Part shown: piece after piece, positions 1-64,000 of the stretch
How the letters are laid out: every line of letters starts with the position of its first letter
How positions within the stretch are numbered: the stretch's first letter is position 1
Assembly (NCBI RefSeq): GCF_001708305.1
Contig: NZ_CP016953.1
Coordinates: 261,001-325,000, forward strand
DNA from: Streptococcus himalayensis
GTDB taxonomy: Bacteria; Bacillota; Bacilli; Lactobacillales; Streptococcaceae
DNA length: 64,000 nt
Direction: 5' to 3'
The notes under the pieces: model-generated
What the model saw: only the letters and a program-made list of their open reading frames with translations
Databases searched by the model: none
Told to the model about the DNA's origin: nothing
Made by a program: the position numbers and the translations under genes

Positions 1-1101
1 AATTTGTGTTTCTCCCATCGGTGCCAAGGTCAAGACAGACAAGGCTTGGGTTTGTCCACGAGTGAAGAGACCTGAACCATGCACACGTGGCAAGAAGTCT
101 ACCGCAGCTTCAAGCGGACGAATTTCATCAACACGACGACCATCCGGGCGAACCTTGTCTTCTGTAATCAAGCGGCGCACTTCTGCATGTTCCATTTGTT
201 CTAGGATCTCTGCCACATCTCGCATAATGCGGTCGTGTTCTTCATGGTCTGCGTATCTTTCTTCGTAAGCTGCAGTCACTTGCTCTTTTACCGCATTGGT
301 AGCAGCTTCACGAGCTAATTTTTCCTCTACTTGAACCGCTTTTTGCAAATCGCTATTGTAGGCTGCGACAATCTCTGCTTGTAATTCTTCATCTACATGA
401 AGAAGCTCCACTTCTGCTTTTTCTTTGCCGACTTGGGCTACGATTTCTTCTTGGAAAGCAATCAATTCTTTCACCGCTTCGTGACCCTTGAGAAGGGCTT
501 CAAGCATGACATCTTCTGAAAGTTCTTTCGCACCAGACTCGACCATGTTAATAGCATCTTTGGTTCCAGCCACGGTCAATTCAAGTAGGGAACGTTCTGC
601 CTGTTCTTGACTTGGGTTGATGACCAACTCTCCATCCACATAGCCGACTTGAACACCAGCGATTGGGCCGTTAAAGGGAATATCTGAAATAGACAAGGCA
701 AGAGAGCTGCCAAACATCGCTGCCATTGGGGCACTTGCATTTTCATCATAAGACAAGACGGTGTTAATGACCTGCACTTCGTTGCGGAAGCCTTCAGCGA
801 ACATGGGACGAATCGGACGGTCAATCAAACGAGCAGTCAAGGTCGCATCCGTTGACGGACGACCCTCACGCTTGTTAAAGCCGCCTGGGAATTTCCCAGC
901 CGCATACATTTTTTCCTCATAGTTGACTTGAAGAGGGAAAAAGTCTCCTGTTGCCATTTTTTTCGACATGACAGCCGCAGTCAGCACTGTACTTTCTCCG
1001 TAGCGAACAACGACGCTACCGTTTGCTTGTTTTGCAACCTGACCGACCTCAACAACGAGCGGACGGCCTGCAAAGGTCATTTCAAATGTTTGTTTTGTCA
1101 T
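1..1101 (-). CDS. pnp: polyribonucleotide nucleotidyltransferase (PNPase), N-terminal part
   Basis: This is a phosphorolytic 3'-5' exoribonuclease of mRNA decay in the cytoplasm. The first 367 codons are present; the C-terminal part with the KH and S1 domains lies outside the window. The protein starts [15 protein letters not shown] after a GGAG ribosome binding site. The first RNase PH domain covers roughly residues 10-145, a helical linker follows, and the second RNase PH domain begins near residue 315 ([14 protein letters not shown]). The gene is divergent from pepF. The identification is secure; only the 3' truncation by the window edge is unusual. Confidence 0.97.
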
Positions 1102-1290
1102 AGTAACTCCTATTTTCAAGAAACTCCTGATGTTTCTTGCTTATTTTTATACGACTGGCCTACAAAGATCAATGCAAAACGCTTTTACACTCATCTTTGT
1201 ATCCAAGTTCGTATAGTTTCCATTTTACCATATTTTTAAGGAAAAGAAACCAAGGAGGAATAAGAATTTTAGGCAAAATTTCGATTTTTT

Positions 1291-1299
1291 TGATATACT
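1291..1299 (+). promoter_or_regulatory. extended -10 promoter before pepF
   Basis: TGATATACT gives a TG-n-TATACT extended -10, about 65 bases before the pepF start codon. I see no good -35 hexamer. It lies in the 260-base gap between the divergent genes pnp and pepF. Confidence 0.5.
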
Positions 1300-1363
1300 G
1301 GATAAAAGAATGAAACTGCTTTCGCAATAGAAAGTAGATGAGACTAGCAAAAAGGAGAACGAT

Positions 1364-3175
1364 ATGCTTGAACAAAAATCAAGAGACCAATTCCCAGAGC
1401 AGGAACTTTGGGATCTCACAGCCCTCTACCAAGACCAAGAGGATTTTTTACGGGCCATTGACAAGGCTAAAGACGACATTCAGACTTTCTGCCGCAATTA
1501 CAAGGGGAAGCTGACTACTTTTGCTGATTTTGAAGCAGCCTATGCCGAGATTGAACAAATCTACATCCAAATGAGCCACATCGGCAATTATGCCTTTATG
1601 CCACAAACAACGGACTTTGGCAATGAAACCTTTGCACAAATCGCTCAGGCTGGGGATGATTTTGAAACCTGGGCGAGGGTAGAACTCAGCTTTTTTGACG
1701 CTGCTGTTTTAGAAGCTGAGGATACGATTCTCGACCAGCTCCTTGCACTTCCTCACTTGACGAGCGAAATTCGTTTGGCAAAAATCCGGAAAAAACACTA
1801 TCTGGGTGCTGAAGTTGAGAAATCTCTCACCAACCTCCGTGAAGTTTTTGGCAGCCCTTATGACATCTATGCCAAAATGCGGGCAGGCGATTACGCTATG
1901 GATGACTTTGAAATCGACGGAAAAGTCTATAAAAATAGCTTTATTACCTACGAAAACTATTACCAAAACCACGAAGACGCTACCGTACGCGAAAAATCCT
2001 TCCGTTCTTTCTCAAAAGGACTTCGCAAGCATCAAAACGCTGCAGCAGCTAGCTACTTGGCCCAAGTCAAATCTGAAAAACTCTTGGCAGATATGCGTGG
2101 CTATGATACCGTCTTTGACTACCTTTTAGCCGAGCAAGAAGTCGATCGAGCCATGTTTGATCGCCAAATTGACCTTATCATGACCGAATTTGCCCCTGTC
2201 GCACAAAAATATCTGAAGCATGTAGCTCAGGTCAATGGTCTTGAAAAAATGACCTTCGCTGATTGGAAGCTAGATATTGACAACGAACTCAATCCAGAAG
2301 TATCCATTGATGACGCTTATGACCTAGTTATGAAATCCGTTGCCCCACTAGGAGAAGAATACAGCCAAGAGGTCGCACGCTACCAAGAAGAACGCTGGGT
2401 CGATTTTGCAGCTAATAGTGGCAAGGATTCTGGAGGCTATGCGACGGACCCTTATCGTGTCCACCCTTATGTGCTGATGAGCTGGACTGGCCGTATGAGC
2501 GATGTCTATACCCTTATCCACGAGATTGGGCACTCTGGTCAGTTTATCTTCTCAGATAATCACCAAAGCTATTTTAATACCCACATGTCTACCTACTATG
2601 TTGAGGCTCCTTCTACCTTTAATGAATTGCTACTCAGTGATTACTTGGAGCACCAGTTCGACAATCCTCGTCAAAAACGCTTTGCCCTTGCCCATCGTCT
2701 GACAGACACTTATTTCCACAATTTTATCACCCACCTTTTGGAAGCTGCCTTCCAACGTCAGGTCTATACCTTGATTGAAAATGGGGAAACCTTTGGAGCA
2801 AGCAAGCTCAACAGCATTATGAAAGATGTTTTGACCCAATTCTGGGGCGATGCTGTGGAAATCGACGATGATGCAGCACTGACTTGGATGCGCCAAAGCC
2901 ATTACTATATGGGCCTTTACAGCTATACCTACTCAGCAGGATTGGTACTTTCCACAGCTGGCTATCTGCATCTCAAAAATTCTGAAACAGGGGCCCGTGA
3001 CTGGCTAGAACTACTCAAATCAGGCGGAAGCCGTACTCCACTTGAAACCGCAAAACTCATCGGAGCAGATATTTCAACGGATAAACCACTCCGTGATACC
3101 ATCCAATTCCTTTCCGATACAGTGGATCAGATTATCGCTTATAGCGAGGAGTTGGAAGGGACAGTTTCTAAATAG
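1364..3175 (+). CDS. pepF: oligoendopeptidase F (M3 metallopeptidase)
   Basis: A cytoplasmic zinc oligopeptidase of 603 residues, the usual length for the PepF branch of family M3. The zinc motif HEIGH is at residues 386-390, inside LIHEIGHSGQ. The N-terminal helical region (DLTALY...YKGKL) is typical of the family. The start follows a GGAGAACG ribosome binding site. A strong hairpin terminator follows directly, so the gene looks monocistronic. It probably degrades peptides imported or released by proteolysis; its true substrates cannot be read from sequence. Confidence 0.95.
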   Translation: MLEQKSRDQFPEQELWDLTALYQDQEDFLRAIDKAKDDIQTFCRNYKGKLTTFADFEAAYAEIEQIYIQMSHIGNYAFMPQTTDFGNETFAQIAQAGDDFETWARVELSFFDAAVLEAEDTILDQLLALPHLTSEIRLAKIRKKHYLGAEVEKSLTNLREVFGSPYDIYAKMRAGDYAMDDFEIDGKVYKNSFITYENYYQNHEDATVREKSFRSFSKGLRKHQNAAAASYLAQVKSEKLLADMRGYDTVFDYLLAEQEVDRAMFDRQIDLIMTEFAPVAQKYLKHVAQVNGLEKMTFADWKLDIDNELNPEVSIDDAYDLVMKSVAPLGEEYSQEVARYQEERWVDFAANSGKDSGGYATDPYRVHPYVLMSWTGRMSDVYTLIHEIGHSGQFIFSDNHQSYFNTHMSTYYVEAPSTFNELLLSDYLEHQFDNPRQKRFALAHRLTDTYFHNFITHLLEAAFQRQVYTLIENGETFGASKLNSIMKDVLTQFWGDAVEIDDDAALTWMRQSHYYMGLYSYTYSAGLVLSTAGYLHLKNSETGARDWLELLKSGGSRTPLETAKLIGADISTDKPLRDTIQFLSDTVDQIIAYSEELEGTVSK

Positions 3176-3204
3176 TCTACTAAAAAATGAAACCCCATCC
3201 TTTC

Positions 3205-3255
3205 AGATTGAAGAAAAAGTCCATTTTGGATTTGTTTCTTCAATCTTTTTCTTTT
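3205..3255 (+). terminator. rho-independent terminator of pepF
   Basis: A 12-base perfect stem (AGATTGAAGAAA paired with TTTCTTCAATCT) is followed by TTTTCTTTT, about 30 bases after the pepF stop codon. Confidence 0.9.
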
Positions 3256-3268
3256 ACTTGAGAACTAA

Positions 3269-3312
3269 AAAACTCTTAGAAATACCGCTATATCAGCAAT
3301 TCTAAGAGTTTC
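3269..3312. repeat. AACTCTTAGAA hairpin
   Basis: An 11-base perfect inverted repeat, AACTCTTAGAA at 3271-3281 and its complement at 3300-3310. The same stem recurs at 47628-47673, where it serves as a convergent terminator. The rest of the 3176-3848 gap holds the repeat described at 3382 and no gene that I can support. Confidence 0.6.
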
Positions 3313-3381
3313 TGTTATAGGGTGGTTAACCCCAAAAATAAAAATTTTTCTATCTCTAATAAGGTTTGTCTACGGTCTGAA

Positions 3382-3573
3382 GAGGCCGAGACAGAAGTGT
3401 CTGACCTCAATTCCTTTATAGATTTAACAGTTTGACGCAATAGTTGTCGAGTTTGTAAAACGTCGTTCAATCAACATTCTACAAACCACGTCAACCCTTG
3501 CTGGGGGGATGAGACTAAAAATAAAGGAGTGAGAATAGTCGATTTCTGAGAGATACCGATTATCCTCACTCCC
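3382..3573. repeat. degenerate intergenic repeat, copy A
   Basis: This copy shares two blocks with 5889-6050. The first runs from GAGGCxGAGACA through CAATTCC and TTATAGATTTAACAG to TTTGACGCA. The second contains CGATTTCTG, AxATACCGATT and CTCACTCCC. The central parts differ. There is no coding potential. It may be a mobile-element remnant or a non-autonomous repeat family. Confidence 0.7.
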
Positions 3574-3818
3574 ATTTTGATGTTTATAACGTATTATACT
3601 CATTTGATTTCAAAAATAAGCACAACCATATATAAAAATTTATTTTTTGCTATGAAATGGGGCAAGTAAGTCAAATAGGACACTTTTTCAGTAAATGAAA
3701 AAGACAGTGATAAAAAAGAATTAGGAAATATCTAAGAAAGTCGCAAAATTGCTAACTTTGATTTTCATTGAGTATTAGGTTTGTCTACGGTCTACTCCAT
3801 CTATCGTTTTATCGGAAC

Positions 3819-3841
3819 AAAAAAAGCAGCTCGAAAGCTGC
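3819..3841 (-). terminator. rho-independent terminator of rpsO
   Basis: Read on the minus strand, GCAGCT-TTCG-AGCTGC is followed by a run of Ts, seven bases after the rpsO stop codon. Confidence 0.9.
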
Positions 3842-3848
3842 CTGTTGA

Positions 3849-4118
3849 TTAACGACGTAGTCCCAATGAATGGATCAATTCGCGGTAACGGTTAACGTCT
3901 GTCTTACGCAAGTATGCAAGGAAGTTACGACGGCGACCGATTTTTTTCATCAAACCACGGTAAGTAGCGTGGTCTTTTTTGTGTTGTTTGATGTGTTCGT
4001 TGAGGTGGTTGATTTCCCAAGTAAGGACAGCTACTTGAACCTCGATAGAACCTGTATCACCTTCGTGACGAGCATATTGTGCAATGATTTCATTTTTTTT
4101 CTCTTTTGAGATTGCCAT
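3849..4118 (-). CDS. rpsO: 30S ribosomal protein S15
   Basis: An 89-residue primary 16S rRNA-binding protein of the small subunit. It starts [21 protein letters not shown] after a GGAGAAAATC ribosome binding site. The conserved H..DHATYRGL and [10 protein letters not shown] segments are present. The open frame continues further upstream, but the internal ATG at 4116-4118 gives the family length. The gene stands alone between its own leader and terminator. S15 commonly represses its own mRNA through a leader structure; see 4149-4176. Confidence 0.97.
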
Positions 4119-4148
4119 GATTTTCTCCTTTTTTCCGCTTAATCCGAG

Positions 4149-4176
4149 TCTTAGGCTTGGCAGTCCTAAAACCAAG
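4149..4176 (-). promoter_or_regulatory. candidate S15 leader pseudoknot
   Basis: On the minus strand, CTTGG-TTTTAGG-ACTG-CCAAG-CCTAAGA gives two interleaved helices: CTTGG/CCAAG and TTTTAGG/CCTAAGA with one wobble pair. They can form only as an H-type pseudoknot. It sits about 30 bases before the rpsO start codon, where autoregulatory S15-binding structures occur in other bacteria. Regulation is inferred. Confidence 0.55.
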
Positions 4177-4259
4177 AAAAAGTTTTTTTGTCTGTACGAC
4201 ACTCTTATTTTACCAAGCTTGCAAGAATTTGTCAAATATCAATCTTGTAAATTCTTTCT

Positions 4260-4730
4260 TCAGTCGTCTTTGTCCAACTGGGCGAGCAATTTTTTCTGAC
4301 TGTAACGACTGAGGAGATGTAAAGCCCCATAGAGCACAAACACCAACAGACTAGAAGAAATGAACAATATGAGCACAACTGCCCAGAAATGTCCGTCCAT
4401 CAAACCATGATAATGACTGCCATAAGTCTGATAGTTATTCCAACTACAAATCACCGTGGTCAGTAGAGCCATCCCCAAACCGGATAACCAAACATTCGTC
4501 CCACGAGTCATATCTAGCCCCTTCATCACATAGCGAATAATCGCGTATATCAGAGCTACTAAACCTGCAATACTCTCAAAACTATACCTTTCAAAAGGTT
4601 GGTGTAGAATCGCTGACTTAATCAAAGCAGATACGGGCAATAAGACCAGCAAGATTGTCCCAATCTCAGCCATAATCTGATGTTCCAAACCAATCACACG
4701 TTCGTCTACAAGTGCTTTCTTAACTTTCAT
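4260..4730 (-). CDS. small integral membrane protein, DUF6773-like
   Basis: A 156-residue protein with about four hydrophobic segments (roughly residues 21-40, 54-70, 83-97 and 114-137) and a charged C-terminus ending QLDKDD. Its start lies inside the end of the XRE regulator gene (11-base overlap), so the two are translated together. Such pairs of a small XRE regulator and a membrane protein are common in streptococci. The function is not known to me and the family name is a recollection. Confidence 0.75.
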   Translation of the reverse strand: MKVKKALVDERVIGLEHQIMAEIGTILLVLLPVSALIKSAILHQPFERYSFESIAGLVALIYAIIRYVMKGLDMTRGTNVWLSGLGMALLTTVICSWNNYQTYGSHYHGLMDGHFWAVVLILFISSSLLVFVLYGALHLLSRYSQKKLLAQLDKDD

Positions 4731-4929
4731 CCGAAGATTCCTCCCAAAATAATTGATCTAGTGTCTTTCCCAAGCGATGACAAATCGCCAAACAAAGGCT
4801 GATACTGGGGTTGTACTTACCAGCCTCAATCAAACCAATGGTCTGCCGTGTCACACCGATCTCATCTGCCAGCTGCCCCTGGGTCAAATCATGTTCCACA
4901 CGCGCCATCTTTAAACGAAGATTTTTCAT
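4720..4929 (-). CDS. XRE-family transcriptional regulator
   Basis: A 69-residue protein that is almost entirely a Cro/CI-type helix-turn-helix (LTQGQLADEIGVTRQTIGLIEAGKYNPS, residues about 15-42). It ends FWEESSDES and overlaps the membrane-protein gene behind it. The AT-rich segment upstream should hold the promoter, including a TATAAAAT-like stretch on the minus strand. It probably regulates its own two-gene operon. Confidence 0.85.
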   Translation of the reverse strand: MKNLRLKMARVEHDLTQGQLADEIGVTRQTIGLIEAGKYNPSISLCLAICHRLGKTLDQLFWEESSDES

Positions 4930-5053
4930 GCGACCTCCTTCCTCTTTTATTATACACTATATTTTATAAAATGCAATATATAACTTACTTTAAGTTCGAT
5001 AAAATTTTCTTGATACTAAAAATCTTGGAAAAGTTCTTCCCCAAGATTTTTGA

Positions 5054-5782
5054 TTATACTTCCACTCCAAAGGCAGTCAAGGTTTCCAATTCATCGGCAG
5101 TCAATCTACGATAGGCTCCCAGAGCAAGTTCATTGTCCAAAGTCAAGGGACCCATGCTAAGCCGCTGTAAATCCAGCACTTCTTTGCCACAGGCTGCGAC
5201 CATTCGCTTGACTTGGTGGAATTTTCCTTCAGCGATACGGATGTGAACCAGCGATGTTTGTCTGTTTTCATCCGTTTCTACAATCTCCAAGTCCGCTGGC
5301 TGACAGGTAAAGTCTTTCAACTCTATCCCTCGGGCAAATCGATTGCGGTCTTCTGCCGTCATGATGCCTGTCACCTCCGCTCGATAGAGCTTATCTACAT
5401 GTTTTTTAGGGGATAAAAGCTCGTGAGCTAGGGCCCCATTATTGGTCAAGAGCAAGAGACCATGGGTATCGATGTCCAGCCTTCCGACCGGAAAAACTTC
5501 TTTTTGCCGAGCCGTATCATCTAGCAGGTCGAGAACCGTCTTGTGCTTGGCATCTTCCGTCGCCGAAATGACGCCCTTGGGCTTATTTAAGAGATAGTAA
5601 ACAAATTTTTCATAGGTCAATACCTGACCTTGATAGGTGATAGTATCCTCTTTTTCAGCAATCTGAGCCTTGGCAGATTTTTCGATGGTTTCGTTGACTG
5701 TGACCTTGCCTGACTTGAGGATTTTTTTGACCTCTGTCCGTGAACCAAGGCCACATTCCACTAAAAACTTATCCAAACGCAT
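5054..5782 (-). CDS. rsuA: 16S rRNA pseudouridine synthase, RsuA family
   Basis: A 242-residue rRNA modification enzyme. An N-terminal S4 RNA-binding domain covers residues 1-60. The catalytic motif GRLDIDTHGLLLLTN starts at residue 100, with the catalytic Asp at 103. KFHQVKRM is the second family signature. It makes one pseudouridine in ribosomal RNA, most likely U516 in 16S RNA. Streptococci carry several paralogues, so the exact target is inferred. Confidence 0.88.
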   Translation of the reverse strand: MRLDKFLVECGLGSRTEVKKILKSGKVTVNETIEKSAKAQIAEKEDTITYQGQVLTYEKFVYYLLNKPKGVISATEDAKHKTVLDLLDDTARQKEVFPVGRLDIDTHGLLLLTNNGALAHELLSPKKHVDKLYRAEVTGIMTAEDRNRFARGIELKDFTCQPADLEIVETDENRQTSLVHIRIAEGKFHQVKRMVAACGKEVLDLQRLSMGPLTLDNELALGAYRRLTADELETLTAFGVEV

Positions 5783-5888
5783 CTTCTACCCTCCTTTTCT
5801 TTTATGATACAATTTTTCCACCAGACAGGCAACTGCATTTGCTAAAAACACTCCTCATACTCTATAAAAATCAACATCTGACTAGGTT

Positions 5889-6050
5889 GAGGCTGAGACA
5901 AAAATGTCCAGCTTCAATTCCCTTATAGATTTAACAGTTTGACGCATATCAATAGTCAGGGGAGTGACTATTGATACCTGAGCCTAAAAATTGGAAAGCG
6001 AAGACGACAAAATCGATTTCTGCGAAATACCGATTTTTCTCTCACTCCCA
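5889..6050. repeat. degenerate intergenic repeat, copy B
   Basis: The partner of 3382-3573, with the same two conserved outer blocks. In its centre is ATCAATAGTCA, followed six bases later by TGACTATTGAT, an 11-base perfect inverted repeat that copy A lacks. The rest of the 5783-6228 gap holds no gene I can support. Confidence 0.7.
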
Positions 6051-6228
6051 AGATGATCGATAAAACTGGCCTAGTTTGTGTCCTAGAAACCGCAAGGGGT
6101 AATCAAGATTAGCTGGACTGTTGATGCAAAGTGAGTGAACGACGCCAGATTTTGATGGTTGACAAGTATCAAACTTTCTTTCTACGCCCATTTATGGTAT
6201 AGTTATCAATGAGAAAAAGGAGAATACT

Positions 6229-6843
6229 ATGTCTGTAATTGAACGATTAACCAAAGCTAGTCACTTAATTGATATGAACGATATTATTCGCGAAGGCCAT
6301 CCAACCTTGCGAAAAGTAGCCGAGGAGGTGTCTTTTCCCTTGAGCGATGAGGACGTGATTCTTGGGGAAAAAATGCTACAATTCCTCAAACACTCACAGG
6401 ACCCTGTTATGGCTGAGAAAATGGGGCTTCGTGGCGGGGTGGGACTCGCAGCACCACAACTTGATATTTCAAAGCGAATCATTGCCGTCCTTGTCCCGAA
6501 CGCTCCTGACGAAGAGGGCAATCCTCCCCTCAATGCCTATGATCTAGAAGCTGTCATGTACAATCCAAAAATCATCTCTCATTCTGTACAAGACGCTGCT
6601 TTAGCAGACGGAGAAGGTTGTTTATCAGTCGATCGCGAAGTCCAAGGTTATGTGGTTCGTCATGCGCGAGTGACCGTGGAATATATGGATAAACATGGTG
6701 AAAAACATCGCCTCAAACTAAAAAGTTACAATTCTATCGTCGTCCAACACGAGATTGATCATATCAATGGCATCATGTTTTACGACCGAATCAACCAAAA
6801 TAAACCCTTTGAAATCAAAGAAGGCATGTTGGTCATTGAATAG
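6229..6843 (+). CDS. def: peptide deformylase
   Basis: Removes the N-formyl group from nascent proteins at the ribosome. The 204 residues match the type 2 deformylases of Gram-positive bacteria. All three metal-site motifs are present: GVGLAAPQ (70-77), EGCLSV (129-134, Cys131 as ligand) and QHEIDH (173-178). The start follows AAAAAGGAG. TATAGT, 24 bases upstream of the ribosome binding site, is a possible -10. It is the last host gene before the prophage. Confidence 0.96.
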
Positions 6844-6999
6844 CAAGAACCAAAATCAAAGCTCTATTGGGATTGAAAGCACAACAAATTACTTTTTCAT
6901 TTCGGAACATAACTCATATTTACAAACCCTTACAGTATCAGTAGTTTCTATGAATATACCTAACACATCATAACGCTGCTTCTCCTATATTTGCTATAT
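6844..6999. other. junction region between def and the prophage
   Basis: No gene seen. The left host-phage junction should lie here or just to the right. I could not find a convincing direct repeat with the right junction near 45840-45910. Confidence 0.4.
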
Positions 7000-7002
7000 T
7001 TT

Positions 7003-7020
7003 TGCCCCATTTTTGTCCCA
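7003..7020 (+). other. left integrase arm-type repeats (candidate)
   Basis: TGCCCCA at 7003-7009 and TGTCCCA at 7014-7020, spaced by 11 bases, match the pair TGCCCCA/TGCCCCA with the same spacing and orientation at 45820-45837. Such paired short repeats next to the crossover are typical arm sites of tyrosine integrases. Confidence 0.5.
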
Positions 7021-7115
7021 AAAAATCCCCATCAAGAGAGGAGAGTGAGACAGATAAACTATTTTCTTTCTAATTTAGTTTGAGACTATTATAGTCTATT
7101 ACTACTAACAAAATA

Positions 7116-7143
7116 TCAAAAAAGCATCGGACTAACCGATGCT
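7116..7143 (-). terminator. terminator of the leftmost prophage transcript
   Basis: On the minus strand AGCATCGG-TTAGT-CCGATGCT, an 8-base perfect stem, is followed by TTTTTTGATATTTTG. It lies after the gene at 7259-7645 and after the structured element 7148-7249. Confidence 0.85.
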
Positions 7144-7147
7144 AATT

Positions 7148-7249
7148 GGTACATTAGAATAACCGGTGGGTCGGTGTACCCCACATCTCAGATACCTATT
7201 GCTAGGTGTGGCAGGAACCTTTCTGCCCTCAATTATTCTAACTCGTACC
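7148..7249 (-). ncRNA. structured RNA element at the prophage left end
   Basis: The segment is closed by GGTAC/GTACC and TTAGAATAA/TTATTCTAA. Inside are a GGCAG/CTGCC hairpin and further pairings between GTGGGGT and ACCCCAC. It lies between the stop codon of the gene at 7259 and the terminator at 7116, so it is the 3' part of that transcript or a separate RNA. No known RNA family is recognised. Confidence 0.5.
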
Positions 7250-7258
7250 TTTATTCTA

Positions 7259-7645
7259 CTACTTCTTCTCACTATTGTCAATCTTTTTCAATCGACCATT
7301 CTGATATCTTGATTGTAATTTATACTCTTGAATCTCATACATCGTCGGAATATAAAAGAAATCACCACTATTATGCAACTTAATCGCAACTAAAACATTT
7401 TTATCAAAGACTTTGATAAACTCCGTGCTTTTTCCTTTTTCCCTCGGATTAACTCCAATATAATCAGGATGAGACAAAATTTCCTCTAATCGATTGAAAT
7501 ACGGTAAAATACTTTGATGACCTCGTTTAATGATGTGAGCTTTCAGACCATCCACTTGTATTCTAACATCAGACGGACAATCTTCTAAGCCGATCATCGA
7601 CTGGAATTCTTTTGATAAACTAAGTAATTTCTTATGTTTAGCCAT
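7259..7645 (-). CDS. phage nuclease-like protein (possible BECR fold)
   Basis: 128 residues. The C-terminal half reads SHPDYIGVNPREKGKSTEF, then FIKVFDKNVLVAIKLHNSG, then a tyrosine-rich end. This resembles the phage Barnase-EndoU-ColicinE5/D-RelE-like nuclease domains, in which such phrases recur. That is recognition from memory, not a search. It is the last gene of the prophage beyond the lysis cassette, a position often used for accessory genes. A non-nuclease role is possible. Confidence 0.5.
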   Translation of the reverse strand: MAKHKKLLSLSKEFQSMIGLEDCPSDVRIQVDGLKAHIIKRGHQSILPYFNRLEEILSHPDYIGVNPREKGKSTEFIKVFDKNVLVAIKLHNSGDFFYIPTMYEIQEYKLQSRYQNGRLKKIDNSEKK

Positions 7646-7731
7646 TTATACTTCCCTTTTCTAATATACCAATTTTAATTATACCATACTATACACAAAA
7701 ACCCCGCCCAGTTTCCTGAGCGGAGGCTATC

Positions 7732-8460
7732 TTATGCCAGCTCACCCCAAAGTGAGATACGATTTCCTGCCTCGTCTGTTTGGCCAATGGCCATATAGTT
7801 CCGCTTGCCAGAACCGCCAATATAGGAAATCCAACGATAGCCATTGGCTGAGCCTTTACTATCATACTTGACAGATTGGCCTGATTCATACACTGCTACA
7901 ATTTCACCACTGAGATTTGGTGCACGGCGTACATTGATTGCTGCCTCGCCAACCGTAAAAGTTCCATTCTCTGGAATTAGCTCAATCTCATCACTTGTTG
8001 GCTCAAAAACTGGTTCTGGTGCTTGTCCGTCAGAATATGGAGGATAAAACCAGCCCGTGACCCCAGAAAAATCACGCGTATTAAAACGAGCTGGACCCCC
8101 AACGGTAAGAGCATCCCAGTTGCCATCAATGTTCTGCTCAACAGTCTGCATAGTATGACCATCACTATTCTCGATGACAATTCCTGTATGACCAAATGGA
8201 TGACCATCTACCGCCATGACAAAGGTTGCCCCAGCTCTAGGATTTTCCTCAGTTGGCATTCGGTGAACCTCCCAACCTGCCCCAGATGCTGCATCTAGTA
8301 GGTCAATGGCATTGCCCCACAAATCTACACCAAACCAATTCTTTGCGATAAAACAAGGCAAATCAGCGCACTGCGTGCCCCACATACCGTCTTTATCCAC
8401 TCCCATACCAGAGTTCGCTAGATTGATAGCGTATTGTACAATTTCATTTGCTACTGTCAT
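7732..8460 (-). CDS. phage endolysin, CHAP and SH3b domains
   Basis: A 242-residue peptidoglycan hydrolase that lyses the host at the end of infection. The N-terminal CHAP domain has its catalytic Cys31 in GTQCADLPC and His91 in FGHTGIVIE. An SH3-type cell-wall-binding domain covers about residues 165-235 (INVRRAP...GYRWISYIGGSGKRNY). It cleaves as an amidase or endopeptidase; the bond cannot be told from sequence. There is no signal peptide, so the holin must release it. Confidence 0.93.
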   Translation of the reverse strand: MTVANEIVQYAINLANSGMGVDKDGMWGTQCADLPCFIAKNWFGVDLWGNAIDLLDAASGAGWEVHRMPTEENPRAGATFVMAVDGHPFGHTGIVIENSDGHTMQTVEQNIDGNWDALTVGGPARFNTRDFSGVTGWFYPPYSDGQAPEPVFEPTSDEIELIPENGTFTVGEAAINVRRAPNLSGEIVAVYESGQSVKYDSKGSANGYRWISYIGGSGKRNYMAIGQTDEAGNRISLWGELA

Positions 8461-8578
8461 TATTTTTCTCCTCTAAGATTATGTCTAAAAATGGGTCAAG
8501 CATGATAGCAATAAACCCAAGCGGTATCACTAATGGCACAAAAACCAATAGTAAAATGACTTTACCTATTGTTTTCAT
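8444..8578 (-). CDS. small phage membrane protein of the lysis cassette
   Basis: 44 residues starting MKTIGKVILLLVFVPLVIPL, with one long hydrophobic segment and an acidic tail EEKNNDSSK. A strong ribosome binding site (GGAGG) precedes the ATG at 8576-8578. It overlaps the endolysin start by 17 bases, which suggests coupled translation. It may be a second holin or a lysis modulator; no family is recognised. Confidence 0.7.
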   Translation of the reverse strand: MKTIGKVILLLVFVPLVIPLGFIAIMLDPFLDIILEEKNNDSSK

Positions 8579-8591
8579 GCTTAACCTCCTA

Positions 8592-8795
8592 TCATTTATT
8601 TTCTTGTTGGTAATTCTTGCTTGAAATACCAAGTACCGTACCAGCAAAGGTTGCTAGTAAAGCAATTGTTCCCGTAAGGGCTGTTGTGTCTACTTTATAC
8701 AAAGCTCCTAAACCTGTTATCAATGTGATGGTGGCCGGTACCACCACGGTTACCATTTTCTTAGCCACATCATATTGTCCATTCGATAATTTCAT
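8592..8795 (-). CDS. phage holin
   Basis: 67 residues (MKLSNGQYDVAKKMVTVVVPA) with two hydrophobic segments, about residues 15-34 and 42-56. It resembles the small holins found before lysins in streptococcal phages. The ATG at 8793-8795 is chosen over an in-frame TTG two codons upstream because GGAGG sits seven bases before it. It forms membrane lesions that let the endolysin reach the wall. Confidence 0.82.
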   Translation of the reverse strand: MKLSNGQYDVAKKMVTVVVPATITLITGLGALYKVDTTALTGTIALLATFAGTVLGISSKNYQQENK

Positions 8796-8797
8796 AT

Positions 8798-9181
8798 TCA
8801 ATCCTCCACAATTGGAATTTTCTTATACATCTCATAGAGTGCTTCGATTTCACCATTTCCCCCAAGAGTTTGATAACTCTCAAAAAGGATACTTAATTCT
8901 CGAAAACGCTCAATCGTTGTGTGTCCCTGTAAGATTTCTACCTGTAAATCATGAAATAAACGATACCGCTGAATTTTCTTTGTTCCATCTTGCGTTTTTA
9001 GAGCGATTTCCTGAATTTCTTTTGTTGTCTGGTCAATCGTATCTAGACGCTCAATGATTTGCTTTTGCTGTACTTTTGTTTCGTCAGACTTACGATTAAA
9101 GATAGCTGTGATAAGTGTCCCAAATATCCCACCAGAAACGGTCACAATGGCTACAAGGACACTATCTGTTACCCAAGGCAT
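8798..9181 (-). CDS. phage membrane-anchored coiled-coil protein of the lysis region
   Basis: 127 residues. An N-terminal membrane segment (residues about 7-28, VLVAIVTVSGGIFGTLITAIF) is followed by a charged helix (KVQQKQIIERLDTIDQTTKEIQEIALK) likely to form a coiled coil. It stands directly before the holin gene. Similar proteins occur in the lysis regions of streptococcal phages, often annotated as holin-associated. Exact role unknown. Confidence 0.75.
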   Translation of the reverse strand: MPWVTDSVLVAIVTVSGGIFGTLITAIFNRKSDETKVQQKQIIERLDTIDQTTKEIQEIALKTQDGTKKIQRYRLFHDLQVEILQGHTTIERFRELSILFESYQTLGGNGEIEALYEMYKKIPIVED

Positions 9182-9191
9182 AAATCACCCC

Positions 9192-9458
9192 CTAATCTGT
9201 CTCAGAGACTTCTTCTGCCTCTTGCTCGTCCAAAATCGCATCTTCAATAGCATAACGCATTTGTCGGAGAGCTGCCTCATCTTTACGCATATCCTTACGA
9301 TGTTTAGAATACAGGTCTGGCTCATGCAAGGTTTCAAAAACAGTAGATACCGCGTTCTTATCTGTGTTGACTGTCGTAGTCTTGACCAAACGTTCCTCAC
9401 CATTTTCTGTGACAAAAAATTCTGCCACCATCTGACGTGTCTTATTTACTTTCAACAT
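9192..9458 (-). CDS. conserved phage protein, first gene of the lysis operon
   Basis: 88 residues starting MLKVNKTRQMVAEFFVTENGEER after GGAGGAAAAAACT. The C-terminus is acidic (DEQEAEEVSETD). The open frame continues upstream, but the ribosome binding site fixes this start. It is the first gene behind the late-promoter box at 9490-9522. Function unknown. Confidence 0.75.
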   Translation of the reverse strand: MLKVNKTRQMVAEFFVTENGEERLVKTTTVNTDKNAVSTVFETLHEPDLYSKHRKDMRKDEAALRQMRYAIEDAILDEQEAEEVSETD

Positions 9459-9489
9459 AGTTTTTTCCTCCTTTTTTGTTGATACTCTG

Positions 9490-9522
9490 ATTATCCCATT
9501 CTTAGCATGGGATTTTTTACGT
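9490..9522 (-). promoter_or_regulatory. phage late promoter 1
   Basis: The box ACGTAAAAAATCCC (9509-9522 on the complement) is followed 27 bases from its start by the -10 GATAAT (9490-9495). This is the same geometry as at 25414, 30863 and 33049. It precedes the lysis operon. The sequence also forms a CCCAT/ATGGG hairpin. Confidence 0.65.
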
Positions 9523-9525
9523 TTT

Positions 9526-11622
9526 TTAACTAGGATAAGGGTCATTGGTTACATACGATACTGTTCCCATATAGACATTTGTCCCACCGTTACTAGTCAA
9601 TCTCATAGAACCATCTGAGTTGATTAAAAGACTTCCTCCTCCAACAGCCCTATGGTGATTATTACCAATAATGGGTAAGACAGCTGCGCTATACGGCCTA
9701 TACCCTACTGGAATGCGTTCCGAAACTCCAGCATTTTCTACCTCTGGCAAGTTTGTAATCCTTCTGTCAATTGTGACTGTTACAAGATTATCCTTTCTCA
9801 CCAATGTTGCCGTCATAGCATAAGGAAAACCTTGCGTGATAGTTTTTAAAGCTTTTTCTTGTAAAATGACATCATCTTTAAATACAACCTCTCTCCAATT
9901 TGTTGGTTTCCACTCTTTTGGATGATTGTAAACCCTAATAAAATGCCTTCCGCTTCCAACAGTTGTAAAAAATTGAACTCCTTTCCAACTATCAAGCCAG
10001 TAATTTTGAAAAAGCCCCCATTCTCCATTTAATCCACTTGGATTATCTCTGTACTTACCACTCCGCCAACCTAATATCGTTGCTTGTTTATTCCAAACAT
10101 CATCCCATTGATTTGAACCTCCTGAAAGTTGACCATTCGCATTCGTAAGTTGATACTGCTGAATAGGTTGCCCATTCGCATAGATGTTTCTACCAGCATG
10201 TACATCATTTTTAGCATGGATAGAGCCTGCGGCATCAATTGACCCTGCCTCTCCTTTTTCTATGATTTTACCAACTCCTAGTCGGCCTAGTTTATCATAG
10301 CTAAGAGTCACACTCTCAGTCCCTACGGTATAGGCAAATTCTGTACTTGTAAACTTATCTTCCAGAATCCCAACTACTCGATAGGATTTATTGGCTACAT
10401 AAGTCCCTCCAAGATTGGCCGCATCATTCGTAAAACTATTCCTTGCTGTCCAACTCCCAGCCGCACTCCCTGTATCATTGATATAGTTATTACTTCCAAG
10501 CTCTGCTACTTTAAATCTCAAGGTCATCATGTTCTTTTGACTACCACCAACGGTCAATGGAGAAATACGCCCGTTTCGGTTGATTTGTAAAATGCTAGAT
10601 GTTGCCCCTGTACGAATCACATCAAAGCTCAAAATAGGAGCAAAATACTCTAGTACATTGATTGTAATATCCCTTGTCGCACTTCTTCTACCCCTACTAT
10701 CAATAACACTCGCTCGAATTGTGGCCGAACCATGAAAATTCATAACGCCTAGTGTACCACCATTGGCATTAGTCGATTGATTCTTATTCACAATTTCTGC
10801 ATAGTAGCCTGTGATAGTAGAGCCATAGCTCCCCACTGCTCCATTAAAAGTTGTTCGGATATTAGAAATAATTTGAATAAAGCTATTACCTCCTACTAAG
10901 CTAGCAGCAACACCATGAGTATCTGCCAAGGTCACACTAGAAAAAGAAGGAACGACACTAGCTGGCACATTAGCCGTAAAAGTAACAGACTGAGTACCAA
11001 TCCGACTACCTCCACTGTAAGTATCCACGTACAGAGTTCCTGAGCCAACCGTTGAATCTGGAATATCTTGACAGAAATCCATTGGCAATGTCCAAGAGTG
11101 ACTTGTCCCCACATTAGAGGCTATTGTCCCCTGTTTATTTCCCCACTGATAACGGAGAGTATGAGTAAAGCCATTAGAAGCCCGATTGATGTTGATAGAC
11201 ACGGCACTCCCGATGGTTGCAACACCCACAGACACCTCACTAGAACGAGGAATAGTAGTCAGAGAAAATGTCCCTGAACCAATATTCAAAGAACCAGGAG
11301 ACCAGCCACCACTGCCGTTGAAATGAGCCATAAAGCCAAACGATTTTGAACCATCCGCATTGTGATTAACCGTGATGGTTTGGTCAATCAACCAAGTCGT
11401 AGAGTTATTACTCAAAACCGATGGACTACCAGACCAGTTCAAACGTTGCCCATTCAAATCCACATAAGCAGAGCAACTGTATTGAGCAAAAGTGGTTGTT
11501 GTATTTATAAGAGCCAATCGCACTCTGACTTGACTAGTATTACTAGACACATTTTGAGAGGCCTGATCTAGCCACAAACGAATCCGATAGCCCCTGTCAT
11601 TGTTACTCCAAAATTCTGCCAT
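9526..11622 (-). CDS. phage structural protein, DUF859 family
   Basis: 698 residues starting MAEFWSNNDRGYRIRLWLDQ, the characteristic opening of DUF859 proteins of streptococcal siphoviruses. The protein is rich in Thr, Ser, Asn and Gly and predicted mostly beta. The C-terminal third contains a VHAGRNIYANGQPI segment and a WKPTNWREVVFKDD segment, as in host-recognition proteins. Its start overlaps the stop of the tail-tip gene (TAATG). It is probably part of the baseplate or receptor-binding apparatus. Confidence 0.85.
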   Translation of the reverse strand: MAEFWSNNDRGYRIRLWLDQASQNVSSNTSQVRVRLALINTTTTFAQYSCSAYVDLNGQRLNWSGSPSVLSNNSTTWLIDQTITVNHNADGSKSFGFMAHFNGSGGWSPGSLNIGSGTFSLTTIPRSSEVSVGVATIGSAVSININRASNGFTHTLRYQWGNKQGTIASNVGTSHSWTLPMDFCQDIPDSTVGSGTLYVDTYSGGSRIGTQSVTFTANVPASVVPSFSSVTLADTHGVAASLVGGNSFIQIISNIRTTFNGAVGSYGSTITGYYAEIVNKNQSTNANGGTLGVMNFHGSATIRASVIDSRGRRSATRDITINVLEYFAPILSFDVIRTGATSSILQINRNGRISPLTVGGSQKNMMTLRFKVAELGSNNYINDTGSAAGSWTARNSFTNDAANLGGTYVANKSYRVVGILEDKFTSTEFAYTVGTESVTLSYDKLGRLGVGKIIEKGEAGSIDAAGSIHAKNDVHAGRNIYANGQPIQQYQLTNANGQLSGGSNQWDDVWNKQATILGWRSGKYRDNPSGLNGEWGLFQNYWLDSWKGVQFFTTVGSGRHFIRVYNHPKEWKPTNWREVVFKDDVILQEKALKTITQGFPYAMTATLVRKDNLVTVTIDRRITNLPEVENAGVSERIPVGYRPYSAAVLPIIGNNHHRAVGGGSLLINSDGSMRLTSNGGTNVYMGTVSYVTNDPYPS

Positions 11623-14600
11623 TATAATAGCCCTCCTACATATCTAATTACATTCATATCTGCATTTAAGTGATACTGTTCTTCGCGAAAACGCCCAATC
11701 TGCAAAGTCTTTGTAAATACCCCATTATCAATATGGATAACCCCTTGACTGATATACATGACTTCATTCCCAGCAGAAAACATGGAAATACGGTCTTGGC
11801 TGATTTTGATAGTCGCTGAACCATTATTCTTACCAAAAATCAAACCTTCATTTGACTGTGTAAAATAAGTATCAATGAAATCTGTTTGGATTTTCATATC
11901 ACCAATCGTTTGTTCTAACAACGCAACTCTTTTAGAAGCAGCAATCAATTCTTTCTCCGATTTAGACACTGCTTTTTCATTGGCCTGCACAAAACTCTGA
12001 TACGCCTTAATCCAGTTATCCAAGGTTTCCTTGCTGGCTTTTGCCTCCAGATTAGCCTGCAAATCCCTAGCCTGTTCACTCAGAGCGTTTAACTGTTCTT
12101 GAGTGAGAACATTGTCTGCTTTTGAATCAATTTGAAATTGTAAGTCCTCTGGATTAGGTTGCCACTTACGTTTGAAATTTCCTTTATAGAGATCAATTTC
12201 TCCAAAGTAAAAGTCTGCTTTAGTCGATGTATCTGTACCATTGTTATCAAATCTTATATAGGCATTATCTGCATCTCCAGAATTGAAAGTAACCGTAATA
12301 TCTTCACAATTACTTGTTGACATTTTTCGTCTGCCTATCAAGAGATTAACAACCGTAAAATCTTTTGTTTCACCATTTTTACGTCCTAAAAAGAAAACAT
12401 CAATATCCCTTGTCGCTGAATTAGCAAAACCTCGAAAATTCAAGGTATATGTTGTATTCTTTTCAACTTCAAAACGGTTGGTTCCAAACACAATTTCTCC
12501 AGAACCTCTATTTTCAATCATAAACATTGGCTTTTGAGAATTGTAATAAAAACCATGTGTAACAATTTTTGCAAATGCAGGAGTTTCATTAGACCAATGT
12601 TTGAAATCCAGTGGAAAAGCACTATTCCGAATTAGATTTACTCCTCCAACATCAACACTCCCCACCATATCTACCCAACGGTATCTCGTTGGATCTGTTG
12701 GGTCATTTTGAGTGTAATCCGTGCAAGTCCCCATATAACGCTTATTCCCCGTCTGGGTCAAACTAAAACCAGTACGACCATCTGCACTCTCTGCATAGGC
12801 AACGTGAAAATATGGTGTCCTACCGTCTGCTCCTTTTGCACCAGGTATCCCCTGTGCTCCATCTGAACCTTTCCATTTTGTCCATCTGTAAGCAGAAGGA
12901 TTGTTACTATCTGCCATATTGAAATCTTGATACATACCAATATAAGCCTTATTTTGGTCTGTCTGGCTAAAGCCTCCACCAGCAGCATTATCCGCATAAG
13001 CAATATGCGTATATTGCGTTTTACCATCTGCTCCTTTAACACCAGCAATCCCCTGTTCACCTCTAGGGCCTTGTAAGCCTTGGAGACCACGGTCTCCCTT
13101 ATCACCTTTTTCACCGTGGATACCAATCACAGCTGGAGTCGTAGTCTTGCTCGTACCATCTGTATATAGTTCCACGCGATAATGCCAATGATAACGGTAT
13201 TGAGCAGTTGGAACTTGTGGCGTTTCAGACCACCCTGTCGTAGTAGTTGTAATACCAGTTGATAGAGCAGACAAAAGATAGTAGTTCGTTACATTAGCAA
13301 TCCCTCTCCCATCGTCACCCTTGATAAGTGACCATGTGTATTTCTTATAATCAGTGCTATCAGCCATTGCATAGTCGGTATAAGTCCCAAGATACTTCTT
13401 ACCCCTACTATCTGTCACAGAGAAATCTTGTCGTCCATCTGACGAATTAGCATAAGCCGTATGGAAATAAGGAGTACGACCGTCAGCTCCTGCCTTACCT
13501 GGTAAACCATTAGCCCCATCAGCACCCTTAATTAAGCTCCAAGCATAATCATCTGGATTCGTGCTGTCTTGTTGCGTAAAGTTTACACAGACCCCCATAT
13601 AAAGACGATTGCTAGCACTGACTGAAAAATTAGTATGCCCATCGGCACTATCGGCATAGGCAATATGGGTATAAGAAGTACGACCATCAGCTCCTCTTAC
13701 TCCGGGAATTCCTTGATCCCCTCTTGCCCCTTGAAGTCCGGGTAAACCTCTATCTCCTCGCTCTCCTTTATCACCCTTATCTCCTTTGTCTCCCTTTACC
13801 TTGACCCATTGATAGCGTAAAGGGTCTGTACTATCGGCAATCTCATAGTCCTTATACTCTCCTCGATACAGCATATTCACATCTGATTCTAAAGAAAAGT
13901 CTTTACGACCATCTGGACTATTTGCCCAAGCTGTATGAATATAGGTGGTGCGACCATCAACTCCCTTAGGACCAGGTGTTCCTAACTTTCCATCTAAAAC
14001 ATTGACAAAACTAATCTCATCAACCGCTACCTCAGTATTGCCTACATAGGCAGCAACTGTTAGAACAGAAGTACTTTCAATCATATTGCCTCTGACAGTA
14101 TAAAACAGACCAGTCGCAACTTGACCATCTAATGACCATCGCCAAGTCACATTAGGAATTATCTTGTCTCCACGATAGAGGGTAGGAGTAACTGTTGATT
14201 CACCGATATTATTTTTAAACATCACTCCATTGTCTGTGGATAACTTGATACTGTATGGCTTGGCATTTTCAAATAAACGCTCAAGTGCTGATTGAATGCC
14301 ACTGGATAACTGATTTTCTAAGGCCTTAAAATTAGCAAAAGTAGTCTTATTATTTTGGGGATTTGTAAAACTGATTTTCTGTTCAGAGACCCGAGCAACC
14401 ACTAGCAAAATTGGACTAAAACCGTTATCTCGAATGTTAATCGTATCACCGATTTCCACATCCACAAAACCATCCACTTCATAGGTCAGAGCTGGATAGG
14501 CGTTTTTCTTTAAATTCCGAATACCAGCAGACCGAATCACCTCTGGACTTTCTGATTCAACTTCCAAATCTTTCCGAATCCATTGATCCGCCATTGTCTC

Positions 14601-15458
14601 CTTGGTAAATGCTGCTGGATAGAGCTGGACAGACAAAGGAGCATAAAGCATCTCACCAGACTGGTAAAACTCACGGATACCATCCGCATTGTTCTCAGAA
14701 TAAGCAGACAAGCCCCCAATCGTCACAATAGTCCCATCCTCACGTTTGCCAGTCGGACGAACAGCATTGTAAATCCCAGTCTTATCAATCTTTCTCTTGA
14801 TAGATTTGAGATTTTTCTTATACGTTAATTGGATGTCGGAACGTATTTTTCCCACCCCTTGATGGCTCTCATCATTCTCATGAAAGACATTTACCCTAAA
14901 ATCCTTAATCGTACTATCAGCATTCAACTGAGTATCAAATTCAATCTCTGCATCAAATTTCTTGGCCAGAGACAGCAGACGAGCCAGTTTAGTATCTTGT
15001 CCTTCCCATTCCAAGGTTCGCTTATAATCAGAGATTTCATTGATTCCAATGGATAAAAGAGTGAAATTCAACAAATCCATGGCATCGCAATATTCTTTAA
15101 AACTCATTGGTTTAGTAGCCTTATAAGGATTAGCATACTCATTGATAAGTTCCAAATTCAAATTTTCACAGTAGCACTTAATCGTCTTTTCATTTTCCTC
15201 AACACTCATCACATTAAAGACATAACTTCTCCCTTTATACGTAAAGGATACAAAAGCTCTCTCATTCAAATAGTTATAAGTCTTTCGATGATTTGTATCT
15301 GACTGAATCGCTTTTTTATAAACCGTAAATTCAAAGGTGGATGAACCAGTTTCTAAACTCCGAAACCAAACATCATCATAATAATTCAGGGTCTTTTGCT
15401 TGCTATTATCAATAAAAGCCACCTTCTGCAAACTTGCATCATGAATGGTTAACAACAT
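11622..15458 (-). CDS. phage tail tip protein with collagen-like segments (Tal/PblB type)
   Basis: 1278 residues. The N-terminal 370 or so (MLLTIHDASLQKVAFIDN) form the prophage minor structural (Tal) domain at the tail tip. From about residue 495 come five repeats of the form G-ADGRTxYxHxAYAxSxDG followed by FS, YxGxY, DS and YxW motifs, separated by short Gly-X-Y stretches (GDKGDKGDKGERGDRG). A carbohydrate-binding-like domain and a C-terminal coiled-coil region (ARDLQANLEAKASKET) follow. It probably contacts the cell surface or opens the wall. Confidence 0.87.
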   Translation of the reverse strand: MLLTIHDASLQKVAFIDNSKQKTLNYYDDVWFRSLETGSSTFEFTVYKKAIQSDTNHRKTYNYLNERAFVSFTYKGRSYVFNVMSVEENEKTIKCYCENLNLELINEYANPYKATKPMSFKEYCDAMDLLNFTLLSIGINEISDYKRTLEWEGQDTKLARLLSLAKKFDAEIEFDTQLNADSTIKDFRVNVFHENDESHQGVGKIRSDIQLTYKKNLKSIKRKIDKTGIYNAVRPTGKREDGTIVTIGGLSAYSENNADGIREFYQSGEMLYAPLSVQLYPAAFTKETMADQWIRKDLEVESESPEVIRSAGIRNLKKNAYPALTYEVDGFVDVEIGDTINIRDNGFSPILLVVARVSEQKISFTNPQNNKTTFANFKALENQLSSGIQSALERLFENAKPYSIKLSTDNGVMFKNNIGESTVTPTLYRGDKIIPNVTWRWSLDGQVATGLFYTVRGNMIESTSVLTVAAYVGNTEVAVDEISFVNVLDGKLGTPGPKGVDGRTTYIHTAWANSPDGRKDFSLESDVNMLYRGEYKDYEIADSTDPLRYQWVKVKGDKGDKGDKGERGDRGLPGLQGARGDQGIPGVRGADGRTSYTHIAYADSADGHTNFSVSASNRLYMGVCVNFTQQDSTNPDDYAWSLIKGADGANGLPGKAGADGRTPYFHTAYANSSDGRQDFSVTDSRGKKYLGTYTDYAMADSTDYKKYTWSLIKGDDGRGIANVTNYYLLSALSTGITTTTTGWSETPQVPTAQYRYHWHYRVELYTDGTSKTTTPAVIGIHGEKGDKGDRGLQGLQGPRGEQGIAGVKGADGKTQYTHIAYADNAAGGGFSQTDQNKAYIGMYQDFNMADSNNPSAYRWTKWKGSDGAQGIPGAKGADGRTPYFHVAYAESADGRTGFSLTQTGNKRYMGTCTDYTQNDPTDPTRYRWVDMVGSVDVGGVNLIRNSAFPLDFKHWSNETPAFAKIVTHGFYYNSQKPMFMIENRGSGEIVFGTNRFEVEKNTTYTLNFRGFANSATRDIDVFFLGRKNGETKDFTVVNLLIGRRKMSTSNCEDITVTFNSGDADNAYIRFDNNGTDTSTKADFYFGEIDLYKGNFKRKWQPNPEDLQFQIDSKADNVLTQEQLNALSEQARDLQANLEAKASKETLDNWIKAYQSFVQANEKAVSKSEKELIAASKRVALLEQTIGDMKIQTDFIDTYFTQSNEGLIFGKNNGSATIKISQDRISMFSAGNEVMYISQGVIHIDNGVFTKTLQIGRFREEQYHLNADMNVIRYVGGLL

Positions 15459-15461
15459 ATC

Positions 15462-16961
15462 TTACAACCACCTTTCTTCAAACTCTATCTTAATTCTCGG
15501 CTTATCTCGTACAAAACTAGAAAAATAACACTCCAACTGACTCTTACCAGGAGGAATCGCCAACCACTCCGATCCATGAACGACATCTGAAATCTTGCTG
15601 AGACCATTGACGGTTACAGTGTCCACCTCACTATTGACAATAACCTCTGTCCCTGCTGGATAGCGATTAGGAATATCCCTGTACTTGGTTACAAAGTCCT
15701 TCACATAAAGCAAACTATCTAGATACATGTGAGTGACGATTGGAGCAGAACCAAGTGTACCAAGAGCCAAATGAATCTTAGCTGACTTTCTCCCCTTGAT
15801 TTGAGGAATCACAATACGATGATAGCCGCCCCACCAATAAACAGTGACTACATCATCATTTCTTCGTAAATCCGACCAGCCTCTAGGTTCATTAAACGGA
15901 TTTTGGTCATTCCTATGCGTTCCTGTAAATCTCCAACGTTTGAGCATCGTATAACCTCCCTTACCATCAGTAGCCATAAAGTTATACTCACACTCCAAAC
16001 CATATTGGCGTTTATAGGTCTCCACTCCGTAAAGAAATTGGCCACTTTCATCAGATACCATGAGCTTGATAAAGCCCAACTGATTAGCAGAACCAAGCCA
16101 AAAAACCTGTCTCCACCAAATATAGTCATTCAAAGAACCTCCAGCACCAGAACTATCATTAGGAATATCCCACGTTAGACTAACCGCATTATTGCCAACC
16201 GTGCCTCCTCGATTGGCCAATTCAATATGTTTTCTACCCCAGTTATCCACAATCCTAGAAGTACTATTCAATCGTTGAACAGTGTCATTTAAAATGGCTA
16301 CATTCTTTTGAGCAGCGCTATACCCTGTTACAATTCTTTGATCGCGATAATCAAACAAGGTTTCTGACTGCTGATAGACTTCTCTTTGTTCCCCTTCTCG
16401 CTTTCCTAATTCCATGGCACTATCCTTGTTCACAAGCCCAATATAGCCATTCTCAGCGTCATGGTTTACCGTGATAATCGGATAAGCTGGAGTTGTTCCA
16501 TTATTGGTAATATCAAAGACCACCTTTTCACTCGTCACCGTAGCGTTGATAAAACTATCCAACTTCTTATACGTTGTACTATGTGCCACACCATCAGGAA
16601 TTAGAAACTTAATTTCTGAACGCTGAAACCAACGTGTCAAGCTATCTGGTGTCACATCATCAATTGGAATACCAAGATAGTACTTATCTGGCTCATCATC
16701 AAACAAGATTTTCACAGGTTCATTGACATTCAAAACCCCTGCCAATTCATGCTTTAAAGTCTCCATTTCTTGTGGTGTACTTGTTTTCATATCAAATTTC
16801 ACTGTGATAACCTTAGCATCAATTTTAATTTGCTGAATATTCACCCCAATATCAGGAGCATCATCTGTTGTGATGCTCCGACTATTTCCAATAGGGCGAA
16901 TAATATCGGTTATTCTGAAATACTTTGACATATCTACTTTATTAAAAGTCATGGTTGTCAT
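15462..16961 (-). CDS. phage distal tail protein (Dit)
   Basis: A 499-residue siphovirus distal tail protein that joins tail tube to tip. The N-terminal ring domain has the usual segments (NIQQIKIDAKVITVKFDMKT, GIPIDDVTPDSL). A long C-terminal extension from about residue 220 contains a beta-rich insertion (WWRQVFWLGSANQLG) that looks like a carbohydrate-binding module, typical of evolved Dit proteins. It starts four bases inside the tape measure gene and sits between tape measure and tail tip, the standard order. Confidence 0.88.
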   Translation of the reverse strand: MTTMTFNKVDMSKYFRITDIIRPIGNSRSITTDDAPDIGVNIQQIKIDAKVITVKFDMKTSTPQEMETLKHELAGVLNVNEPVKILFDDEPDKYYLGIPIDDVTPDSLTRWFQRSEIKFLIPDGVAHSTTYKKLDSFINATVTSEKVVFDITNNGTTPAYPIITVNHDAENGYIGLVNKDSAMELGKREGEQREVYQQSETLFDYRDQRIVTGYSAAQKNVAILNDTVQRLNSTSRIVDNWGRKHIELANRGGTVGNNAVSLTWDIPNDSSGAGGSLNDYIWWRQVFWLGSANQLGFIKLMVSDESGQFLYGVETYKRQYGLECEYNFMATDGKGGYTMLKRWRFTGTHRNDQNPFNEPRGWSDLRRNDDVVTVYWWGGYHRIVIPQIKGRKSAKIHLALGTLGSAPIVTHMYLDSLLYVKDFVTKYRDIPNRYPAGTEVIVNSEVDTVTVNGLSKISDVVHGSEWLAIPPGKSQLECYFSSFVRDKPRIKIEFEERWL

Positions 16962-19900
16962 AGCGTAATCCCTCTCATTCTATCTCTCATTCTGGATTGT
17001 CTATCTTGATAATCTTTGTATTTGTCCCCAGTTTTAGCTACAAGGGTACCATCATCAAGCACAAGTTCTGATGGGCGTTCTACCGCCTTCTCAGCAATAT
17101 CAAGTGCCCTCTCCACAAGGTTATTGCTTTTCTCTTTTGCAGCTTCAACTTTAGCTTTAATAGCGTTCTCAAAGTCTGATTTCACTTGTACTATCTTAGA
17201 TAATTTAGTTTTACCAACTCCGATGATGTCCTCTGGCTTATAGCTAAAATCTTGAATTTGTCTGTAAACACTGCCCATGGCATCATCTACCTTGTACGCA
17301 TCTTTCTCAATACCAACTGCCATACCTTGAGAGATGAAACGCCCGACATTATCTCTGAATAGTCGTGATGGTGAGTGGATTCTTGCCTTGGCTTGCGCTG
17401 CTCTCTCCGCTTGAGCTACAAGAGCATTAGCAGCCGCCGTAACAGCTCCCAAAGCTGACATCATACCAGCCGCCAAACCTTGTCCAATCATCGCACCAAT
17501 GCTTCGCATAGAGCCAACTCCTGCCATACCAGTTGAACGTACAGCACTCACTAAGGCTTGCATGGCACTAGTTGATTGCCCAACGCCACCTCTAATACCT
17601 TGAGCGATATTTTGGGCTGTCTGCTGTCCAATTTGACGACCTTGTGACCTCATCTGACTACCAACAGACCTAACAACAGATAAAATGGCCTGCATCGATG
17701 ATTGCACTTGCCCACTCATAGCAGTAAAGGCTGAAATAACAGCCTGAGTACTGCTGGCCATGGATTGTATTTGTCCACTAGTAGCAACGGCACTTGAACC
17801 AACGAGGATAAAAGCAGTAGATACACCATCAAGTCCTGTTCTCACAACGGTTATACCTGCACCAAGTACAGCAAAGGATGCTCCCACTGCCATTGCTTGA
17901 GATCCAAAACTTGTCACCCCTGCACTTGCCATCATGAAAGCTGGGGTTAATGTCATCATTTCAGTTTTAAGTGCCATCAATGGTGCATTGATAGCTGATA
18001 ATCCGGCCATCCCTGCTACTGCCTGACTTGAAAACGTAGCAAATCCACTAGCTGCTAAAGTCAAGGTCATTGGTAAAGTGGTCATTTGAGTTGATAATTG
18101 AGTGATAGCTGTACCTATGGCAGTCATAGTGGTTACTGCCAACATCCCAGAGGTGGCAATAGTCGTTAATCCTTGGCCTAGCTGTCTCATACCTGCACCA
18201 ACACTAGCAATCTCCCCACCTTTCCCAGAGATTTTTCCTATACCAATAGCAACAGCTCCAAGATGTGTGACCAGACTTCCAAGAGGTAAGCTAGTAATAG
18301 ATTGTAATCCACTGGCAAGCTGTTTTGTTCCTGCTCCTGCATCTTTTGCACCTTGACCCATTTTCTTGACAGCTGAGGCCACAGGTTGCAATGCTAGACC
18401 AAAGGCAGCAACAGCAGCAGACACCACCACAATACCTGCAGCAAGGGCTACACCACCAGCAGCGGCTACCACTGCAGCCGCACCAAAAGCAACCAAGCCA
18501 GCAGATAAGACTACGAGGCCTGCACCAGCTATGGCCACACCTGCACCAAAAGCGATGATTGCAGCACTTAGGGCAAGAATAGCACCAGAGGCACTTGTAC
18601 CATAGGCAGCAATAGTTGGTAGCTGACTTGCTAGCATGGCTAAACCTGCGGCCGCCATACCAATACCAGCACCAATAAGGGCAACAGCTGCACCAAAGGC
18701 AACCATACCAGCAGCCGATGCGGTTAAAGCTGGACCAAGAAGAGCGAACACACCAGCCATAGCCGCAATCCCCACACCAAGACCTGCAAGAGCGATAGCT
18801 GCACCACTACCAGCAGATGCCAATTGAATTGCCGCCTGTACCAAGACATAGATACCAGCACTAGCCAGAGCAACACCAGCACCAACCATAAGCATTGCCG
18901 CACCCATGGATAACCATTGAGCAGGGCTTGCCATAGCTGCCGCCGTACCAAATCCCTGAGCAACAGTTGATAAGGCGGTTGCTAAACCCTGTAAAACGGT
19001 TGAAATACCTTGAGCAATAGAGGTTATCAGTGATCCTAAACCAGAAAAGACCTGCTCTATAATGCCTTTGGATTGAGTGGCTTGTCCACTCGTTCCAGAT
19101 AAGGCATTTTTAACGCTATCTAAAGCTGATTTTCCACCAGTTCCAAATGCTTTAAATGGATTCCAACCATTTAGCATTTTAAATACTGCAAAACCTCCTG
19201 CTACTGCTGCAATCGTAGCAGCCCAGCTTTTCATCCTCTCTGGATCAAGCCCATCAAGAAATTTCTTAACAGCATTAACAACACCATCAACCTTTGCTCT
19301 AAAAGTTTCACTTGTGTTATAAGCTGTTATAAATGCACCAACTAAAGCTCCAAGACCAACAACAGCAATCATAAATGGATTAGCACTTAATGCGGCTTTA
19401 ATAAGCCCAAACGATGATGAAACTCCTTTCAAGATGCCAGATACCGTCTTAAAGCCTTTAAACGCTGCTACCGCTCCTAAAACAGCTCCCGCTATTGTTT
19501 GAATTGTCCCCGGTGGTAATGCTGAAATAAATTCAGCACCTTTTGTAACTGCGTCTGCAATCCATTTGACGATCTCGCCAAAAGCTCTACCTAGTCCTTC
19601 TACAAATCCTGTGTTTTGACCAAGACTTGAAAAGACATGCTCTAGTGCACCCTGTATAGCTGAAAAGGCTTGGGTTAGGGAAGTAACTGCCCCTGTATTT
19701 TTGAATGCCTCCCACATCCGTTTAGCAGCATCAACAACCCATGAAAGCACATCAACAAACTTACTAACATAAGGTGTGGCATTTGAAAAAGCAGAGTTAA
19801 TACTTAACCTAAACTTATCCAATCCCTCGGTAATTGTTGGTAAGCCTTTGGCTTTAGCTGCCTCATCAAAAGATCTAATCACTCCCTCCATATTTCGGAC

Positions 19901-20671
19901 AACTGCTGTCTTAATCCTAGACATAGCCGTAGCAATACCGTCAGAATTGATTTGGGCAAGTTCTGCAAAACCACCTACGCCCTCATTTAGCTCAATCAAC
20001 TTATCACTAAATTGGTCAAAGGTGATATGCCCCTCTTTAAGTGCCGCATACAAATCATTTTTAGCTGATGCCCCTGTATAGCCAAACGCCTCTGCAACCT
20101 TGTTAAGACCTACTGGCATTGTTTCCATGAGGGTACGCCATGACTGCATATCTACCTCACCTTTTGCCATCATTTGGGTAAATTGAATAAGCCCACGACT
20201 AGCATCTCCCGCCGATGCCCCTGACGATAGAAAGGCATTGTTGAGGGCTAGGGTAAGTTTGGTTGATTTCCCTAAATCACCGTTCATCATTGTCAAACCT
20301 TGAGCGGTTGCAACAACTTCATCAAGAGCAGTAGGCAATCCATCAATTCCTTTTGACAGTTCACTAACTGCATTCTTTGCATCATCTGCTGAATAGCCCA
20401 GAGCTGACATCATCTTAGGAAATTTATTCATAGTGTCATAACGACTAATCGCTCCACCCATTGAGCTTGAAATGGCACTCATCCCAACAGATACAGCCTT
20501 ACTAGCAATTGCCATAGCTGTACCAAAACCTAAAGCCGACTTAGTACCTGTGTTAAAACCACTAGATGAGCTTTCTCCTAGCCCTTGTAAAAGACCTTTT
20601 AATTGTTTCACACCCTGTTGGGCACTCGTTCCGTCTAGGTCAACGGTAATCGTAACCTTACCATCTGCCAT
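16958..20671 (-). CDS. phage tail tape measure protein
   Basis: A 1237-residue protein that sets tail length. The N-terminus ADGKVTITVDLDGTSAQQGVKQL and the tape measure core region near residues 80-250 (MMNGDLGKSTKLTLALNNAFLSSG) fit the family. Long hydrophobic, Ala/Gly-rich repeats around residues 590-800 include many membrane-like helices. The C-terminus holds a conserved IHSPSRLFRDNVGRFISQGMAVG segment. It stands between the Gp15 gene and dit. Confidence 0.95.
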   Translation of the reverse strand: MADGKVTITVDLDGTSAQQGVKQLKGLLQGLGESSSSGFNTGTKSALGFGTAMAIASKAVSVGMSAISSSMGGAISRYDTMNKFPKMMSALGYSADDAKNAVSELSKGIDGLPTALDEVVATAQGLTMMNGDLGKSTKLTLALNNAFLSSGASAGDASRGLIQFTQMMAKGEVDMQSWRTLMETMPVGLNKVAEAFGYTGASAKNDLYAALKEGHITFDQFSDKLIELNEGVGGFAELAQINSDGIATAMSRIKTAVVRNMEGVIRSFDEAAKAKGLPTITEGLDKFRLSINSAFSNATPYVSKFVDVLSWVVDAAKRMWEAFKNTGAVTSLTQAFSAIQGALEHVFSSLGQNTGFVEGLGRAFGEIVKWIADAVTKGAEFISALPPGTIQTIAGAVLGAVAAFKGFKTVSGILKGVSSSFGLIKAALSANPFMIAVVGLGALVGAFITAYNTSETFRAKVDGVVNAVKKFLDGLDPERMKSWAATIAAVAGGFAVFKMLNGWNPFKAFGTGGKSALDSVKNALSGTSGQATQSKGIIEQVFSGLGSLITSIAQGISTVLQGLATALSTVAQGFGTAAAMASPAQWLSMGAAMLMVGAGVALASAGIYVLVQAAIQLASAGSGAAIALAGLGVGIAAMAGVFALLGPALTASAAGMVAFGAAVALIGAGIGMAAAGLAMLASQLPTIAAYGTSASGAILALSAAIIAFGAGVAIAGAGLVVLSAGLVAFGAAAVVAAAGGVALAAGIVVVSAAVAAFGLALQPVASAVKKMGQGAKDAGAGTKQLASGLQSITSLPLGSLVTHLGAVAIGIGKISGKGGEIASVGAGMRQLGQGLTTIATSGMLAVTTMTAIGTAITQLSTQMTTLPMTLTLAASGFATFSSQAVAGMAGLSAINAPLMALKTEMMTLTPAFMMASAGVTSFGSQAMAVGASFAVLGAGITVVRTGLDGVSTAFILVGSSAVATSGQIQSMASSTQAVISAFTAMSGQVQSSMQAILSVVRSVGSQMRSQGRQIGQQTAQNIAQGIRGGVGQSTSAMQALVSAVRSTGMAGVGSMRSIGAMIGQGLAAGMMSALGAVTAAANALVAQAERAAQAKARIHSPSRLFRDNVGRFISQGMAVGIEKDAYKVDDAMGSVYRQIQDFSYKPEDIIGVGKTKLSKIVQVKSDFENAIKAKVEAAKEKSNNLVERALDIAEKAVERPSELVLDDGTLVAKTGDKYKDYQDRQSRMRDRMRGITL

Positions 20672-20691
20672 CTAGAACCCTCCTTTCTCTG

Positions 20692-21279
20692 TTAAAAATT
20701 CGGCAATGCGTACTGTTCTTGTAACTCACGCATTCTTTGTTTTTCTTTAGGGCTTTCCCCTTTGGATGGTTTCCAAGCCCTAATTTTCATGACTTCAACA
20801 AACTTTGTACCATCTGGTAAACCAGATAATAAAGCGTTGAATTTCTGCCAATGTAATTTACCTTGTTGTTCAATCAAATCAATGTGATAGGCTTGCATAA
20901 ACGATGAAAAAATGTACTCACCATCATATTTGATACTAAACAAGGGCTTATCATCGCTATCTAGGTTATCTTTAGGCTTTTTAGGCATCACATTTCCCTC
21001 AATGTCATACCTATCAACCTCATCGATAGCTCTAGTAACCTGTAAATGATTTTCAAAGACTTCTGTATAAAGCTCTAAAGCCTCCAATGTTTCCATATCC
21101 TTAAAAGTCATATCATCCGTTAGTTTGGCTAAAGCTAGTTTTGGTTTTAACTCTGGTGGGATAGCTTGGTTTCCCCACATATCAAAAACCCATAAGACCC
21201 TATCAAACGACAATAAAAGCTGATACTCTTTATCATTCAGTACCAGCTTGTCATCCATTTTTTTGGAAATATCAAACAT
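20692..21279 (-). CDS. phage Gp15-family tail assembly protein
   Basis: 195 residues, matching the bacteriophage Gp15 family found just before tape measure genes (MFDISKKMDDKLVLNDKEYQLLLSFDRVLWVFDM). By position it acts as a tail assembly chaperone with the preceding gene. Its ATG overlaps the TAA of that gene (TAATG), which points to reinitiation rather than the frameshift used in many other phages. Confidence 0.82.
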   Translation of the reverse strand: MFDISKKMDDKLVLNDKEYQLLLSFDRVLWVFDMWGNQAIPPELKPKLALAKLTDDMTFKDMETLEALELYTEVFENHLQVTRAIDEVDRYDIEGNVMPKKPKDNLDSDDKPLFSIKYDGEYIFSSFMQAYHIDLIEQQGKLHWQKFNALLSGLPDGTKFVEVMKIRAWKPSKGESPKEKQRMRELQEQYALPNF

Positions 21280-21647
21280 TATTCAGCAAGATACTTCTTA
21301 AATGTTTCATCGTTTTCTTGTTTTCGTTTAACATCTATGACCGCATCCGCAATCTGTAAGAATATCTTGAGATAACTCCAAGTATTCTTACCAGCTGCAT
21401 CATAGATTTTCTCTGTTACATCCGTATCAAACATCACCCCAAAGAAATCATCTAACAGCTCTTTAATAGTGCGGCGGTTTTCCCACTCATCACCCTCTGT
21501 AACATTATCTGCTTTTTCTTTTAGCTCAAGTGCCTTGTCTGAAAGTTCCTTTGATTTTTCATCTGTCGGTTGAAATTCTAACCTGAGATCTCCAAGGTTA
21601 AAAATCATAACATCATCATTGCCATTGAGATTAAAAATATTTGCCAT
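21279..21647 (-). CDS. phage tail assembly chaperone-like protein
   Basis: 122 residues starting MANIFNLNGNDDVMIFNLGD, with an acidic, helical C-terminal half (KELSDKALELKEKADN). It lies between the tail tube gene and the Gp15 gene, the place of the first tail chaperone. I recall the family as DUF6673. Role inferred from position. Confidence 0.78.
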   Translation of the reverse strand: MANIFNLNGNDDVMIFNLGDLRLEFQPTDEKSKELSDKALELKEKADNVTEGDEWENRRTIKELLDDFFGVMFDTDVTEKIYDAAGKNTWSYLKIFLQIADAVIDVKRKQENDETFKKYLAE

Positions 21648-21649
21648 GG

Positions 21650-22108
21650 TTATCCTCCAATACCTTTTTCAACAGGCTCTTTAATCCATTTGAGCGTGCA
21701 ACCAAATTCTTCATAAGCTGTTGCATCTCCTGCACCAGCTTTGATTTCAGATACATTGGCAACCTGTGTATAGGTCTTTTTACCATCAGAGCTAGTCACT
21801 CGATGCCATACACGGCGGGCATCGCCTGTCTTGTACTTCATCGCTGCAATCATGGCTTGTGCTGCATCTTCTGGATCAAACAGTCCCTCAAATGAGTAGC
21901 CACCTACAACAGATAATACCGTTTCTTCTGGCGTACCATCTCCGTCATAGTATCCAGTATCGTCCGTATCTTCATCTGTTTCATCGTCAATAGTTTCAAT
22001 GTACTTAGCTAGGCGTTTCCAAGCATCCCCTGTTGGTTCAACCATTGGATTTTTAGGGTCAAACGGCGCAATCTCATGTTTGCGTTTCGCATTTTTCATA
22101 CGAGCCAT
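21650..22108 (-). CDS. phage major tail protein
   Basis: 152 residues (MARMKNAKRKHEIAPFDPKN). It carries features of the tail tube family: a central YSFEGLFDPEDAAQAMIAAMKYKTGD segment, a stretch with GKKTYTQVANVSEI, and an acidic loop (DDETDEDTDDTGYYDGDG). It follows the head-tail joining genes and precedes the chaperones. It polymerises into the tail tube. Confidence 0.8.
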   Translation of the reverse strand: MARMKNAKRKHEIAPFDPKNPMVEPTGDAWKRLAKYIETIDDETDEDTDDTGYYDGDGTPEETVLSVVGGYSFEGLFDPEDAAQAMIAAMKYKTGDARRVWHRVTSSDGKKTYTQVANVSEIKAGAGDATAYEEFGCTLKWIKEPVEKGIGG

Positions 22109-22112
22109 CTAT

Positions 22113-22520
22113 TCATCCTCCTGTAATTTCTAATGTTGCGATTACTTGCATAGAATAAACAAAGTAACCTTGTTCATCCTTACCGTTGATACCAGGCTTA
22201 TCCACCTTCAACGATAGGAAAGTATAAGAGTTATCGCTACTAGGTAGTTCAATATCAAATGATGATAAATCACCATTGATGAGCCAAATGGTATCAATAG
22301 CTACTGCATTTGTCTTACTCTTTACAGCAATTTCAAATGGTAGTGATACCTCCCTAGTACCATCCATATACTCTTTTTCAATAATGCCCCCACTCAAAGC
22401 ATTGATGACTAAATCATCTTGATTATCCTCAAAATAATCTAGCCTTGCTTTAAGCGGTATATCCTTGATGTTGTTAATGTGGGCTAGTAGCACCTCTTGA
22501 AAGTTTTTGTTGTTTTGCAT
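22113..22520 (-). CDS. phage tail terminator or minor capsid protein
   Basis: 135 residues (MQNNKNFQEVLLAHINNIKDIPL). In streptococcal and lactococcal phages of this type, the fourth small gene between capsid and tail tube is annotated as a minor capsid protein and corresponds to a tail terminator. That assignment rests on order and length, with no catalytic motif to test. Confidence 0.68.
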   Translation of the reverse strand: MQNNKNFQEVLLAHINNIKDIPLKARLDYFEDNQDDLVINALSGGIIEKEYMDGTREVSLPFEIAVKSKTNAVAIDTIWLINGDLSSFDIELPSSDNSYTFLSLKVDKPGINGKDEQGYFVYSMQVIATLEITGG

Positions 22521-22870
22521 TATCTAATACCCATTCCTTTAATAGCTGCTTTTTTCAGTTTTTCTATATTTGCTTTTAACGGTTTATCCCATCGCTTACC
22601 AGTACCAGGGGTCGTATATTTCCTAAAAACAACAATCCCATTAGTACCGTAAAACTGTGCTCTGGCATAAACTGTGTTATAGCTCACATCCCCATTAGGT
22701 TCTACACGCCCAGAGGCTCTTAATGCTCCTCCGCCAGCCCTAAGAGGTACAGAGCTATCCATAATCAGCAAAGCCTCGTTACCTGCGGCAATTTTGCCAC
22801 GTTGCATAGCTTGGGGAGATACTTTTTTCTCCACTCCTGCTAAGTCAACGGCCACTCTGACATCGGCCAT
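22520..22870 (-). CDS. phage head-tail joining (minor capsid) protein
   Basis: 116 residues starting MADVRVAVDLAGVEKKVSPQAM. A PLRAGGGALRASGR segment and a YNTVYARAQFYG segment recall the HK97 gp10-like or minor capsid protein group. It overlaps both neighbours by one base. Position suggests a head-tail completion role. Confidence 0.7.
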   Translation of the reverse strand: MADVRVAVDLAGVEKKVSPQAMQRGKIAAGNEALLIMDSSVPLRAGGGALRASGRVEPNGDVSYNTVYARAQFYGTNGIVVFRKYTTPGTGKRWDKPLKANIEKLKKAAIKGMGIR

Positions 22871-23196
22871 TAAGTAACCTCAACTTCATAACTAAAAATC
22901 TTGCCATTAAGGTAATTGGATTGATAACCTGTCACAAGGTAATCACGCACCCCATCATTTACGATTGCACCCAGCCAACTATCATCGACTGTCACACTCA
23001 CAAACTTAGGGTAAATGTAAACAACACCTGCTTTCTGCCTGATTTTAGAGTTGTTAGTCCCTGTAATAGCCACTGACCTATCAAACCTTACTGGTTTAAT
23101 ATCCAGTGGCTCAGAATACGTTACATCTCCATAATCATCTTTTCCTTCAATCTTACGAACTGTCACAACATCTTGTAATAAACGCTTATCGATCAT
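22870..23196 (-). CDS. phage head closure (minor capsid) protein
   Basis: 108 residues (MIDKRLLQDVVTVRKIEGKDDYGD). The start ATG at 23194-23196 is preferred over an in-frame upstream codon because GGGGGT lies before it. The sequence KIRQKAGVVYIYPKFV with D-DSWLGAIV fits small beta-barrel head closure proteins. It overlaps the end of the connector gene. Confidence 0.72.
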   Translation of the reverse strand: MIDKRLLQDVVTVRKIEGKDDYGDVTYSEPLDIKPVRFDRSVAITGTNNSKIRQKAGVVYIYPKFVSVTVDDSWLGAIVNDGVRDYLVTGYQSNYLNGKIFSYEVEVT

Positions 23197-23575
23197 AATC
23201 AACCCCCACAATTAAGCTAAATCCAGCTTGTTTTAGGGCGTTTTCCGCATCCAGCGATAAGTTAAATAGCTGACCTGCTACTCCTTGATAAGAGCGACCA
23301 TAATCAATCTTCGTTCGACCAATAGATAAGCTCGTCATAGACTGCTTATCATCTGCGGTCATCACACCAGAGACATCCAGATAAGCGATTTGAAAGGCCA
23401 TAGCAAGCTTAACAGCCTTCTTACGATAGTCTATATCCTCCTCAAATTTCACCTCGTTGTAAAATCCATTAGTATATAAATCAATCGCAATTTTGGCACG
23501 CTTGCCTAACTTGTCAAAGTCTGTGACCTCATCAAATCCCATCTCGACAAACTCATCTTGTGTTAAATAAGTCAT
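23186..23575 (-). CDS. phage head-tail connector protein
   Basis: 129 residues starting MTYLTQDEFVEMGFDEVTDFDKL, a helical protein of the gp6-like connector type. The YKKAVKLAMAFQIAYLDVSGV-like segment is found in such connectors. GGAGGTTATCC before the ATG at 23573-23575 decides the start. It is the first gene of the neck module after the capsid genes. Confidence 0.75.
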   Translation of the reverse strand: MTYLTQDEFVEMGFDEVTDFDKLGKRAKIAIDLYTNGFYNEVKFEEDIDYRKKAVKLAMAFQIAYLDVSGVMTADDKQSMTSLSIGRTKIDYGRSYQGVAGQLFNLSLDAENALKQAGFSLIVGVDYDR

Positions 23576-23611
23576 GGATAACCTCCTTATCACAAAGGGG
23601 CTAAACACCCC

Positions 23612-23866
23612 TTATTCTGTTTCGCCATCTTCTGCCACTTCTGGTGCAGCTTCTACTTTCTTATTCCGTGGAGACTTTTTAGGAGGCTTTTCTTGCAACA
23701 CCTCATCCACAGGAACTAAGACAGCAGAAACATCTGGAAAAGTTAGCTTGAGATTTTCATTGACTTTATCCGCATAATCTTTATCAAGTTCAATCGTTTC
23801 ACCTACGATGACTTCCTTGTCTAAACTTGAAAAAACTAGATTTTTAGTAGCTGTATAAATTGGCAT
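23612..23866 (-). CDS. small phage head protein
   Basis: 84 residues. A short beta-type domain (IYTATKNLVFSSLDKEVIVGETIELD) is followed by a charged, Pro-rich tail with KPPKKSPRNKK and an acidic end. It lies between the major capsid and connector genes. Small proteins of this layout often follow capsid genes; no function is established that I know of. Confidence 0.65.
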   Translation of the reverse strand: MPIYTATKNLVFSSLDKEVIVGETIELDKDYADKVNENLKLTFPDVSAVLVPVDEVLQEKPPKKSPRNKKVEAAPEVAEDGETE

Positions 23867-23881
23867 ATAATCTCCTCTCTA

Positions 23882-24766
23882 TTAGTCCACAATTGAACCA
23901 GTGATTTTGACAATTGCCTTTTTATTGTCCTCAAGCACAAAAGTTCCGCCTTTAGCTGCTGCTTGCAATTTCACGCCGTCAAAATCTTCTGTCTGAATCG
24001 TACGAGCTGTTGAAATACCAACAAAAGGAATAACAATGCCATCTGGAGAAAATACAGCCAGAGTCCCTGTTGCAAAATATTGTGCTGGTGTTTCAACCAA
24101 AGTAAATCCTTTGTAACGAGCAAGTCCATTATTATCAATAGATACGCTAGACCCTTTTGCGGAGGTGTTGGCTGTCATATCAATAATGGCATTGTAAAGC
24201 TCTGGGCGAAGATAAACAGTGATAGAGGCAGTGACTTCTTGATTGATGTAATAAGCATTTATTTTGTTAAACAAGGCCTTGACCTTATCTTCCGCAAAAT
24301 CAGCAAGTGCTTCCGTTTTACCAGCACTATCAGACAAGAATTTACCAATTCGTGTATTCATTTGGCGTGTTTGTGCCTCTGATTGCAATTTCAAACGGTC
24401 TGCAATAGCTGCATTCAAATCATTATTGACAGTGTACTGATCAAGTCCTTCATGGATTGCCAACGTATAATCATACTCAACATCTGTATTGTCATATTTG
24501 ATTTCCGTCAATTTCCCAAAGCGTGATTTAGCTCCAGAACCATCCCCAAAACCTCCATCATTAGCTCCTGTTGCATAAGTGCCAATGACAACAGGTGTAC
24601 TATTTGTTTTCAATGAGAATGCCTTAGAATTTTCCTGTACTCCATCCATCACTTGAATAGGAGCTAAAGCTCCTGTAAAGGCTGCACGCACTCCAAAAAC
24701 TGTTTGTAAAATTCCTGCATACTGCTTTTCGTAGCGACGTACAGGATTGTTTTGATTACCTGACAT
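23882..24766 (-). CDS. phage major capsid protein
   Basis: 294 residues, a plausible HK97-fold shell protein. Long helix LKLQSEAQTRQMNTRIGKFL and the C-terminal DGVKLQAAAKGGTFVLEDNKKAIVKI segment are typical of the group in Gram-positive siphoviruses. It follows the scaffold gene. There is no obvious protease or delta domain in the protein. Confidence 0.85.
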   Translation of the reverse strand: MSGNQNNPVRRYEKQYAGILQTVFGVRAAFTGALAPIQVMDGVQENSKAFSLKTNSTPVVIGTYATGANDGGFGDGSGAKSRFGKLTEIKYDNTDVEYDYTLAIHEGLDQYTVNNDLNAAIADRLKLQSEAQTRQMNTRIGKFLSDSAGKTEALADFAEDKVKALFNKINAYYINQEVTASITVYLRPELYNAIIDMTANTSAKGSSVSIDNNGLARYKGFTLVETPAQYFATGTLAVFSPDGIVIPFVGISTARTIQTEDFDGVKLQAAAKGGTFVLEDNKKAIVKITGSIVD

Positions 24767-24783
24767 TTGTAATCTCCTTTCTC

Positions 24784-25347
24784 TTATTTGTACCCATCAA
24801 TAATTGCTTGAAATGGGTCTGATACTCCTGCACCGCTAGCGGCTGGATTGCCTGGCGGTACAATGTTTGGGTTAGGTGTGCTATCATCATCTGACTTAAA
24901 AAGATAGGGGTCACTTTCCTTTAAACCTGTGATAATGTCATCAAGTTTAGGCGTGCCATTTTCATCAAGTTCAACGGCATCAACATCAATAAACTTCATC
25001 AAGGTTGATGGATTGTGTGCGGTGGTATCTTTCAAAGCAAGATTGATAGCATTAACCTTTTTAGTTTGTGCAATTTCAGCAGCCGCATCAGCTTTAAACT
25101 TGTTATATTCAGCTCGCAATTTATCAAGAGCCTCTTTCTGCTCAGCACTTGTATTTGCATCTGCTTTCAATGTATCAAGCTGTGCCTCCGTGTTTTGCAA
25201 CTGTGATTTAAGGCTATCTCGCTCTTGGGTTGCTGTCTCAAGTTCCGATTTAACAGCATTTAAGTCTTTACCATGTAAAGCAAATACATCTTTAATCTGT
25301 TCTTTCGTCAACCCAAATTCTTGTAACGCCTCTGTTGTAAATGCCAT
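24784..25347 (-). CDS. phage scaffold protein (Gp20 type)
   Basis: 187 residues. The N-terminus TEALQEFGLTKEQIKDVFALHGKD and the following long coiled coil (residues about 30-100) match phage minor structural protein GP20, a capsid assembly scaffold. It is the first gene behind late promoter 2 and directly precedes the capsid gene. Confidence 0.87.
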   Translation of the reverse strand: MAFTTEALQEFGLTKEQIKDVFALHGKDLNAVKSELETATQERDSLKSQLQNTEAQLDTLKADANTSAEQKEALDKLRAEYNKFKADAAAEIAQTKKVNAINLALKDTTAHNPSTLMKFIDVDAVELDENGTPKLDDIITGLKESDPYLFKSDDDSTPNPNIVPPGNPAASGAGVSDPFQAIIDGYK

Positions 25348-25413
25348 TTGTACCTCCTTAGTTCTTTTTTGAGCGGATAACTCCCGCTAAAAGCAAATAT
25401 TATTTACTATTTC

Positions 25414-25446
25414 AGTTTACATTAGATGAAATGGGATTTTTTACGG
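25414..25446 (-). promoter_or_regulatory. phage late promoter 2
   Basis: Box CCGTAAAAAATCCC (complement of 25433-25446) with -10 TAAACT (25414-25419) at the same spacing as the other three copies. It lies between the terminator at 25459 and the scaffold gene, so it starts a capsid/tail transcript. Confidence 0.65.
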
Positions 25447-25458
25447 TTTTTAAGACAA

Positions 25459-25485
25459 CAAAAAACACCTAGATTTTTCTAGGTG
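25459..25485 (-). terminator. terminator after the portal/minor head operon
   Basis: On the minus strand CACCTAG-AAAAAT-CTAGGTG is followed by TTTTTTG. It stands 20 bases after the stop of the small gene at 25505 and directly before late promoter 2. Confidence 0.9.
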
Positions 25486-25504
25486 CAATCAATACCAAGT
25501 TATT

Positions 25505-25717
25505 TTAATATTGTGGATTACTTCTCAGTTTATAAATCATATCCGAGATAAAAATACCTAAACTCGTTTCATATCCAAGTTCTTGATTTAAATTTTCTAG
25601 CTCCTCATCAAAAATATCTATTTCATCTTCCGAATATTCTCTAGTATATTCCCATTTAGATAGATACTTGTTAATTTTTTCAAATTCTGAACTTGAGAAA
25701 ATGCTATTTAGTTTCAT
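25505..25717 (-). CDS. small acidic protein behind the minor head protein (candidate immunity protein)
   Basis: 70 residues (MKLNSIFSSSEFEKINKYLSKW), strongly acidic in the middle (EYSEDEIDIFDEELENLNQEL). The ATG at 25715-25717 lies inside the last codons of the minor head gene (14-base overlap) with GGAG nine bases upstream. A small acidic protein translationally coupled behind a toxin-like C-terminus is the usual layout of an immunity gene. That role is inferred; no family is recognised. Confidence 0.6.
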   Translation of the reverse strand: MKLNSIFSSSEFEKINKYLSKWEYTREYSEDEIDIFDEELENLNQELGYETSLGIFISDMIYKLRSNPQY

Positions 25718-27224
25718 TCTTATAAACTCCATATTTTTTTCTAATATTTCTGCGTGTTGGATTAGTAGAAATAACATTACCAGTATCTGGATTAACAACA
25801 ACTGTTGAAATTTCCCCTCTATACTGTTTGGAAGGCTGTCCCTTTTCGTCATATTTTACAGTTGTTACCTCTAATGGATAACATAAAGCATCTAGCATCG
25901 TTTGGACAGTGCCACCTCTTTCAATGGCTCGTTCGGCAATATGTTCTGATATGCCTTTAATCGTCAAATTATCTACTGTTTGTACCCCAATTATACCATT
26001 TTTTAACTCTCTACGCTTAACCAAAACCGCTTTTTTATACTCTAATTCAGCCTTATTGACATTATAAGATGTCGGCGTTGAAAATAACCGCTCCCTTGTA
26101 TAATCACGGCTCAAAAAATCATGGCTATCAACAAGATTTCTGATTTTTCCTTGCAAATTACGCAATTTCAAGCGTTCTAGGGTAACTAGGTCATCATCTC
26201 CCAATTGTTTTGCAATATGCAAGCGTTCTTTTTGGTTTCTAATAGCTCTTTCCGTTGCTCTTTGTTTAGCCTCAAGCCTTGCATTCTCTTCTGCTTGCTC
26301 TGGCGTGAGGTCTTTTAGGTAATCTGGTAAGTCTGGCATAGTGTTCACGCCCACAATGAACGGTGTCAGATAATGCCCACAATGAACACCTAAACAACCA
26401 CCAGCAGTGCCTAGACCATAATCTAGCAAGCTATAAATGGTCATACCTTTTTCTGTCCTACCAGTTCCTTTTGTAACAATCTTACCTTGCAATGGAGCAC
26501 AAGCAGCCCTAGCACTTGATTTGATTGAGTAATAAAAGGTATCTATCCCCAGTTCTTCTGCTGGTCTTGTCCGCATTTCATTATAGACCTTATAAGTAGT
26601 GGATTTAATAATCGCCCTAGCATAGCTATCTGCTCGCCATTCTCTGCCAGCACTATCTGTAAAACCAGTAAAGCCCTTTTTCTGCCATGACATGATGGTA
26701 TCATGCAAGGCTCTATCGCTTGTTTTAGTACCAGCTACCACTTGTGCCACTGTCTGCTCTACTACTGATTTAAAAACAGCCTGTATGCTTGCTGGCAAAG
26801 TGGAATTGATAAGATTAAGGTCGCTAATAGCTTGTCGTGTATAAGCCTCTAAGGCATCCGTCACACCATTTCTAACCTCGTCACTAGATAACCGATGCAA
26901 TTCTTCCTCTAGTTGCTCCTTCGTATCTTGATAGACTTTCAGCCCCTCATTCTCGATAACCTCTCTCAAAAGACTTTCGGCAATCCCTGTACGCTCAACA
27001 ATGATTTTCAAGTTTTCCTCATTGAGCATGTGCATATCATTTAGCTTTTCTAATTGCCAGATATAGGGATTTTCAGCAAGGTCAGCATTGCCACGCTCTT
27101 TAAGTCGTCTAATCATGCTATCAAATAGCTCGATTTGCATCTTAGCGTATATATCAGATACACCTTGCATTTGTAAAGAAAGCTGCTGGTCATTGATGGT
27201 TGGGCGTTTCTTTGTATCACTCAT
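25704..27224 (-). CDS. phage minor head protein with toxin-like C-terminus
   Basis: 506 residues. The first 350 or so match phage minor capsid protein 2 (a MuF-like head protein): KSTTYKVYNEMRTRPAEELGIDTFYYSIKSSAR and ACAPLQGKIV with a GGCLGVHCGHYLTPF motif. From about residue 415 comes a separate domain (ISEHIAERAIERGGTVQTML, then YRGEISTVVVNPDTGNVIST and a basic end) that looks like a BECR-type RNase toxin. Head-protein/toxin fusions are known in temperate phages of Firmicutes. The small gene at 25505 may be the cognate immunity gene. Confidence 0.8.
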   Translation of the reverse strand: MSDTKKRPTINDQQLSLQMQGVSDIYAKMQIELFDSMIRRLKERGNADLAENPYIWQLEKLNDMHMLNEENLKIIVERTGIAESLLREVIENEGLKVYQDTKEQLEEELHRLSSDEVRNGVTDALEAYTRQAISDLNLINSTLPASIQAVFKSVVEQTVAQVVAGTKTSDRALHDTIMSWQKKGFTGFTDSAGREWRADSYARAIIKSTTYKVYNEMRTRPAEELGIDTFYYSIKSSARAACAPLQGKIVTKGTGRTEKGMTIYSLLDYGLGTAGGCLGVHCGHYLTPFIVGVNTMPDLPDYLKDLTPEQAEENARLEAKQRATERAIRNQKERLHIAKQLGDDDLVTLERLKLRNLQGKIRNLVDSHDFLSRDYTRERLFSTPTSYNVNKAELEYKKAVLVKRRELKNGIIGVQTVDNLTIKGISEHIAERAIERGGTVQTMLDALCYPLEVTTVKYDEKGQPSKQYRGEISTVVVNPDTGNVISTNPTRRNIRKKYGVYKNETK

Positions 27225-27226
27225 AG

Positions 27227-27481
27227 TTAAGCCTCGCTAACTACCTCATAGGTTGCATTGAAAATATCTGGCTTACATGGATAAAACTCACCTTTAATAC
27301 CCTTGATAATATAATCACCTTTTTTAGCTATCATATCGCCCTCTAGTGTATCAATCCAGAGTGTACCTAAATCATCAAACCAAATATCAGTTTTAGCAAA
27401 CTGGATAAGCTCACCAAAATTGTCACCTGTCCATTTTATAGCCTCGATTTCAACTGGTTTCTTTCTAAACTTTGGCATCAT
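27227..27481 (-). CDS. small phage protein, PGDYG-like
   Basis: 84 residues: [21 protein letters not shown] followed by [22 protein letters not shown]. This opening and the [16 protein letters not shown] core recur in small phage proteins of unknown function. It overlaps the portal gene end by 17 bases. Confidence 0.75.
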
Positions 27482-29054
27482 CTTCTCTCTCTACTGTATC
27501 TTTACTGTTTCCTACTGTATTTTGTTGACCTTTACTGTATAGAGCAAGCTCTATATCACTCTCTGGTGGTAATTCGCCATTGATTTCAGCAAGTTCTTTC
27601 TCCGCCTCCTCCTCTGTGATGTTGAGGGTCTTGGCAATTCCTCTTTTCTGTGTCGCAAATCCAGCCGCTACCATCTTCATCCAGTAATCAAGCTCTGCAT
27701 GTCTATCAGTAAACACCCCATCATCAAGATTGACAGAAATATCATCCAGTTCTGGGATAGTCCCCTTATAAATACCAACAGCCTTACCAAGCTCACACAT
27801 AGACACGCAAAGTTCTTTAATAGATTGCTCAACAAGTGCAACAATGCTATTTCTCATTTGGTAGGTATCAGAGTTCTCACTGACAATCTCTGTTGCTGTT
27901 TTGACCCCCTGACCGTCAAAGGTAAACATGCCGCTAGATACCCCAATCTGCATTTCAAAAAGTTTAAGCCCCTCTGAAATAGCTGAGATGTAATCTGATG
28001 ATCGAATAGGTGTTGTAAGGTCAACAATGCCCCCACTATCCATATTTCCTGCCCCAACTTGCATATACACGTTCTGCTCAATATCAAAGCGGCGTTTAAA
28101 AGTGATATTCCCTTGGTTATCCTGCACCTTTAATTGTGTGAGCTGCTCTGGCACAATCACACGCCTTTGCCCCATCTTAATCTCCCACATGAACTCATCA
28201 TAAGTACGATTGATAAAGTCAATGGTTGTCTTAGCATTATCAAAAATAGATAAGCCCAATGGGCTATTGATGTCTTTGTTATTCATGCCGGGCGTTTTTA
28301 AGTAGGTGAATAATGGGCGTGACAATCCTTGAATTGGTGTTACTGGTTGTAAGTCTGGATATAATTCATTCAAATGCACACGCTCCCCTAATGAGCTATC
28401 TGATGTTGATTTATAAAGCTCATTCGTGATACGGTATAGGCTCTTATCTTTCGTACTGCCTACTTCTTGCCCATCTGGTGTTACCCACTCATGGAACTCA
28501 ACAAGTGTATAGTACACATTCTTTCTGTTTTCTGTCTTGATTGTCTTAGTCAAGATAGCGGCACTTGATACATCCTGAGTATTGCTTTGTAATGGCAAAA
28601 ATACGGGTGCTTGAATAAATGCCACGCGGATTTTATCGCCATCAACGTAAGGCCGCATAGCAAGTCCACCAAGTGCCAAGGCACTCTCCAAATACCGTTC
28701 AAAGTTTTTATTGAACCTATCATTGCCCAGCATATCATTCAAAAACTCATTTAATGTTTCATCTTCTGCTGTGATTTCTGCTTGTTCATTGTAAACTAAG
28801 CTAGCAATCTTCTTAGCTGCTGTACGTGCGATTGGTAAATGTTGCATCTTTCTACGTTTTCTATCGCCATCTGTATTGATGTACTCAATATCATCAAACT
28901 TAGATTGATAATAGCTTAGATTGTGCTTTATCCTGCTAAATTCTGACGGTGTGACAGCTACCTTTGGATGGTCTAAGATACTGTTTAAATGTGATGTTTC
29001 CATGTTATACCTCCCACGATTAAAAAAGTCCTTTACTTTCTGTATTAAGTTCAT
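27465..29054 (-). CDS. phage portal protein
   Basis: 529 residues of the SPP1 gp6-like portal family, the dodecameric DNA gate at one capsid vertex. Typical segments are the N-terminal [12 protein letters not shown] and [17 protein letters not shown], a central [23 protein letters not shown] helix and the C-terminal acidic tail. Order terminase-portal-minor head is standard. Confidence 0.93.
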
Positions 29055-29065
29055 TGTTGCCCTCC

Positions 29066-30379
29066 TTATGAATGACCCACGCGTAAACCAAGTATCTTAG
29101 CATTATCTAATACAAAATACTGGGCAACATCGCATGTGTGGTCATCGTCTTTAATGACATTGGGGTTATCCGATTGGATAGTCTTTTCATCCCACCGATA
29201 CATCTTATGCTCCTCGATAAATACCTTGTTATTCTCAATATCAAAGTAATAAAAACGCCCCTCTGCCAACAGTGATTGAAAACTATCAATCATTGTCACT
29301 TTCTTTAGTTTAGCCACTGGATGCCAACGAATACCGAAATCAAGATACATCTGATTTCTCAATGCTCCCTCTGCGCTATCTATGGTGTACTGCAAAATAG
29401 GTACTTTATACTTGCTGATAACAGATTGTATAAATCTGTTAATATCCTGTGATAATTGGCTAGGGGCTTTCTTTACTGCTTGACCTGCTGGACTGTAATA
29501 CCAAGTATCAAGTAAGATTACCTTGGCTTTAGCTGTGATACCAAAAGAACAACAAGCGGTGGCTGATTGTTGGTGTCCACCATCTAGGGCAAATGAAATA
29601 CCAATAAGCCTATCATCACTTGGCAAAGCCTTGATAGCGTGAAACGTGGTCATATTATAAACATTATTTCCCAGACCAACCGCCTCACCTAAATAAAGGT
29701 AACGGTAATAATCAAAATCATTTGCCTTGATACGCTCGATGTCTGCCAGCATTTGAGGAGTAACAAAGCCTAGCTCATCATCAAGATAGGTGCTAGAGTG
29801 ACACAAATAATCATCTTGCAATTTCATTCCCTCAAACCACTCATTTATCCAACTATAAGGATTTCTTGGCGGATTATAGCTCCAATAGAATTGCACAAAG
29901 TCAGCATCAGCGTGTTTCTGCCTCATAAAGGTTACGTTGGATTGGTCAAAATCCTCTTGGCTGTGAAACTCTGCCGCCTCCTCGTACCAAACCGCAATAA
30001 TATTACCAATGTCATTTGATTTCAGCTTTTGAAAGTCATCCTGTCCATAGAAATAAAATGTTGAGCCTGTTTTTTTATGAATAATTTTGAATGGACTAAC
30101 AGTTGTTTTAAATCGACCCATAATACCAAAAATGGTTAACGCCCATTGAATTTTATTGAACACACTATCACGGATTGTATTAGCTACTTTGCGGATAATA
30201 ACCACGTTAGCTTGTTCCCCTTTTATGATGTATTTAATCATCATATAAACCAATTTAAGTGCAACAACCGATGACTTAAAAGAATTTCGCCCTCCTTTTA
30301 GAATGTTATAGGGTTTCTTAGATACCCAAACACTCTTGAAATGTGGATTGACATTATCTTGGATATTAACTATTTTCAT
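29066..30379 (-). CDS. phage terminase large subunit
   Basis: 437 residues, PBSX/XtmB-like. The ATPase has a Walker A variant GGRNSFKSS at residues 29-37 and a Walker B/catalytic carboxylate IIAVWYEEAAEF near residue 130. The C-terminal nuclease has ISFALDGGHQ and YTIDSAEGALRN acidic motifs. It translocates and cuts DNA during packaging. It overlaps the end of the small subunit gene by 14 bases. Confidence 0.94.
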   Translation of the reverse strand: MKIVNIQDNVNPHFKSVWVSKKPYNILKGGRNSFKSSVVALKLVYMMIKYIIKGEQANVVIIRKVANTIRDSVFNKIQWALTIFGIMGRFKTTVSPFKIIHKKTGSTFYFYGQDDFQKLKSNDIGNIIAVWYEEAAEFHSQEDFDQSNVTFMRQKHADADFVQFYWSYNPPRNPYSWINEWFEGMKLQDDYLCHSSTYLDDELGFVTPQMLADIERIKANDFDYYRYLYLGEAVGLGNNVYNMTTFHAIKALPSDDRLIGISFALDGGHQQSATACCSFGITAKAKVILLDTWYYSPAGQAVKKAPSQLSQDINRFIQSVISKYKVPILQYTIDSAEGALRNQMYLDFGIRWHPVAKLKKVTMIDSFQSLLAEGRFYYFDIENNKVFIEEHKMYRWDEKTIQSDNPNVIKDDDHTCDVAQYFVLDNAKILGLRVGHS

Positions 30380-30809
30380 CTTCTGCCTCCCATCTATCAG
30401 CCACTATTATTTTTTCATCCTCAACTAAGCTGATACTCTCACGCTCCTTGTTATCCAACTTGAGCGATTTGATACGCTCTCTTTGTTCCTGGATGTCGTA
30501 CTTATCTTTGGTGTTAGTTAGCTTAATGATGTTCTCTGTGGCTTTCTGATTGCCCTTCACAGCCTGTTGAAACGTGGCAAATGCTAGTAAGGCCTCATTA
30601 CTAGCATCCATACCCATATCTTCTAGCTGCTTTTTAATATTCTTGTCTGTGACATCTAATGCTAGTAAGGTCTCCATTGCTTTTTTGAGGTCTGCTTTTT
30701 TTCGTCTGGCTTTACCTGATGCCTTACCGCCTTTAGAACCAAGTTTCCTAGCTTCGTCCTTGCTTCGTTGGCTCATCGGCTTTAAATTCTCTGTTCCATC
30801 TCTCGGCAA
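30366..30809 (-). CDS. phage terminase small subunit-like protein
   Basis: 147 residues with a very basic N-terminus (ARKLGSKGGKASGKARRKKADLKKAM) and a helical middle (NEALLAFATFQQAVKGNQKA). The start is a TTG at 30807-30809 with GGAGG eight bases upstream; no ATG fits. Position before the large subunit gives the function. It is the first gene of late promoter 3. Confidence 0.78.
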   Translation of the reverse strand: MPRDGTENLKPMSQRSKDEARKLGSKGGKASGKARRKKADLKKAMETLLALDVTDKNIKKQLEDMGMDASNEALLAFATFQQAVKGNQKATENIIKLTNTKDKYDIQEQRERIKSLKLDNKERESISLVEDEKIIVADRWEAEDENS

Positions 30810-30862
30810 TTTATGACCTCCTTTCCAACAAAAAAATCACAAGTATTACTACTCATGATTTC

Positions 30863-30895
30863 AGTATAGGTTATAAAAAAGGGGTATTTTTACGG
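30863..30895 (-). promoter_or_regulatory. phage late promoter 3
   Basis: Box CCGTAAAAATACCC (complement of 30882-30895) with -10 TATACT (30863-30868), again 27 bases from box start to -10 start. It lies between the terminator at 30914 and the terminase small subunit gene. Confidence 0.68.
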
Positions 30896-30913
30896 ATTTT
30901 TTCCACATAAAAC

Positions 30914-31003
30914 AAAAAAGCACCCGTTGGGGGTGCTGTAATAAATAGGCGAACGGACTCCAACCGCCATCTTGATAATAGAACCTGCTTCCCTTTCATT
31001 ATA
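30914..31003 (-). ncRNA. structured transcript or cos-like region before the terminase genes
   Basis: A -10 TATAAT (complement of 30998-31003) is followed by about 80 bases containing a GGCG/CGCC hairpin and ending in a terminator (GCACCC-CCAAC-GGGTGC, then TTTTTTG) at 30914-30936. A 41-codon frame (MAYLYNEREAGSIIKMAVG) runs through the terminator and is probably not a gene. The position just before terminase also suits a cos or pac site. Confidence 0.45.
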
Positions 31004-31092
31004 CAAGTAAGCCATTACCCCACTAAAATACAAACCAGTTCCATCAGTGTTAACGTGTACTATACCATGTTTTAGCGTTTTAAACTACTTTC

Positions 31093-31488
31093 CTATTTCT
31101 TACCTCTATTATACCAAGAATTTACAGCTTTAACAACTATTCTTATATCTTTTTTAGATAGTCCAGTTGTTCCTAATTCATCATGATTATATCCTTTATG
31201 GGTATGTGGCAGAGTTCGGATACCATTAACCAAATGTACTCTACCCTCAAGGTCAATCTGCTTATTTCTTTTGTTGCTACTGTCATAAAATGTCAGAGAT
31301 TTTAAAGCACCAGTTTCACTTATTGTGCCATAAATTCGCCCTTTAGTCATTGTCTCCATAGGAGTTTTAGCATTACCGCCCTTATATCTAACAAATTTTA
31401 TATTTCCATCGATATGCAAAGTTTCATACTCTGTACCGTATTTCTTCCCCTGTTTGCTCATTCCAGAGCTTGCCCCTCTGCCACCCAT
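31093..31488 (-). CDS. phage protein with MGGRGASSG N-terminus
   Basis: 131 residues. The opening MGGRGASSGMSKQGKKYGTEYETL is a recurring leader of small phage proteins. The C-terminal half (HLVNGIRTLPHTHKGYNHDELGTTGLSKKDI) has several conserved-looking His residues and a basic end WYNRGKK, suggesting a nuclease or effector-like domain. It shares only the MGGRGA leader with the next gene upstream. Function unknown. Confidence 0.7.
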   Translation of the reverse strand: MGGRGASSGMSKQGKKYGTEYETLHIDGNIKFVRYKGGNAKTPMETMTKGRIYGTISETGALKSLTFYDSSNKRNKQIDLEGRVHLVNGIRTLPHTHKGYNHDELGTTGLSKKDIRIVVKAVNSWYNRGKK

Positions 31489-31518
31489 GTATTACACCTC
31501 TTTCAATGTTTACAAGAA

Positions 31519-31917
31519 TTACCACCAATACCAATTAGAATCCTTCATTTGAGAAAGTATCTTTGTATTGTGTGTTCGAGCATATGCTTTTACAATACCT
31601 AATTGCTCTAGTGGAGATTTATTATTAAGGTTTCTATGACCTTGTTTGTCTGCCCACTTAGCTATTGTGTAAGGCTCAAAAATATCACCGTGTACCCCAT
31701 CAGCAAGATTTCTTTCAATTTTAGAAATAAAACGCTTAGAGTTTCTAGGAATATTCTCTTTCCGGTATTGTGCATCTCTAAATCTTTTATTTTCACCAGA
31801 TCTATCAAAAAGGTTACTGTTAGATTTACTAGAATCCCCTGTCTTACCTTGCTTAATAGCTTGCCTTAATTTAGCGATTGCACTTGTATTTTTTAACTTT
31901 GCTCCACGTCCACCCAT
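31519..31917 (-). CDS. phage protein with MGGRGA N-terminus
   Basis: 132 residues: MGGRGAKLKNTSAIAKLRQAI, a basic middle (RFRDAQYRKENIPRNSKRF) and a Trp-rich end DSNWYWW. Apart from the first six residues it does not resemble its neighbour at 31093. Its ATG is coupled to the stop of the ParB-like gene by a one-base overlap. Function unknown. Confidence 0.7.
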   Translation of the reverse strand: MGGRGAKLKNTSAIAKLRQAIKQGKTGDSSKSNSNLFDRSGENKRFRDAQYRKENIPRNSKRFISKIERNLADGVHGDIFEPYTIAKWADKQGHRNLNNKSPLEQLGIVKAYARTHNTKILSQMKDSNWYWW

Positions 31918-33014
31918 TATTTCTTACCTCCTTGTTTCATTCGTTCCGTTGTTGCATTGTCAAAATAAAGTACCTCGACATCTTGATAATCATAATCAAC
32001 CTTACCACCATAAACTAATAAACGTTTAGGGGATAATCGTTTCATCATTTCATCAACTCCTTTTCTCCAAATATCTAATTGTTCCTTATTTTGCTTAACT
32101 CCGATAGTGCTAATCGCTAACGTTCCATTTGAGGGCAAACCATCAAAGCAAAAATCAAAACTATTCTCATAAGCCCATGATACCGTTGGAATAACTGTAA
32201 TACCCCAATCTTGCATTATCTGGCCAATCAATCGTGAGCGGTAAATATTCCAGACCTGCATAGCAACTGGCATATCTAAGTAAAGGCTAAAATCTGGTGT
32301 TAACACGCAAGGGAAAGATGTTAACTTTTCAATGTAAAAATCTGGACGTTGCCAAACTCGTTCAAATTGGTAATCATCTAGGAAAAAATGCACTCCCGCC
32401 GTGTAATCTGGCTTATTGAGGATATAGTTGAAACCTTGCAAGGTGCGTGGTATATGGTCAACTGGCTCAAGGGTAGGCATGTTGTACTGACCTGAGGTGC
32501 GTGTCTCATCGTAATCATATAAATTGTACTGATTGATGGTGGTCTGCCTGTGAAATTCCTTGTTGCTATCCTCGACATCCTCGTCATCGTTGGGTAATTC
32601 CTCATCAACGGCATCTGTGCCAAAGTCTAGCCCTGCTATTTCTAACTCAAAGCCAAACTGTGACATGTCAATGGTTTCAAACTCTCCCATCTCGATAGTC
32701 AAAAGTTCTTTATCCCATGTTGAATATTCTGCTACTCTATTATCAGCTAGCCTATATGCCTTTATCTGCTCCTCTGTGAGATTTACTGCATGAGCTACTG
32801 GTATTTTATCAATTCCTAAAGAAAGCGCCGCTTTGAGCCTCGTATGACCTGTGATAATGATATTGTTATCATCAACTAAGATTGGTTGCTGAAAACCAAA
32901 AGCCTTGATTGAGGCTGCCACCTTTTCTGTCGCCTCACCGTCATTATGTCTGGCGTTTCTGTGGTATGGTTTTATAGATCTTATATCCACATATTTAATA
33001 CTGAGATTATCCAT
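31917..33014 (-). CDS. ParB-like nuclease domain and DUF4417 fusion protein
   Basis: 365 residues. The N-terminal 120 form a ParB/sulfiredoxin-type domain (IKPYHRNARHNDGEATEKVAAS, IIITGHTRLKAALSLG, ADNRVAEYS). Residues about 190-350 match DUF4417 (PDFSLYLDMPVAMQVWNIYRSR, VSWAYENSFDFCFDGLP). Proteins of this kind sit beside methyltransferases and terminase genes in phages; they may act on DNA during packaging or modification. First gene behind late promoter 4. Confidence 0.83.
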   Translation of the reverse strand: MDNLSIKYVDIRSIKPYHRNARHNDGEATEKVAASIKAFGFQQPILVDDNNIIITGHTRLKAALSLGIDKIPVAHAVNLTEEQIKAYRLADNRVAEYSTWDKELLTIEMGEFETIDMSQFGFELEIAGLDFGTDAVDEELPNDDEDVEDSNKEFHRQTTINQYNLYDYDETRTSGQYNMPTLEPVDHIPRTLQGFNYILNKPDYTAGVHFFLDDYQFERVWQRPDFYIEKLTSFPCVLTPDFSLYLDMPVAMQVWNIYRSRLIGQIMQDWGITVIPTVSWAYENSFDFCFDGLPSNGTLAISTIGVKQNKEQLDIWRKGVDEMMKRLSPKRLLVYGGKVDYDYQDVEVLYFDNATTERMKQGGKK

Positions 33015-33048
33015 GTTATCCCCCTAATAAAAAAACCTATGTACCCTG

Positions 33049-33081
33049 ATTATAGATACATAGGTTAGGGTCTTTTTACGG
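33049..33081 (-). promoter_or_regulatory. phage late promoter 4
   Basis: Box CCGTAAAAAGACCC (complement of 33068-33081) with a perfect -10 TATAAT (33049-33054). It abuts the stop codon of the late regulator gene at 33082 and precedes the ParB-like gene. Confidence 0.7.
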
Positions 33082-33462
33082 TTATTTCCCTAACGGAATA
33101 TGTTTATAAGTAGAAATAAAGTAATCATCAAACCACTTATTGATATAAGAGTAAGCTGGGCTAGAGCTTAGATAAAGAATCTTTTGACAAGCACCGATTA
33201 CATTGATGTTCTCGTAAACATAAACCTCTTTTATCGCTTTCAACATCTTTTGGTCTGATTTTTGGATGTACTCATCTGTGACTGTTTTCAGATTAACCAA
33301 AAATATAGACTGCTCAATATTATTTTTTAAGAAAGCCTCATGTATCTTTTGCTCTAGTATTGTTCTTTGTGGATTTCTCTTATCCCTCAAAAAATACCAC
33401 TTGAGCCAATTGATTTCTTTACGGTGGATAACCGATAGGCGCTCTATTTTCTTTTTGGTCAT
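33082..33462 (-). CDS. phage late transcriptional activator candidate (DUF722/ArpU-like)
   Basis: 126 residues. The pattern of an N-terminal basic region (TKKKIERLSVIHRKEINWLKWYFLRDKR) and a C-terminal VIGACQKILYLSSSPAYSYINKWFDDYF segment resembles the RinA/ArpU/DUF722 regulators that switch on late genes in Gram-positive phages. It lies exactly at the junction of early and late genes. It probably binds the CCGTAAAAAnnCCC boxes; that link is inference. Confidence 0.72.
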   Translation of the reverse strand: MTKKKIERLSVIHRKEINWLKWYFLRDKRNPQRTILEQKIHEAFLKNNIEQSIFLVNLKTVTDEYIQKSDQKMLKAIKEVYVYENINVIGACQKILYLSSSPAYSYINKWFDDYFISTYKHIPLGK

Positions 33463-33465
33463 AAT

Positions 33466-33579
33466 TTACAATTCATCCAATCTAAAATAATCTATCAATT
33501 CCTCTTTCAGCTCATCAAAGGTATTGCAAGGTTCAGCCATATCAGAAACATCACACATTGTACTCTCTTTATTCAACAT
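33466..33579 (-). CDS. small acidic phage protein
   Basis: 37 residues, MLNKESTMCDVSDMAEPCNTF followed by DELKEELIDYFRLDEL. Only a weak ribosome binding site is seen. It ends just before the start of the late regulator. Function unknown. Confidence 0.45.
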   Translation of the reverse strand: MLNKESTMCDVSDMAEPCNTFDELKEELIDYFRLDEL

Positions 33580-33595
33580 GTTTTCTTCTACAGCA

Positions 33596-33916
33596 TCAAC
33601 TTCCCCTTTTCTTCAAATACTCTGGGGCATCGTCTCCGACTTTTATACTATCGTACTGCTCCTTGGTAACAAGAAACTTACCATAAGCTCCAATTGTGAT
33701 AGTATAATGACCTTCAATAATCTGCTTACCTGTCACCTTTCCCACACTATCCATTAGGCCACCACGATTGTCCACATTATAGACAATCACTTTAGAACGC
33801 TCCAATTTTTTATCTAGCTGCTCCATTTTGTATAGGATAAGAACAGGCATTATTAGAATGGAGAAGATGATATAAGTATTTGTAAAAGTTGTTAGAACTG
33901 ATTTTATTTTCTTCAC
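33596..33916 (-). CDS. phage membrane protein, DUF1372 family
   Basis: 106 residues from a GTG start at 33914-33916. One membrane segment covers residues about 15-30 (IIFSILIMPVLILY). A small soluble domain follows with KVIVYNVDNRGGLMDSVGKVTGK and a YTITIGAYGKFLVTKEQYD segment, the DUF1372 signature of streptococcal phages. Function unknown. Confidence 0.8.
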   Translation of the reverse strand: MKKIKSVLTTFTNTYIIFSILIMPVLILYKMEQLDKKLERSKVIVYNVDNRGGLMDSVGKVTGKQIIEGHYTITIGAYGKFLVTKEQYDSIKVGDDAPEYLKKRGS

Positions 33917-33917
33917 T

Positions 33918-34094
33918 CTACCCTCCTATCAATCTATAAACTGCATAAAGCAAAATTAGAATATAAGCATCAACCAGGAGCCATGCAATCTTTTCTACTC
34001 TGTTGGCCTTAAAGGACTGCTTATCAGCATAACCTATGATAAGAGATAAAAACAAACAAGCACTGATTAAGACAAGTTTTAAAAATAGCTGCAT
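33918..34094 (-). CDS. small phage membrane protein
   Basis: 58 residues with two hydrophobic segments: MQLFLKLVLISACLFLSLII and WLLVDAYILILLYAVYRLI. A GGAGTGAT ribosome binding site precedes the ATG, which lies directly behind the previous stop codon. Function unknown. Confidence 0.7.
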   Translation of the reverse strand: MQLFLKLVLISACLFLSLIIGYADKQSFKANRVEKIAWLLVDAYILILLYAVYRLIGG

Positions 34095-34095
34095 A

Positions 34096-34410
34096 TCACT
34101 CCTCCATCAATCCCTGACCGATTTTTTGGAGCAATCCCCAAAATTTCTTATTAAAATCGCCATCCTCCTTTTCATCCTCATCATCTTTAAAGACTTTTTC
34201 AAGAGCCTCAGTCTCTGATTTACCTTGTAAAATATCAATCAAGGCATGTGAAATGTTGTGAGTAAAATTGGCTAGTACAAAACACTCCTCATCTTTTACA
34301 ATAAGGCTCTCAACCATCGCCTTTGTTGCTGTTTGATGCAATTCATCCGTAAATTTTTTCAAGTTGTCCACAATCGTTTCAGATGCTACTGTATTTTTGG
34401 TTTTAGTCAT
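34096..34410 (-). CDS. phage protein of unknown function
   Basis: 104 residues, MTKTKNTVASETIVDNLKKF, predicted helical with an acidic run (KDDEDEKEDGDF) before a short C-terminal helix. GGAGG precedes the start. No family recognised. It follows the broken methyltransferase gene in the same direction. Confidence 0.65.
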   Translation of the reverse strand: MTKTKNTVASETIVDNLKKFTDELHQTATKAMVESLIVKDEECFVLANFTHNISHALIDILQGKSETEALEKVFKDDEDEKEDGDFNKKFWGLLQKIGQGLMEE

Positions 34411-34460
34411 TGTCTATTTCCTCCAAAAAATCAAAAATTGTTGTTTGATAGTCATTAGTT

Positions 34461-35209
34461 TTAAAATAAGCTGGGTTGGTAGCTTGATAACATTTGCTCC
34501 TTAGCCTTTTTATAAAAATCTTTCTTAATTTCAAAGCCATAAGCATCACGATTCATCTCAATAGCAGCCCTTAAAGTTGAACCACTACCTGCTACTGGAT
34601 CGATAACAACATCACCCTCATCTGTAAAAATTTCAATCATCTTTTTAGAACAGGGATAGGTTTTTGTGTTGGGTGAATGACTGAGTAGGAGCTGTCCTTT
34701 TCCCATGGTGCATGATTGAGTATCATTGCACCTCCATTGTTGAATTTCGGCAACTTGTCACGATACAACACAGTCGCTTCTTCAACAGCACCAACTATCT
34801 TCATGTTAGCTTTCAGCACTTGTGGACTAGATTTCTTTGTGAAATAAAGTGGATAAGCATTGCCGAATCCATGTCTCTTTCCACATTCTATGACCATATT
34901 ACGTTGCTGCCAAGCATGAAAAACAATCATAGCTGGGGCTTTGCCCTTTTCTTTTGGCTCTTTCTTCAAAAGGCGACTACAAAAATCAAAGAAATTATTG
35001 ATTTTAAAATCATTGTCTGTATCAAAAAATGATTTTCCCGCTAACTTACTTTCTCCGTTAGCATTATCCCCATCTTTATACCAGCGTGGGTCACTCGCAT
35101 AGGCGTTATTTCCTAAATTATACGGAATATCCGCTATGATAAGCTGTGCCCTCGGTATGTTATACCTCTTGGAGTTCTCAAAATGGTCGTTTATAAGCTC
35201 AAATTTCAC
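34461..35209 (-). pseudogene. DNA methyltransferase, frameshifted
   Basis: Two frames together give one N4/N6 amino-methyltransferase. The first (34637-35209, GTG start behind GGAGG) carries IIADIPYNLG, a DPPY-type catalytic motif (here DIPY), and ends HPTQKPIPVLKR. The second frame continues MIEIFTDEGDVVIDPVAGSGSTLRAA, the SAM-binding FxGxG motif (here VAGSG), to about 34461. The break is in a run of five As near 34650; one more A would join the frames. It may be inactive, a sequencing error, or phase variable. Confidence 0.85.
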
Positions 35210-35220
35210 TCATGACCTCC

Positions 35221-35655
35221 TCATTTCAAAAAACTTTGCAACTGCTGCAAGCGTTTCTGATTTTCTAACAACTCTTTATAAACTTCTGCCCTGATAAGAA
35301 TATAGCCTGTTAAGTCACGACCTATCAGAGCATCATCGACAAATAGCTCTAGCTGTTCTGACGAGCTATCCATTTTGACACTTTCAAAGCACTCTTTTTG
35401 CTCTGTGTCCTTTTTCTTCTTGGTGAAAGTGTTAGCAATTACCTCAATCTTTGTTTCATCATTCAAAAACGCTGAAACTTGGGTTTTTAGAGCATCTGCC
35501 AGGGCATCAATCTCACCAATGGTGGGTGTTGTAACGTTTCTTTCAATGTCACTTACCCGATTTTGAGATATACCAACCATAGGAGCAAGATCATACTGCG
35601 TAAGTCCTGCCTCTTTACGGATAGTACGCATTTTGGCACCGTCAAAAACTTTCAT
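35221..35655 (-). CDS. phage XRE-family regulator
   Basis: 144 residues from the ATG at 35653-35655 behind AAGAGG. The helix-turn-helix covers residues about 8-60 (MRTIRKEAGLTQYDLAPMVGISQNRVSDIERN). The C-terminal half is helical with a KELLENQKRLQQLQSFL end. Its ATGA start overlaps the stop of the preceding gene. It lies within the early operon and may regulate middle genes. Confidence 0.83.
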   Translation of the reverse strand: MKVFDGAKMRTIRKEAGLTQYDLAPMVGISQNRVSDIERNVTTPTIGEIDALADALKTQVSAFLNDETKIEVIANTFTKKKKDTEQKECFESVKMDSSSEQLELFVDDALIGRDLTGYILIRAEVYKELLENQKRLQQLQSFLK

Positions 35656-35855
35656 TTGAATACCTCTTGACCATTCTGTAACCAATTATTCTTCACTACA
35701 TGCTGAGCAATTTTCACTTGCGTATCTGGTTGCTGATAATAGCTCACTTTTTCCTTGTACTGTCTAATTTTCTCCTTAGCATGGGCTGTCACAAAACCTG
35801 CCCAGCAGGCAAATACTCCTGCTACCACTGTTAAAATCATTTCATTGTATGTCAT
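35652..35855 (-). CDS. small phage membrane protein
   Basis: 67 residues with one N-terminal membrane segment (ILTVVAGVFACWAGFVTAHA) and a charged cytoplasmic-type tail (KEKIRQYKEKVSYYQQ). Start ATG at 35853-35855 behind GAGGAG. Coupled to both neighbours by start/stop overlap. Function unknown. Confidence 0.7.
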   Translation of the reverse strand: MTYNEMILTVVAGVFACWAGFVTAHAKEKIRQYKEKVSYYQQPDTQVKIAQHVVKNNWLQNGQEVFK

Positions 35856-35856
35856 A

Positions 35857-36132
35857 TTACTCTCCTCTAGTCTTAATTTTATAAGGAATATTCGATGGCA
35901 ATCCACCAAACACATCTTCAAATTCTTTGTTAATCCTACGAATATTGAAAGGCTCATAAGCGTAGAAATAATATCCATACTCATCAAGTTCACCCTCAAT
36001 ACCAGTTGCCCAGCTCAAAAATACTGGTTGTTTGCACGTTGGGCAACTGATAGCTTTTTTGTATGGTGCTGTTTTTAAAATCTTACAAAATCCACAATAC
36101 GGACATTGCAAGTCAACTTTTACTCTGTTCAT
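35857..36132 (-). CDS. phage zinc-ribbon protein
   Basis: 91 residues. Two CxxC pairs (CPYCGFC near residue 10 and CPTCKQ near residue 31) form a zinc ribbon. The rest, GELDEYGYYFYAYEPFNIRRINKEF, shows no known domain. It stands between ssb and the small membrane protein gene. Function unknown. Confidence 0.75.
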   Translation of the reverse strand: MNRVKVDLQCPYCGFCKILKTAPYKKAISCPTCKQPVFLSWATGIEGELDEYGYYFYAYEPFNIRRINKEFEDVFGGLPSNIPYKIKTRGE

Positions 36133-36147
36133 CTAATCACTCCTATC

Positions 36148-36642
36148 TTAAAACGGCAAATCATCATCTGAAATATCCATAGGATTTGTGGTTTGTCCTT
36201 GGAAAAATGACCCTTGTTGCGGATTTGTATTCATTGATGGATTATAGCCTTGATTGTTTCCGCTTTGGAAATTGCCACCTTGATTATCATAATTTCCCTG
36301 CTGTTGTCCTTGATTTTGTTGATGTCTGCTTTCCAATAATTGGAAATGACTAGCAAGAACCTCTGTCACATACACGCGCTGCCCTTGTTGATTTTCATAG
36401 TTGCGTGTCTGGATACTGCCTGTAATGCCAATCAATGAGCCTTTCTTAGCCCAGTTTGCAAGATTTTCCGCCGCTTGTCGCCAGATAACACAATTGATAA
36501 AATCAGCCTCACGCTCGCCAGCTTCATTTTTAAAAGGGCGATTAACTGCAAGAGTAAAGGTGGCAACAGCCACATTTGAGGGCGTGTATCTCAGTTCAGC
36601 ATCTTTTGTAAGTCGCCCCACTAAAACAACATTATTTAGCAT
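36148..36642 (-). CDS. ssb: single-stranded DNA-binding protein
   Basis: 164 residues. The N-terminal OB fold ([54 protein letters not shown]) is followed by a Gln/Asn/Gly-rich linker and the acidic tip DISDDDLPF that recruits replication partners. GGAGG precedes the ATG. It works with the ERF annealase nearby in phage recombination and replication. Confidence 0.96.
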
Positions 36643-36905
36643 TTACCAAATCCTCCTTGACTAAGAAATTTTTGATAATTATGCATTATTAATCTATCTT
36701 CTAACCGTACAAGGGTATGGCATCTTGCCTTTTTCTTTGTTTTGAATTTTCTACCATCAAGATAATATTTTCTAGTCGGCTTTGAACTTTTCCTATACCA
36801 GGAATTCCCTTTTTTGATTTCATGGATAGTCCCATGTTTCAATTGAAAACCGGTTAACCCCAACACATTTAGATGACTGTACTTTTTTCGTGTTCTCTTA
36901 TTCAT
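36636..36905 (-). CDS. basic phage protein of unknown function
   Basis: 89 residues, very rich in Lys and Arg ([41 protein letters not shown]). It overlaps ssb by 7 bases and starts inside the stop of the small gene at 36898. Charge suggests nucleic acid binding; no family recognised. Confidence 0.65.
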
Positions 36906-36981
36906 TTCCTAAATCCTCCTTTTTCACAAACACACCATCCACCATTTTTCCTTGTCGGTCTTTGATTTCATTCCATGCCAT
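36898..36981 (-). CDS. 27-residue phage microprotein
   Basis: MAWNEIKDRQGKMVDGVFVKK then EDLGNE. Its ATG overlaps the stop of the DUF1351 gene (TAATG) and its stop overlaps the start of the next gene (ATGAATAA). This double coupling supports translation. Function unknown. Confidence 0.55.
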   Translation of the reverse strand: MAWNEIKDRQGKMVDGVFVKKEDLGNE

Positions 36982-38003
36982 TACAAATCTCCCAAAGTCT
37001 CAAAACTAATAAAATTATCCTCAAGATACTCTTTAAGCTCATCTAGTTGTGGTTTGCCACCGTGCAAAGTTAGTACCATTGTGACTGTTACTGGCTCGCT
37101 AGGTACAAATTCTGCCACTTCTGGGGCTGTGTTTTGGGTCTGAGGTCTGTCTGCCCCCTGCCACCCACTCTCAAGCTCTGATGGGCTGTTTTCGATGATT
37201 TCCCCTGTCTCAGCATCAATTGCTTTAATGTTGGCATTTGCTTGTTCCTGTGCCATACGTTCAATTTCTGCTTTACGCTCTGCCTCTGCTTTAGCCCTCG
37301 CCTCTTGTTGCTCTTTGCGTAAAGCGATGGCATCACGGTCTGATTTCATTAGTTTTAGGACATCAACCAGTGACTTCCCATCCTCAAAATGTCTGATATA
37401 GCCCTCTGCTGGTAAATCGTACTCTTGAGCTTGTTCCTCGATAACCTGCTTATTAGCTTTGAATTGCTCCAATGCTTCAAATTCAGCAAGCACCAGAGCG
37501 TCCATTTCATCAAGTACTGTTTTCTTGAGTTCAAATTTACCTGTCTTGAAATGCTTTTTAAGACTGTACTCCTCGTACTTGTTTTCAAAGGTGGATTTTT
37601 CAAGACCTGCTACCATACACTTATCTTCAAATGTGGCACGGACAACATCCACACGCATCAATCGCTCATGCTCATCAACTGCATTTAGTCCTGCTGTGAT
37701 AGTCTCAATAACCTCATCAAGAGGTTTCAAAGTTTTCTTATACCACTTTTCAAATTCTGCATAAGGGTTATTGATATTTGATTTAATTTCTTTTCGACGT
37801 GCCTCTAGTGCTTGTTTTAGCTTGTTAAGCCGTGTACGCTCATCATAATCAATTTTATAAGTTGAGGCTGTCACCTCATAATCAGTGTACTGTGCAACGA
37901 TTGCTGCAAGTTGCTTTTCCACGCTAGCATAATCAACGTTGATGACCGCTGGTGTGAATTCTACCTGAATTTCTGTTAGTGTTGAATTTGTTACATCTTT
38001 CAT
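36981..38003 (-). CDS. phage DUF1351 protein
   Basis: 340 residues. The family opening (LTEIQVEFTPAVINVDYASVEKQLAAIVAQY) is followed by a long coiled coil (residues about 55-270). It commonly lies next to recombination genes such as erf or recT in phages of Firmicutes. A role in recombination is inferred from that. Confidence 0.88.
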   Translation of the reverse strand: MKDVTNSTLTEIQVEFTPAVINVDYASVEKQLAAIVAQYTDYEVTASTYKIDYDERTRLNKLKQALEARRKEIKSNINNPYAEFEKWYKKTLKPLDEVIETITAGLNAVDEHERLMRVDVVRATFEDKCMVAGLEKSTFENKYEEYSLKKHFKTGKFELKKTVLDEMDALVLAEFEALEQFKANKQVIEEQAQEYDLPAEGYIRHFEDGKSLVDVLKLMKSDRDAIALRKEQQEARAKAEAERKAEIERMAQEQANANIKAIDAETGEIIENSPSELESGWQGADRPQTQNTAPEVAEFVPSEPVTVTMVLTLHGGKPQLDELKEYLEDNFISFETLGDL

Positions 38004-38014
38004 TTCTGTTCTCC

Positions 38015-38722
38015 TTATTTTGCCTGTGCTATTTTTAGCTGTGTTTTCAAATATCCCAAGACAACCTCATAGCCTGCTGCTGTAACTTGATGAAAATCTG
38101 TAATCTTGTATTTACTCAAAACAAAGTTAGCTATTTGATCAACAGGAATTCCCTTGGCCTTTGCGATAGACTCGACTGTTCGGAAAATCGTCTGATATTG
38201 GATATTGTCAATAAATTGCCCCTGTTGGTTGTTTGGTTGCTGATTATTTTGAGGCTGTTGATTAGGTTTTGATTGCTGGGCTTGTTGTTTTTGTCCTTGC
38301 TTTTGATTGTTTTGTTGGTGATACTCATTGCTATCTGCATCTTTGGTATCGTCAATCAAGAAAAGACCATTTAAGGCGTATTTCCTAGCATAACTAGATG
38401 CTGCTCCTGTTATCTGTGAGCCATCCATCCCTTTTTTGATTTCTTCTTCTCTTGCCCTAGCCTTGACAGTGATTTTTTCACCGGTCTCAACATCAACAAA
38501 TGAGATAGTTGCTACAAGATAATACCGCTGTCCAACGTACTCTATGCTATCATCCTCGATATAGGTGATTGCATTATTCTCAACAAGTAATGGCTTTAAC
38601 GCCTCCATAATGTCCTCGGCATTACGATAACTATACTTACCAAAATTGTTGTACTGACCTTTGGGAGCTTTCAAATCACGTTGAATATTAAGCAACTTCC
38701 TGTAAATTGTTAATTCTGCCAT
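38015..38722 (-). CDS. erf: ERF-family single-strand annealing protein
   Basis: 235 residues. The ERF domain spans residues 1-130 (LLNIQRDLKAPKGQYNNFGKYSYRNAEDIMEALKPLL, QITGAASSYARKYALNGLFLIDD). A Gln/Asn-rich linker with runs of NNQQ leads to a C-terminal helical part. It anneals complementary single strands in phage recombination, with SSB encoded nearby. Confidence 0.94.
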   Translation of the reverse strand: MAELTIYRKLLNIQRDLKAPKGQYNNFGKYSYRNAEDIMEALKPLLVENNAITYIEDDSIEYVGQRYYLVATISFVDVETGEKITVKARAREEEIKKGMDGSQITGAASSYARKYALNGLFLIDDTKDADSNEYHQQNNQKQGQKQQAQQSKPNQQPQNNQQPNNQQGQFIDNIQYQTIFRTVESIAKAKGIPVDQIANFVLSKYKITDFHQVTAAGYEVVLGYLKTQLKIAQAK

Positions 38723-38730
38723 CGCTCACC

Positions 38731-38871
38731 TCATGCCACATACTTTCTACCAAGCTTTTTCACCAAGTAGATGTACTTAGGTCTATTCGTCAGCCCTAGA
38801 TTCAATAACTCCTCTTTCTCAGCTTGGCTCGCTCTCTGCCAAACCAAATCTTCTCGACTGTATTTTTTCAT
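38731..38871 (-). CDS. small basic phage protein
   Basis: 46 residues, MKKYSREDLVWQRASQAEKE then ELLNLGLTNRPKYIYLVKKL, behind a GAGGACTGGTG ribosome binding site. Upstream of erf in the same direction. Function unknown. Confidence 0.6.
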   Translation of the reverse strand: MKKYSREDLVWQRASQAEKEELLNLGLTNRPKYIYLVKKLGRKYVA

Positions 38872-38905
38872 CACCAGTCCTCATGCTTTCTTTTTGATTT
38901 CTCCT

Positions 38906-39164
38906 TGTGGATAACCCCACTACCCCTATATTATTTAGTCTAGGATAAGGAGATTATTGTATTTGTTAGTCTTTATTATTCAGTTAGTTATTATTTATAA
39001 ATTAGTATTTATTATTAAGTTAGTATTTATTAGTGGACAGTTTTTCACATTTGAATTTTTTAAATCTGAATTTTTCACATTTGAATTTTTCAAAAATGAT
39101 TTTTTTCAAATCTGAATTTTTGAGATTTGAATTTTATTTTAAGTTTTCCACAGACTTATCCACA
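38906..39164. other. candidate phage replication origin
   Basis: Two perfect DnaA boxes (TGTGGATAA at 38906-38914; TTATCCACA at 39156-39164), a near match TTTTCCACA at 39144-39152, and an AT-rich stretch (38930-39040) with TTAGTATTTATTA repeats. Five iteron-like ATYTGAATTTT units lie at 39045-39134. It lies between the initiator-like gene and the recombination genes. The 38872-39133 gap holds no other gene. Confidence 0.6.
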
Positions 39165-39533
39165 ACTTGAGAAGGCACATACTCCTCCAGTTTTGGTAAA
39201 ATGTAATCTTTAAAATACCAATCTGTTATCTTAAAATCAGCAGCAAATCTGAAAGTCTCTTTCCCCTTTTTATAGCCCCGACCTATCGTCACCGTACGAA
39301 TATAGCCAAGCTCCTCTAACTGCTTAAAATACTTGTCAACCGTAGTCCTTGATAATCCCGCCCTCTTTGCAATTTCAGGCGGATAAATTTTCCAAGTCGA
39401 CTTATTGCGTAAAATGACGAGCATGATTCCCAAAGCTCTAGCATCCAACCCAGGATCATCAATCAAATCATTATTGATAGTTGTATAATTTTTATCGCTA
39501 TTTTTATGGAAAGATATATTGCATGTCTCTCAT
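39134..39533 (-). pseudogene. phage replication initiator-like winged-helix protein, frameshifted near its start
   Basis: The main frame (39134-39466 and in-frame upstream) reads KNYTTINNDLIDDPGLDARALGIM, then a winged helix with IYPPEIAKRAGLSRTTVDKYFKQLEELGYI. The TINNDLIDDP opening is typical of phage replication initiators that begin about 15 residues earlier. An ATG at 39531-39533 with GAGGAG upstream opens a frame MRDMQYIF that would join after removal of one base near 39508. As it stands, translation would need a weak TTG start at 39466 or a frameshift. Confidence 0.65.
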
Positions 39534-39536
39534 GCC

Positions 39537-39872
39537 TTATGCTCCTCTCTTCATTTTTATCTTTTTCTTGATTTCTCGCTTACCATCTAAAGTTTTTCGA
39601 TATTTCAAAAACTTTCTAAAGCCCTCAATATCTGTACTTGTACCATAGACATATTCTGTCCACCCGGGCAAATTATCCATCAAACGACGAATATCTCCGA
39701 CCTGACGCTCCGTCAAATCAAACTTCAAAGCCAAATTCTTATCACACATAGCCTCAAGCTCAAAACTCTTGTTAAATTTGCCATTCTCCAAGGCTCTGGT
39801 CACAATTTTAGTCACAGTTTCAACAATCAAACGTTTCACCTCTGCTTGCCAGTCCACACTGAATAATTCCAT
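39537..39872 (-). CDS. phage early DNA-binding-like protein
   Basis: 111 residues, MELFSVDWQAEVKRLIVETV, with a helix-turn-helix-like centre (LALKFDLTERQVGDIRRLMDNLPGW) and a very basic end (KREIKKKIKMKRGA). Layout resembles the DUF771 proteins of streptococcal phages, though I am unsure. It starts behind AAAGGAG and runs opposite to the sRNA unit at 39892. Confidence 0.62.
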   Translation of the reverse strand: MELFSVDWQAEVKRLIVETVTKIVTRALENGKFNKSFELEAMCDKNLALKFDLTERQVGDIRRLMDNLPGWTEYVYGTSTDIEGFRKFLKYRKTLDGKREIKKKIKMKRGA

Positions 39873-39891
39873 AGCCTTTTCTCCTTTCTTG

Positions 39892-39900
39892 TGATATAAT
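39892..39900 (+). promoter_or_regulatory. extended -10 promoter of the repeat-containing sRNA
   Basis: TGATATAAT is a perfect TG-n-TATAAT element. No clear -35 is seen, as is common with extended -10 promoters. Transcription should start near 39907. Confidence 0.7.
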
Positions 39901-39906
39901 TTAAGT

Positions 39907-39995
39907 AGTTAATTTTTGTAAGTCCCCTCCTACTGATTGCCGTCAGTGTTTTAGAACTATGTTGTTTCAAGCGTTCTAAAACTGGGGGCTTTTTT
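39907..39995 (+). ncRNA. sRNA with a solitary type II-A CRISPR-repeat-like unit
   Basis: A self-contained unit: promoter at 39892, about 89 nt, terminator TTTTTT. Nested structure: outer stem AGTCCCC (39921) with GGGGGCT (39984), hairpin ACTGA/TCAGT (39932-39947), and a repeat-like segment 39948-39982. That segment starts GTTTTAGAACTATG, continues TTGTTTCAA and ends GTTCTAAAAC. By my hand alignment it matches about 29 of 36 bases of the S. mutans/S. thermophilus CRISPR3-type repeat as I recall it, and about 27 of the S. pyogenes one. Its ends form a perfect 10-base stem. No second repeat and no cas gene is present. Confidence 0.72.
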
Positions 39996-40003
39996 GCTAT
40001 AAT
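39995..40003 (+). promoter_or_regulatory. extended -10 promoter of the 78-residue gene
   Basis: TGCTATAAT begins in the last T of the sRNA terminator. It would start a transcript about 25 bases before the GAAAGGAGG ribosome binding site of the gene at 40034. Confidence 0.65.
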
Positions 40004-40033
40004 TGGCTTATCCTATTGAAAGGAGGATAAGCT

Positions 40034-40270
40034 ATGATTACTTGTCATATTGTGATTGAGGGGCATACAGAACCTGTTCCAATGATATTGCCTACTATTC
40101 CCTCTATAGGCTCTGTCATTGCAAGGTCATCAGACCCTAAATCAGAACATTATTTAGTGAAATGTGTTGAATATGTTCACGGTCATGATACTGTTAATTT
40201 ACATATTCAAGCATTTCCGAACCAGATCAGTGCTGTCAACGCTATTGATGGTTTCAGGAATAATAGATAA
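40034..40270 (+). CDS. 78-residue phage protein of unknown function, moron-like
   Basis: MITCHIVIEGHTEPVPMILP, then PSIGSVIARSSDPKSEHYLV and a His-rich VEYVHGHDTVNLHI. It runs against the surrounding early operon and has its own promoter and a strong GGAGG ribosome binding site, like an independently expressed accessory gene. It overlaps the oppositely oriented gene at 40199 by 72 bases. No family recognised. Confidence 0.7.
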   Translation: MITCHIVIEGHTEPVPMILPTIPSIGSVIARSSDPKSEHYLVKCVEYVHGHDTVNLHIQAFPNQISAVNAIDGFRNNR

Positions 40271-40459
40271 TTCTATTACCTTAACCCAATAATTATCCAA
40301 CACTTTTTTATCAATATAGACTGCTTGTTCGCACAAACCTCCATAATCATCAAAAAATATGGCTCGTCGAACAAGCAGTTCTTTTTCACTTTCTAGCTCA
40401 ATACGACCAGCGATTTTGCCAGAAATTTCAAGATATTTACCCACCAAGTTATTTTCCAT
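40199..40459 (-). CDS. phage protein of unknown function
   Basis: 86 residues, MENNLVGKYLEISGKIAGRI, from the ATG at 40457-40459 behind AAAGGAGCAGC. Predicted mixed alpha/beta, acidic (pattern ESEKELLVRRAIFFDDYGGL). The open frame continues upstream through the next gene's overlap, but the ribosome binding site favours this start. It follows the RHH gene by 11 bases and overlaps the opposite gene at 40034. Confidence 0.68.
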   Translation of the reverse strand: MENNLVGKYLEISGKIAGRIELESEKELLVRRAIFFDDYGGLCEQAVYIDKKVLDNYWVKVIELSIIPETINSVDSTDLVRKCLNM

Positions 40460-40470
40460 GCTGCTCCTTT

Positions 40471-40599
40471 CTACTCCCTCTCTAACTTCTCCACCACCGC
40501 CAAGCGAACAAAAGCCGACATGGACAAGCCCAAACGCTTGCATCGCTCTTCTAGTCGCTCTTTTAGGGGCGGTGACAACTGAACGTGTATAAACTTCAT
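40471..40599 (-). CDS. ribbon-helix-helix protein, copy 1
   Basis: 42 residues: MKFIHVQLSPPLKERLEERC, then KRLGLSMSAFVRLAVVEKLERE. A beta strand followed by two helices with the GLSMSAFVRLAV turn is the ribbon-helix-helix fold of small DNA-binding repressors. A second copy of the same length at 41383 is nearly identical in DNA. It stands before the 86-residue gene and may autoregulate that pair. Confidence 0.78.
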   Translation of the reverse strand: MKFIHVQLSPPLKERLEERCKRLGLSMSAFVRLAVVEKLERE

Positions 40600-40629
40600 G
40601 ATCAATACTCCTTTTTTCTACTTGTATGA

Positions 40630-40635
40630 TATAAT
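40630..40635 (+). promoter_or_regulatory. -10 of the 176-residue membrane protein gene
   Basis: TATAAT preceded by TGA forms an extended -10 (TGATATAAT), 26 bases before the start codon at 40662 and pointing away from the RHH gene. Confidence 0.6.
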
Positions 40636-40661
40636 GAAAAATAAAATGACTGGAGAATAAT

Positions 40662-41192
40662 ATGCCAAATATAACAAATGATAACGTCCAAATCTGGACT
40701 CTATACATCACCGTAGCTATCGCTTTAATAGGATTCGTTTTTAACGTCATATCCTTGAGACAAACTAAAAAAGCTACTGAGGATATGGCAAAGCCTTATA
40801 TCAATGTCTTTATAGATGTCTATGCTATAAAAAGCGATTATCGAGTCTATGTTTTCAAAAATTTCGGAAACTCTCCGGCCTATATCGATAAAATTGAAGT
40901 ACTTGGTGAACTTGACACCGTCCATCAAAAACTCAAATTTCAATCATTAGTTGGAAATATGATTGCCCCAGGTCAGTCAATAACCTCAACGATTGAAAGA
41001 GGGTATCACGGTATAGCGACGCTTCACATCAAATATCATGACCAACACAATAACGATTACAAAGCCTCTTTTAGACTAGATGCCGATGCTTTCAATACAT
41101 TGACCTATATAGTCCCAGATACTAGCAATAGTGACGATGTAGCAAGTGCTATCCGTCAATCAACTGCTGCCCTCATTCGGGATATGAAATAG
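40662..41192 (+). CDS. membrane-anchored phage protein, moron-like
   Basis: 176 residues. One N-terminal membrane segment (IWTLYITVAIALIGFVFNVISL, residues about 10-31), then a soluble beta-rich domain (YINVFIDVYAIKSDYRVYVF, FGNSPAYIDKIEVLG). It has its own promoter and points opposite to the early operon, between the two RHH copies. Superinfection exclusion or another lysogenic function is possible but not shown. Confidence 0.7.
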   Translation: MPNITNDNVQIWTLYITVAIALIGFVFNVISLRQTKKATEDMAKPYINVFIDVYAIKSDYRVYVFKNFGNSPAYIDKIEVLGELDTVHQKLKFQSLVGNMIAPGQSITSTIERGYHGIATLHIKYHDQHNNDYKASFRLDADAFNTLTYIVPDTSNSDDVASAIRQSTAALIRDMK

Positions 41193-41224
41193 CTATCATT
41201 TCCCCACCCCACGTCTTGATAATA

Positions 41225-41365
41225 TCAAAATGCTTTGGCGTGGCGAAATCGAATTTGAACATCTTCATCGCTAAGCGTATTGGCGATGATTTTATTTTTG
41301 ATGTCAATAGCCTCATCCTCGGACTTAACGATAAACTCATAACGTATTTTCAGTTTCGCATTCAT
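41225..41365 (-). CDS. small phage protein behind RHH copy 2
   Basis: 46 residues: MNAKLKIRYEFIVKSEDEAI then DIKNKIIANTLSDEDVQIRF. GGAGAGAGG precedes the ATG at 41363-41365. Highly charged, probably one beta-alpha-beta unit. It occupies the same place behind RHH copy 2 as the 86-residue gene behind copy 1, but is unrelated to it. Confidence 0.62.
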   Translation of the reverse strand: MNAKLKIRYEFIVKSEDEAIDIKNKIIANTLSDEDVQIRFRHAKAF

Positions 41366-41382
41366 TCAGCCTCTCTCCTTTC

Positions 41383-41511
41383 CTACTCCCTCTCTAACTT
41401 CTCCACCACCGCCAAGCGAACAAAAGCCGACATGGACAAGCCCAAACGCTTGCATCGCTCTTCTAGTCGCTCTTTTAGAGGCGGTGACAACTGAACGTGT
41501 ATAAACTTCAT
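41383..41511 (-). CDS. ribbon-helix-helix protein, copy 2
   Basis: 42 residues, as far as I can read the same protein as 40471-40599; one base differs in the coding part I compared (GGGGC versus GAGGC in the complement) and is silent. Near identity over about 130 bases with unrelated flanks points to a recent duplication or a conserved cassette. Confidence 0.78.
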   Translation of the reverse strand: MKFIHVQLSPPLKERLEERCKRLGLSMSAFVRLAVVEKLERE

Positions 41512-41539
41512 AGTCTACTCCTTTCTACCCTTAGGTGTT

Positions 41540-41567
41540 AAATCTCTTGAAGAATGTCAAGAGATTT
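41540..41567. terminator. hairpin downstream of the frameshifted small gene
   Basis: AAATCTCTTGA and its complement form an 11-base perfect stem with a six-base loop. There is only a short T run on either side, so it may be a weak terminator or an operator. Confidence 0.45.
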
Positions 41568-41652
41568 TATACAAGTATTGTATAAAGTTTGACCTTTATT
41601 TGACCAAATGCTTTTGCGTCAGCTATTCCTTGAATGGTAATTCTAAATCCAT
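41567..41652 (-). pseudogene. frameshifted small phage gene
   Basis: A strong GGAGG ribosome binding site precedes ATG at 41650-41652, but the frame MDLELPFKE stops after nine codons. The next frame reads ITIQGIADAKAFGQIKVKLYTILV to a stop at 41567. One added base after codon 4 would give a continuous protein of about 28 residues. Small phage proteins with a TIQGIADAKAF core are familiar to me, but the frameshift could also be a sequencing error. Confidence 0.45.
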
Positions 41653-41683
41653 ATTTTCCTCCTTGGTGAATAAGCTGTTTTTG

Positions 41684-41697
41684 TACGAATTTTCGTA
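41684..41697. promoter_or_regulatory. repressor operator 3 (candidate)
   Basis: TACGAATTTTCGTA, the same inverted repeat as at 42592 and 42653. A TATAAT (41700-41705, plus strand) lies directly beside it. Confidence 0.6.
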
Positions 41698-41714
41698 TAT
41701 ATAATTAAATTTTT

Positions 41715-41921
41715 TTATCCTGAAATACTTCCCTCAGAAAACAGAAAGACCATATCGTATTCAGGAAAAAATCTAGTCTGTATAGCTAACGCTTCTCCAA
41801 ATTTAAAATCTGATTTTCCGTCGATTTTATCTCTGATAGTCTGATATTTCACGCCCAAAAAATCTGCCATATCTACCAAAGTTACATTTTTTTCCTGACG
41901 AACTCTTTCAATATTTAACAA
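41715..41921 (-). CDS. Cro-like helix-turn-helix regulator
   Basis: 68 residues (MLNIERVRQEKNVTLVDMAD). The helix-turn-helix covers residues about 13-38 (LVDMADFLGVKYQTIRDKIDGK). It is the first sizeable regulator gene of the leftward operon and lies across the immunity region from the S24 repressor, the place of Cro. It probably competes for the TACGAATTTTCGTA operators. Confidence 0.75.
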   Translation of the reverse strand: MLNIERVRQEKNVTLVDMADFLGVKYQTIRDKIDGKSDFKFGEALAIQTRFFPEYDMVFLFSEGSISG

Positions 41922-42003
41922 AAAACCTCACTCCTTTCTTTTTCAAATGTGGTATAATACAGTTGGCACTAACGATATCGCCTTAGAAAAGGAGGTACCG
42001 CTT

Positions 42004-42099
42004 ATGTGCGATTTCATCATATTTTTACTTACCGCAATCGTTGACGCCATCGTCAGCTGGTTGGTGGCTCGCTGGTTAGACGACCACTTCGGCAAGTAA
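42004..42099 (+). CDS. Fst/Ldr-type small toxin
   Basis: 31 residues: MCDFIIFLLTAIVDAIVSWL then VARWLDDHFGK. A single hydrophobic helix with a W-L-D-D-charged tail is the hallmark of Fst-type membrane toxins. The ribosome binding site is AAAGGAGG. Convergent with an antisense RNA and sharing a bidirectional terminator, as in the enterococcal par locus. It would damage the membrane if unrepressed and thereby stabilise the prophage; activity is inferred. Confidence 0.72.
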   Translation: MCDFIIFLLTAIVDAIVSWLVARWLDDHFGK

Positions 42100-42127
42100 T
42101 CACGGTTAGTGTCTTCTAACCCACAAC

Positions 42128-42209
42128 AAAAGCCCCTAGATTGCTGGAACAGTCTAGGGGCTTTGTGTAGCACTAATCTTAGTGCGATTTCATCTTCCCC
42201 TATATTATC
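42128..42209 (-). ncRNA. antitoxin RNA (RNA II-like) of the par/Fst-type locus
   Basis: A perfect promoter on the minus strand: TTGACA (complement of 42227-42232), 17-base spacer, GATAAT (42204-42209). The RNA of about 70 nt ends at the shared terminator 42129-42164. Near its 5' end it carries the complement of GTGCGATTTCATC (42183-42195) and of GCACTAA (42171-42177), both also present in the toxin mRNA leader. Confidence 0.68.
42129..42164. terminator. bidirectional terminator of the par/Fst-type locus
   Basis: AAAGCCCCTAGA paired with TCTAGGGGCTTT, extended by TTG/CAG with one wobble, six-base loop. Works for both converging RNAs. Confidence 0.85.
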
Positions 42210-42255
42210 CCACATACGAATGATATTGTCAATTATTTTTGATGATACCTAAAAA

Positions 42256-42360
42256 CTAAAGACCTAGCAATTTCCAGATGATATTAACAATAGTGGCAGC
42301 ACCTGTAGCAATTAAAAGAATAATCACCCAGTAAAGAATGTCATCTTTTTTGTTTTTCAT
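42256..42360 (-). CDS. 34-residue phage membrane protein
   Basis: MKNKKDDILYWVIILLIATG then AATIVNIIWKLLGL: a short charged start and one membrane helix. AAAGGAGATAGAG precedes the ATG at 42358-42360. It lies behind the TTG-started gene at 42422 in the leftward early operon. Function unknown. Confidence 0.65.
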   Translation of the reverse strand: MKNKKDDILYWVIILLIATGAATIVNIIWKLLGL

Positions 42361-42382
42361 TGTCTCTATCTCCTTTCTATGC

Positions 42383-42505
42383 TATAATGATAGTTAAGCG
42401 ATGGGGCTTTCGCCCCGTCTCTTAACCGAGTAGCCAATCGATTAGCTTTGTGATGATCGCTGTAGCGACTGCTACTCCTAGCTCCTTTTTGTAGGAGCTT
42501 TTTTC
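42383..42505 (+). ncRNA. antisense RNA opposite the 44-residue membrane protein gene
   Basis: Extended -10 TGCTATAAT (42380-42388) and a terminator AGCTCC/GGAGCT followed by TTTTTTC (42480-42505) delimit an RNA of about 110 nt. Most of it is complementary to the 3' half of the gene at 42422-42556. Near its start is a long hairpin, GTTAAGCGATGGGGC against GCCCC and CTTAAC. Confidence 0.6.
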
Positions 42506-42556
42506 TTTTTCAAGATGGATGTGAATTTCCGTCTTGTAAGGTTTTCGGTATCGCAA
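42422..42556 (-). CDS. 44-residue membrane protein, first gene of the leftward operon
   Basis: A TTG start at 42554-42556 with GGGAGGTGATAAC before it gives a charged N-terminus (RYRKPYKTEIHIHLEKEK) and a C-terminal hydrophobic helix (LGVAVATAIITKLIDWLLG). The helix-plus-W end resembles small type I toxins. The 3' half is covered by a convergent RNA from 42383, so it may be antisense controlled. It is the first gene behind the repressible leftward promoter. Confidence 0.62.
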   Translation of the reverse strand: MRYRKPYKTEIHIHLEKEKSSYKKELGVAVATAIITKLIDWLLG

Positions 42557-42585
42557 GTTATCACCTCCCTCAACCTTATGTAATT

Positions 42586-42614
42586 ATTATATACGAATTT
42601 TCGTACATTGTCAA
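42586..42614 (-). promoter_or_regulatory. leftward early promoter with operator 1
   Basis: Perfect TTGACA (complement of 42609-42614) and TATAAT (42586-42591) with a 17-base spacer. The spacer holds the operator TACGAATTTTCGTA at 42592-42605. Repressor bound there would block the lytic transcript directly. Confidence 0.85.
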
Positions 42615-42652
42615 TACTTTTTTTTAAAAAAATTATGTTTTTTTGTTTTACA

Positions 42653-42675
42653 TACGATTTTTCGTATGATATAAT
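42653..42675 (+). promoter_or_regulatory. repressor promoter with operator 2
   Basis: Operator TACGATTTTTCGTA at 42653-42666 overlaps the region just upstream of the extended -10 TGATATAAT (42667-42675). This places repressor synthesis under its own control or that of the Cro-like protein. Confidence 0.75.
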
Positions 42676-42696
42676 GAGAAAAAAGAGGTTGAGAAT

Positions 42697-43416
42697 ATGA
42701 ACGAAATTGAACTAAAAAGAATGATTGAGTACCGTTATAATAGTGTCCGTGCATTTGCTTTAGAAAATGAAATTCCTTATACAACAATGCGTTCTATTCT
42801 TGAACGTGGTATTATGAATGCAAAAGCAGAAACAATATTTAAGATATGTGCTGCGTTAGGAATTAAGCCTGAAATATTTGCCACCTCACCAGACGCAAAA
42901 AATGGCACCGTACAGGCGATAAATGACAAGGTGGTACAATTACACCCCGAACGCCAAGAAAACGTACTAGGCTACGCTACGGAGCAATTAGAGGAGCAAG
43001 AAAAGGAAGAGCAACCATCTTTAGAGATTAACGAACCCCTCTTTGAATACCGCGTCTATGAAAAAGCAGCCGCAGGAAACGGCTACGGCTACACAGGAGA
43101 TAGAAACTACGACATCGCCTATTTTGACGAGGAGATCCCCCACGACTTCGCCACATGGATTTGGGGCGACAGCATGGAGCCGACCTATCTCAACGGCGAA
43201 GTAGCCCTTATCCGAGATGGCGGCTATGACTATGACGGTGCTGTCTATCTCGTTGACTGGGACGGACAATCCTATATCAAGAAAGTCTATAAAGAAAAAG
43301 ACGGTCTCCGCCTTGTCTCTCTCAATAAAAAATATGCCGACAAATTCGCAGCATGGGAAGAAGAACCACGCATCATTGGAAAAGTCATCGGTAGCTTCCA
43401 GCCGATGGAGAGATGA
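42697..43416 (+). CDS. phage repressor with S24 peptidase domain
   Basis: 239 residues. The N-terminal XRE-like helix-turn-helix covers residues 1-60. The LexA/CI-type autopeptidase follows, with a probable cleavage site AAAGNG at 124-129, catalytic Ser159 in WGDSMEP and Lys195 in SYIKKV. It maintains lysogeny and should self-cleave on RecA activation during the SOS response. The operators around 42592-42666 are its likely targets. GAGGTTGAGAAT precedes the ATG. Confidence 0.93.
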   Translation: MNEIELKRMIEYRYNSVRAFALENEIPYTTMRSILERGIMNAKAETIFKICAALGIKPEIFATSPDAKNGTVQAINDKVVQLHPERQENVLGYATEQLEEQEKEEQPSLEINEPLFEYRVYEKAAAGNGYGYTGDRNYDIAYFDEEIPHDFATWIWGDSMEPTYLNGEVALIRDGGYDYDGAVYLVDWDGQSYIKKVYKEKDGLRLVSLNKKYADKFAAWEEEPRIIGKVIGSFQPMER

Positions 43417-43453
43417 GACAGAGCGGTTTATAGGGAATAATAGAGGAAAAACA

Positions 43454-44419
43454 ATGAAAAATCTATCAAAACAACTAGTGGATAAGAGTGTTGAAGCGTT
43501 TATCATAGGCCTAGAAATCTACAATAAACCCACTATACGTTATAGGATTGAAGGGTTCAGCTTTTTTATCTGTAACGCATGGGAATTGATGCTGAAAGCT
43601 GAGTATCTAAATCGTGGAAAGTCTATCTACTTCAAAGATAATCCCGATAGGACGCTAAGCCTTGATAACGTTTTAAAGAAAATTTACTCCGATGAAAATA
43701 CACGCATTCGTCTGAATCTTGAGCGGATTATCGAATTAAGAAATATCAGTACACACTATATCACAGAAGATTATGAATTGAAATATGCTCCGCTATTTCA
43801 AGCCTGTGTTATAAATTTCGTCAATGAGATTAAGAGATTCCACTCTGTGGATATTACTAAGTATATCGCTCACAACTTTCTGACGATTTCTGCAAGCTAT
43901 GAGCCTCTAACAAACGAACAAATTAGGGTAAAATATCCACCAGAAATTGCTGAAAAATTTATCCAACAAGCTAATGAAATAGATGTACTCTCTGAGCAAT
44001 ATAATTCGGACAAATTCGCTATTGGAATTAGGCAAAATCTCTATCTGACTAAGAAGAAAGACGAAGCTGATTTCGTAGTTTCAATACAGCGTAACTCTCC
44101 ATCTGGGGTCGCCATTGTCAAAGACTTAAAAGATCCTTCAGAAACTCACAAATATTCATACGGAAATATTATTTCCGTAGTGACCGATAAATTGAACAAG
44201 GATAATATAAAGCTTGGTTACAAAAATGGATTCAACCAATATGTGCTAAATCTAGTTATTGACTTTTACAGTATCAAGCAAGACGAAAAGTGGGCTTACT
44301 GCCACAAAATTGGCAAACTAGAATCTTACACCTACTCTCAGCAATTTGTTGATTTTATTGTATCCGAGATCAAAAAAGACCCTCAAAACTTCGTTGAGAG
44401 CCTTAAAAAATCAAAATAA
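43454..44419 (+). CDS. DUF3644-family protein, lysogenic accessory gene
   Basis: 321 residues from the ATG behind AGAGGAAAAACA. Helical N-terminal region SVEAFIIGLEIYNKPTIRYRIEGFSFFICNAWELMLKAEYL is the DUF3644 signature; a RIIELRNISTHYI motif resembles HEPN-type (R-x-x-x-x-N/H-x-x-x-H) RNase motifs. It follows the repressor by 37 bases and so is probably expressed in the lysogen. Genes at this place often protect the host from other phages; function here is unproven. Confidence 0.75.
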   Translation: MKNLSKQLVDKSVEAFIIGLEIYNKPTIRYRIEGFSFFICNAWELMLKAEYLNRGKSIYFKDNPDRTLSLDNVLKKIYSDENTRIRLNLERIIELRNISTHYITEDYELKYAPLFQACVINFVNEIKRFHSVDITKYIAHNFLTISASYEPLTNEQIRVKYPPEIAEKFIQQANEIDVLSEQYNSDKFAIGIRQNLYLTKKKDEADFVVSIQRNSPSGVAIVKDLKDPSETHKYSYGNIISVVTDKLNKDNIKLGYKNGFNQYVLNLVIDFYSIKQDEKWAYCHKIGKLESYTYSQQFVDFIVSEIKKDPQNFVESLKKSK

Positions 44420-44420
44420 A

Positions 44421-44509
44421 AAAGAAAACCCCAGGCACATAGGAATGCTCAGTACAAAGTACCTACCCCTTTCTGGGACCCAGCGTTAATCCTTCACGAG
44501 TTATTCTTT
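44421..44509 (-). ncRNA. candidate sRNA between the DUF3644 and integrase genes
   Basis: On the minus strand: -35 TTTACA (complement of 44539-44544), 17-base spacer, -10 TATAAT (44516-44521) preceded by TGT. The RNA of about 90 nt contains GTACTTTGTAC and a closing stem CCCAG/CTGGG followed by TTTTCTTTTTT. It is convergent with the DUF3644 gene. No family recognised. Confidence 0.6.
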
Positions 44510-44674
44510 AAATACATTATAACACACAAAAAATTCCCTGTAAAGAATTAAATAAAAAACTCCCCACACTCGCCATCGCCAAACGTTGAGTGTGAGGAGA
44601 AAAAATGATAGTAAATAGGCATTAAAAAGCCCCTTTTACTATACCCATTTTATCAAGAAATGAGGAAAAATGCA

Positions 44675-45814
44675 ATGTGGATAGAAGAACATAGGAGCGG
44701 AAAATTTAACTTTTTTGAACGATATAAAGATCCCTATACAGGAAAATGGAAAAAAGTATCCGTGCTCATGGAGAAAAAGACACCGCAAGCACAGAATCAA
44801 GCCGCAAGATTGCTACAAGAAAAAATCAATCAAAAATTACAAATAAAACCTAATCACTCAGATATAAACTTTGAAACTCTATACAAAGAATTTAAGCTTG
44901 GATGGTCTCAAAGTGTCAAGAACTCCACCATTTATTCAACAAACAATATTGAAAAAGTCATTCTTGACAACATACCAGGGGATTATCTAGTCAAAAACAT
45001 AGACAGACGGTTTTTACAAAGTATAATCAATAACCTACTGAACGAAGGTCGCTCACATAACTTTACTAGCAAAGTCAAATCTAAGTTAAAACAAATCATG
45101 GCATTTGCCGTGAGGATGAATTATATTGATAGAAATGAGATGCTATCTGTTGAAATGCCTAAAAAAGTATTGACAACAGAAATGATTCAAAAATCAAAAA
45201 GGAAATATCTGGATCAAACAGAGTTTGAGTTGTTAATGAAACATTTAGAAGAAGAGAGTATCCGTGATTATCGGGTTGCAAAGTATGCCAAAATTGCCCA
45301 AGTATTATTTATGACAGGCATGCGTTATGGAGAATTAGCTGCCTTAAATCCAGAAACCGATATTGACTTTGAACATCAAACCATATACATCCAACACAAT
45401 TATAATTTCAGAGATAAAGAACGAACGACACCTAAAACAGTCAAATCAGATAGAGTGATTGCTGCACCTACCAAGGTATTAAACATCATTCAACAGCAAC
45501 TAATCACCAATATAGAAAATGGCTTTGATACAGATTTCATCTTTATCAATACGAAAGGGCAACCAATCAACCCCGAGCGAGTCATCGGAGCCTTAAAAAG
45601 ACATGGTCAAAAAATAGGAATTGAAAAAAATATCACAACGCATATATTCAGGCATTCTCACATCTCTCTATTAGCAGAATTAGGAATTCCGCTCCCTGCT
45701 ATCATGGATAGAGTAGGGCATTCAGATTCCAAAACAACATTAGAGATATACTCTCACGTCACTAAAAAAATGGGAGATGAACTCATACAAAAACTCAATG
45801 ATTTAAAGTTTTAA
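44675..45814 (+). CDS. int: phage tyrosine integrase
   Basis: 379 residues from the ATG at 44675, chosen over one five codons upstream because GAGG lies nine bases before it. An AP2-like arm-binding domain (residues 1-50), a core-binding domain (60-160) and the catalytic domain follow. Catalytic residues: Arg217 (TGMRYGELAALN), His323 and Arg326 (HIFRHSH), His349 (VGHSD), Tyr359 (EIYSHV). It inserts the phage at the 3' end of the SRP RNA region just downstream. Confidence 0.95.
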   Translation: MWIEEHRSGKFNFFERYKDPYTGKWKKVSVLMEKKTPQAQNQAARLLQEKINQKLQIKPNHSDINFETLYKEFKLGWSQSVKNSTIYSTNNIEKVILDNIPGDYLVKNIDRRFLQSIINNLLNEGRSHNFTSKVKSKLKQIMAFAVRMNYIDRNEMLSVEMPKKVLTTEMIQKSKRKYLDQTEFELLMKHLEEESIRDYRVAKYAKIAQVLFMTGMRYGELAALNPETDIDFEHQTIYIQHNYNFRDKERTTPKTVKSDRVIAAPTKVLNIIQQQLITNIENGFDTDFIFINTKGQPINPERVIGALKRHGQKIGIEKNITTHIFRHSHISLLAELGIPLPAIMDRVGHSDSKTTLEIYSHVTKKMGDELIQKLNDLKF

Positions 45815-45819
45815 ACTTT

Positions 45820-45837
45820 TGCCCCAAAAATGCCCCA
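45820..45837 (+). other. right integrase arm-type repeats (candidate)
   Basis: TGCCCCA twice with 11-base spacing (45820-45826 and 45831-45837), six bases after the integrase stop codon. The left prophage end has the matching pair. Confidence 0.5.
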
Positions 45838-45855
45838 AAAGTAATTTTGAATAAG

Positions 45856-45895
45856 AAAAAAAGCCTTGAAAATATTGATTTCATAGGCTTTTTAA
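45856..45895. terminator. hairpin between integrase and SRP RNA
   Basis: AAAAAAAGCCT and AGGCTTTTT flank an 18-base loop. Runs of A and T on either side allow it to end both the integrase and the ffs transcript. Confidence 0.65.
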
Positions 45896-45904
45896 AGATA
45901 AAGA

Positions 45905-45982
45905 AAAAAGAGCACACAGCTTACATCGCTTAGGGCTGCTGGATTCCTCCCCTGACCCGCTTCACGCAAAGCTGTTGCTCCA
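45905..45982 (-). ncRNA. ffs: signal recognition particle RNA (small scRNA type)
   Basis: The minus strand holds the SRP RNA signature: GGGTCAGGGGAGGAATCC, then AGCAGCCCTAAG, the SRP54-binding loop. The ends pair (GAGCAACAGCTT with AAGCTGT and GTGCTC). A TATAAT -10 is at the complement of 45989-45994. The RNA binds Ffh and directs ribosomes with nascent membrane proteins to the membrane. It lies between tadA and the prophage, close to the integration site, and appears intact. Confidence 0.9.
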
Positions 45983-46024
45983 GAGACTATTATACCACAT
46001 TTTCTTCATTTTGCACATGAAAAG

Positions 46025-46495
46025 TCATTTTTTCCGTCGATTTCTGAAAAATTCCTGCATCATCTGGGCGCATTCTTCTTCGAGAATTCCACTTTCAACC
46101 GCTACACGGTGGTTAAGCCGCTCATCTGTCAAAATATCATACAAGCTTCCTGCTGCCCCAAATTTTTGATTGGTCGCTCCAAACACGACCTGCGGAATTC
46201 GAGCAAGCCCAATCGCTCCACTACACATAACACAGGGTTCAATAGTGACAAACAAAGTCGCATCTAGCAGCCTCCAGCTTGAAGTCTGGCTATTTGCCTC
46301 CTCAATCGCCATAATTTCTGCATGCATAACTGCTCGCTGCAATTCTTCACGTGCATTATGCCCACGACCTATAATTTCCCCATCTTTCACAATCACACAG
46401 CCGATAGGAATTTCTTCCAACTTCAGGGCGATATGGGCCTCTTTCAAGGCTTCTCGCATAAAACGTTCTTTTTCTTCCTTCGTATAATCCATCAT
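46025..46495 (-). CDS. tadA: tRNA-specific adenosine deaminase
   Basis: 156 residues. Converts A34 to inosine in the anticodon of tRNA-Arg(ACG). Zinc ligands and catalytic Glu: His58-Ala-Glu60 and Pro87-Cys88-Val-Met-Cys91. It starts MMDYTKEEKERFM behind AAAGGAAGCG. Upstream of ffs, as in other streptococci. Confidence 0.94.
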   Translation of the reverse strand: MMDYTKEEKERFMREALKEAHIALKLEEIPIGCVIVKDGEIIGRGHNAREELQRAVMHAEIMAIEEANSQTSSWRLLDATLFVTIEPCVMCSGAIGLARIPQVVFGATNQKFGAAGSLYDILTDERLNHRVAVESGILEEECAQMMQEFFRNRRKK

Positions 46496-46690
46496 CGCTT
46501 CCTTTCACTGCCTTCATTATACCAAAAAGATAAAAAGTTTCCCATTCTCACTTGAAAAACAGATGCCAACTTCGTATAATAACAGTAGATGCTTCAGCAT
46601 GCAATGAAAGCATTTCTGAATGGCGAATGTTACGGCTATACTTGAACGTTTAGTATCACAAAGTGCACCATCAATTGATAAGGAGAAGCT
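46496..46690. other. intergenic region between tadA and the phosphoesterase gene
   Basis: Under 200 bases. On the plus strand CGTATAATAAC (about 46573) offers a -10. TGCTTCAGCATGCAATGAAAGCATT may form a hairpin. AAGGAG directly precedes the next start. No gene. Confidence 0.4.
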
Positions 46691-47542
46691 ATGACTCACA
46701 AGATTGCGATATTATCGGATATCCATGGAAATCTTACTGCTTTACAGGCTGTTCTTGAGGATTGTTCCAAGCAGGGCATCACTGAATACTGGATTTTGGG
46801 AGACTGTTGGCTTCCCGGGCCTGCTCAAAGGGATATTTTCGAACTCTTGGACCAACTTCCTGTAACGGTTTGGATTCGGGGAAATTGGGATGACTGTCTA
46901 TTAGAGTCCTTAGATGGTGTTTATAGCACAAAGACAGCTCAAGAAATCTATATTCTCCGCCTGAGTCAATACTTGCTAGAAGATTTGACGGCAGAAGATA
47001 TCACCCGCATTCGACAACTCCCTCTACAGCAAGAACGAATAATCAACGGCCTTCATATTAGTATTTCTCACAATTTACCCCAGCAAAATTATGGCAGGGC
47101 ACTGTTGAGTACCAATCCAACTGAAAATTTTGATGCCTTGTTTGAAAAAGACTACGACATCGCCGTTTATGGGCATATTCATTCCCAAGTTCTCCGTTAT
47201 AGTAGCAAGGGACAGCTCATTCTCAATCCAGGCTCTATCGGCCAGCCTTTCTTTACTTGGGAGCCTCTGTGGAATGACCTCCGAGCTCAATATGCTGTGT
47301 TAGAAATTGATGAAAAAGGACTGCCAAATCTACAGTTTCGCAAGGTAGACTATGATATCAAACGCGAATATCAACTCGCAAAAGACCGACAACTCCCTTA
47401 CTTGGAACTCTACAAAGAGCTGCTAGATACAGGTGCCCTCTATACCCACGACGAAACGACCCTTCAAAAGTGGACCGCCCGTTATCCCTATAAACACGAT
47501 GTTCAAACATTCTTTTCTTCCTCAGCTCATTCTGATTTGTAA
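46691..47542 (+). CDS. metallophosphoesterase family protein
   Basis: 283 residues of the calcineurin-like phosphoesterase fold (YfcE/MJ0936 branch). Metal-binding motifs: SDIHGN near residue 9, GDC near 37, GNWDD near 67, and YGHIHSQ near 158 with the preceding SISHN. Substrate cannot be told; relatives act on phosphodiesters or nucleotides. The usual GDxVxYGP motif reads GDCWLPGP here. Alone between tadA and the dha genes. Confidence 0.87.
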   Translation: MTHKIAILSDIHGNLTALQAVLEDCSKQGITEYWILGDCWLPGPAQRDIFELLDQLPVTVWIRGNWDDCLLESLDGVYSTKTAQEIYILRLSQYLLEDLTAEDITRIRQLPLQQERIINGLHISISHNLPQQNYGRALLSTNPTENFDALFEKDYDIAVYGHIHSQVLRYSSKGQLILNPGSIGQPFFTWEPLWNDLRAQYAVLEIDEKGLPNLQFRKVDYDIKREYQLAKDRQLPYLELYKELLDTGALYTHDETTLQKWTARYPYKHDVQTFFSSSAHSDL

Positions 47543-47627
47543 TGGCTCAGCTGCCAACGCTTGCCATCACAGGATTTCTCGTGATGATGTCGAAACTTTC
47601 TCAACACCTATACAAAGAACAAAAAAT

Positions 47628-47673
47628 AAAAACTCTTAGAAAGCTTACCTAGTAGCATTTCTAAGAGTTTTTA
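47628..47673. terminator. bidirectional terminator between the phosphoesterase and dhaM genes
   Basis: AAAACTCTTAGAAA pairs with TTTCTAAGAGTTTT, flanked by A and T runs for both convergent genes. Same stem as the hairpin at 3269-3312. Confidence 0.85.
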
Positions 47674-47693
47674 TATTGCTTCAATTCGAGCCC

Positions 47694-48068
47694 TTATTTG
47701 TTGATTTGCAGCTCTGCTAACTGTTCTAAAATAGCATCAAGGGGAGCACCCGCCTGCAATAGGGCTGCTGCGGTGTAGCTTCCTTCGACAATGGGAACAG
47801 ACTGGATTTGGATATTTTTGTCAGAGAAGTCAGCGACCATTTCCATGTTCATCCGAGCACTGCCTAGGTCAAAGAAGGCAAGGATGGTGTCGGCAGGATT
47901 GCTGTTTACTGCGTGTTCTACGCAGGAAAATTCTGTTCCGATGCTGCCGTCTTCTAATCCACCACAATAGGTAAGAGGGACATCTTTTGCAACCTCGGAG
48001 ATTAAATCAACAACTCCTTGGGCAAGATGACGAGAGTGCGAGACAAGGACGATACCAATTTGTGTCAT
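47694..48068 (-). CDS. dhaM: dihydroxyacetone kinase phosphotransfer subunit DhaM
   Basis: 124 residues of the PTS EIIA-mannose fold. His11 in VLVSHSRHLAQG is the phosphorylated residue. It receives phosphate from HPr and passes it to ADP bound in DhaL. The single-domain form is typical of lactic acid bacteria. It overlaps dhaL by four bases as the last gene of dhaKLM. Confidence 0.93.
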   Translation of the reverse strand: MTQIGIVLVSHSRHLAQGVVDLISEVAKDVPLTYCGGLEDGSIGTEFSCVEHAVNSNPADTILAFFDLGSARMNMEMVADFSDKNIQIQSVPIVEGSYTAAALLQAGAPLDAILEQLAELQINK

Positions 48069-48643
48069 ACGAGTCCAGCCTCTACCAATGCTTCAAAAAG
48101 AAGACCAGAAGAGTAGGAACCAGGATCGATATGTCCCACAGAACGCTCCCCAACGTAAGAAGCCCGTCCCTTTGTAGCCTGTAAGTCCTTGGTGCTGTCA
48201 ACGGCTGCTCGGATAGATTCTAGACTGAGTTGCCCTGCTTTTAGATCAGCGATGACAGGTGTCCAGACATCGACCATGGTTTTTTCTCCGACTTCCGCCT
48301 TTCCTCGTTTTTGAATCATATCAAGTCCAGCTTGAAGGCTATCAGAGAGAGAATCATTCGCTTGTGCACTCTTGGTTAATCCCATGAAAGCTGAGCCGTA
48401 GAGTGGTCCAGAAGCTCCACCGACTTTACTGAGCAGTTGCATGGACACCACTTTAAAGATTTGATCGGAACTAGCAAATTCCTTTCCCTCTAACTCTTCC
48501 ATGACTGCTGCCATGCCTCGTGCCATATTGCCACCGTGGTCACCATCTCCAATCGGTGTATCTAACTCGCTCAACAAGTCTTTATTTTCTTGGATTTTTT
48601 GGGCAAATAATTGCATCCATTTGAATACTGCTTGTGTCTCCAT
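48065..48643 (-). CDS. dhaL: dihydroxyacetone kinase ADP-binding subunit DhaL
   Basis: 192 residues from the ATG at 48641-48643 behind AAAGGAGG. The nucleotide-binding signature TPIGDGDHGGNM carries the Mg-binding Asp28, Asp33 and Asp35; KVGGASGPLYGSAF follows. ADP stays bound and is rephosphorylated by DhaM; DhaL then phosphorylates dihydroxyacetone bound to DhaK. Confidence 0.95.
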   Translation of the reverse strand: METQAVFKWMQLFAQKIQENKDLLSELDTPIGDGDHGGNMARGMAAVMEELEGKEFASSDQIFKVVSMQLLSKVGGASGPLYGSAFMGLTKSAQANDSLSDSLQAGLDMIQKRGKAEVGEKTMVDVWTPVIADLKAGQLSLESIRAAVDSTKDLQATKGRASYVGERSVGHIDPGSYSSGLLFEALVEAGLV

Positions 48644-48654
48644 TCTTTCCTCCT

Positions 48655-49644
48655 TTACCAAGCTGGGGTTTCAACTGTTGCCTCTAAAGCCTCCAACCAG
48701 CTACTATCTTCTAATTGAATGAGGGTGAGGGATAGTCCTGCCATATCGATTGATGTCATATAGTTTCCAATCTTATGGTAGACCACTTCAATTTGCTTAC
48801 TCTCTAAGAGTTGTGCGACGTCGTTAGCAAAAACATACTGTTCCATGAGTGGTGTAGCCCCGAGACCGTTGATAAGAAGACCGTATTTCTCGCCTGCTGT
48901 GGCTTCAAAATCTTGGAGTAATTTAGCAACTAACTCTTCAGCCAATTCTTTAGACGGTTGGAGTTTTTCTTTCTTATAGCCCGGTTCACCGTGGATACCA
49001 ACACCGTATTCAAATTCATCTTCTTCTAGGACAAAACCTGGTTTTCCAACTTCAGGGACAGTAGCTCCTGAAAGGGCTAATCCAATGGTTTTAATCTGCG
49101 GAACAAGTTTATCTGCCAACTCTTTGATTTCAGCGAGGGATTTTCCTGTTTCTGCAGCATGACCAAGAATCTTATGGACTAAAATCGTACCAGCAACACC
49201 ACGACGACCTTGTGTATAGAGGCTGTTTTCAACTGCAATATCATCATCCACGACGACACTTGCAACTTCAATGCCTTCCATTTCAGCTAATTCCTGTGCC
49301 ATTTCGAAGTTCATAATGTCACCAGAATAGTTTTTGATGACCATAAAGACGCCTGCCCCTTCGTCAGCTGCCTTGATCGCTTCTAAAATCTGATCTGGTG
49401 TTGGCGAAGTAAAGACAGCTCCACAGACAGCAGCTGATAGCATACCACGTCCAACAAAACCTGCGTGAGACGGCTCGTGACCAGAACCTCCACCTGAGAT
49501 GAGCCCAACTTTTCCACGTTTTTCAGCTTTCCGAACGATGACGTCATAGCCGTCTAAGCGCTCAACCAATTGACCATGCATAAAGACAAGACCTTGGAGC
49601 ATTTCATCGACAACGTGCTCTGGCTGATTGATAATTTTTTTCAT
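48655..49644 (-). CDS. dhaK: dihydroxyacetone kinase substrate-binding subunit DhaK
   Basis: 329 residues from the ATG at 49642-49644 behind AGGAGG. His218 in YGVGIHGEPG binds dihydroxyacetone covalently as a hemiaminal; SGGGSGHEPSH with His56 is the other substrate motif. Together with DhaL and DhaM it converts dihydroxyacetone to its phosphate for glycolysis. The operon is divergent from dhaS-dhaQ. Confidence 0.95.
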   Translation of the reverse strand: MKKIINQPEHVVDEMLQGLVFMHGQLVERLDGYDVIVRKAEKRGKVGLISGGGSGHEPSHAGFVGRGMLSAAVCGAVFTSPTPDQILEAIKAADEGAGVFMVIKNYSGDIMNFEMAQELAEMEGIEVASVVVDDDIAVENSLYTQGRRGVAGTILVHKILGHAAETGKSLAEIKELADKLVPQIKTIGLALSGATVPEVGKPGFVLEEDEFEYGVGIHGEPGYKKEKLQPSKELAEELVAKLLQDFEATAGEKYGLLINGLGATPLMEQYVFANDVAQLLESKQIEVVYHKIGNYMTSIDMAGLSLTLIQLEDSSWLEALEATVETPAW

Positions 49645-49738
49645 GAGTATTCCTCCTAATGAATATGAGTCATAAGAAGAGATTTGCCCTAGGAAGGTGG
49701 ATGTTCGAAAGAGACAATCTATTTCTATGATGACAGTG

Positions 49739-49808
49739 ATGATTACGCTTACAGTATACTGGATTTTAAGGAAAAAAGAAAGGGACAAAATAGGCTGTCT
49801 GTCCCTTT
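49739..49808. promoter_or_regulatory. dhaKLM promoter and DhaS operator
   Basis: The inverted repeat AAAGGGACA (49779-49787) / TGTCCCTTT (49800-49808) contains GGACA and TGTCC at the ends of a 22-base site. I recall the lactococcal DhaS site as GGACACAT-N6-ATTTGTCC, also 22 bases. On the minus strand it lies upstream of a TATACT -10 near 49757, so activation of dhaKLM fits. The rest of the 49645-49914 gap is AT-rich with no gene. Confidence 0.72.
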
Positions 49809-49914
49809 GGATTTTTGGAAAAATATGGTAAGGTAGAGATAGAATGACTGGAGGATGTTGATAGAGTATCAATCTGTTTTTCGGTTGAATGGAAGGGTAA
49901 GAAAAGAGTAAGGC

Positions 49915-50469
49915 ATGGGAACATCTCTGATTACAAAAAAGCGGATTGCAAAGGCCTTTAAACAGCAACTGGCCCAAAAGAGCTTCGATAAACTATCGGT
50001 TGTGGATATTATGCAGGAAGCCAACATGCGACGCCAGACCTTTTATAATTATTTTTTGGATAAGTATGAACTGCTGGATTGGATTTTTGAAACGGAGTTA
50101 CAGGAGCAGGTCACCGATAATCTCAACTATATCAGTGGCTTGACCCTGCTCGATGAATTGCTTTACTATATTGAACGAAATCAGTCCTTTTATGTCCAGC
50201 TGTTTGAAATCAAAGGCCAAAATGCTTTTGTTGCTTACTTGGACGGCTATTGTCAGATTTTACTAGAGAAGATTCTTCGAGAGGTGCAAAGTCAGGAGCG
50301 TGTGAACCTAGAGGACAACTATGTGCAATTCTTAGTTTCGTATCATGCGGGGGCCCTGCTCTCCTTGATTGAGCAGGGAATTCGACAGTGTCCATGTAGA
50401 CTTTGTGAGCACTATCCTTATTTGGTGCAAGTGGTCACAAGATCCGTTAGAGAAGGAAAGGGGAAGTAA
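49915..50469 (+). CDS. dhaS: TetR-family activator DhaS
   Basis: 184 residues. N-terminal helix-turn-helix (residues about 8-55, LSVVDIMQEANMRRQTFYNYFLDKYELLDWIFE) and a ligand/partner domain. In lactococci DhaS with DhaQ and dihydroxyacetone activates dhaKLM, and the gene order here is the same. It ends directly before dhaQ, so the two form an operon. Confidence 0.88.
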   Translation: MGTSLITKKRIAKAFKQQLAQKSFDKLSVVDIMQEANMRRQTFYNYFLDKYELLDWIFETELQEQVTDNLNYISGLTLLDELLYYIERNQSFYVQLFEIKGQNAFVAYLDGYCQILLEKILREVQSQERVNLEDNYVQFLVSYHAGALLSLIEQGIRQCPCRLCEHYPYLVQVVTRSVREGKGK

Positions 50470-51459
50470 ATGGTTGCCATTATCAATCAAGCTCATCACG
50501 TTATTTCTCAATATATAGATGGTTTCTTGCTGACTCATCCCGAACTTGAGCGGCTAGATCAAGAGCCTATTATTGCTTTGAGGGAGCAAGAAAAGACTTG
50601 TGTTCCTTTGATTTCGGGTGGTGGTGCTGGTCATGAACCCATGCATCTAGGCTTTGTCGGGCAAGGAATGCTGACAGCGGCAGTTTATGGCGAAGTTTTT
50701 ATTCCACCGACTGCTGAGCAAATCTTACGTGCGATTCGGCATGTGCATAAAGGAAGCGGCGTTTTTGTTATCGTTAAAAATTTTGAAGCAGATCTACTAG
50801 CTTTTCAAACGGCTATTCATCAAGCTCGTCAAGAAGGGATTCCGGTTAAGTACATTGTGTCCCATGATGACATTTCCGTTGACACCAAAAAGAATTTTCA
50901 AAAGCGGCATAGGGGACTAGCAGGAACCATTTTACTGCATAAGATTGTAGGGGCAGCGGCCCAGTCGGGCCTGTCCTTGGATGATTTAGAACAGCTGGCT
51001 TTAGCCTTGTCAACAGAGATTGCGACGATTGGTTTTGCAAGGAAATCAGCACGTTTTCCTCAAGCAGCACACCCTTTATTTGAGCTAGAAGAAGGGCAGA
51101 TTTCGTATGGTATCGGTATTCATGGTGAAGAAGGCTATCGGACGGTTCCCTTTGAATCATCAGAGCAATTAGCTAATGAAATTGTCAATAAGTTAAAACT
51201 GCGTTTCCGCTGGCAGGAGGGGGAAGAGTTTATCCTCTTGGTGAATAATTTAGGGACGATTTCTGAGTTAGAACAAGGTGTCTTTCTGAATGATATTTGC
51301 CAATTATTGGATTTGGAAGGTTTGCGACTTTCCTTTATCAAGGCAGGACGATTTGCGACCAGTTTAGACATGGCAGGGCTGTCTGTCACCCTTTGCCGTG
51401 TCAAAGACCCTGTCTGGCTTGCGTATTTACAGGAAAAAACCACCGCACCAGCTTGGTAG
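50470..51459 (+). CDS. dhaQ: DhaK paralogue, coactivator DhaQ
   Basis: 329 residues, clearly homologous to DhaK and with the substrate His218 kept (YGIGIHGEEG) and SGGGAGHEPMH. There is no second dhaL beside it; the adjacent dhaS indicates the regulatory paralogue DhaQ, which binds dihydroxyacetone and DhaS. That it has no kinase role is inferred from context. Confidence 0.86.
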   Translation: MVAIINQAHHVISQYIDGFLLTHPELERLDQEPIIALREQEKTCVPLISGGGAGHEPMHLGFVGQGMLTAAVYGEVFIPPTAEQILRAIRHVHKGSGVFVIVKNFEADLLAFQTAIHQARQEGIPVKYIVSHDDISVDTKKNFQKRHRGLAGTILLHKIVGAAAQSGLSLDDLEQLALALSTEIATIGFARKSARFPQAAHPLFELEEGQISYGIGIHGEEGYRTVPFESSEQLANEIVNKLKLRFRWQEGEEFILLVNNLGTISELEQGVFLNDICQLLDLEGLRLSFIKAGRFATSLDMAGLSVTLCRVKDPVWLAYLQEKTTAPAW

Positions 51460-51520
51460 AACACTAAAAAAGTCAAAGGGGTAGAACAGATAATGAATAA
51501 TCTCCTATAAATTTAGTCCA

Positions 51521-51570
51521 AAAAAACCGAATAATGCTTAATTTCTTTTAAGGAAGCATCATTCGGTTTT
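51521..51570. terminator. terminator after dhaQ
   Basis: AAAAAACCGAATAATGCTT pairs with AAGCATCATTCGGTTTTT, bidirectional with A and T flanks. The remaining 51571-51661 stretch holds no gene. Confidence 0.85.
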
Positions 51571-51661
51571 TGTCAAAATACTTTTTCAGTAGGCTTCCAG
51601 CTTGGTCGAGTGTGAGACTGCCCCTTAATGAGGGCACAAGGAAAGAACACAAATTGAAGAA

Positions 51662-51698
51662 CGACCTTGTACCTTCCAACAGGAGGAACAAGGTTTTT
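51662..51698 (+). terminator. second hairpin terminator in the gap
   Basis: ACCTTGT and ACAAGGT with TTTTTTACAT behind. No gene of its own precedes it, so it may be a remnant of a lost element; AGGCTTCCAGCTTGG nearby has no clear assignment. Confidence 0.6.
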
Positions 51699-51772
51699 TA
51701 CATGCTGGCTAGCTGATTGATAAACTCCCTCTATTTTTGAAACGAGCAGAATTTTTGGACAACACAATAATT

Positions 51773-52330
51773 TTAATCTGAAACAACCATCATTTGTCCT
51801 AAAATGCTAAATAATGTTTCTTGAGCTTCTTCCAAAGTAAAACTCGTTTCTAAGAGCCAATAATTGACAAAGGCAGCCACTCCTCCCGAAAATACATGAA
51901 TATAAGAGGTGTGAGGTGGTGCAATAACTTCTTTACTGCCTTGCAGATTGGCAGAAAGGAGCATTTCTTGAAAGGCGGCAGAAAAGATAGCTGGCTGACT
52001 GGTCAACAATTGATAGATGACAAAGCGATGGTCTTCGACTGCCCGAAGAATATTATCCAAGAACAAGCGACGTTCAGCTGTCGAAATACTGGCTAAGTCT
52101 TTGGCAAGCGGTTTACAAGCGTCCTCAATCGCTAGCAAAATCTCTTTTAGCATATTCTCATAAAGGTGTTCTTTGGTTTCATAATGCTGGTAAAAGGCAT
52201 TGCGGGATACTTGGGCGACTGCGCAGATTTCCTTGACAGAGATTTTCGCGATGTCTTTCGTTTGGAGTAAATCCAAAAAGGCTTTTTGGAGAGCTAATTC
52301 CGTTTTTTGGAACCGTAAATCTTGTTTCAA
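51773..52330 (-). CDS. TetR-family transcriptional regulator
   Basis: 185 residues from a TTG at 52328-52330 behind AAAGGA; an ATG at 52375 would be 15 codons longer but has no ribosome binding site and would include probable operators. The helix-turn-helix covers the first 55 residues (ISVKEICAVAQVSRNAFYQHYETKEHLYENM). It is divergent from the nitronate monooxygenase/flavin monooxygenase pair and probably represses it. TGTCA/TGACA half-sites lie in the shared region 52345-52410. Confidence 0.82.
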   Translation of the reverse strand: MKQDLRFQKTELALQKAFLDLLQTKDIAKISVKEICAVAQVSRNAFYQHYETKEHLYENMLKEILLAIEDACKPLAKDLASISTAERRLFLDNILRAVEDHRFVIYQLLTSQPAIFSAAFQEMLLSANLQGSKEVIAPPHTSYIHVFSGGVAAFVNYWLLETSFTLEEAQETLFSILGQMMVVSD

Positions 52331-52351
52331 TAGGACAATCCTTTCTTTTGT

Positions 52352-52447
52352 GTCTGTTAAGTGACAGATTGGCAAAAAATGTCAATTGACTACCTTAAAT
52401 GACACATGTACTATATAAACTATAACAGAAAGAAAGCGAGAAGACAA
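52352..52447. promoter_or_regulatory. divergent control region with TGTCA/TGACA sites
   Basis: AGTGACAGATTGG, TGTCAATTGAC and AAATGACACATG form overlapping inverted half-sites. TATATAAAC with TATAACAG follows as a possible -10 for the rightward pair. Typical layout of a TetR operator. Confidence 0.55.
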
Positions 52448-53428
52448 ATGGCAAATCGTGTTACTGAAATATTAGGAATTGAAAAACCGATTATTCAAGG
52501 ACCTTTAGCGTGGCTGACGAATGGAGCCTACGCTGGTGCAGTGAGTGCAGCAGGAGGACTAGGTGTTCTGGGGATTAGCGCAGGACAAACCGTCGCTGCG
52601 ACAACGGTGGAAGAAACTGTGGAAAATATGCGTCGCGAAATTCGCATTGCCCGTCAAATTACAGACAAACCTCTCGGTCTCAATGTCGCACCAAGTCATC
52701 CAAATACAGATATCTTTACACAGCCCATGATGGATTTAATGGCAGAAGAAGGGGTTGAAGTTGCCGTTATGGTGGGAGAATTCTCAGCCGAGTGGACTAA
52801 GAGATTTCACAACAAAGGAATTAAAGTTGTCTTTCGAGCGGCCACTCCAACAGTTGAAAATACGGAAGAAGCCATTCAAGGTGGCGCAGATATTATCGTT
52901 GCGACCGGTTTTGATGAAGGTGGAACCGTACCTGAAAAGGCAATTGGCACATTTTCAATTGTTCCTATGATTGTGGATGCCGCAAAAGGGCGTGTTCCAG
53001 TCATGGCAGCCGGTGGTATTGCCGATGCACGAACTGCCAAAGCGGCCTTTGCTTTGGGAGCAGAAGGACTCTTTGTCGGAACTGCCTTTATGATGTCTGA
53101 AGAATCTATCCTCGCACAAAACATCAAAGAACAAGCCTTAGCTGCAAACGCTTCTGATCTCCTACTCTATCGTACCGTACCAGCCTATTATCGCTCCTTA
53201 CCAGGAGCCATTCCCAATAAACTGCTGGAAATGAGCCAAGCTGGTGCTAGTGAGGAAGAAATTTTTAAGGTGCAAGGTGCCTATAACGGGATGCGCGATG
53301 GGATGTTATTTGGGGATTTGACCAAGGGATTTGCTTCCTTTGGACTCGGAATTTCCATGATTGATACGATTGAGCCTGTGGCTGTCATCATGGATAAGCT
53401 CATGTCTGGAATTGAGGAGTTAGTATAA
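52448..53428 (+). CDS. nitronate monooxygenase-like flavoprotein
   Basis: 326 residues of the NMO/FabK-like TIM-barrel family. Family motifs: IQGPLAWLTNGAYAGAVSAAGGLG at the N-terminus, FRAATPTVENTEEAIQGGADIIVATGFDEGG, and VMAAGGIADARTAKAAFALGAEGLFVGTAF for FMN binding. It oxidises nitronates or reduces small electrophiles; the substrate is open. It ends at the start of the flavin monooxygenase gene, so both work in one pathway. Confidence 0.87.
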   Translation: MANRVTEILGIEKPIIQGPLAWLTNGAYAGAVSAAGGLGVLGISAGQTVAATTVEETVENMRREIRIARQITDKPLGLNVAPSHPNTDIFTQPMMDLMAEEGVEVAVMVGEFSAEWTKRFHNKGIKVVFRAATPTVENTEEAIQGGADIIVATGFDEGGTVPEKAIGTFSIVPMIVDAAKGRVPVMAAGGIADARTAKAAFALGAEGLFVGTAFMMSEESILAQNIKEQALAANASDLLLYRTVPAYYRSLPGAIPNKLLEMSQAGASEEEIFKVQGAYNGMRDGMLFGDLTKGFASFGLGISMIDTIEPVAVIMDKLMSGIEELV

Positions 53429-54759
53429 TGAATATGAAAAAACAAATGAAAATTGTCCTGCAAATGGTATCTGGCTATGGTGGGGAATTTAAGACATGGC
53501 GTCTGCCAGAAGCTAAAGAAGATGCCTACACAGACATGGATTTCTATGTTGAAATGGCACAGTTAGCAGAAAAAGGCAAACTCCATGCCCTCTTTATGGC
53601 AGACACTCCTGCTCTCGTCAATGATTTGACACAGGATACGCCCATGCATTCCATGGATCCGCTGATTGCCATGACCTCTGTGGCACGAGCAACCAAGCAT
53701 ATTGGCCTAGTCGGAACCTTTTCAACAACCTTTAACGAACCCTATAACCTTGCTCGTCACCTCAAAGCACTAGATGTAATCAGTCATGGACGAGTTGGTT
53801 GGAATGCGGTCACCACTTCTACACCAGCAACAGCTGCGAATTTTGGAAGCCATCTAAAATCTACACAGGAGCGTTATGGCAGAGCTCACGAGATGATTGA
53901 AGCTGTTCAAGGACTTTGGGGTTCTTGGGAAAAAGGAGCCTACATCCACGATAAACAATCTGGGCAATTTGCTGATATGGGGAGAATTAAACCTCTTAAC
54001 TATCAAGGTGAATACATTCAGACCAAGGGTCCCCTTCCTATTCCGCCATCTGAACAGGGGCAGCCACCCATTTTCCAAGCAGGACCTAGTCCAGAAGGCA
54101 TTCGGCTAGCAGGAAGATTTGCTTCTGGTGTCTATGCCAATCCTTTCACTATTGAAGAATCTCGCGAATACCGAAATATACTGAGAGAAAGTGCCGTCGC
54201 TCATGGGCGTTCTGCAGACGACATCAACGTCTTTACAGGCTTTATGTTTACCATTGCAGATAGTAAGGAAGAAGCACTTGCTCGGCGTAGAAGAGTCTTA
54301 GAATTTGACAAGGAAGAATTAGCACATCGTCTATCCTATCTCGGAGCCATGGTCGGCTTGAATTTCCAAGGTATCGATCCCTATCAACCTCTTCCTGATA
54401 GTTGGTTGAAACTCGCTCGGGCTAATCCACACGATCCTCGTTCTCCACGTGCCTTAGCGGTGCTAAAAGAAGGCTACTCTCCAGTCGATACACTGGCACA
54501 CGGTGTCATCAACTACCATCCAGTCGTTGTGGGAACTGCCAAAGATGTAGCTGACTTCTTGGAAGAATGGTTTGAAGCAGGTGCAACAGATGGATTTTCC
54601 ATTGTACCCGATTTAGCTCATGATGGCGTGCGTGCCTTTGTCGAACAAGTCGTACCCATCCTTCAAGAACGAGGACTCTTTCATAAAGACTATGAAAGCT
54701 CTACTCTTCGAGACCTCCTCGGTGTGCCTTATCAATACGGCATACGAACAGAAGAATAA
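53428..54759 (+). CDS. LLM-class flavin-dependent monooxygenase (NtaA/SnaA/DszA type)
   Basis: 443 residues. The luciferase-like fold of the NtaA/SnaA/DszA branch is shown by AEKGKLHALFMADTPALV, FSTTFNEPYNLARHLKALDVISHGRVGWNAVT and GPSPEGIRLAGRFASGVYAN. Uses reduced FMN from a partner reductase. Such enzymes attack nitrogen or sulfur compounds; the substrate is not known. Last gene before an IS1182 element inserted in its terminator. Confidence 0.88.
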   Translation: MNMKKQMKIVLQMVSGYGGEFKTWRLPEAKEDAYTDMDFYVEMAQLAEKGKLHALFMADTPALVNDLTQDTPMHSMDPLIAMTSVARATKHIGLVGTFSTTFNEPYNLARHLKALDVISHGRVGWNAVTTSTPATAANFGSHLKSTQERYGRAHEMIEAVQGLWGSWEKGAYIHDKQSGQFADMGRIKPLNYQGEYIQTKGPLPIPPSEQGQPPIFQAGPSPEGIRLAGRFASGVYANPFTIEESREYRNILRESAVAHGRSADDINVFTGFMFTIADSKEEALARRRRVLEFDKEELAHRLSYLGAMVGLNFQGIDPYQPLPDSWLKLARANPHDPRSPRALAVLKEGYSPVDTLAHGVINYHPVVVGTAKDVADFLEEWFEAGATDGFSIVPDLAHDGVRAFVEQVVPILQERGLFHKDYESSTLRDLLGVPYQYGIRTEE

Positions 54760-54769
54760 CGAAAATAGA

Positions 54770-56347
54770 AGCGCAGGTTAAACTGCACTCAGACCGAAGA
54801 CAAACTAGCCCTTAAACTAGTTTGTCTTTTTGTTTGCTGTGTTATTTTTGAAAAAAGTAGTCTAAAAGAGTAGATTAGGGCAACATAAAAAGACCTTCCT
54901 GCCCTCATTTTCACCAGTTTTTTGAGATTAAGGCACGCCAAAGTCAGCCCAACCTTATCTCGCATTTTGAGCTTACCAATTTCTCTTGTATAGCGGAGAT
55001 TATGGTATTCTTTAGCCGTCCCAAAGAGTCGCTCTATCGTCTCCTTACGATGCTGATATCGCTCTTTCATCCCTCTTTGGTGGCGAATCTCTTCACAAAT
55101 CTCCATGTAACCTTTCCAGATATGTCTGGTGACTAGCTTCTGCTTGGTCTTACTTTCAGTACAACTCTTTAGGAGTGGACAGGTTGCACAAGTCTTAGGG
55201 TTACTCTTGTATTCTCGATAGCCAGAACGGTTGGTAGTGCTGTAAGACAAGACTTGGTTTTCAGGGCAGAGGTAGACGTCATAATGCTCGTCATAAATGA
55301 AATCATTCGGTCGTAACATGCCCTTCTTGCCACGAGGTCTGGTGTAGGGAAAGACAGGTGTGATATGCTGGTCCAGTAGACATTTGGCAATACTGGGAGT
55401 TTTATAACCAGAGTCAGCGATGATATAGTTGGGGTGAAACGGTTCTAGCTTTGCGAAAAGAGCAGGGAAAGCTTGACTATCATGGACATTGCCTGCTTCA
55501 ACAGTATAGGCTAATGCCCAACCGTGTTTGTCGCAAGCCACCTGTGCTGCATAAGCGAAAACCTCCTTATGCTCCCCCTTATGAAACCAACCACTATCAG
55601 GGTCAGTCGTGGACATCTTTTTAGTGTTAGCCTCGCCTTTTGCGGCGGGCTTTAAGGGCTTTTTTTCATGTGTTACCCGATCTTGTGCGATTTCTTTTTC
55701 GAGTTGTTCACTCATCCATTTAGCTTGAGCCTCGACCTCTTGTCGTCTGTATTTATGGTTGTTGGCAGCTGCTTTGATGTGCGTTCCGTCGATGAAAATC
55801 TCATCTGTATCCACTAATCCAGCAGTCAAACAGAGATTGAGGACATGTTCGAAGATACGCGTGATCACTTCTGTTTCAGCGAAACGACGGCTGTAGTTTT
55901 TACCGTATGTGGTAAAATGAGGCACCTTATCGTCCAGACTCAAGCCCAGAAACCAACGATAGGCAACATTGACCTCAATGTCCTTGATGGTCTGACGCAT
56001 GGAGCGAATGCCATAGAAGCACTGAATCAGAGGGATTTTGACCAGCATAACAGGGTCAAGGCTAGGACGACCCTTGTCTGAGGAATAACTATCCTCCACC
56101 AAGTCATAGATGACAGAAAAGTCGACAGTTTCCTCCAACTGACGCAGAAAGTGGTCCTTTGGAACTAACTCTTCAAGCGTATAGAAGCCTACTTGACGAC
56201 GGTTATAATCGGGATTTTCTTTGTGAAACATAGCCAACACCTCACATTCTTCTTACCTCTATTATACTCCTTGACATCAAAAAAAGCCCTCAGAAACAAG
56301 TATTTCTAGGACTTTGTCTTCAATCTGAGCGCAGGTTAAACTGCACT
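54770..56347. mobile_element. IS1182-family insertion sequence with 20-base direct repeats
   Basis: The element carries one transposase gene and inverted ends TCAGAyyGAAGACAAA. On both sides stands the same 20-base sequence (54770-54789 and 56328-56347) starting AGCGCAGG and ending CTGCACT. Outside it, AAAATAGA and TCTATTTT remain. The ancestral sequence would be a hairpin terminator, so the element split one and duplicated its centre. Confidence 0.85.
54789..56231 (-). CDS. IS1182-family transposase
   Basis: 480 residues from the ATG at 56229-56231 behind GAGGTG. An N-terminal DUF772-type domain (PLIQCFYGIRSMRQTIKDIE, YRWFLGLSLDDKVPHFTT) precedes the DDE catalytic part (IFIDGTHIKAAANNHKYRR, IADSGYKTPSIAKCLLDQ, then ERLFGTAKEYHNLRYTREIG near residue 410). 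A zinc-type CATCPLLKSC segment is inside. It appears intact. Confidence 0.93.
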   Translation of the reverse strand: MFHKENPDYNRRQVGFYTLEELVPKDHFLRQLEETVDFSVIYDLVEDSYSSDKGRPSLDPVMLVKIPLIQCFYGIRSMRQTIKDIEVNVAYRWFLGLSLDDKVPHFTTYGKNYSRRFAETEVITRIFEHVLNLCLTAGLVDTDEIFIDGTHIKAAANNHKYRRQEVEAQAKWMSEQLEKEIAQDRVTHEKKPLKPAAKGEANTKKMSTTDPDSGWFHKGEHKEVFAYAAQVACDKHGWALAYTVEAGNVHDSQAFPALFAKLEPFHPNYIIADSGYKTPSIAKCLLDQHITPVFPYTRPRGKKGMLRPNDFIYDEHYDVYLCPENQVLSYSTTNRSGYREYKSNPKTCATCPLLKSCTESKTKQKLVTRHIWKGYMEICEEIRHQRGMKERYQHRKETIERLFGTAKEYHNLRYTREIGKLKMRDKVGLTLACLNLKKLVKMRAGRSFYVALIYSFRLLFSKITQQTKRQTSLRASLSSV

Positions 56348-56523
56348 TCTATTTTTCATATCGTTAAAGAAATGATGATAAGCTTTTTGCCTTTTTGAAA
56401 AGATGGGTAAAATAAACCACTGAACTTCTCAAACTGAGCATTCGCTTTTACAAATTTCTATTCCCAACTTAAAGCAGTTCTCCAGAAAGGGACCTTTTGC
56501 TACGCAAAACTCCTATTTCCCAA
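56348..56523. other. gap between the two insertion sequences
   Basis: No gene. It holds two copies of a short repeat TTTCTATT-CCCAACTTAAA (about 56455 and 56510); a third, degenerate one is near 57995 on the other side of the ISL3 element. Confidence 0.5.
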
Positions 56524-57954
56524 CTTAAAACGGCTCTATAATATCTGTAGTGGGTAAATCCACTGTGGAGATTATGGAGCCTTTTTCAGTGTAGAAAAAA
56601 AGTCCCATATGACCTATAATGAAAAGCGACACAACTATCATTTAGAAAGACTCATATGGAACAACTAAATCTTATCACAAATTTTCTCAAAATGAAAGAC
56701 AAAAATATCACGATCACTAATGAATGCGACATGGGAACACACTTAGAACTCCACGGTCACTTGGATTACACAGCCCCTAAATGCCCTTCCTGCAAGGGAC
56801 AAATGGCTAAGTACGACTTCCAGAAAGCCTCTAAAATCCCCTACTTAGAAACTGCTGGCTACCCGCTACTTATCCGCCTTCGAAAGCGTCGTTTCAAGTG
56901 CAAGGAATGTGGGAAAATGGCGGTCGCTGAAACTCCTATTGTTAAGAAGAACCATCAAATATCTGTCGCTGTCAACCAGAAAATCACACAATTACTCATC
57001 GAAAATCAAGCAATGACACATATCGCACACAGACTTTCCATTTCAACATCTACAGTTATTCGAAAACTCAATGAGTTTAAGTTTGAAACGGATTGGGCTA
57101 AGCTTCCAGAAGTCATGTCCTGGGATGAGTATGCCTTCAAGAAAGGGAAAATGAGCTTTATCGCTCAAGATTTTGACACAAATAACATCATCGCTATCCT
57201 TGATGGAAGAACGCAGGTGGTCATCCGAAATCACTTCCTACGATACCCTAGACAGGTCAGAAACCGCGTTAAATTCATCACTATGGACATGTTTAGCCCT
57301 TACTATCAACTAGCCAAACAACTTTTTCCTCATGCTAAAATCGTGCTTGATCGTTTCCACGTTGTGCAACATCTCAGCCGTGCTATGAACCGTGTCCGTA
57401 CCCAAATCATGAATGCTTTTGACCGCAAATCGCATGAATACAAGACGCTCAAACGCTACTGGAAACTGGTACAACAAGATAGCCGTAAACTCAGTGACAA
57501 GCGGTTCTATCGCCCTACTTTTCGCATGCACTTAACCAACCAGGAGATTGTCGCTAAACTGCTCGGCTATTCTCAAGAACTGAGAGAACACTACGAGCTC
57601 TATCAACTACTGCTTTTTCACTTCCAGGAGAAGCAAGCTGACCAGTTTTTTGGACTTATCCAAGACGCTAGGCAGACTGTCAACCCGATTTTCCAGACCG
57701 TATTTAATACCTTTTTGAAGGACAAGGATAAGATTCTCAACGCCATGGAATTGCCTTACTCAAATGCCAAACTTGAGGCGACGAATAATCTCATCAAAGT
57801 CATCAAGCGTAATGCCTTTGGATTTCGGAACTTTGAAAACTTCAAAAAGCGGATTTTGATTGCCATCAACATCAAAAAAGAGAAGACCAATTTGGTCCTC
57901 TCTAGGTGTTAGCTTTTCATCTACCCACTACAGTTGACAAAGAGCCCTTAAAAC
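56524..57954. mobile_element. ISL3-family insertion sequence with 8-base target repeats
   Basis: Target repeat CTTAAAAC at 56524-56531 and 57947-57954. Between them, ends 56532 and 57946 carry GGCTCT and a shared CTGTAGTGGGTA in inverted orientation. Length 1415 bases, one gene. The 8-base duplication is the ISL3 norm, so the insertion is recent and complete. Confidence 0.93.
56656..57912 (+). CDS. ISL3-family transposase
   Basis: 418 residues. The N-terminal zinc finger (CPSCKGQM near residue 40, CKECGKMA near 80) and helix-turn-helix (MTHIAHRLSISTSTVIRKL) precede the DDE domain (VMSWDEYAFKKGKMSFIAQD, FITMDMFSPYYQLAK, DRFHVVQHL, and SNAKLEATNNLIKVIKRNAFG). Complete. Confidence 0.95.
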   Translation: MEQLNLITNFLKMKDKNITITNECDMGTHLELHGHLDYTAPKCPSCKGQMAKYDFQKASKIPYLETAGYPLLIRLRKRRFKCKECGKMAVAETPIVKKNHQISVAVNQKITQLLIENQAMTHIAHRLSISTSTVIRKLNEFKFETDWAKLPEVMSWDEYAFKKGKMSFIAQDFDTNNIIAILDGRTQVVIRNHFLRYPRQVRNRVKFITMDMFSPYYQLAKQLFPHAKIVLDRFHVVQHLSRAMNRVRTQIMNAFDRKSHEYKTLKRYWKLVQQDSRKLSDKRFYRPTFRMHLTNQEIVAKLLGYSQELREHYELYQLLLFHFQEKQADQFFGLIQDARQTVNPIFQTVFNTFLKDKDKILNAMELPYSNAKLEATNNLIKVIKRNAFGFRNFENFKKRILIAINIKKEKTNLVLSRC

Positions 57955-58010
57955 GAGGCGTAAGCCTGTAAAGAAGAAAATTCGTTTCCGCGAATTTCTA
58001 TTTCCAACCT

Positions 58011-58032
58011 AAAACAACCCGTCAGGGTTGTT

Positions 58033-58034
<2 letters not shown>
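58011..58034 (-). terminator. purA terminator overlapping its stop codon
   Basis: AAAACAACCC-GTCA-GGGTTGTTTT: ten paired bases and a T run on the minus strand. The stem begins in the TAA of purA. Confidence 0.88.
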
Positions 58035-59500
<1,466 letters not shown>

Positions 59501-59651
59501 GATAAGACCCTAGCATTGTCCGTGAAAGGTCGATTATCATCTTGAAAAACGCTGCAATAGTTTGCAAAAACTGAACATTTCCTCTTTCAAAAAAACTAGA
59601 CAAAGCTGAAAAAGCATGCTATACTAAAATAAAAATAGAACAGGAGAAACC
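59501..59651. other. gap between purA promoter and the M50 peptidase gene
   Basis: No gene. On the plus strand TGCTATACT near 59620 is an extended -10 for the peptidase gene. Confidence 0.5.
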
Positions 59652-60749
59652 ATGCTTCAAAAACCCAATCTTTTGAAATGTATCCATATCCTCTTCCTTT
59701 TTCTCGGATCTCTTTGTATATTTTCCGGTTTTGCCCTTTCAGGTTATTACGCTGGTCAGATCCAGGATAACTTGTATGCTATTCCATTGCACATCTTTTT
59801 AGGAGTTCTAGGATTTTATCTGGCACTTATTCTACATGAGCTGGGCCATGCCTTTTTTGGACGAATCAGCGGCTACAAAACCGTAGCCTTGGGTCTTGGC
59901 AAATGGAATCTGGTATATTCACAAACGGGCACTCACTTCAAAAAGAAATTGCTACACAAGGATGTTGCAGCTCAGTACATCGGTGTGAAAGAAAATCGTG
60001 AAACGGGCAGAGACATTCTCATGCTTTCTGGCGGAATCATCGTCCACCTGACTCTCATTATCTGCTATCTTATCCTTGGTTCTCTGAATCAATCTTGGAC
60101 CTGGTTTCTTCCACAAATCTGCCTCAATGCTGGACTTTTCCTGCTCAATCTCAACCCCAATGGCATTACGGACGGTGCCAAAATAGTGGAACTAGCCTCC
60201 TATCCTGAGCACAAGGAATATCTCTATCTGGAGTTAGACCATGCTGCCCAAGTATTTTTAGAAAATCAAGAGGTCAATCTAGCCGATTTTACCAAAGACT
60301 CCCCTCTCGAGCGGGGAAGTATTGCCCAAACCGCCTATCTCAATCACACAGAAGGCCTGATTGTTCACGGTGAGATAGAAGAAGCCCAATGCCGCTTAGA
60401 AACCGTCGTCCATTTCACGGAAAATACTGTAATCCGCATGCTAAGCAGGACGCTTCTCCTTCTTGCCTATCTCCTCCAAGACAAGACGCAACAAGCACGA
60501 GACCTCGCACAAACAAAAGACCTCAAAAAAATGTTCCAACAACCGCAAAGCCAATTCCAAATCATCAAGGCCTACTACGAAATCTCTGTTTTAAACGATA
60601 GCAAATCTGCCCAAAAATCGCTTGAAAAGGCGAAACAATCTTGGCAATTCTCTCACTTTCTAAAAGATGAAAAAGACTACTATCAAAAACTTTTTGACAC
60701 TGTAAAATCCCAAATCCAGCCAGGGGAAAAGTCAGAAATCAAAGCCTAA
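59652..60749 (+). CDS. M50-family membrane metalloprotease
   Basis: 365 residues. Zinc motif HELGH at 62-66 inside a membrane helix (FYLALILHELGHAFFGRISG); three or four more membrane segments follow (residues about 11-32, 45-65, 112-132, 140-157 with LNLNPNGITDGAK, the N-x-x-P-D-G-like third ligand motif). The C-terminal 190 residues are helical and soluble, perhaps repeats. Site-2-type proteases cut membrane regulators or peptides; the substrate is unknown. Confidence 0.87.
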   Translation: MLQKPNLLKCIHILFLFLGSLCIFSGFALSGYYAGQIQDNLYAIPLHIFLGVLGFYLALILHELGHAFFGRISGYKTVALGLGKWNLVYSQTGTHFKKKLLHKDVAAQYIGVKENRETGRDILMLSGGIIVHLTLIICYLILGSLNQSWTWFLPQICLNAGLFLLNLNPNGITDGAKIVELASYPEHKEYLYLELDHAAQVFLENQEVNLADFTKDSPLERGSIAQTAYLNHTEGLIVHGEIEEAQCRLETVVHFTENTVIRMLSRTLLLLAYLLQDKTQQARDLAQTKDLKKMFQQPQSQFQIIKAYYEISVLNDSKSAQKSLEKAKQSWQFSHFLKDEKDYYQKLFDTVKSQIQPGEKSEIKA

Positions 60750-60788
60750 GCAAGCCCCTTCAACTACTTTTTATGATAAAATAGAAGA

Positions 60789-61661
60789 ATGGATAAAATT
60801 ATTAAAACAATCTCAAATAGTGGCTCTTTCAGAGCCTTTGTGCTAGACAGCACAGAAACCGTCAAAACTGCCCAAGAAAAGCACCAAACCCTTGCAAGCT
60901 CAACCGTTGCCTTGGGGCGGACCCTGATTGCCAATCAAATCCTTGCCGCTAATGAAAAGGGCAAGACAAAAGTAACCGTTAAGGTACTGGGGTCTAGCTC
61001 TCTAGGAGCTATCATTTCCGTAGCAGATACCAAGGGCACTGTCAAAGGCTATGTGCAAAATCGAGGCGTTGACATCAAGAAAACGGCGACTGGAGAAGTC
61101 TTGGTCGGTCCCTTTGTCGGTAATGGAGAATTTCTCGTCATTACCGACTACGGCATGCGCAATCCCTATCATTCCATGACTCCTTTGATTACAGGGGAAA
61201 TCGGAGAAGATCTTGCCTACTATCTGACCGAAAGCCAGCAAACACCATCCGCTGTGGGACTTAATGTCCTGTTAGATGAACATGACAAGGTCAAAACGGC
61301 AGGTGGCTTTCTCGTGCAAGTCCTTCCAGATGCTAAGGAAGCAGAAATCGCCCGCTTTGAAAAACGCATCCAAGAAATGCCTGCCATTTCTACCTTACTC
61401 AGCTCAGAGGACCATATCGAGGCCCTTCTTGCAGCCATTTACGGCGATGAACCTTACAAACGTCTATCCGAAGAAGAACTAAGCTTTTCATGCGATTGTA
61501 GCAAGGAACGCTTCCAAAATGCCCTCAATACTCTGCCAAAATCAGAATTGGAAGCTATGAAAGAAGAGGACAAGGGAGCAGAAATTATCTGCCAATTTTG
61601 CCAAACTGACTATCAATTTACCGAACAAGACTTGGAGGACTTAATTCGTGACAAATCTTAA
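60789..61661 (+). CDS. hslO: redox-regulated chaperone Hsp33
   Basis: 290 residues. The zinc-binding redox switch has CxC at 235/237 (SFSCDCS) and CxxC at 268/271 (ICQFC). The N-terminal domain starts [20 protein letters not shown]. Oxidation releases zinc and turns on holdase activity. It overlaps dusB by 14 bases, the common streptococcal pair. Confidence 0.96.
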
Positions 61662-62640
61662 TACGCCCTTTATGATTGGAACTGTCGAAATTCCCAATCG
61701 TACCGTTCTAGCTCCTATGGCAGGGGTGACCAATTCTGCCTTTCGTACCATTGCCAAAGAATTAGGAGCAGGGCTGGTTGTGATGGAAATGGTCTCTGAC
61801 AAAGGAATTCAATACAATAATGAAAAAACCTTGCACATGCTCCATATCGATGAGGGAGAAAATCCTGTTTCCATCCAATTATTTGGAAGCGATGCAGACA
61901 GCCTTTGCCGTGCTGCCGAATTTATCCAAAATAATACCCGCACAGACATCGTTGATATTAACATGGGCTGCCCAGTTAATAAAATTGTCAAAAACGAAGC
62001 TGGAGCTAAATGGCTAAAGGATCCCGATAAGATTTACCACATTATCCACAAGGTGCAAGCAGTCCTTGACATTCCCTTGACTGTCAAAATGCGGACTGGC
62101 TGGGCAGATACTAGTCTTGCTGTGGAAAATGCCCTTGCCGCAGAAAGCGCTGGTGTTGCGGCTCTCGCTATGCATGGACGAACTCGTGAGCAGATGTATA
62201 CAGGAGAAGCCGATCTGGAGACACTGCGCGATGTCGCCCAAGCCTTGACTAAAATTCCTTTCATCGCCAATGGCGATATTCGCTCCGTAGAAGAAGCCAA
62301 GCAGCGTATTGAAGAAGTCGGTGCTGACGCTGTCATGGTCGGGCGTGCTGCTATGGGCAATCCTTATATTTTCAACCAAATTAACCATTACCTTGAAACA
62401 GGAGAAATTCTTCCAGATTTGAATTTTGGCGATAAGCTGAACATTGCTTTTGAGCACCTGACTCGCTTGGTCAATCTCAAAGGGGAAAGCATTGCTGTGC
62501 GCGAATTCCGCGGTCTCGCTCCTCACTATCTCCGCGGAACAGCTGGGGCTGCCAAAATCCGTGGAGCCGTTGCCCGTGCCGAATCTGTGGAAGAAGTTGA
62601 AGAACTCTTTAACCAAGCCCGTGAAGCCTATCAAAAATAA
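61648..62640 (+). CDS. dusB: tRNA dihydrouridine synthase
   Basis: 330 residues, an FMN TIM barrel reducing uridines in the D-loop of tRNA. Catalytic Cys108 in [24 protein letters not shown] at the start and [13 protein letters not shown] for the FMN phosphate. Ends before a clear terminator. Confidence 0.93.
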
Positions 62641-62698
62641 AGTGCATACTCTCTAAAAATCATAAGAGCATTATCAAAAATTTCCTGCCTACTCAAAA

Positions 62699-62738
62699 AA
62701 CCAGAAGTTTCGGCAATAGAACTTCTGGTTTTTTGTTT
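62699..62738 (+). terminator. terminator of hslO-dusB
   Basis: CCAGAAGTT and AACTTCTGG with a ten-base loop, then TTTTTTGTTTTG. Confidence 0.9.
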
Positions 62739-62773
62739 TGTCAAATGCTCACTGATCAACTTGAGGTGACTGT

Positions 62774-64000
62774 TTAGTTATCCCCTCTTTTATCGATCAC
62801 CATAACTCCAATGAGATTTGGAATTTCTCTTCTCTCAGCTCCCAGCCATTTATAATGGATACCATCAGAGTCTAGTACCACTTGATTCTCTCCAGGTCCG
62901 ATATTAAAAGGAGTCATACTGATTGAAATATGCATAGAAACATTGTTTTTATCCATCATATTGTCCCAATGGCCCTTTGAATGTTTCCATTGATCGAATA
63001 ATTTATTAGCAATATATTCTTCAGATACATACTGATACGGACTTTGGGGAGCAAAGGCAGCTAGATTTTCTCCCATATGTCCTCGATACTTAGGATCTGT
63101 AATAATACCTTCATGCCATTTTCGACCGTCTGGACGGGTATGTGCGAGATAGTTTTCCTTGACCTTAAAGCGAATACCACCAGCTGTTTTTAATTCTGTT
63201 GCCCGAGCATCTGCTGGTTTTATCAAATCCACATTGTCAGTCATCAGACGCAAACCTCGTTTTTTACGCTCTTCATTAGTCTTATCAATAATAATCTGAC
63301 TGATCTTTGCTTGATCCAACTGTGATAACAAATAGTCTAAGAGTTGTCCATCGTATGGTGGATTGATTGTTTCTTTTCTTTCCGGAGTCGTCTTCCAAAT
63401 AGCTGTATTATAAAGTTTAATATCCGAATTTCCAGCTAGCTCAAACCGCTTCTCTGCTGGAAGGGCTAAGATTTCTTCAAAAGTAGCGGGTAGCTCTTTA
63501 GCGTATGAATTTCTCCAAGTCTTTTCATACCATTCTTTTCCGGTCGAAGTGCGTTTTGGCTCTGCTGTTCCCACTTCTACGATACGACTCACAGGAGCAA
63601 GCATGAGTTTCTCACCGCGAGGGATTTCCTCTTGTGTCGCTGTCAGTTCTTTACCAGAACCTTGGAGTTGTCCTTTGATGTAAACTTTTTCGTTTACAAC
63701 ATATTTGTACCCATTTTTTCCTTCTTGAATGACCCGGGTTTGACCTTTTGGAAGGCTCGCATTTTCCCGCGTAATGGTCTCAAAGGCGAGGTCTTTTTTA
63801 TGGACATTTTCACGGACAACTCTCCGAGTACCAATTTCTAGGATTCGATGCTGAACTGGTGTTTTGACATAGCTATTGACTTTTTCTTTTTCGAGCACAC
63901 GGCCTTCTGCTGTATGGACACGGTAGACAGTAATTTTTTCACCGTCTTTACCGGCTTGAATTTCCTTGCTTTGTCCTTCAGATAAGTTAGGATTTTCACG
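62774..64000 (-). CDS. G5-domain and CAP-domain surface protein, 3' part
   Basis: The frame is open through the window end, so the N-terminus is missing. Two G5 domains in tandem are visible: one ending VKTPVQHRILEIGTRRVV and one from ITRENASLPKGQTRVIQEG to SRIVEVGTAEPKRT. The last 190 residues form a CAP/SCP domain with TNEERKKRGLRLM, ENYLAHTRPDGRKWHEGI, HMGENLAAF and WKHSKGHWDNM. G5 domains bind wall sugars; the protein is probably secreted and wall-associated. No LPxTG signal is seen before the stop codon. Confidence 0.85.
   Translation of the reverse strand, partial: RENPNLSEGQSKEIQAGKDGEKITVYRVHTAEGRVLEKEKVNSYVKTPVQHRILEIGTRRVVRENVHKKDLAFETITRENASLPKGQTRVIQEGKNGYKYVVNEKVYIKGQLQGSGKELTATQEEIPRGEKLMLAPVSRIVEVGTAEPKRTSTGKEWYEKTWRNSYAKELPATFEEILALPAEKRFELAGNSDIKLYNTAIWKTTPERKETINPPYDGQLLDYLLSQLDQAKISQIIIDKTNEERKKRGLRLMTDNVDLIKPADARATELKTAGGIRFKVKENYLAHTRPDGRKWHEGIITDPKYRGHMGENLAAFAPQSPYQYVSEEYIANKLFDQWKHSKGHWDNMMDKNNVSMHISISMTPFNIGPGENQVVLDSDGIHYKWLGAERREIPNLIGVMVIDKRGDN

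Follow-up and report, generated by a model that had tools for sequence, protein, structure and literature searches.

A solitary type II-A CRISPR-repeat-like unit within a streptococcal prophage terminator: a candidate RNA anti-CRISPR

Introduction

Prophage Javan254 of Streptococcus himalayensis HTS2 carries a solitary 35-nt unit that resembles a type II-A CRISPR repeat. Two observations are new: the promoter and G-rich terminator around it make up a cassette that is widespread among phages, and the unit has its place precisely within this terminator. We read the unit as a candidate type II-A RNA anti-CRISPR of unusual build, possibly decaying. The best explanation we can offer, with chances that we rate slightly below even, is an RNA decoy (a Racr-type anti-CRISPR) directed at the Cas9 systems of streptococci. 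If active, the unit would represent an RNA decoy for Cas9 that occurs in nature; it would also show one route by which such decoys originate, with a repeat landing in a cassette that already has promoter and terminator. Nature supplies a negative control in the relatives whose site is empty, and the pressure under which the unit could have been selected is visible in a natural array that bears a perfect spacer. Among open PMC papers, we found none that joins Racr, anti-CRISPR, Cas9 and type II-A.

Architecture of the locus

The window, meaning the whole stretch of DNA analysed, is 64,000 nt long (NZ_CP016953.1, 261,001-325,000, forward strand; GCF_001708305.1), and coordinates below are window positions. 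The initial annotation had placed the unit in a prophage, which can now be named as Javan254 (151/151 bases identical). By arithmetic on the database match, Javan254 covers about 7259-45814, with its integrase at 44660-45814 adjoining the SRP RNA. The unit is intergenic, with no annotated feature beneath it, and is flanked by genes at 39537-39872 (minus strand) and 40034-40270 (plus strand). Within the interval 39872-40034, the extended -10 comes first, then a short leader and a stem that closes around two hairpins (the second being the unit), and finally a T run. The extended -10, the unit, the G-rich stem and the T run all lie in the sequence where the initial annotation had put them. The features are as follows.

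39892-39900, plus strand: P1, an extended -10 promoter element (TGATATAAT) with no clear -35; seen in the sequence, shared by related prophages, missed by a consensus scan
39907-39995, plus strand: predicted short transcript between P1 and the T run (about 85-90 nt); from the fold
39920-39927, plus strand: 5' arm of the terminator stem (AAGTCCCC), in the folds with and without the unit
39932-39947, plus strand: ancestral inner hairpin (ACTGATTGCCGTCAGT), earlier taken for a masked guide; a similar hairpin occurs in unit-free L020, L230, L231 and L232
39948-39982, plus strand: solitary type II-A CRISPR-repeat-like unit (GTTTTAGAACTATGTTGTTTCAAGCGTTCTAAAAC), 35 nt with a 10-bp perfect stem; from repeat alignment, CRISPR-DR22 and BLAST to arrays
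39984-39989, plus strand: 3' arm of the terminator stem (GGGGGC), with the T run at 39990-39995; from sequence and fold
39995-40003, plus strand: P2, extended -10 (TGCTATAAT) of the next gene; seen in the sequence, common to Javan246 and others
40034-40270, plus strand: 78-aa protein, phrog_9136 (E 3.1e-42), a neighbour rather than a demonstrated part of the unit
44576-44606, minus strand: protospacer, 31/31 identical to a II-A spacer of genome G283, with TGGCG on the PAM side; from the spacer match

The RNA from P1 to the T run is predicted to fold into an outer stem with two inner hairpins at -27.5 kcal/mol, compared with -17.1 kcal/mol when the unit is deleted in silico, which keeps the outer stem and inner hairpin. 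The 119-nt stretch around the predicted RNA has a folding z of -3.8. A consensus scan called no sigma-70 promoter at P1, which lacks a -35, and no terminator at the locus, its rules admitting loops of 3-8 only. Thus, we infer transcription from P1. The initial annotation had given the unit its own promoter and terminator; the extended -10, the stem and the T run are indeed present, but the scan missed them.

Position also bears on whether the unit is a repeat-like attachment site for phage integration into CRISPR arrays, a reading whose probability we put close to nil: about 5.8 kb separate the unit from the integrase/SRP RNA end of the element, and we reject the idea on these grounds. Repeat arms serving as repressor operators were likewise rejected, the window having 10 half-site matches where 6.1 are expected, without any pattern.

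Some observations concern the neighbourhood. We found 43 proteins related to the 78-aa phrog_9136 protein, which has relatives in Listeria phages (e.g. A118 gp37) and is absent from the inspected part of the Javan254 annotation. The leader of its gene (40004-40036) could form a hairpin, CTTATCC/GGATAAG, around the ribosome-binding site, and this motif recurs before other phage genes. Further on, two 42-aa reading frames (40471-40599 and 41383-41511) give identical weak matches to RelB/Arc-like antitoxin families, as if duplicated.

Resemblance to type II-A repeats

The unit matches a CR3/S. mutans-type repeat in 30 of 36 columns with one gap, close to the roughly 29 of 36 first counted against a CRISPR3-type repeat. 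The letters of this reference recur in the II-A arrays found by BLAST. Alignment to type II-A repeats, a check proposed in the initial annotation, bears the likeness out: the whole CR3-type repeat scored 22 on the window, and none of 200 dinucleotide shuffles of the window, scored on both strands, exceeded 16. When the 15-nt loop was considered alone, equal likeness to a repeat middle occurred in 20 of 20,000 random prophage 15-mers. The agreement therefore reaches into the loop, as had been claimed, and the stem alone is insufficient to explain the match. The match to the Rfam family CRISPR-DR22 begins and ends with the unit (39948-39982); at 32.3 bits it stays under the cut-off of 50, its E being 1e-4 for 501 nt, and its relative orientation is that of true arrays. 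A BLAST search with a 176-base cassette query matched 47 of 284 Streptococcus genomes and, among the matches listed, the loci covering just the unit are II-A arrays (L012, L015, L018, L027, L030, L031, L034). We conclude that the unit very probably derives from a II-A repeat.

Alternatively, the unit could be an unrelated RNA hairpin, a terminator-loop extension with some other role, for example antisense to the opposite-strand early operon, and its CRISPR likeness convergent. Such an origin would fit a stem that is perfect, unlike those of true repeats, an RNA that lies antisense to the leader of gene 39537-39872, and the abundance of plain, unit-free cassettes. However, the likeness extends through the loop and over the full repeat length, and the Rfam family that matches the unit is a CRISPR repeat; we consider convergence unlikely.

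Insertion into a phage cassette

In 13 of 22 inspected loci, a short terminator comes immediately after a promoter of the same type, and none of these 13 contains the unit; the other nine matched the second promoter only. Ten further IMG/VR loci have the plain cassette, and a strict cassette pattern matched 3 of the 284 Streptococcus genomes. The inner hairpin recurs in L020 (CTGGATTGCCGTCCAG), in L230 and L231 (CTGATTGCCGTCAG, with a two-part stem) and, as a simple hairpin, in L232, the last three being IMG/VR contigs. At L231 CAGT is followed by TGGGTGCTTTTTT, whereas in the window the unit comes between CAGT and TGGGGGCTTTTTT; L231 thus presents an empty site. Given the empty sites in relatives and a fold that is kept without the unit, about one repeat length of sequence was inserted cleanly into a pre-existing terminator.

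Concerning the cassette itself, an extended -10 with a terminator within about 25 bases is seen at L003, L004, L006, L007, L020, L089, L135, L228, L230 and L231. The cassette lies antisense, just before a gene start, and the hairpin loops TTGCCG and TTCCCG recur.

The bases before the unit had been thought to fold on themselves and so to mask a guide. A hairpin, ACTGAT/GTCAGT, is indeed predicted just 5' of the unit, but the empty sites in relatives indicate that this supposed masked guide is the older terminator hairpin, which is also found in unit-free cassettes. Moreover, 24% of 445 ordinary spacers fold at least as well as the 30 nt 5' of the unit. We therefore reject guide masking as a designed feature.

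The same bases invite a different proposal, in which a repeat lying between a 20-nt sequence and an NGG makes a one-spacer guide, with which host Cas9 could cut the uninserted cassette of rivals while sparing the carrier. Without the unit, the 20 nt would directly precede TGG; L232 agrees at 19 of 20 positions followed by GGG, L230 at 18 of 20 followed by GGG, and L020, which was not selected by pattern, has AGG after its hairpin. Yet the ten IMG/VR loci came from a pattern that required NGG, which puts their PAM there by construction, a 32-nt query matched no other streptococcal phage record, L020 differs in the seed, L219 has no NGG at that place, and the guide is folded. This use of the unit strikes us as highly improbable.

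Predicted pairing with tracrRNA and possible decay

The predicted duplexes between the unit and 35 tracrRNAs range from -14.6 to -25.5 kcal/mol (median -20.5), whereas a CR3-type repeat reaches -33.2 to -50.8 kcal/mol with the same 35. Compared with 1000 shuffles, the pairing of the unit gives p values from 0 to 0.106 (median 0.004), p = 0.106 belonging to tracrRNA L196. The orphan tracrRNA of the host is among the weakest partners (-15.5, p 0.03). In the two of the 35 tracrRNAs for which a pairing register was given, it is that of the crRNA. The unit folds on itself at -9.8 kcal/mol, compared with -5.2 to -7.4 kcal/mol for three repeats, in line with the earlier remark that its 10-base stem is stronger than in true repeats. 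Weak predicted pairing and a strong hairpin of its own are what weighs most against the unit as an efficient decoy, and they make decay conceivable.

A II-A repeat might thus have been captured by the phage lineage, maybe worked once, and now be drifting as a decaying or neutral insertion in a CRISPR-Cas-free host, its perfect stem persisting because the stem leaves the terminator undisturbed. The single copy and the weakened pairing are consistent with drift, as is a host that keeps an orphan tracrRNA and in which cas1 and cas9 were not found. On the other hand, two of the departures from the CR3-type repeat make for a better stem, with A-U in place both of the mismatch opposite A6 and of the G-U at position 9, and look like hairpin upkeep, although another change removes the eleventh pair, and promoter and terminator are intact. 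We regard decay as a possible but doubtful account.

Search for further copies

In the host genome, the left 22 nt of the unit, with up to three mismatches, matched the unit itself and nothing else; the initial annotation had reported no second repeat and no cas gene, which agrees with this single match and with the outcome of the cas1 and cas9 searches below. The search of phage genomes for conserved copies, which it had proposed, found no second copy. Among phage records only Javan254 was retrieved, four other weak rows not being repeats by position or length, and IMG/VR gave no second copy, one query returning only L038, a unit like that of phage Javan263. The exact stem occurs in its own genome only among 284 Streptococcus genomes, and the left half of the unit, searched in 84,980 species genomes, had one marine contig as its only match.

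A promoter-plus-repeat pattern matched 14 places in 12 of the 284 Streptococcus genomes, and that of the window is the only single repeat not beside a tracrRNA: L040 has two repeats, L051 and L052 lie beside a tracrRNA, and the rest are arrays. When 50,697 phage records were searched with four repeats, one other solitary streptococcal II-A repeat turned up, in Javan263, the remaining matches being arrays, mini-arrays or weak rows.

Other repeat-bearing elements were noted along the way. A Streptococcus plasmid has four matching places. Satellite phage Javan624 of S. uberis (L036:3075-3491) carries a II-A-like repeat array without cas genes whose spacers form hairpins: five segments, one merging two spacers and one being the trailing flank, give shuffle p values of 0 to 0.02; once the segments are cut to 30 nt, the share of 445 ordinary spacers that fold equally well is 0.7% to 43%. 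For part of one Javan624 spacer, 29 of the 40 rows listed are matches to phage antirepressor genes. Streptococcus phage 128 (L037:679-840) has a CR1-type mini-array between terminase genes of S. thermophilus phages, and the full CR1-type repeat is held by 19 streptococcal records.

CRISPR-Cas in the host and the genus

In the host genome, we found no CRISPR array, no cas1 (9 of 14 control genomes matched) and no cas9 with TIGR01865, for which none of the 14 named controls exceeded the cut-off, yet 12 of 31 genomes searched passed; TIGR01865 was used in place of the Cas9_PI profile, which was uninformative, no control matching. The host has an orphan tracrRNA (85.1 bits, cut-off 70; L205:9394-9487, G000:C1:79394-79487), and no cas9 remnant with E below 0.2 lies beside it in 19 kb. 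A tracrRNA over the cut-off is present in 93 of 284 Streptococcus genomes. In G028 (L233) a tracrRNA passes the cut-off, yet only a weak partial Cas9 match is seen.

Of 481 spacers from the examined arrays, one is identical to prophage sequence from end to end (31/31) and has TGGCG, an NGGNG-type PAM, on the PAM side. Its genome, G283, has a II-A locus with cas9, cas1, csn2 and 64 repeats. Because a perfect match with such a PAM comes from a complete II-A genome, II-A pressure on the Javan254 lineage is real. The other 27 listed spacer matches are 13-24 nt long, eight of them in host flanks; in one of the 27, a spacer of G264 agrees with 22 of 24 bases in the P1 region. G283 itself holds the plain cassette (L007).

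Discussion

How could the unit act? A copy of a II-A repeat inside the cassette terminator would let the prophage make a short RNA showing one repeat and no usable guide. This RNA would bind tracrRNA in the same register as a crRNA does, and the complexes formed with Cas9 or RNase III would have no functional guide, since the guide position is the terminator hairpin. In the cell, such binding may occupy Cas9 and benefit the phage.

An RNA decoy is favoured by the II-A likeness in alignment, CRISPR-DR22, BLAST and loop test, by clean insertion (13 of 22 plain cassettes, empty sites in L020, L230, L231 and L232, and a terminator restored without the unit), by predicted tracrRNA pairing that in most cases beats 1000 shuffles, by the selective pressure evident in the G283 spacer, and by the precedent of RNA anti-CRISPRs in I-C, I-E, I-F and V-A in the available text of PMC10651486. 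Against it stand tracrRNA pairing at about half that of the CR3-type repeat, weak with the host tracrRNA, and the stronger self-fold; the lack of a second copy in our searches; a host in which cas1, cas9 and arrays were not found; a P1 without -35; and the neighbourhood, where PHROGs, Pfam and NCBIfam recognised no anti-CRISPR gene. Of the original interpretation, the II-A repeat match, the solitary and intergenic position and the promoter- and terminator-like elements stand, but the masked guide does not.

Comparison with known systems

In the available text of Camara-Wilpert et al. (2023; PMC10651486), some solitary repeat units are RNA anti-CRISPRs (Racr), activity is tested in I-C, I-E, I-F and V-A and not in type II, and candidates are given for all types except VI. 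The SRUFinder rules given there are at least 90% identity to a known CRISPR repeat, an intergenic position and no second repeat close by; a matching CRISPR subtype in the host is usual but not required, and nearby anti-CRISPR genes are enriched but not required. Our unit is intergenic and has no second repeat close by, but its best identity is 30/36 (83%) among seven repeats compared, the SRUFinder library holding 17,823, and its host lacks a recognisable matching subtype. Being under 90%, it is not filed as a solitary repeat unit, though it may work like one. As far as that text describes them, it shares with such units a single intergenic repeat mimic in a phage, behind a promoter-like element and without cas genes, and differs in its identity below 90% to the repeats compared, its place inside a terminator, its perfect stem and a host in which no CRISPR-Cas was found.

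The repeat of phage Javan263 (L035:4001-4036; also IMG/VR L038:797-832) is likewise a solitary II-A-type repeat in a streptococcal prophage. Unlike our unit, it is 94% identical to the CR3-type repeat and is located immediately 5' of a ribosome-binding site rather than within a terminator. It belongs to the early region of an S. infantarius prophage and is another II-A candidate. The protein anti-CRISPRs AcrIIA24-32 of Streptococcus mobile elements, as described in the available part of PMC8934645, concern the same Cas9 family and genus, but they are proteins, not RNA, and none was recognised near the unit.

Compared with streptococcal type II-A repeats (e.g. G283, L208), the unit is alike in sequence, length and tracrRNA pairing register, but has no array, leader or cas genes and pairs more weakly. 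Finally, the degenerate repeats by tracrRNA genes (L051 in G283 and L052 in G160) are also single altered repeats behind a promoter-like element, and L051 matches the unit at 30/36 columns; these lie in a CRISPR locus beside the tracrRNA, whereas the unit lies in a prophage.
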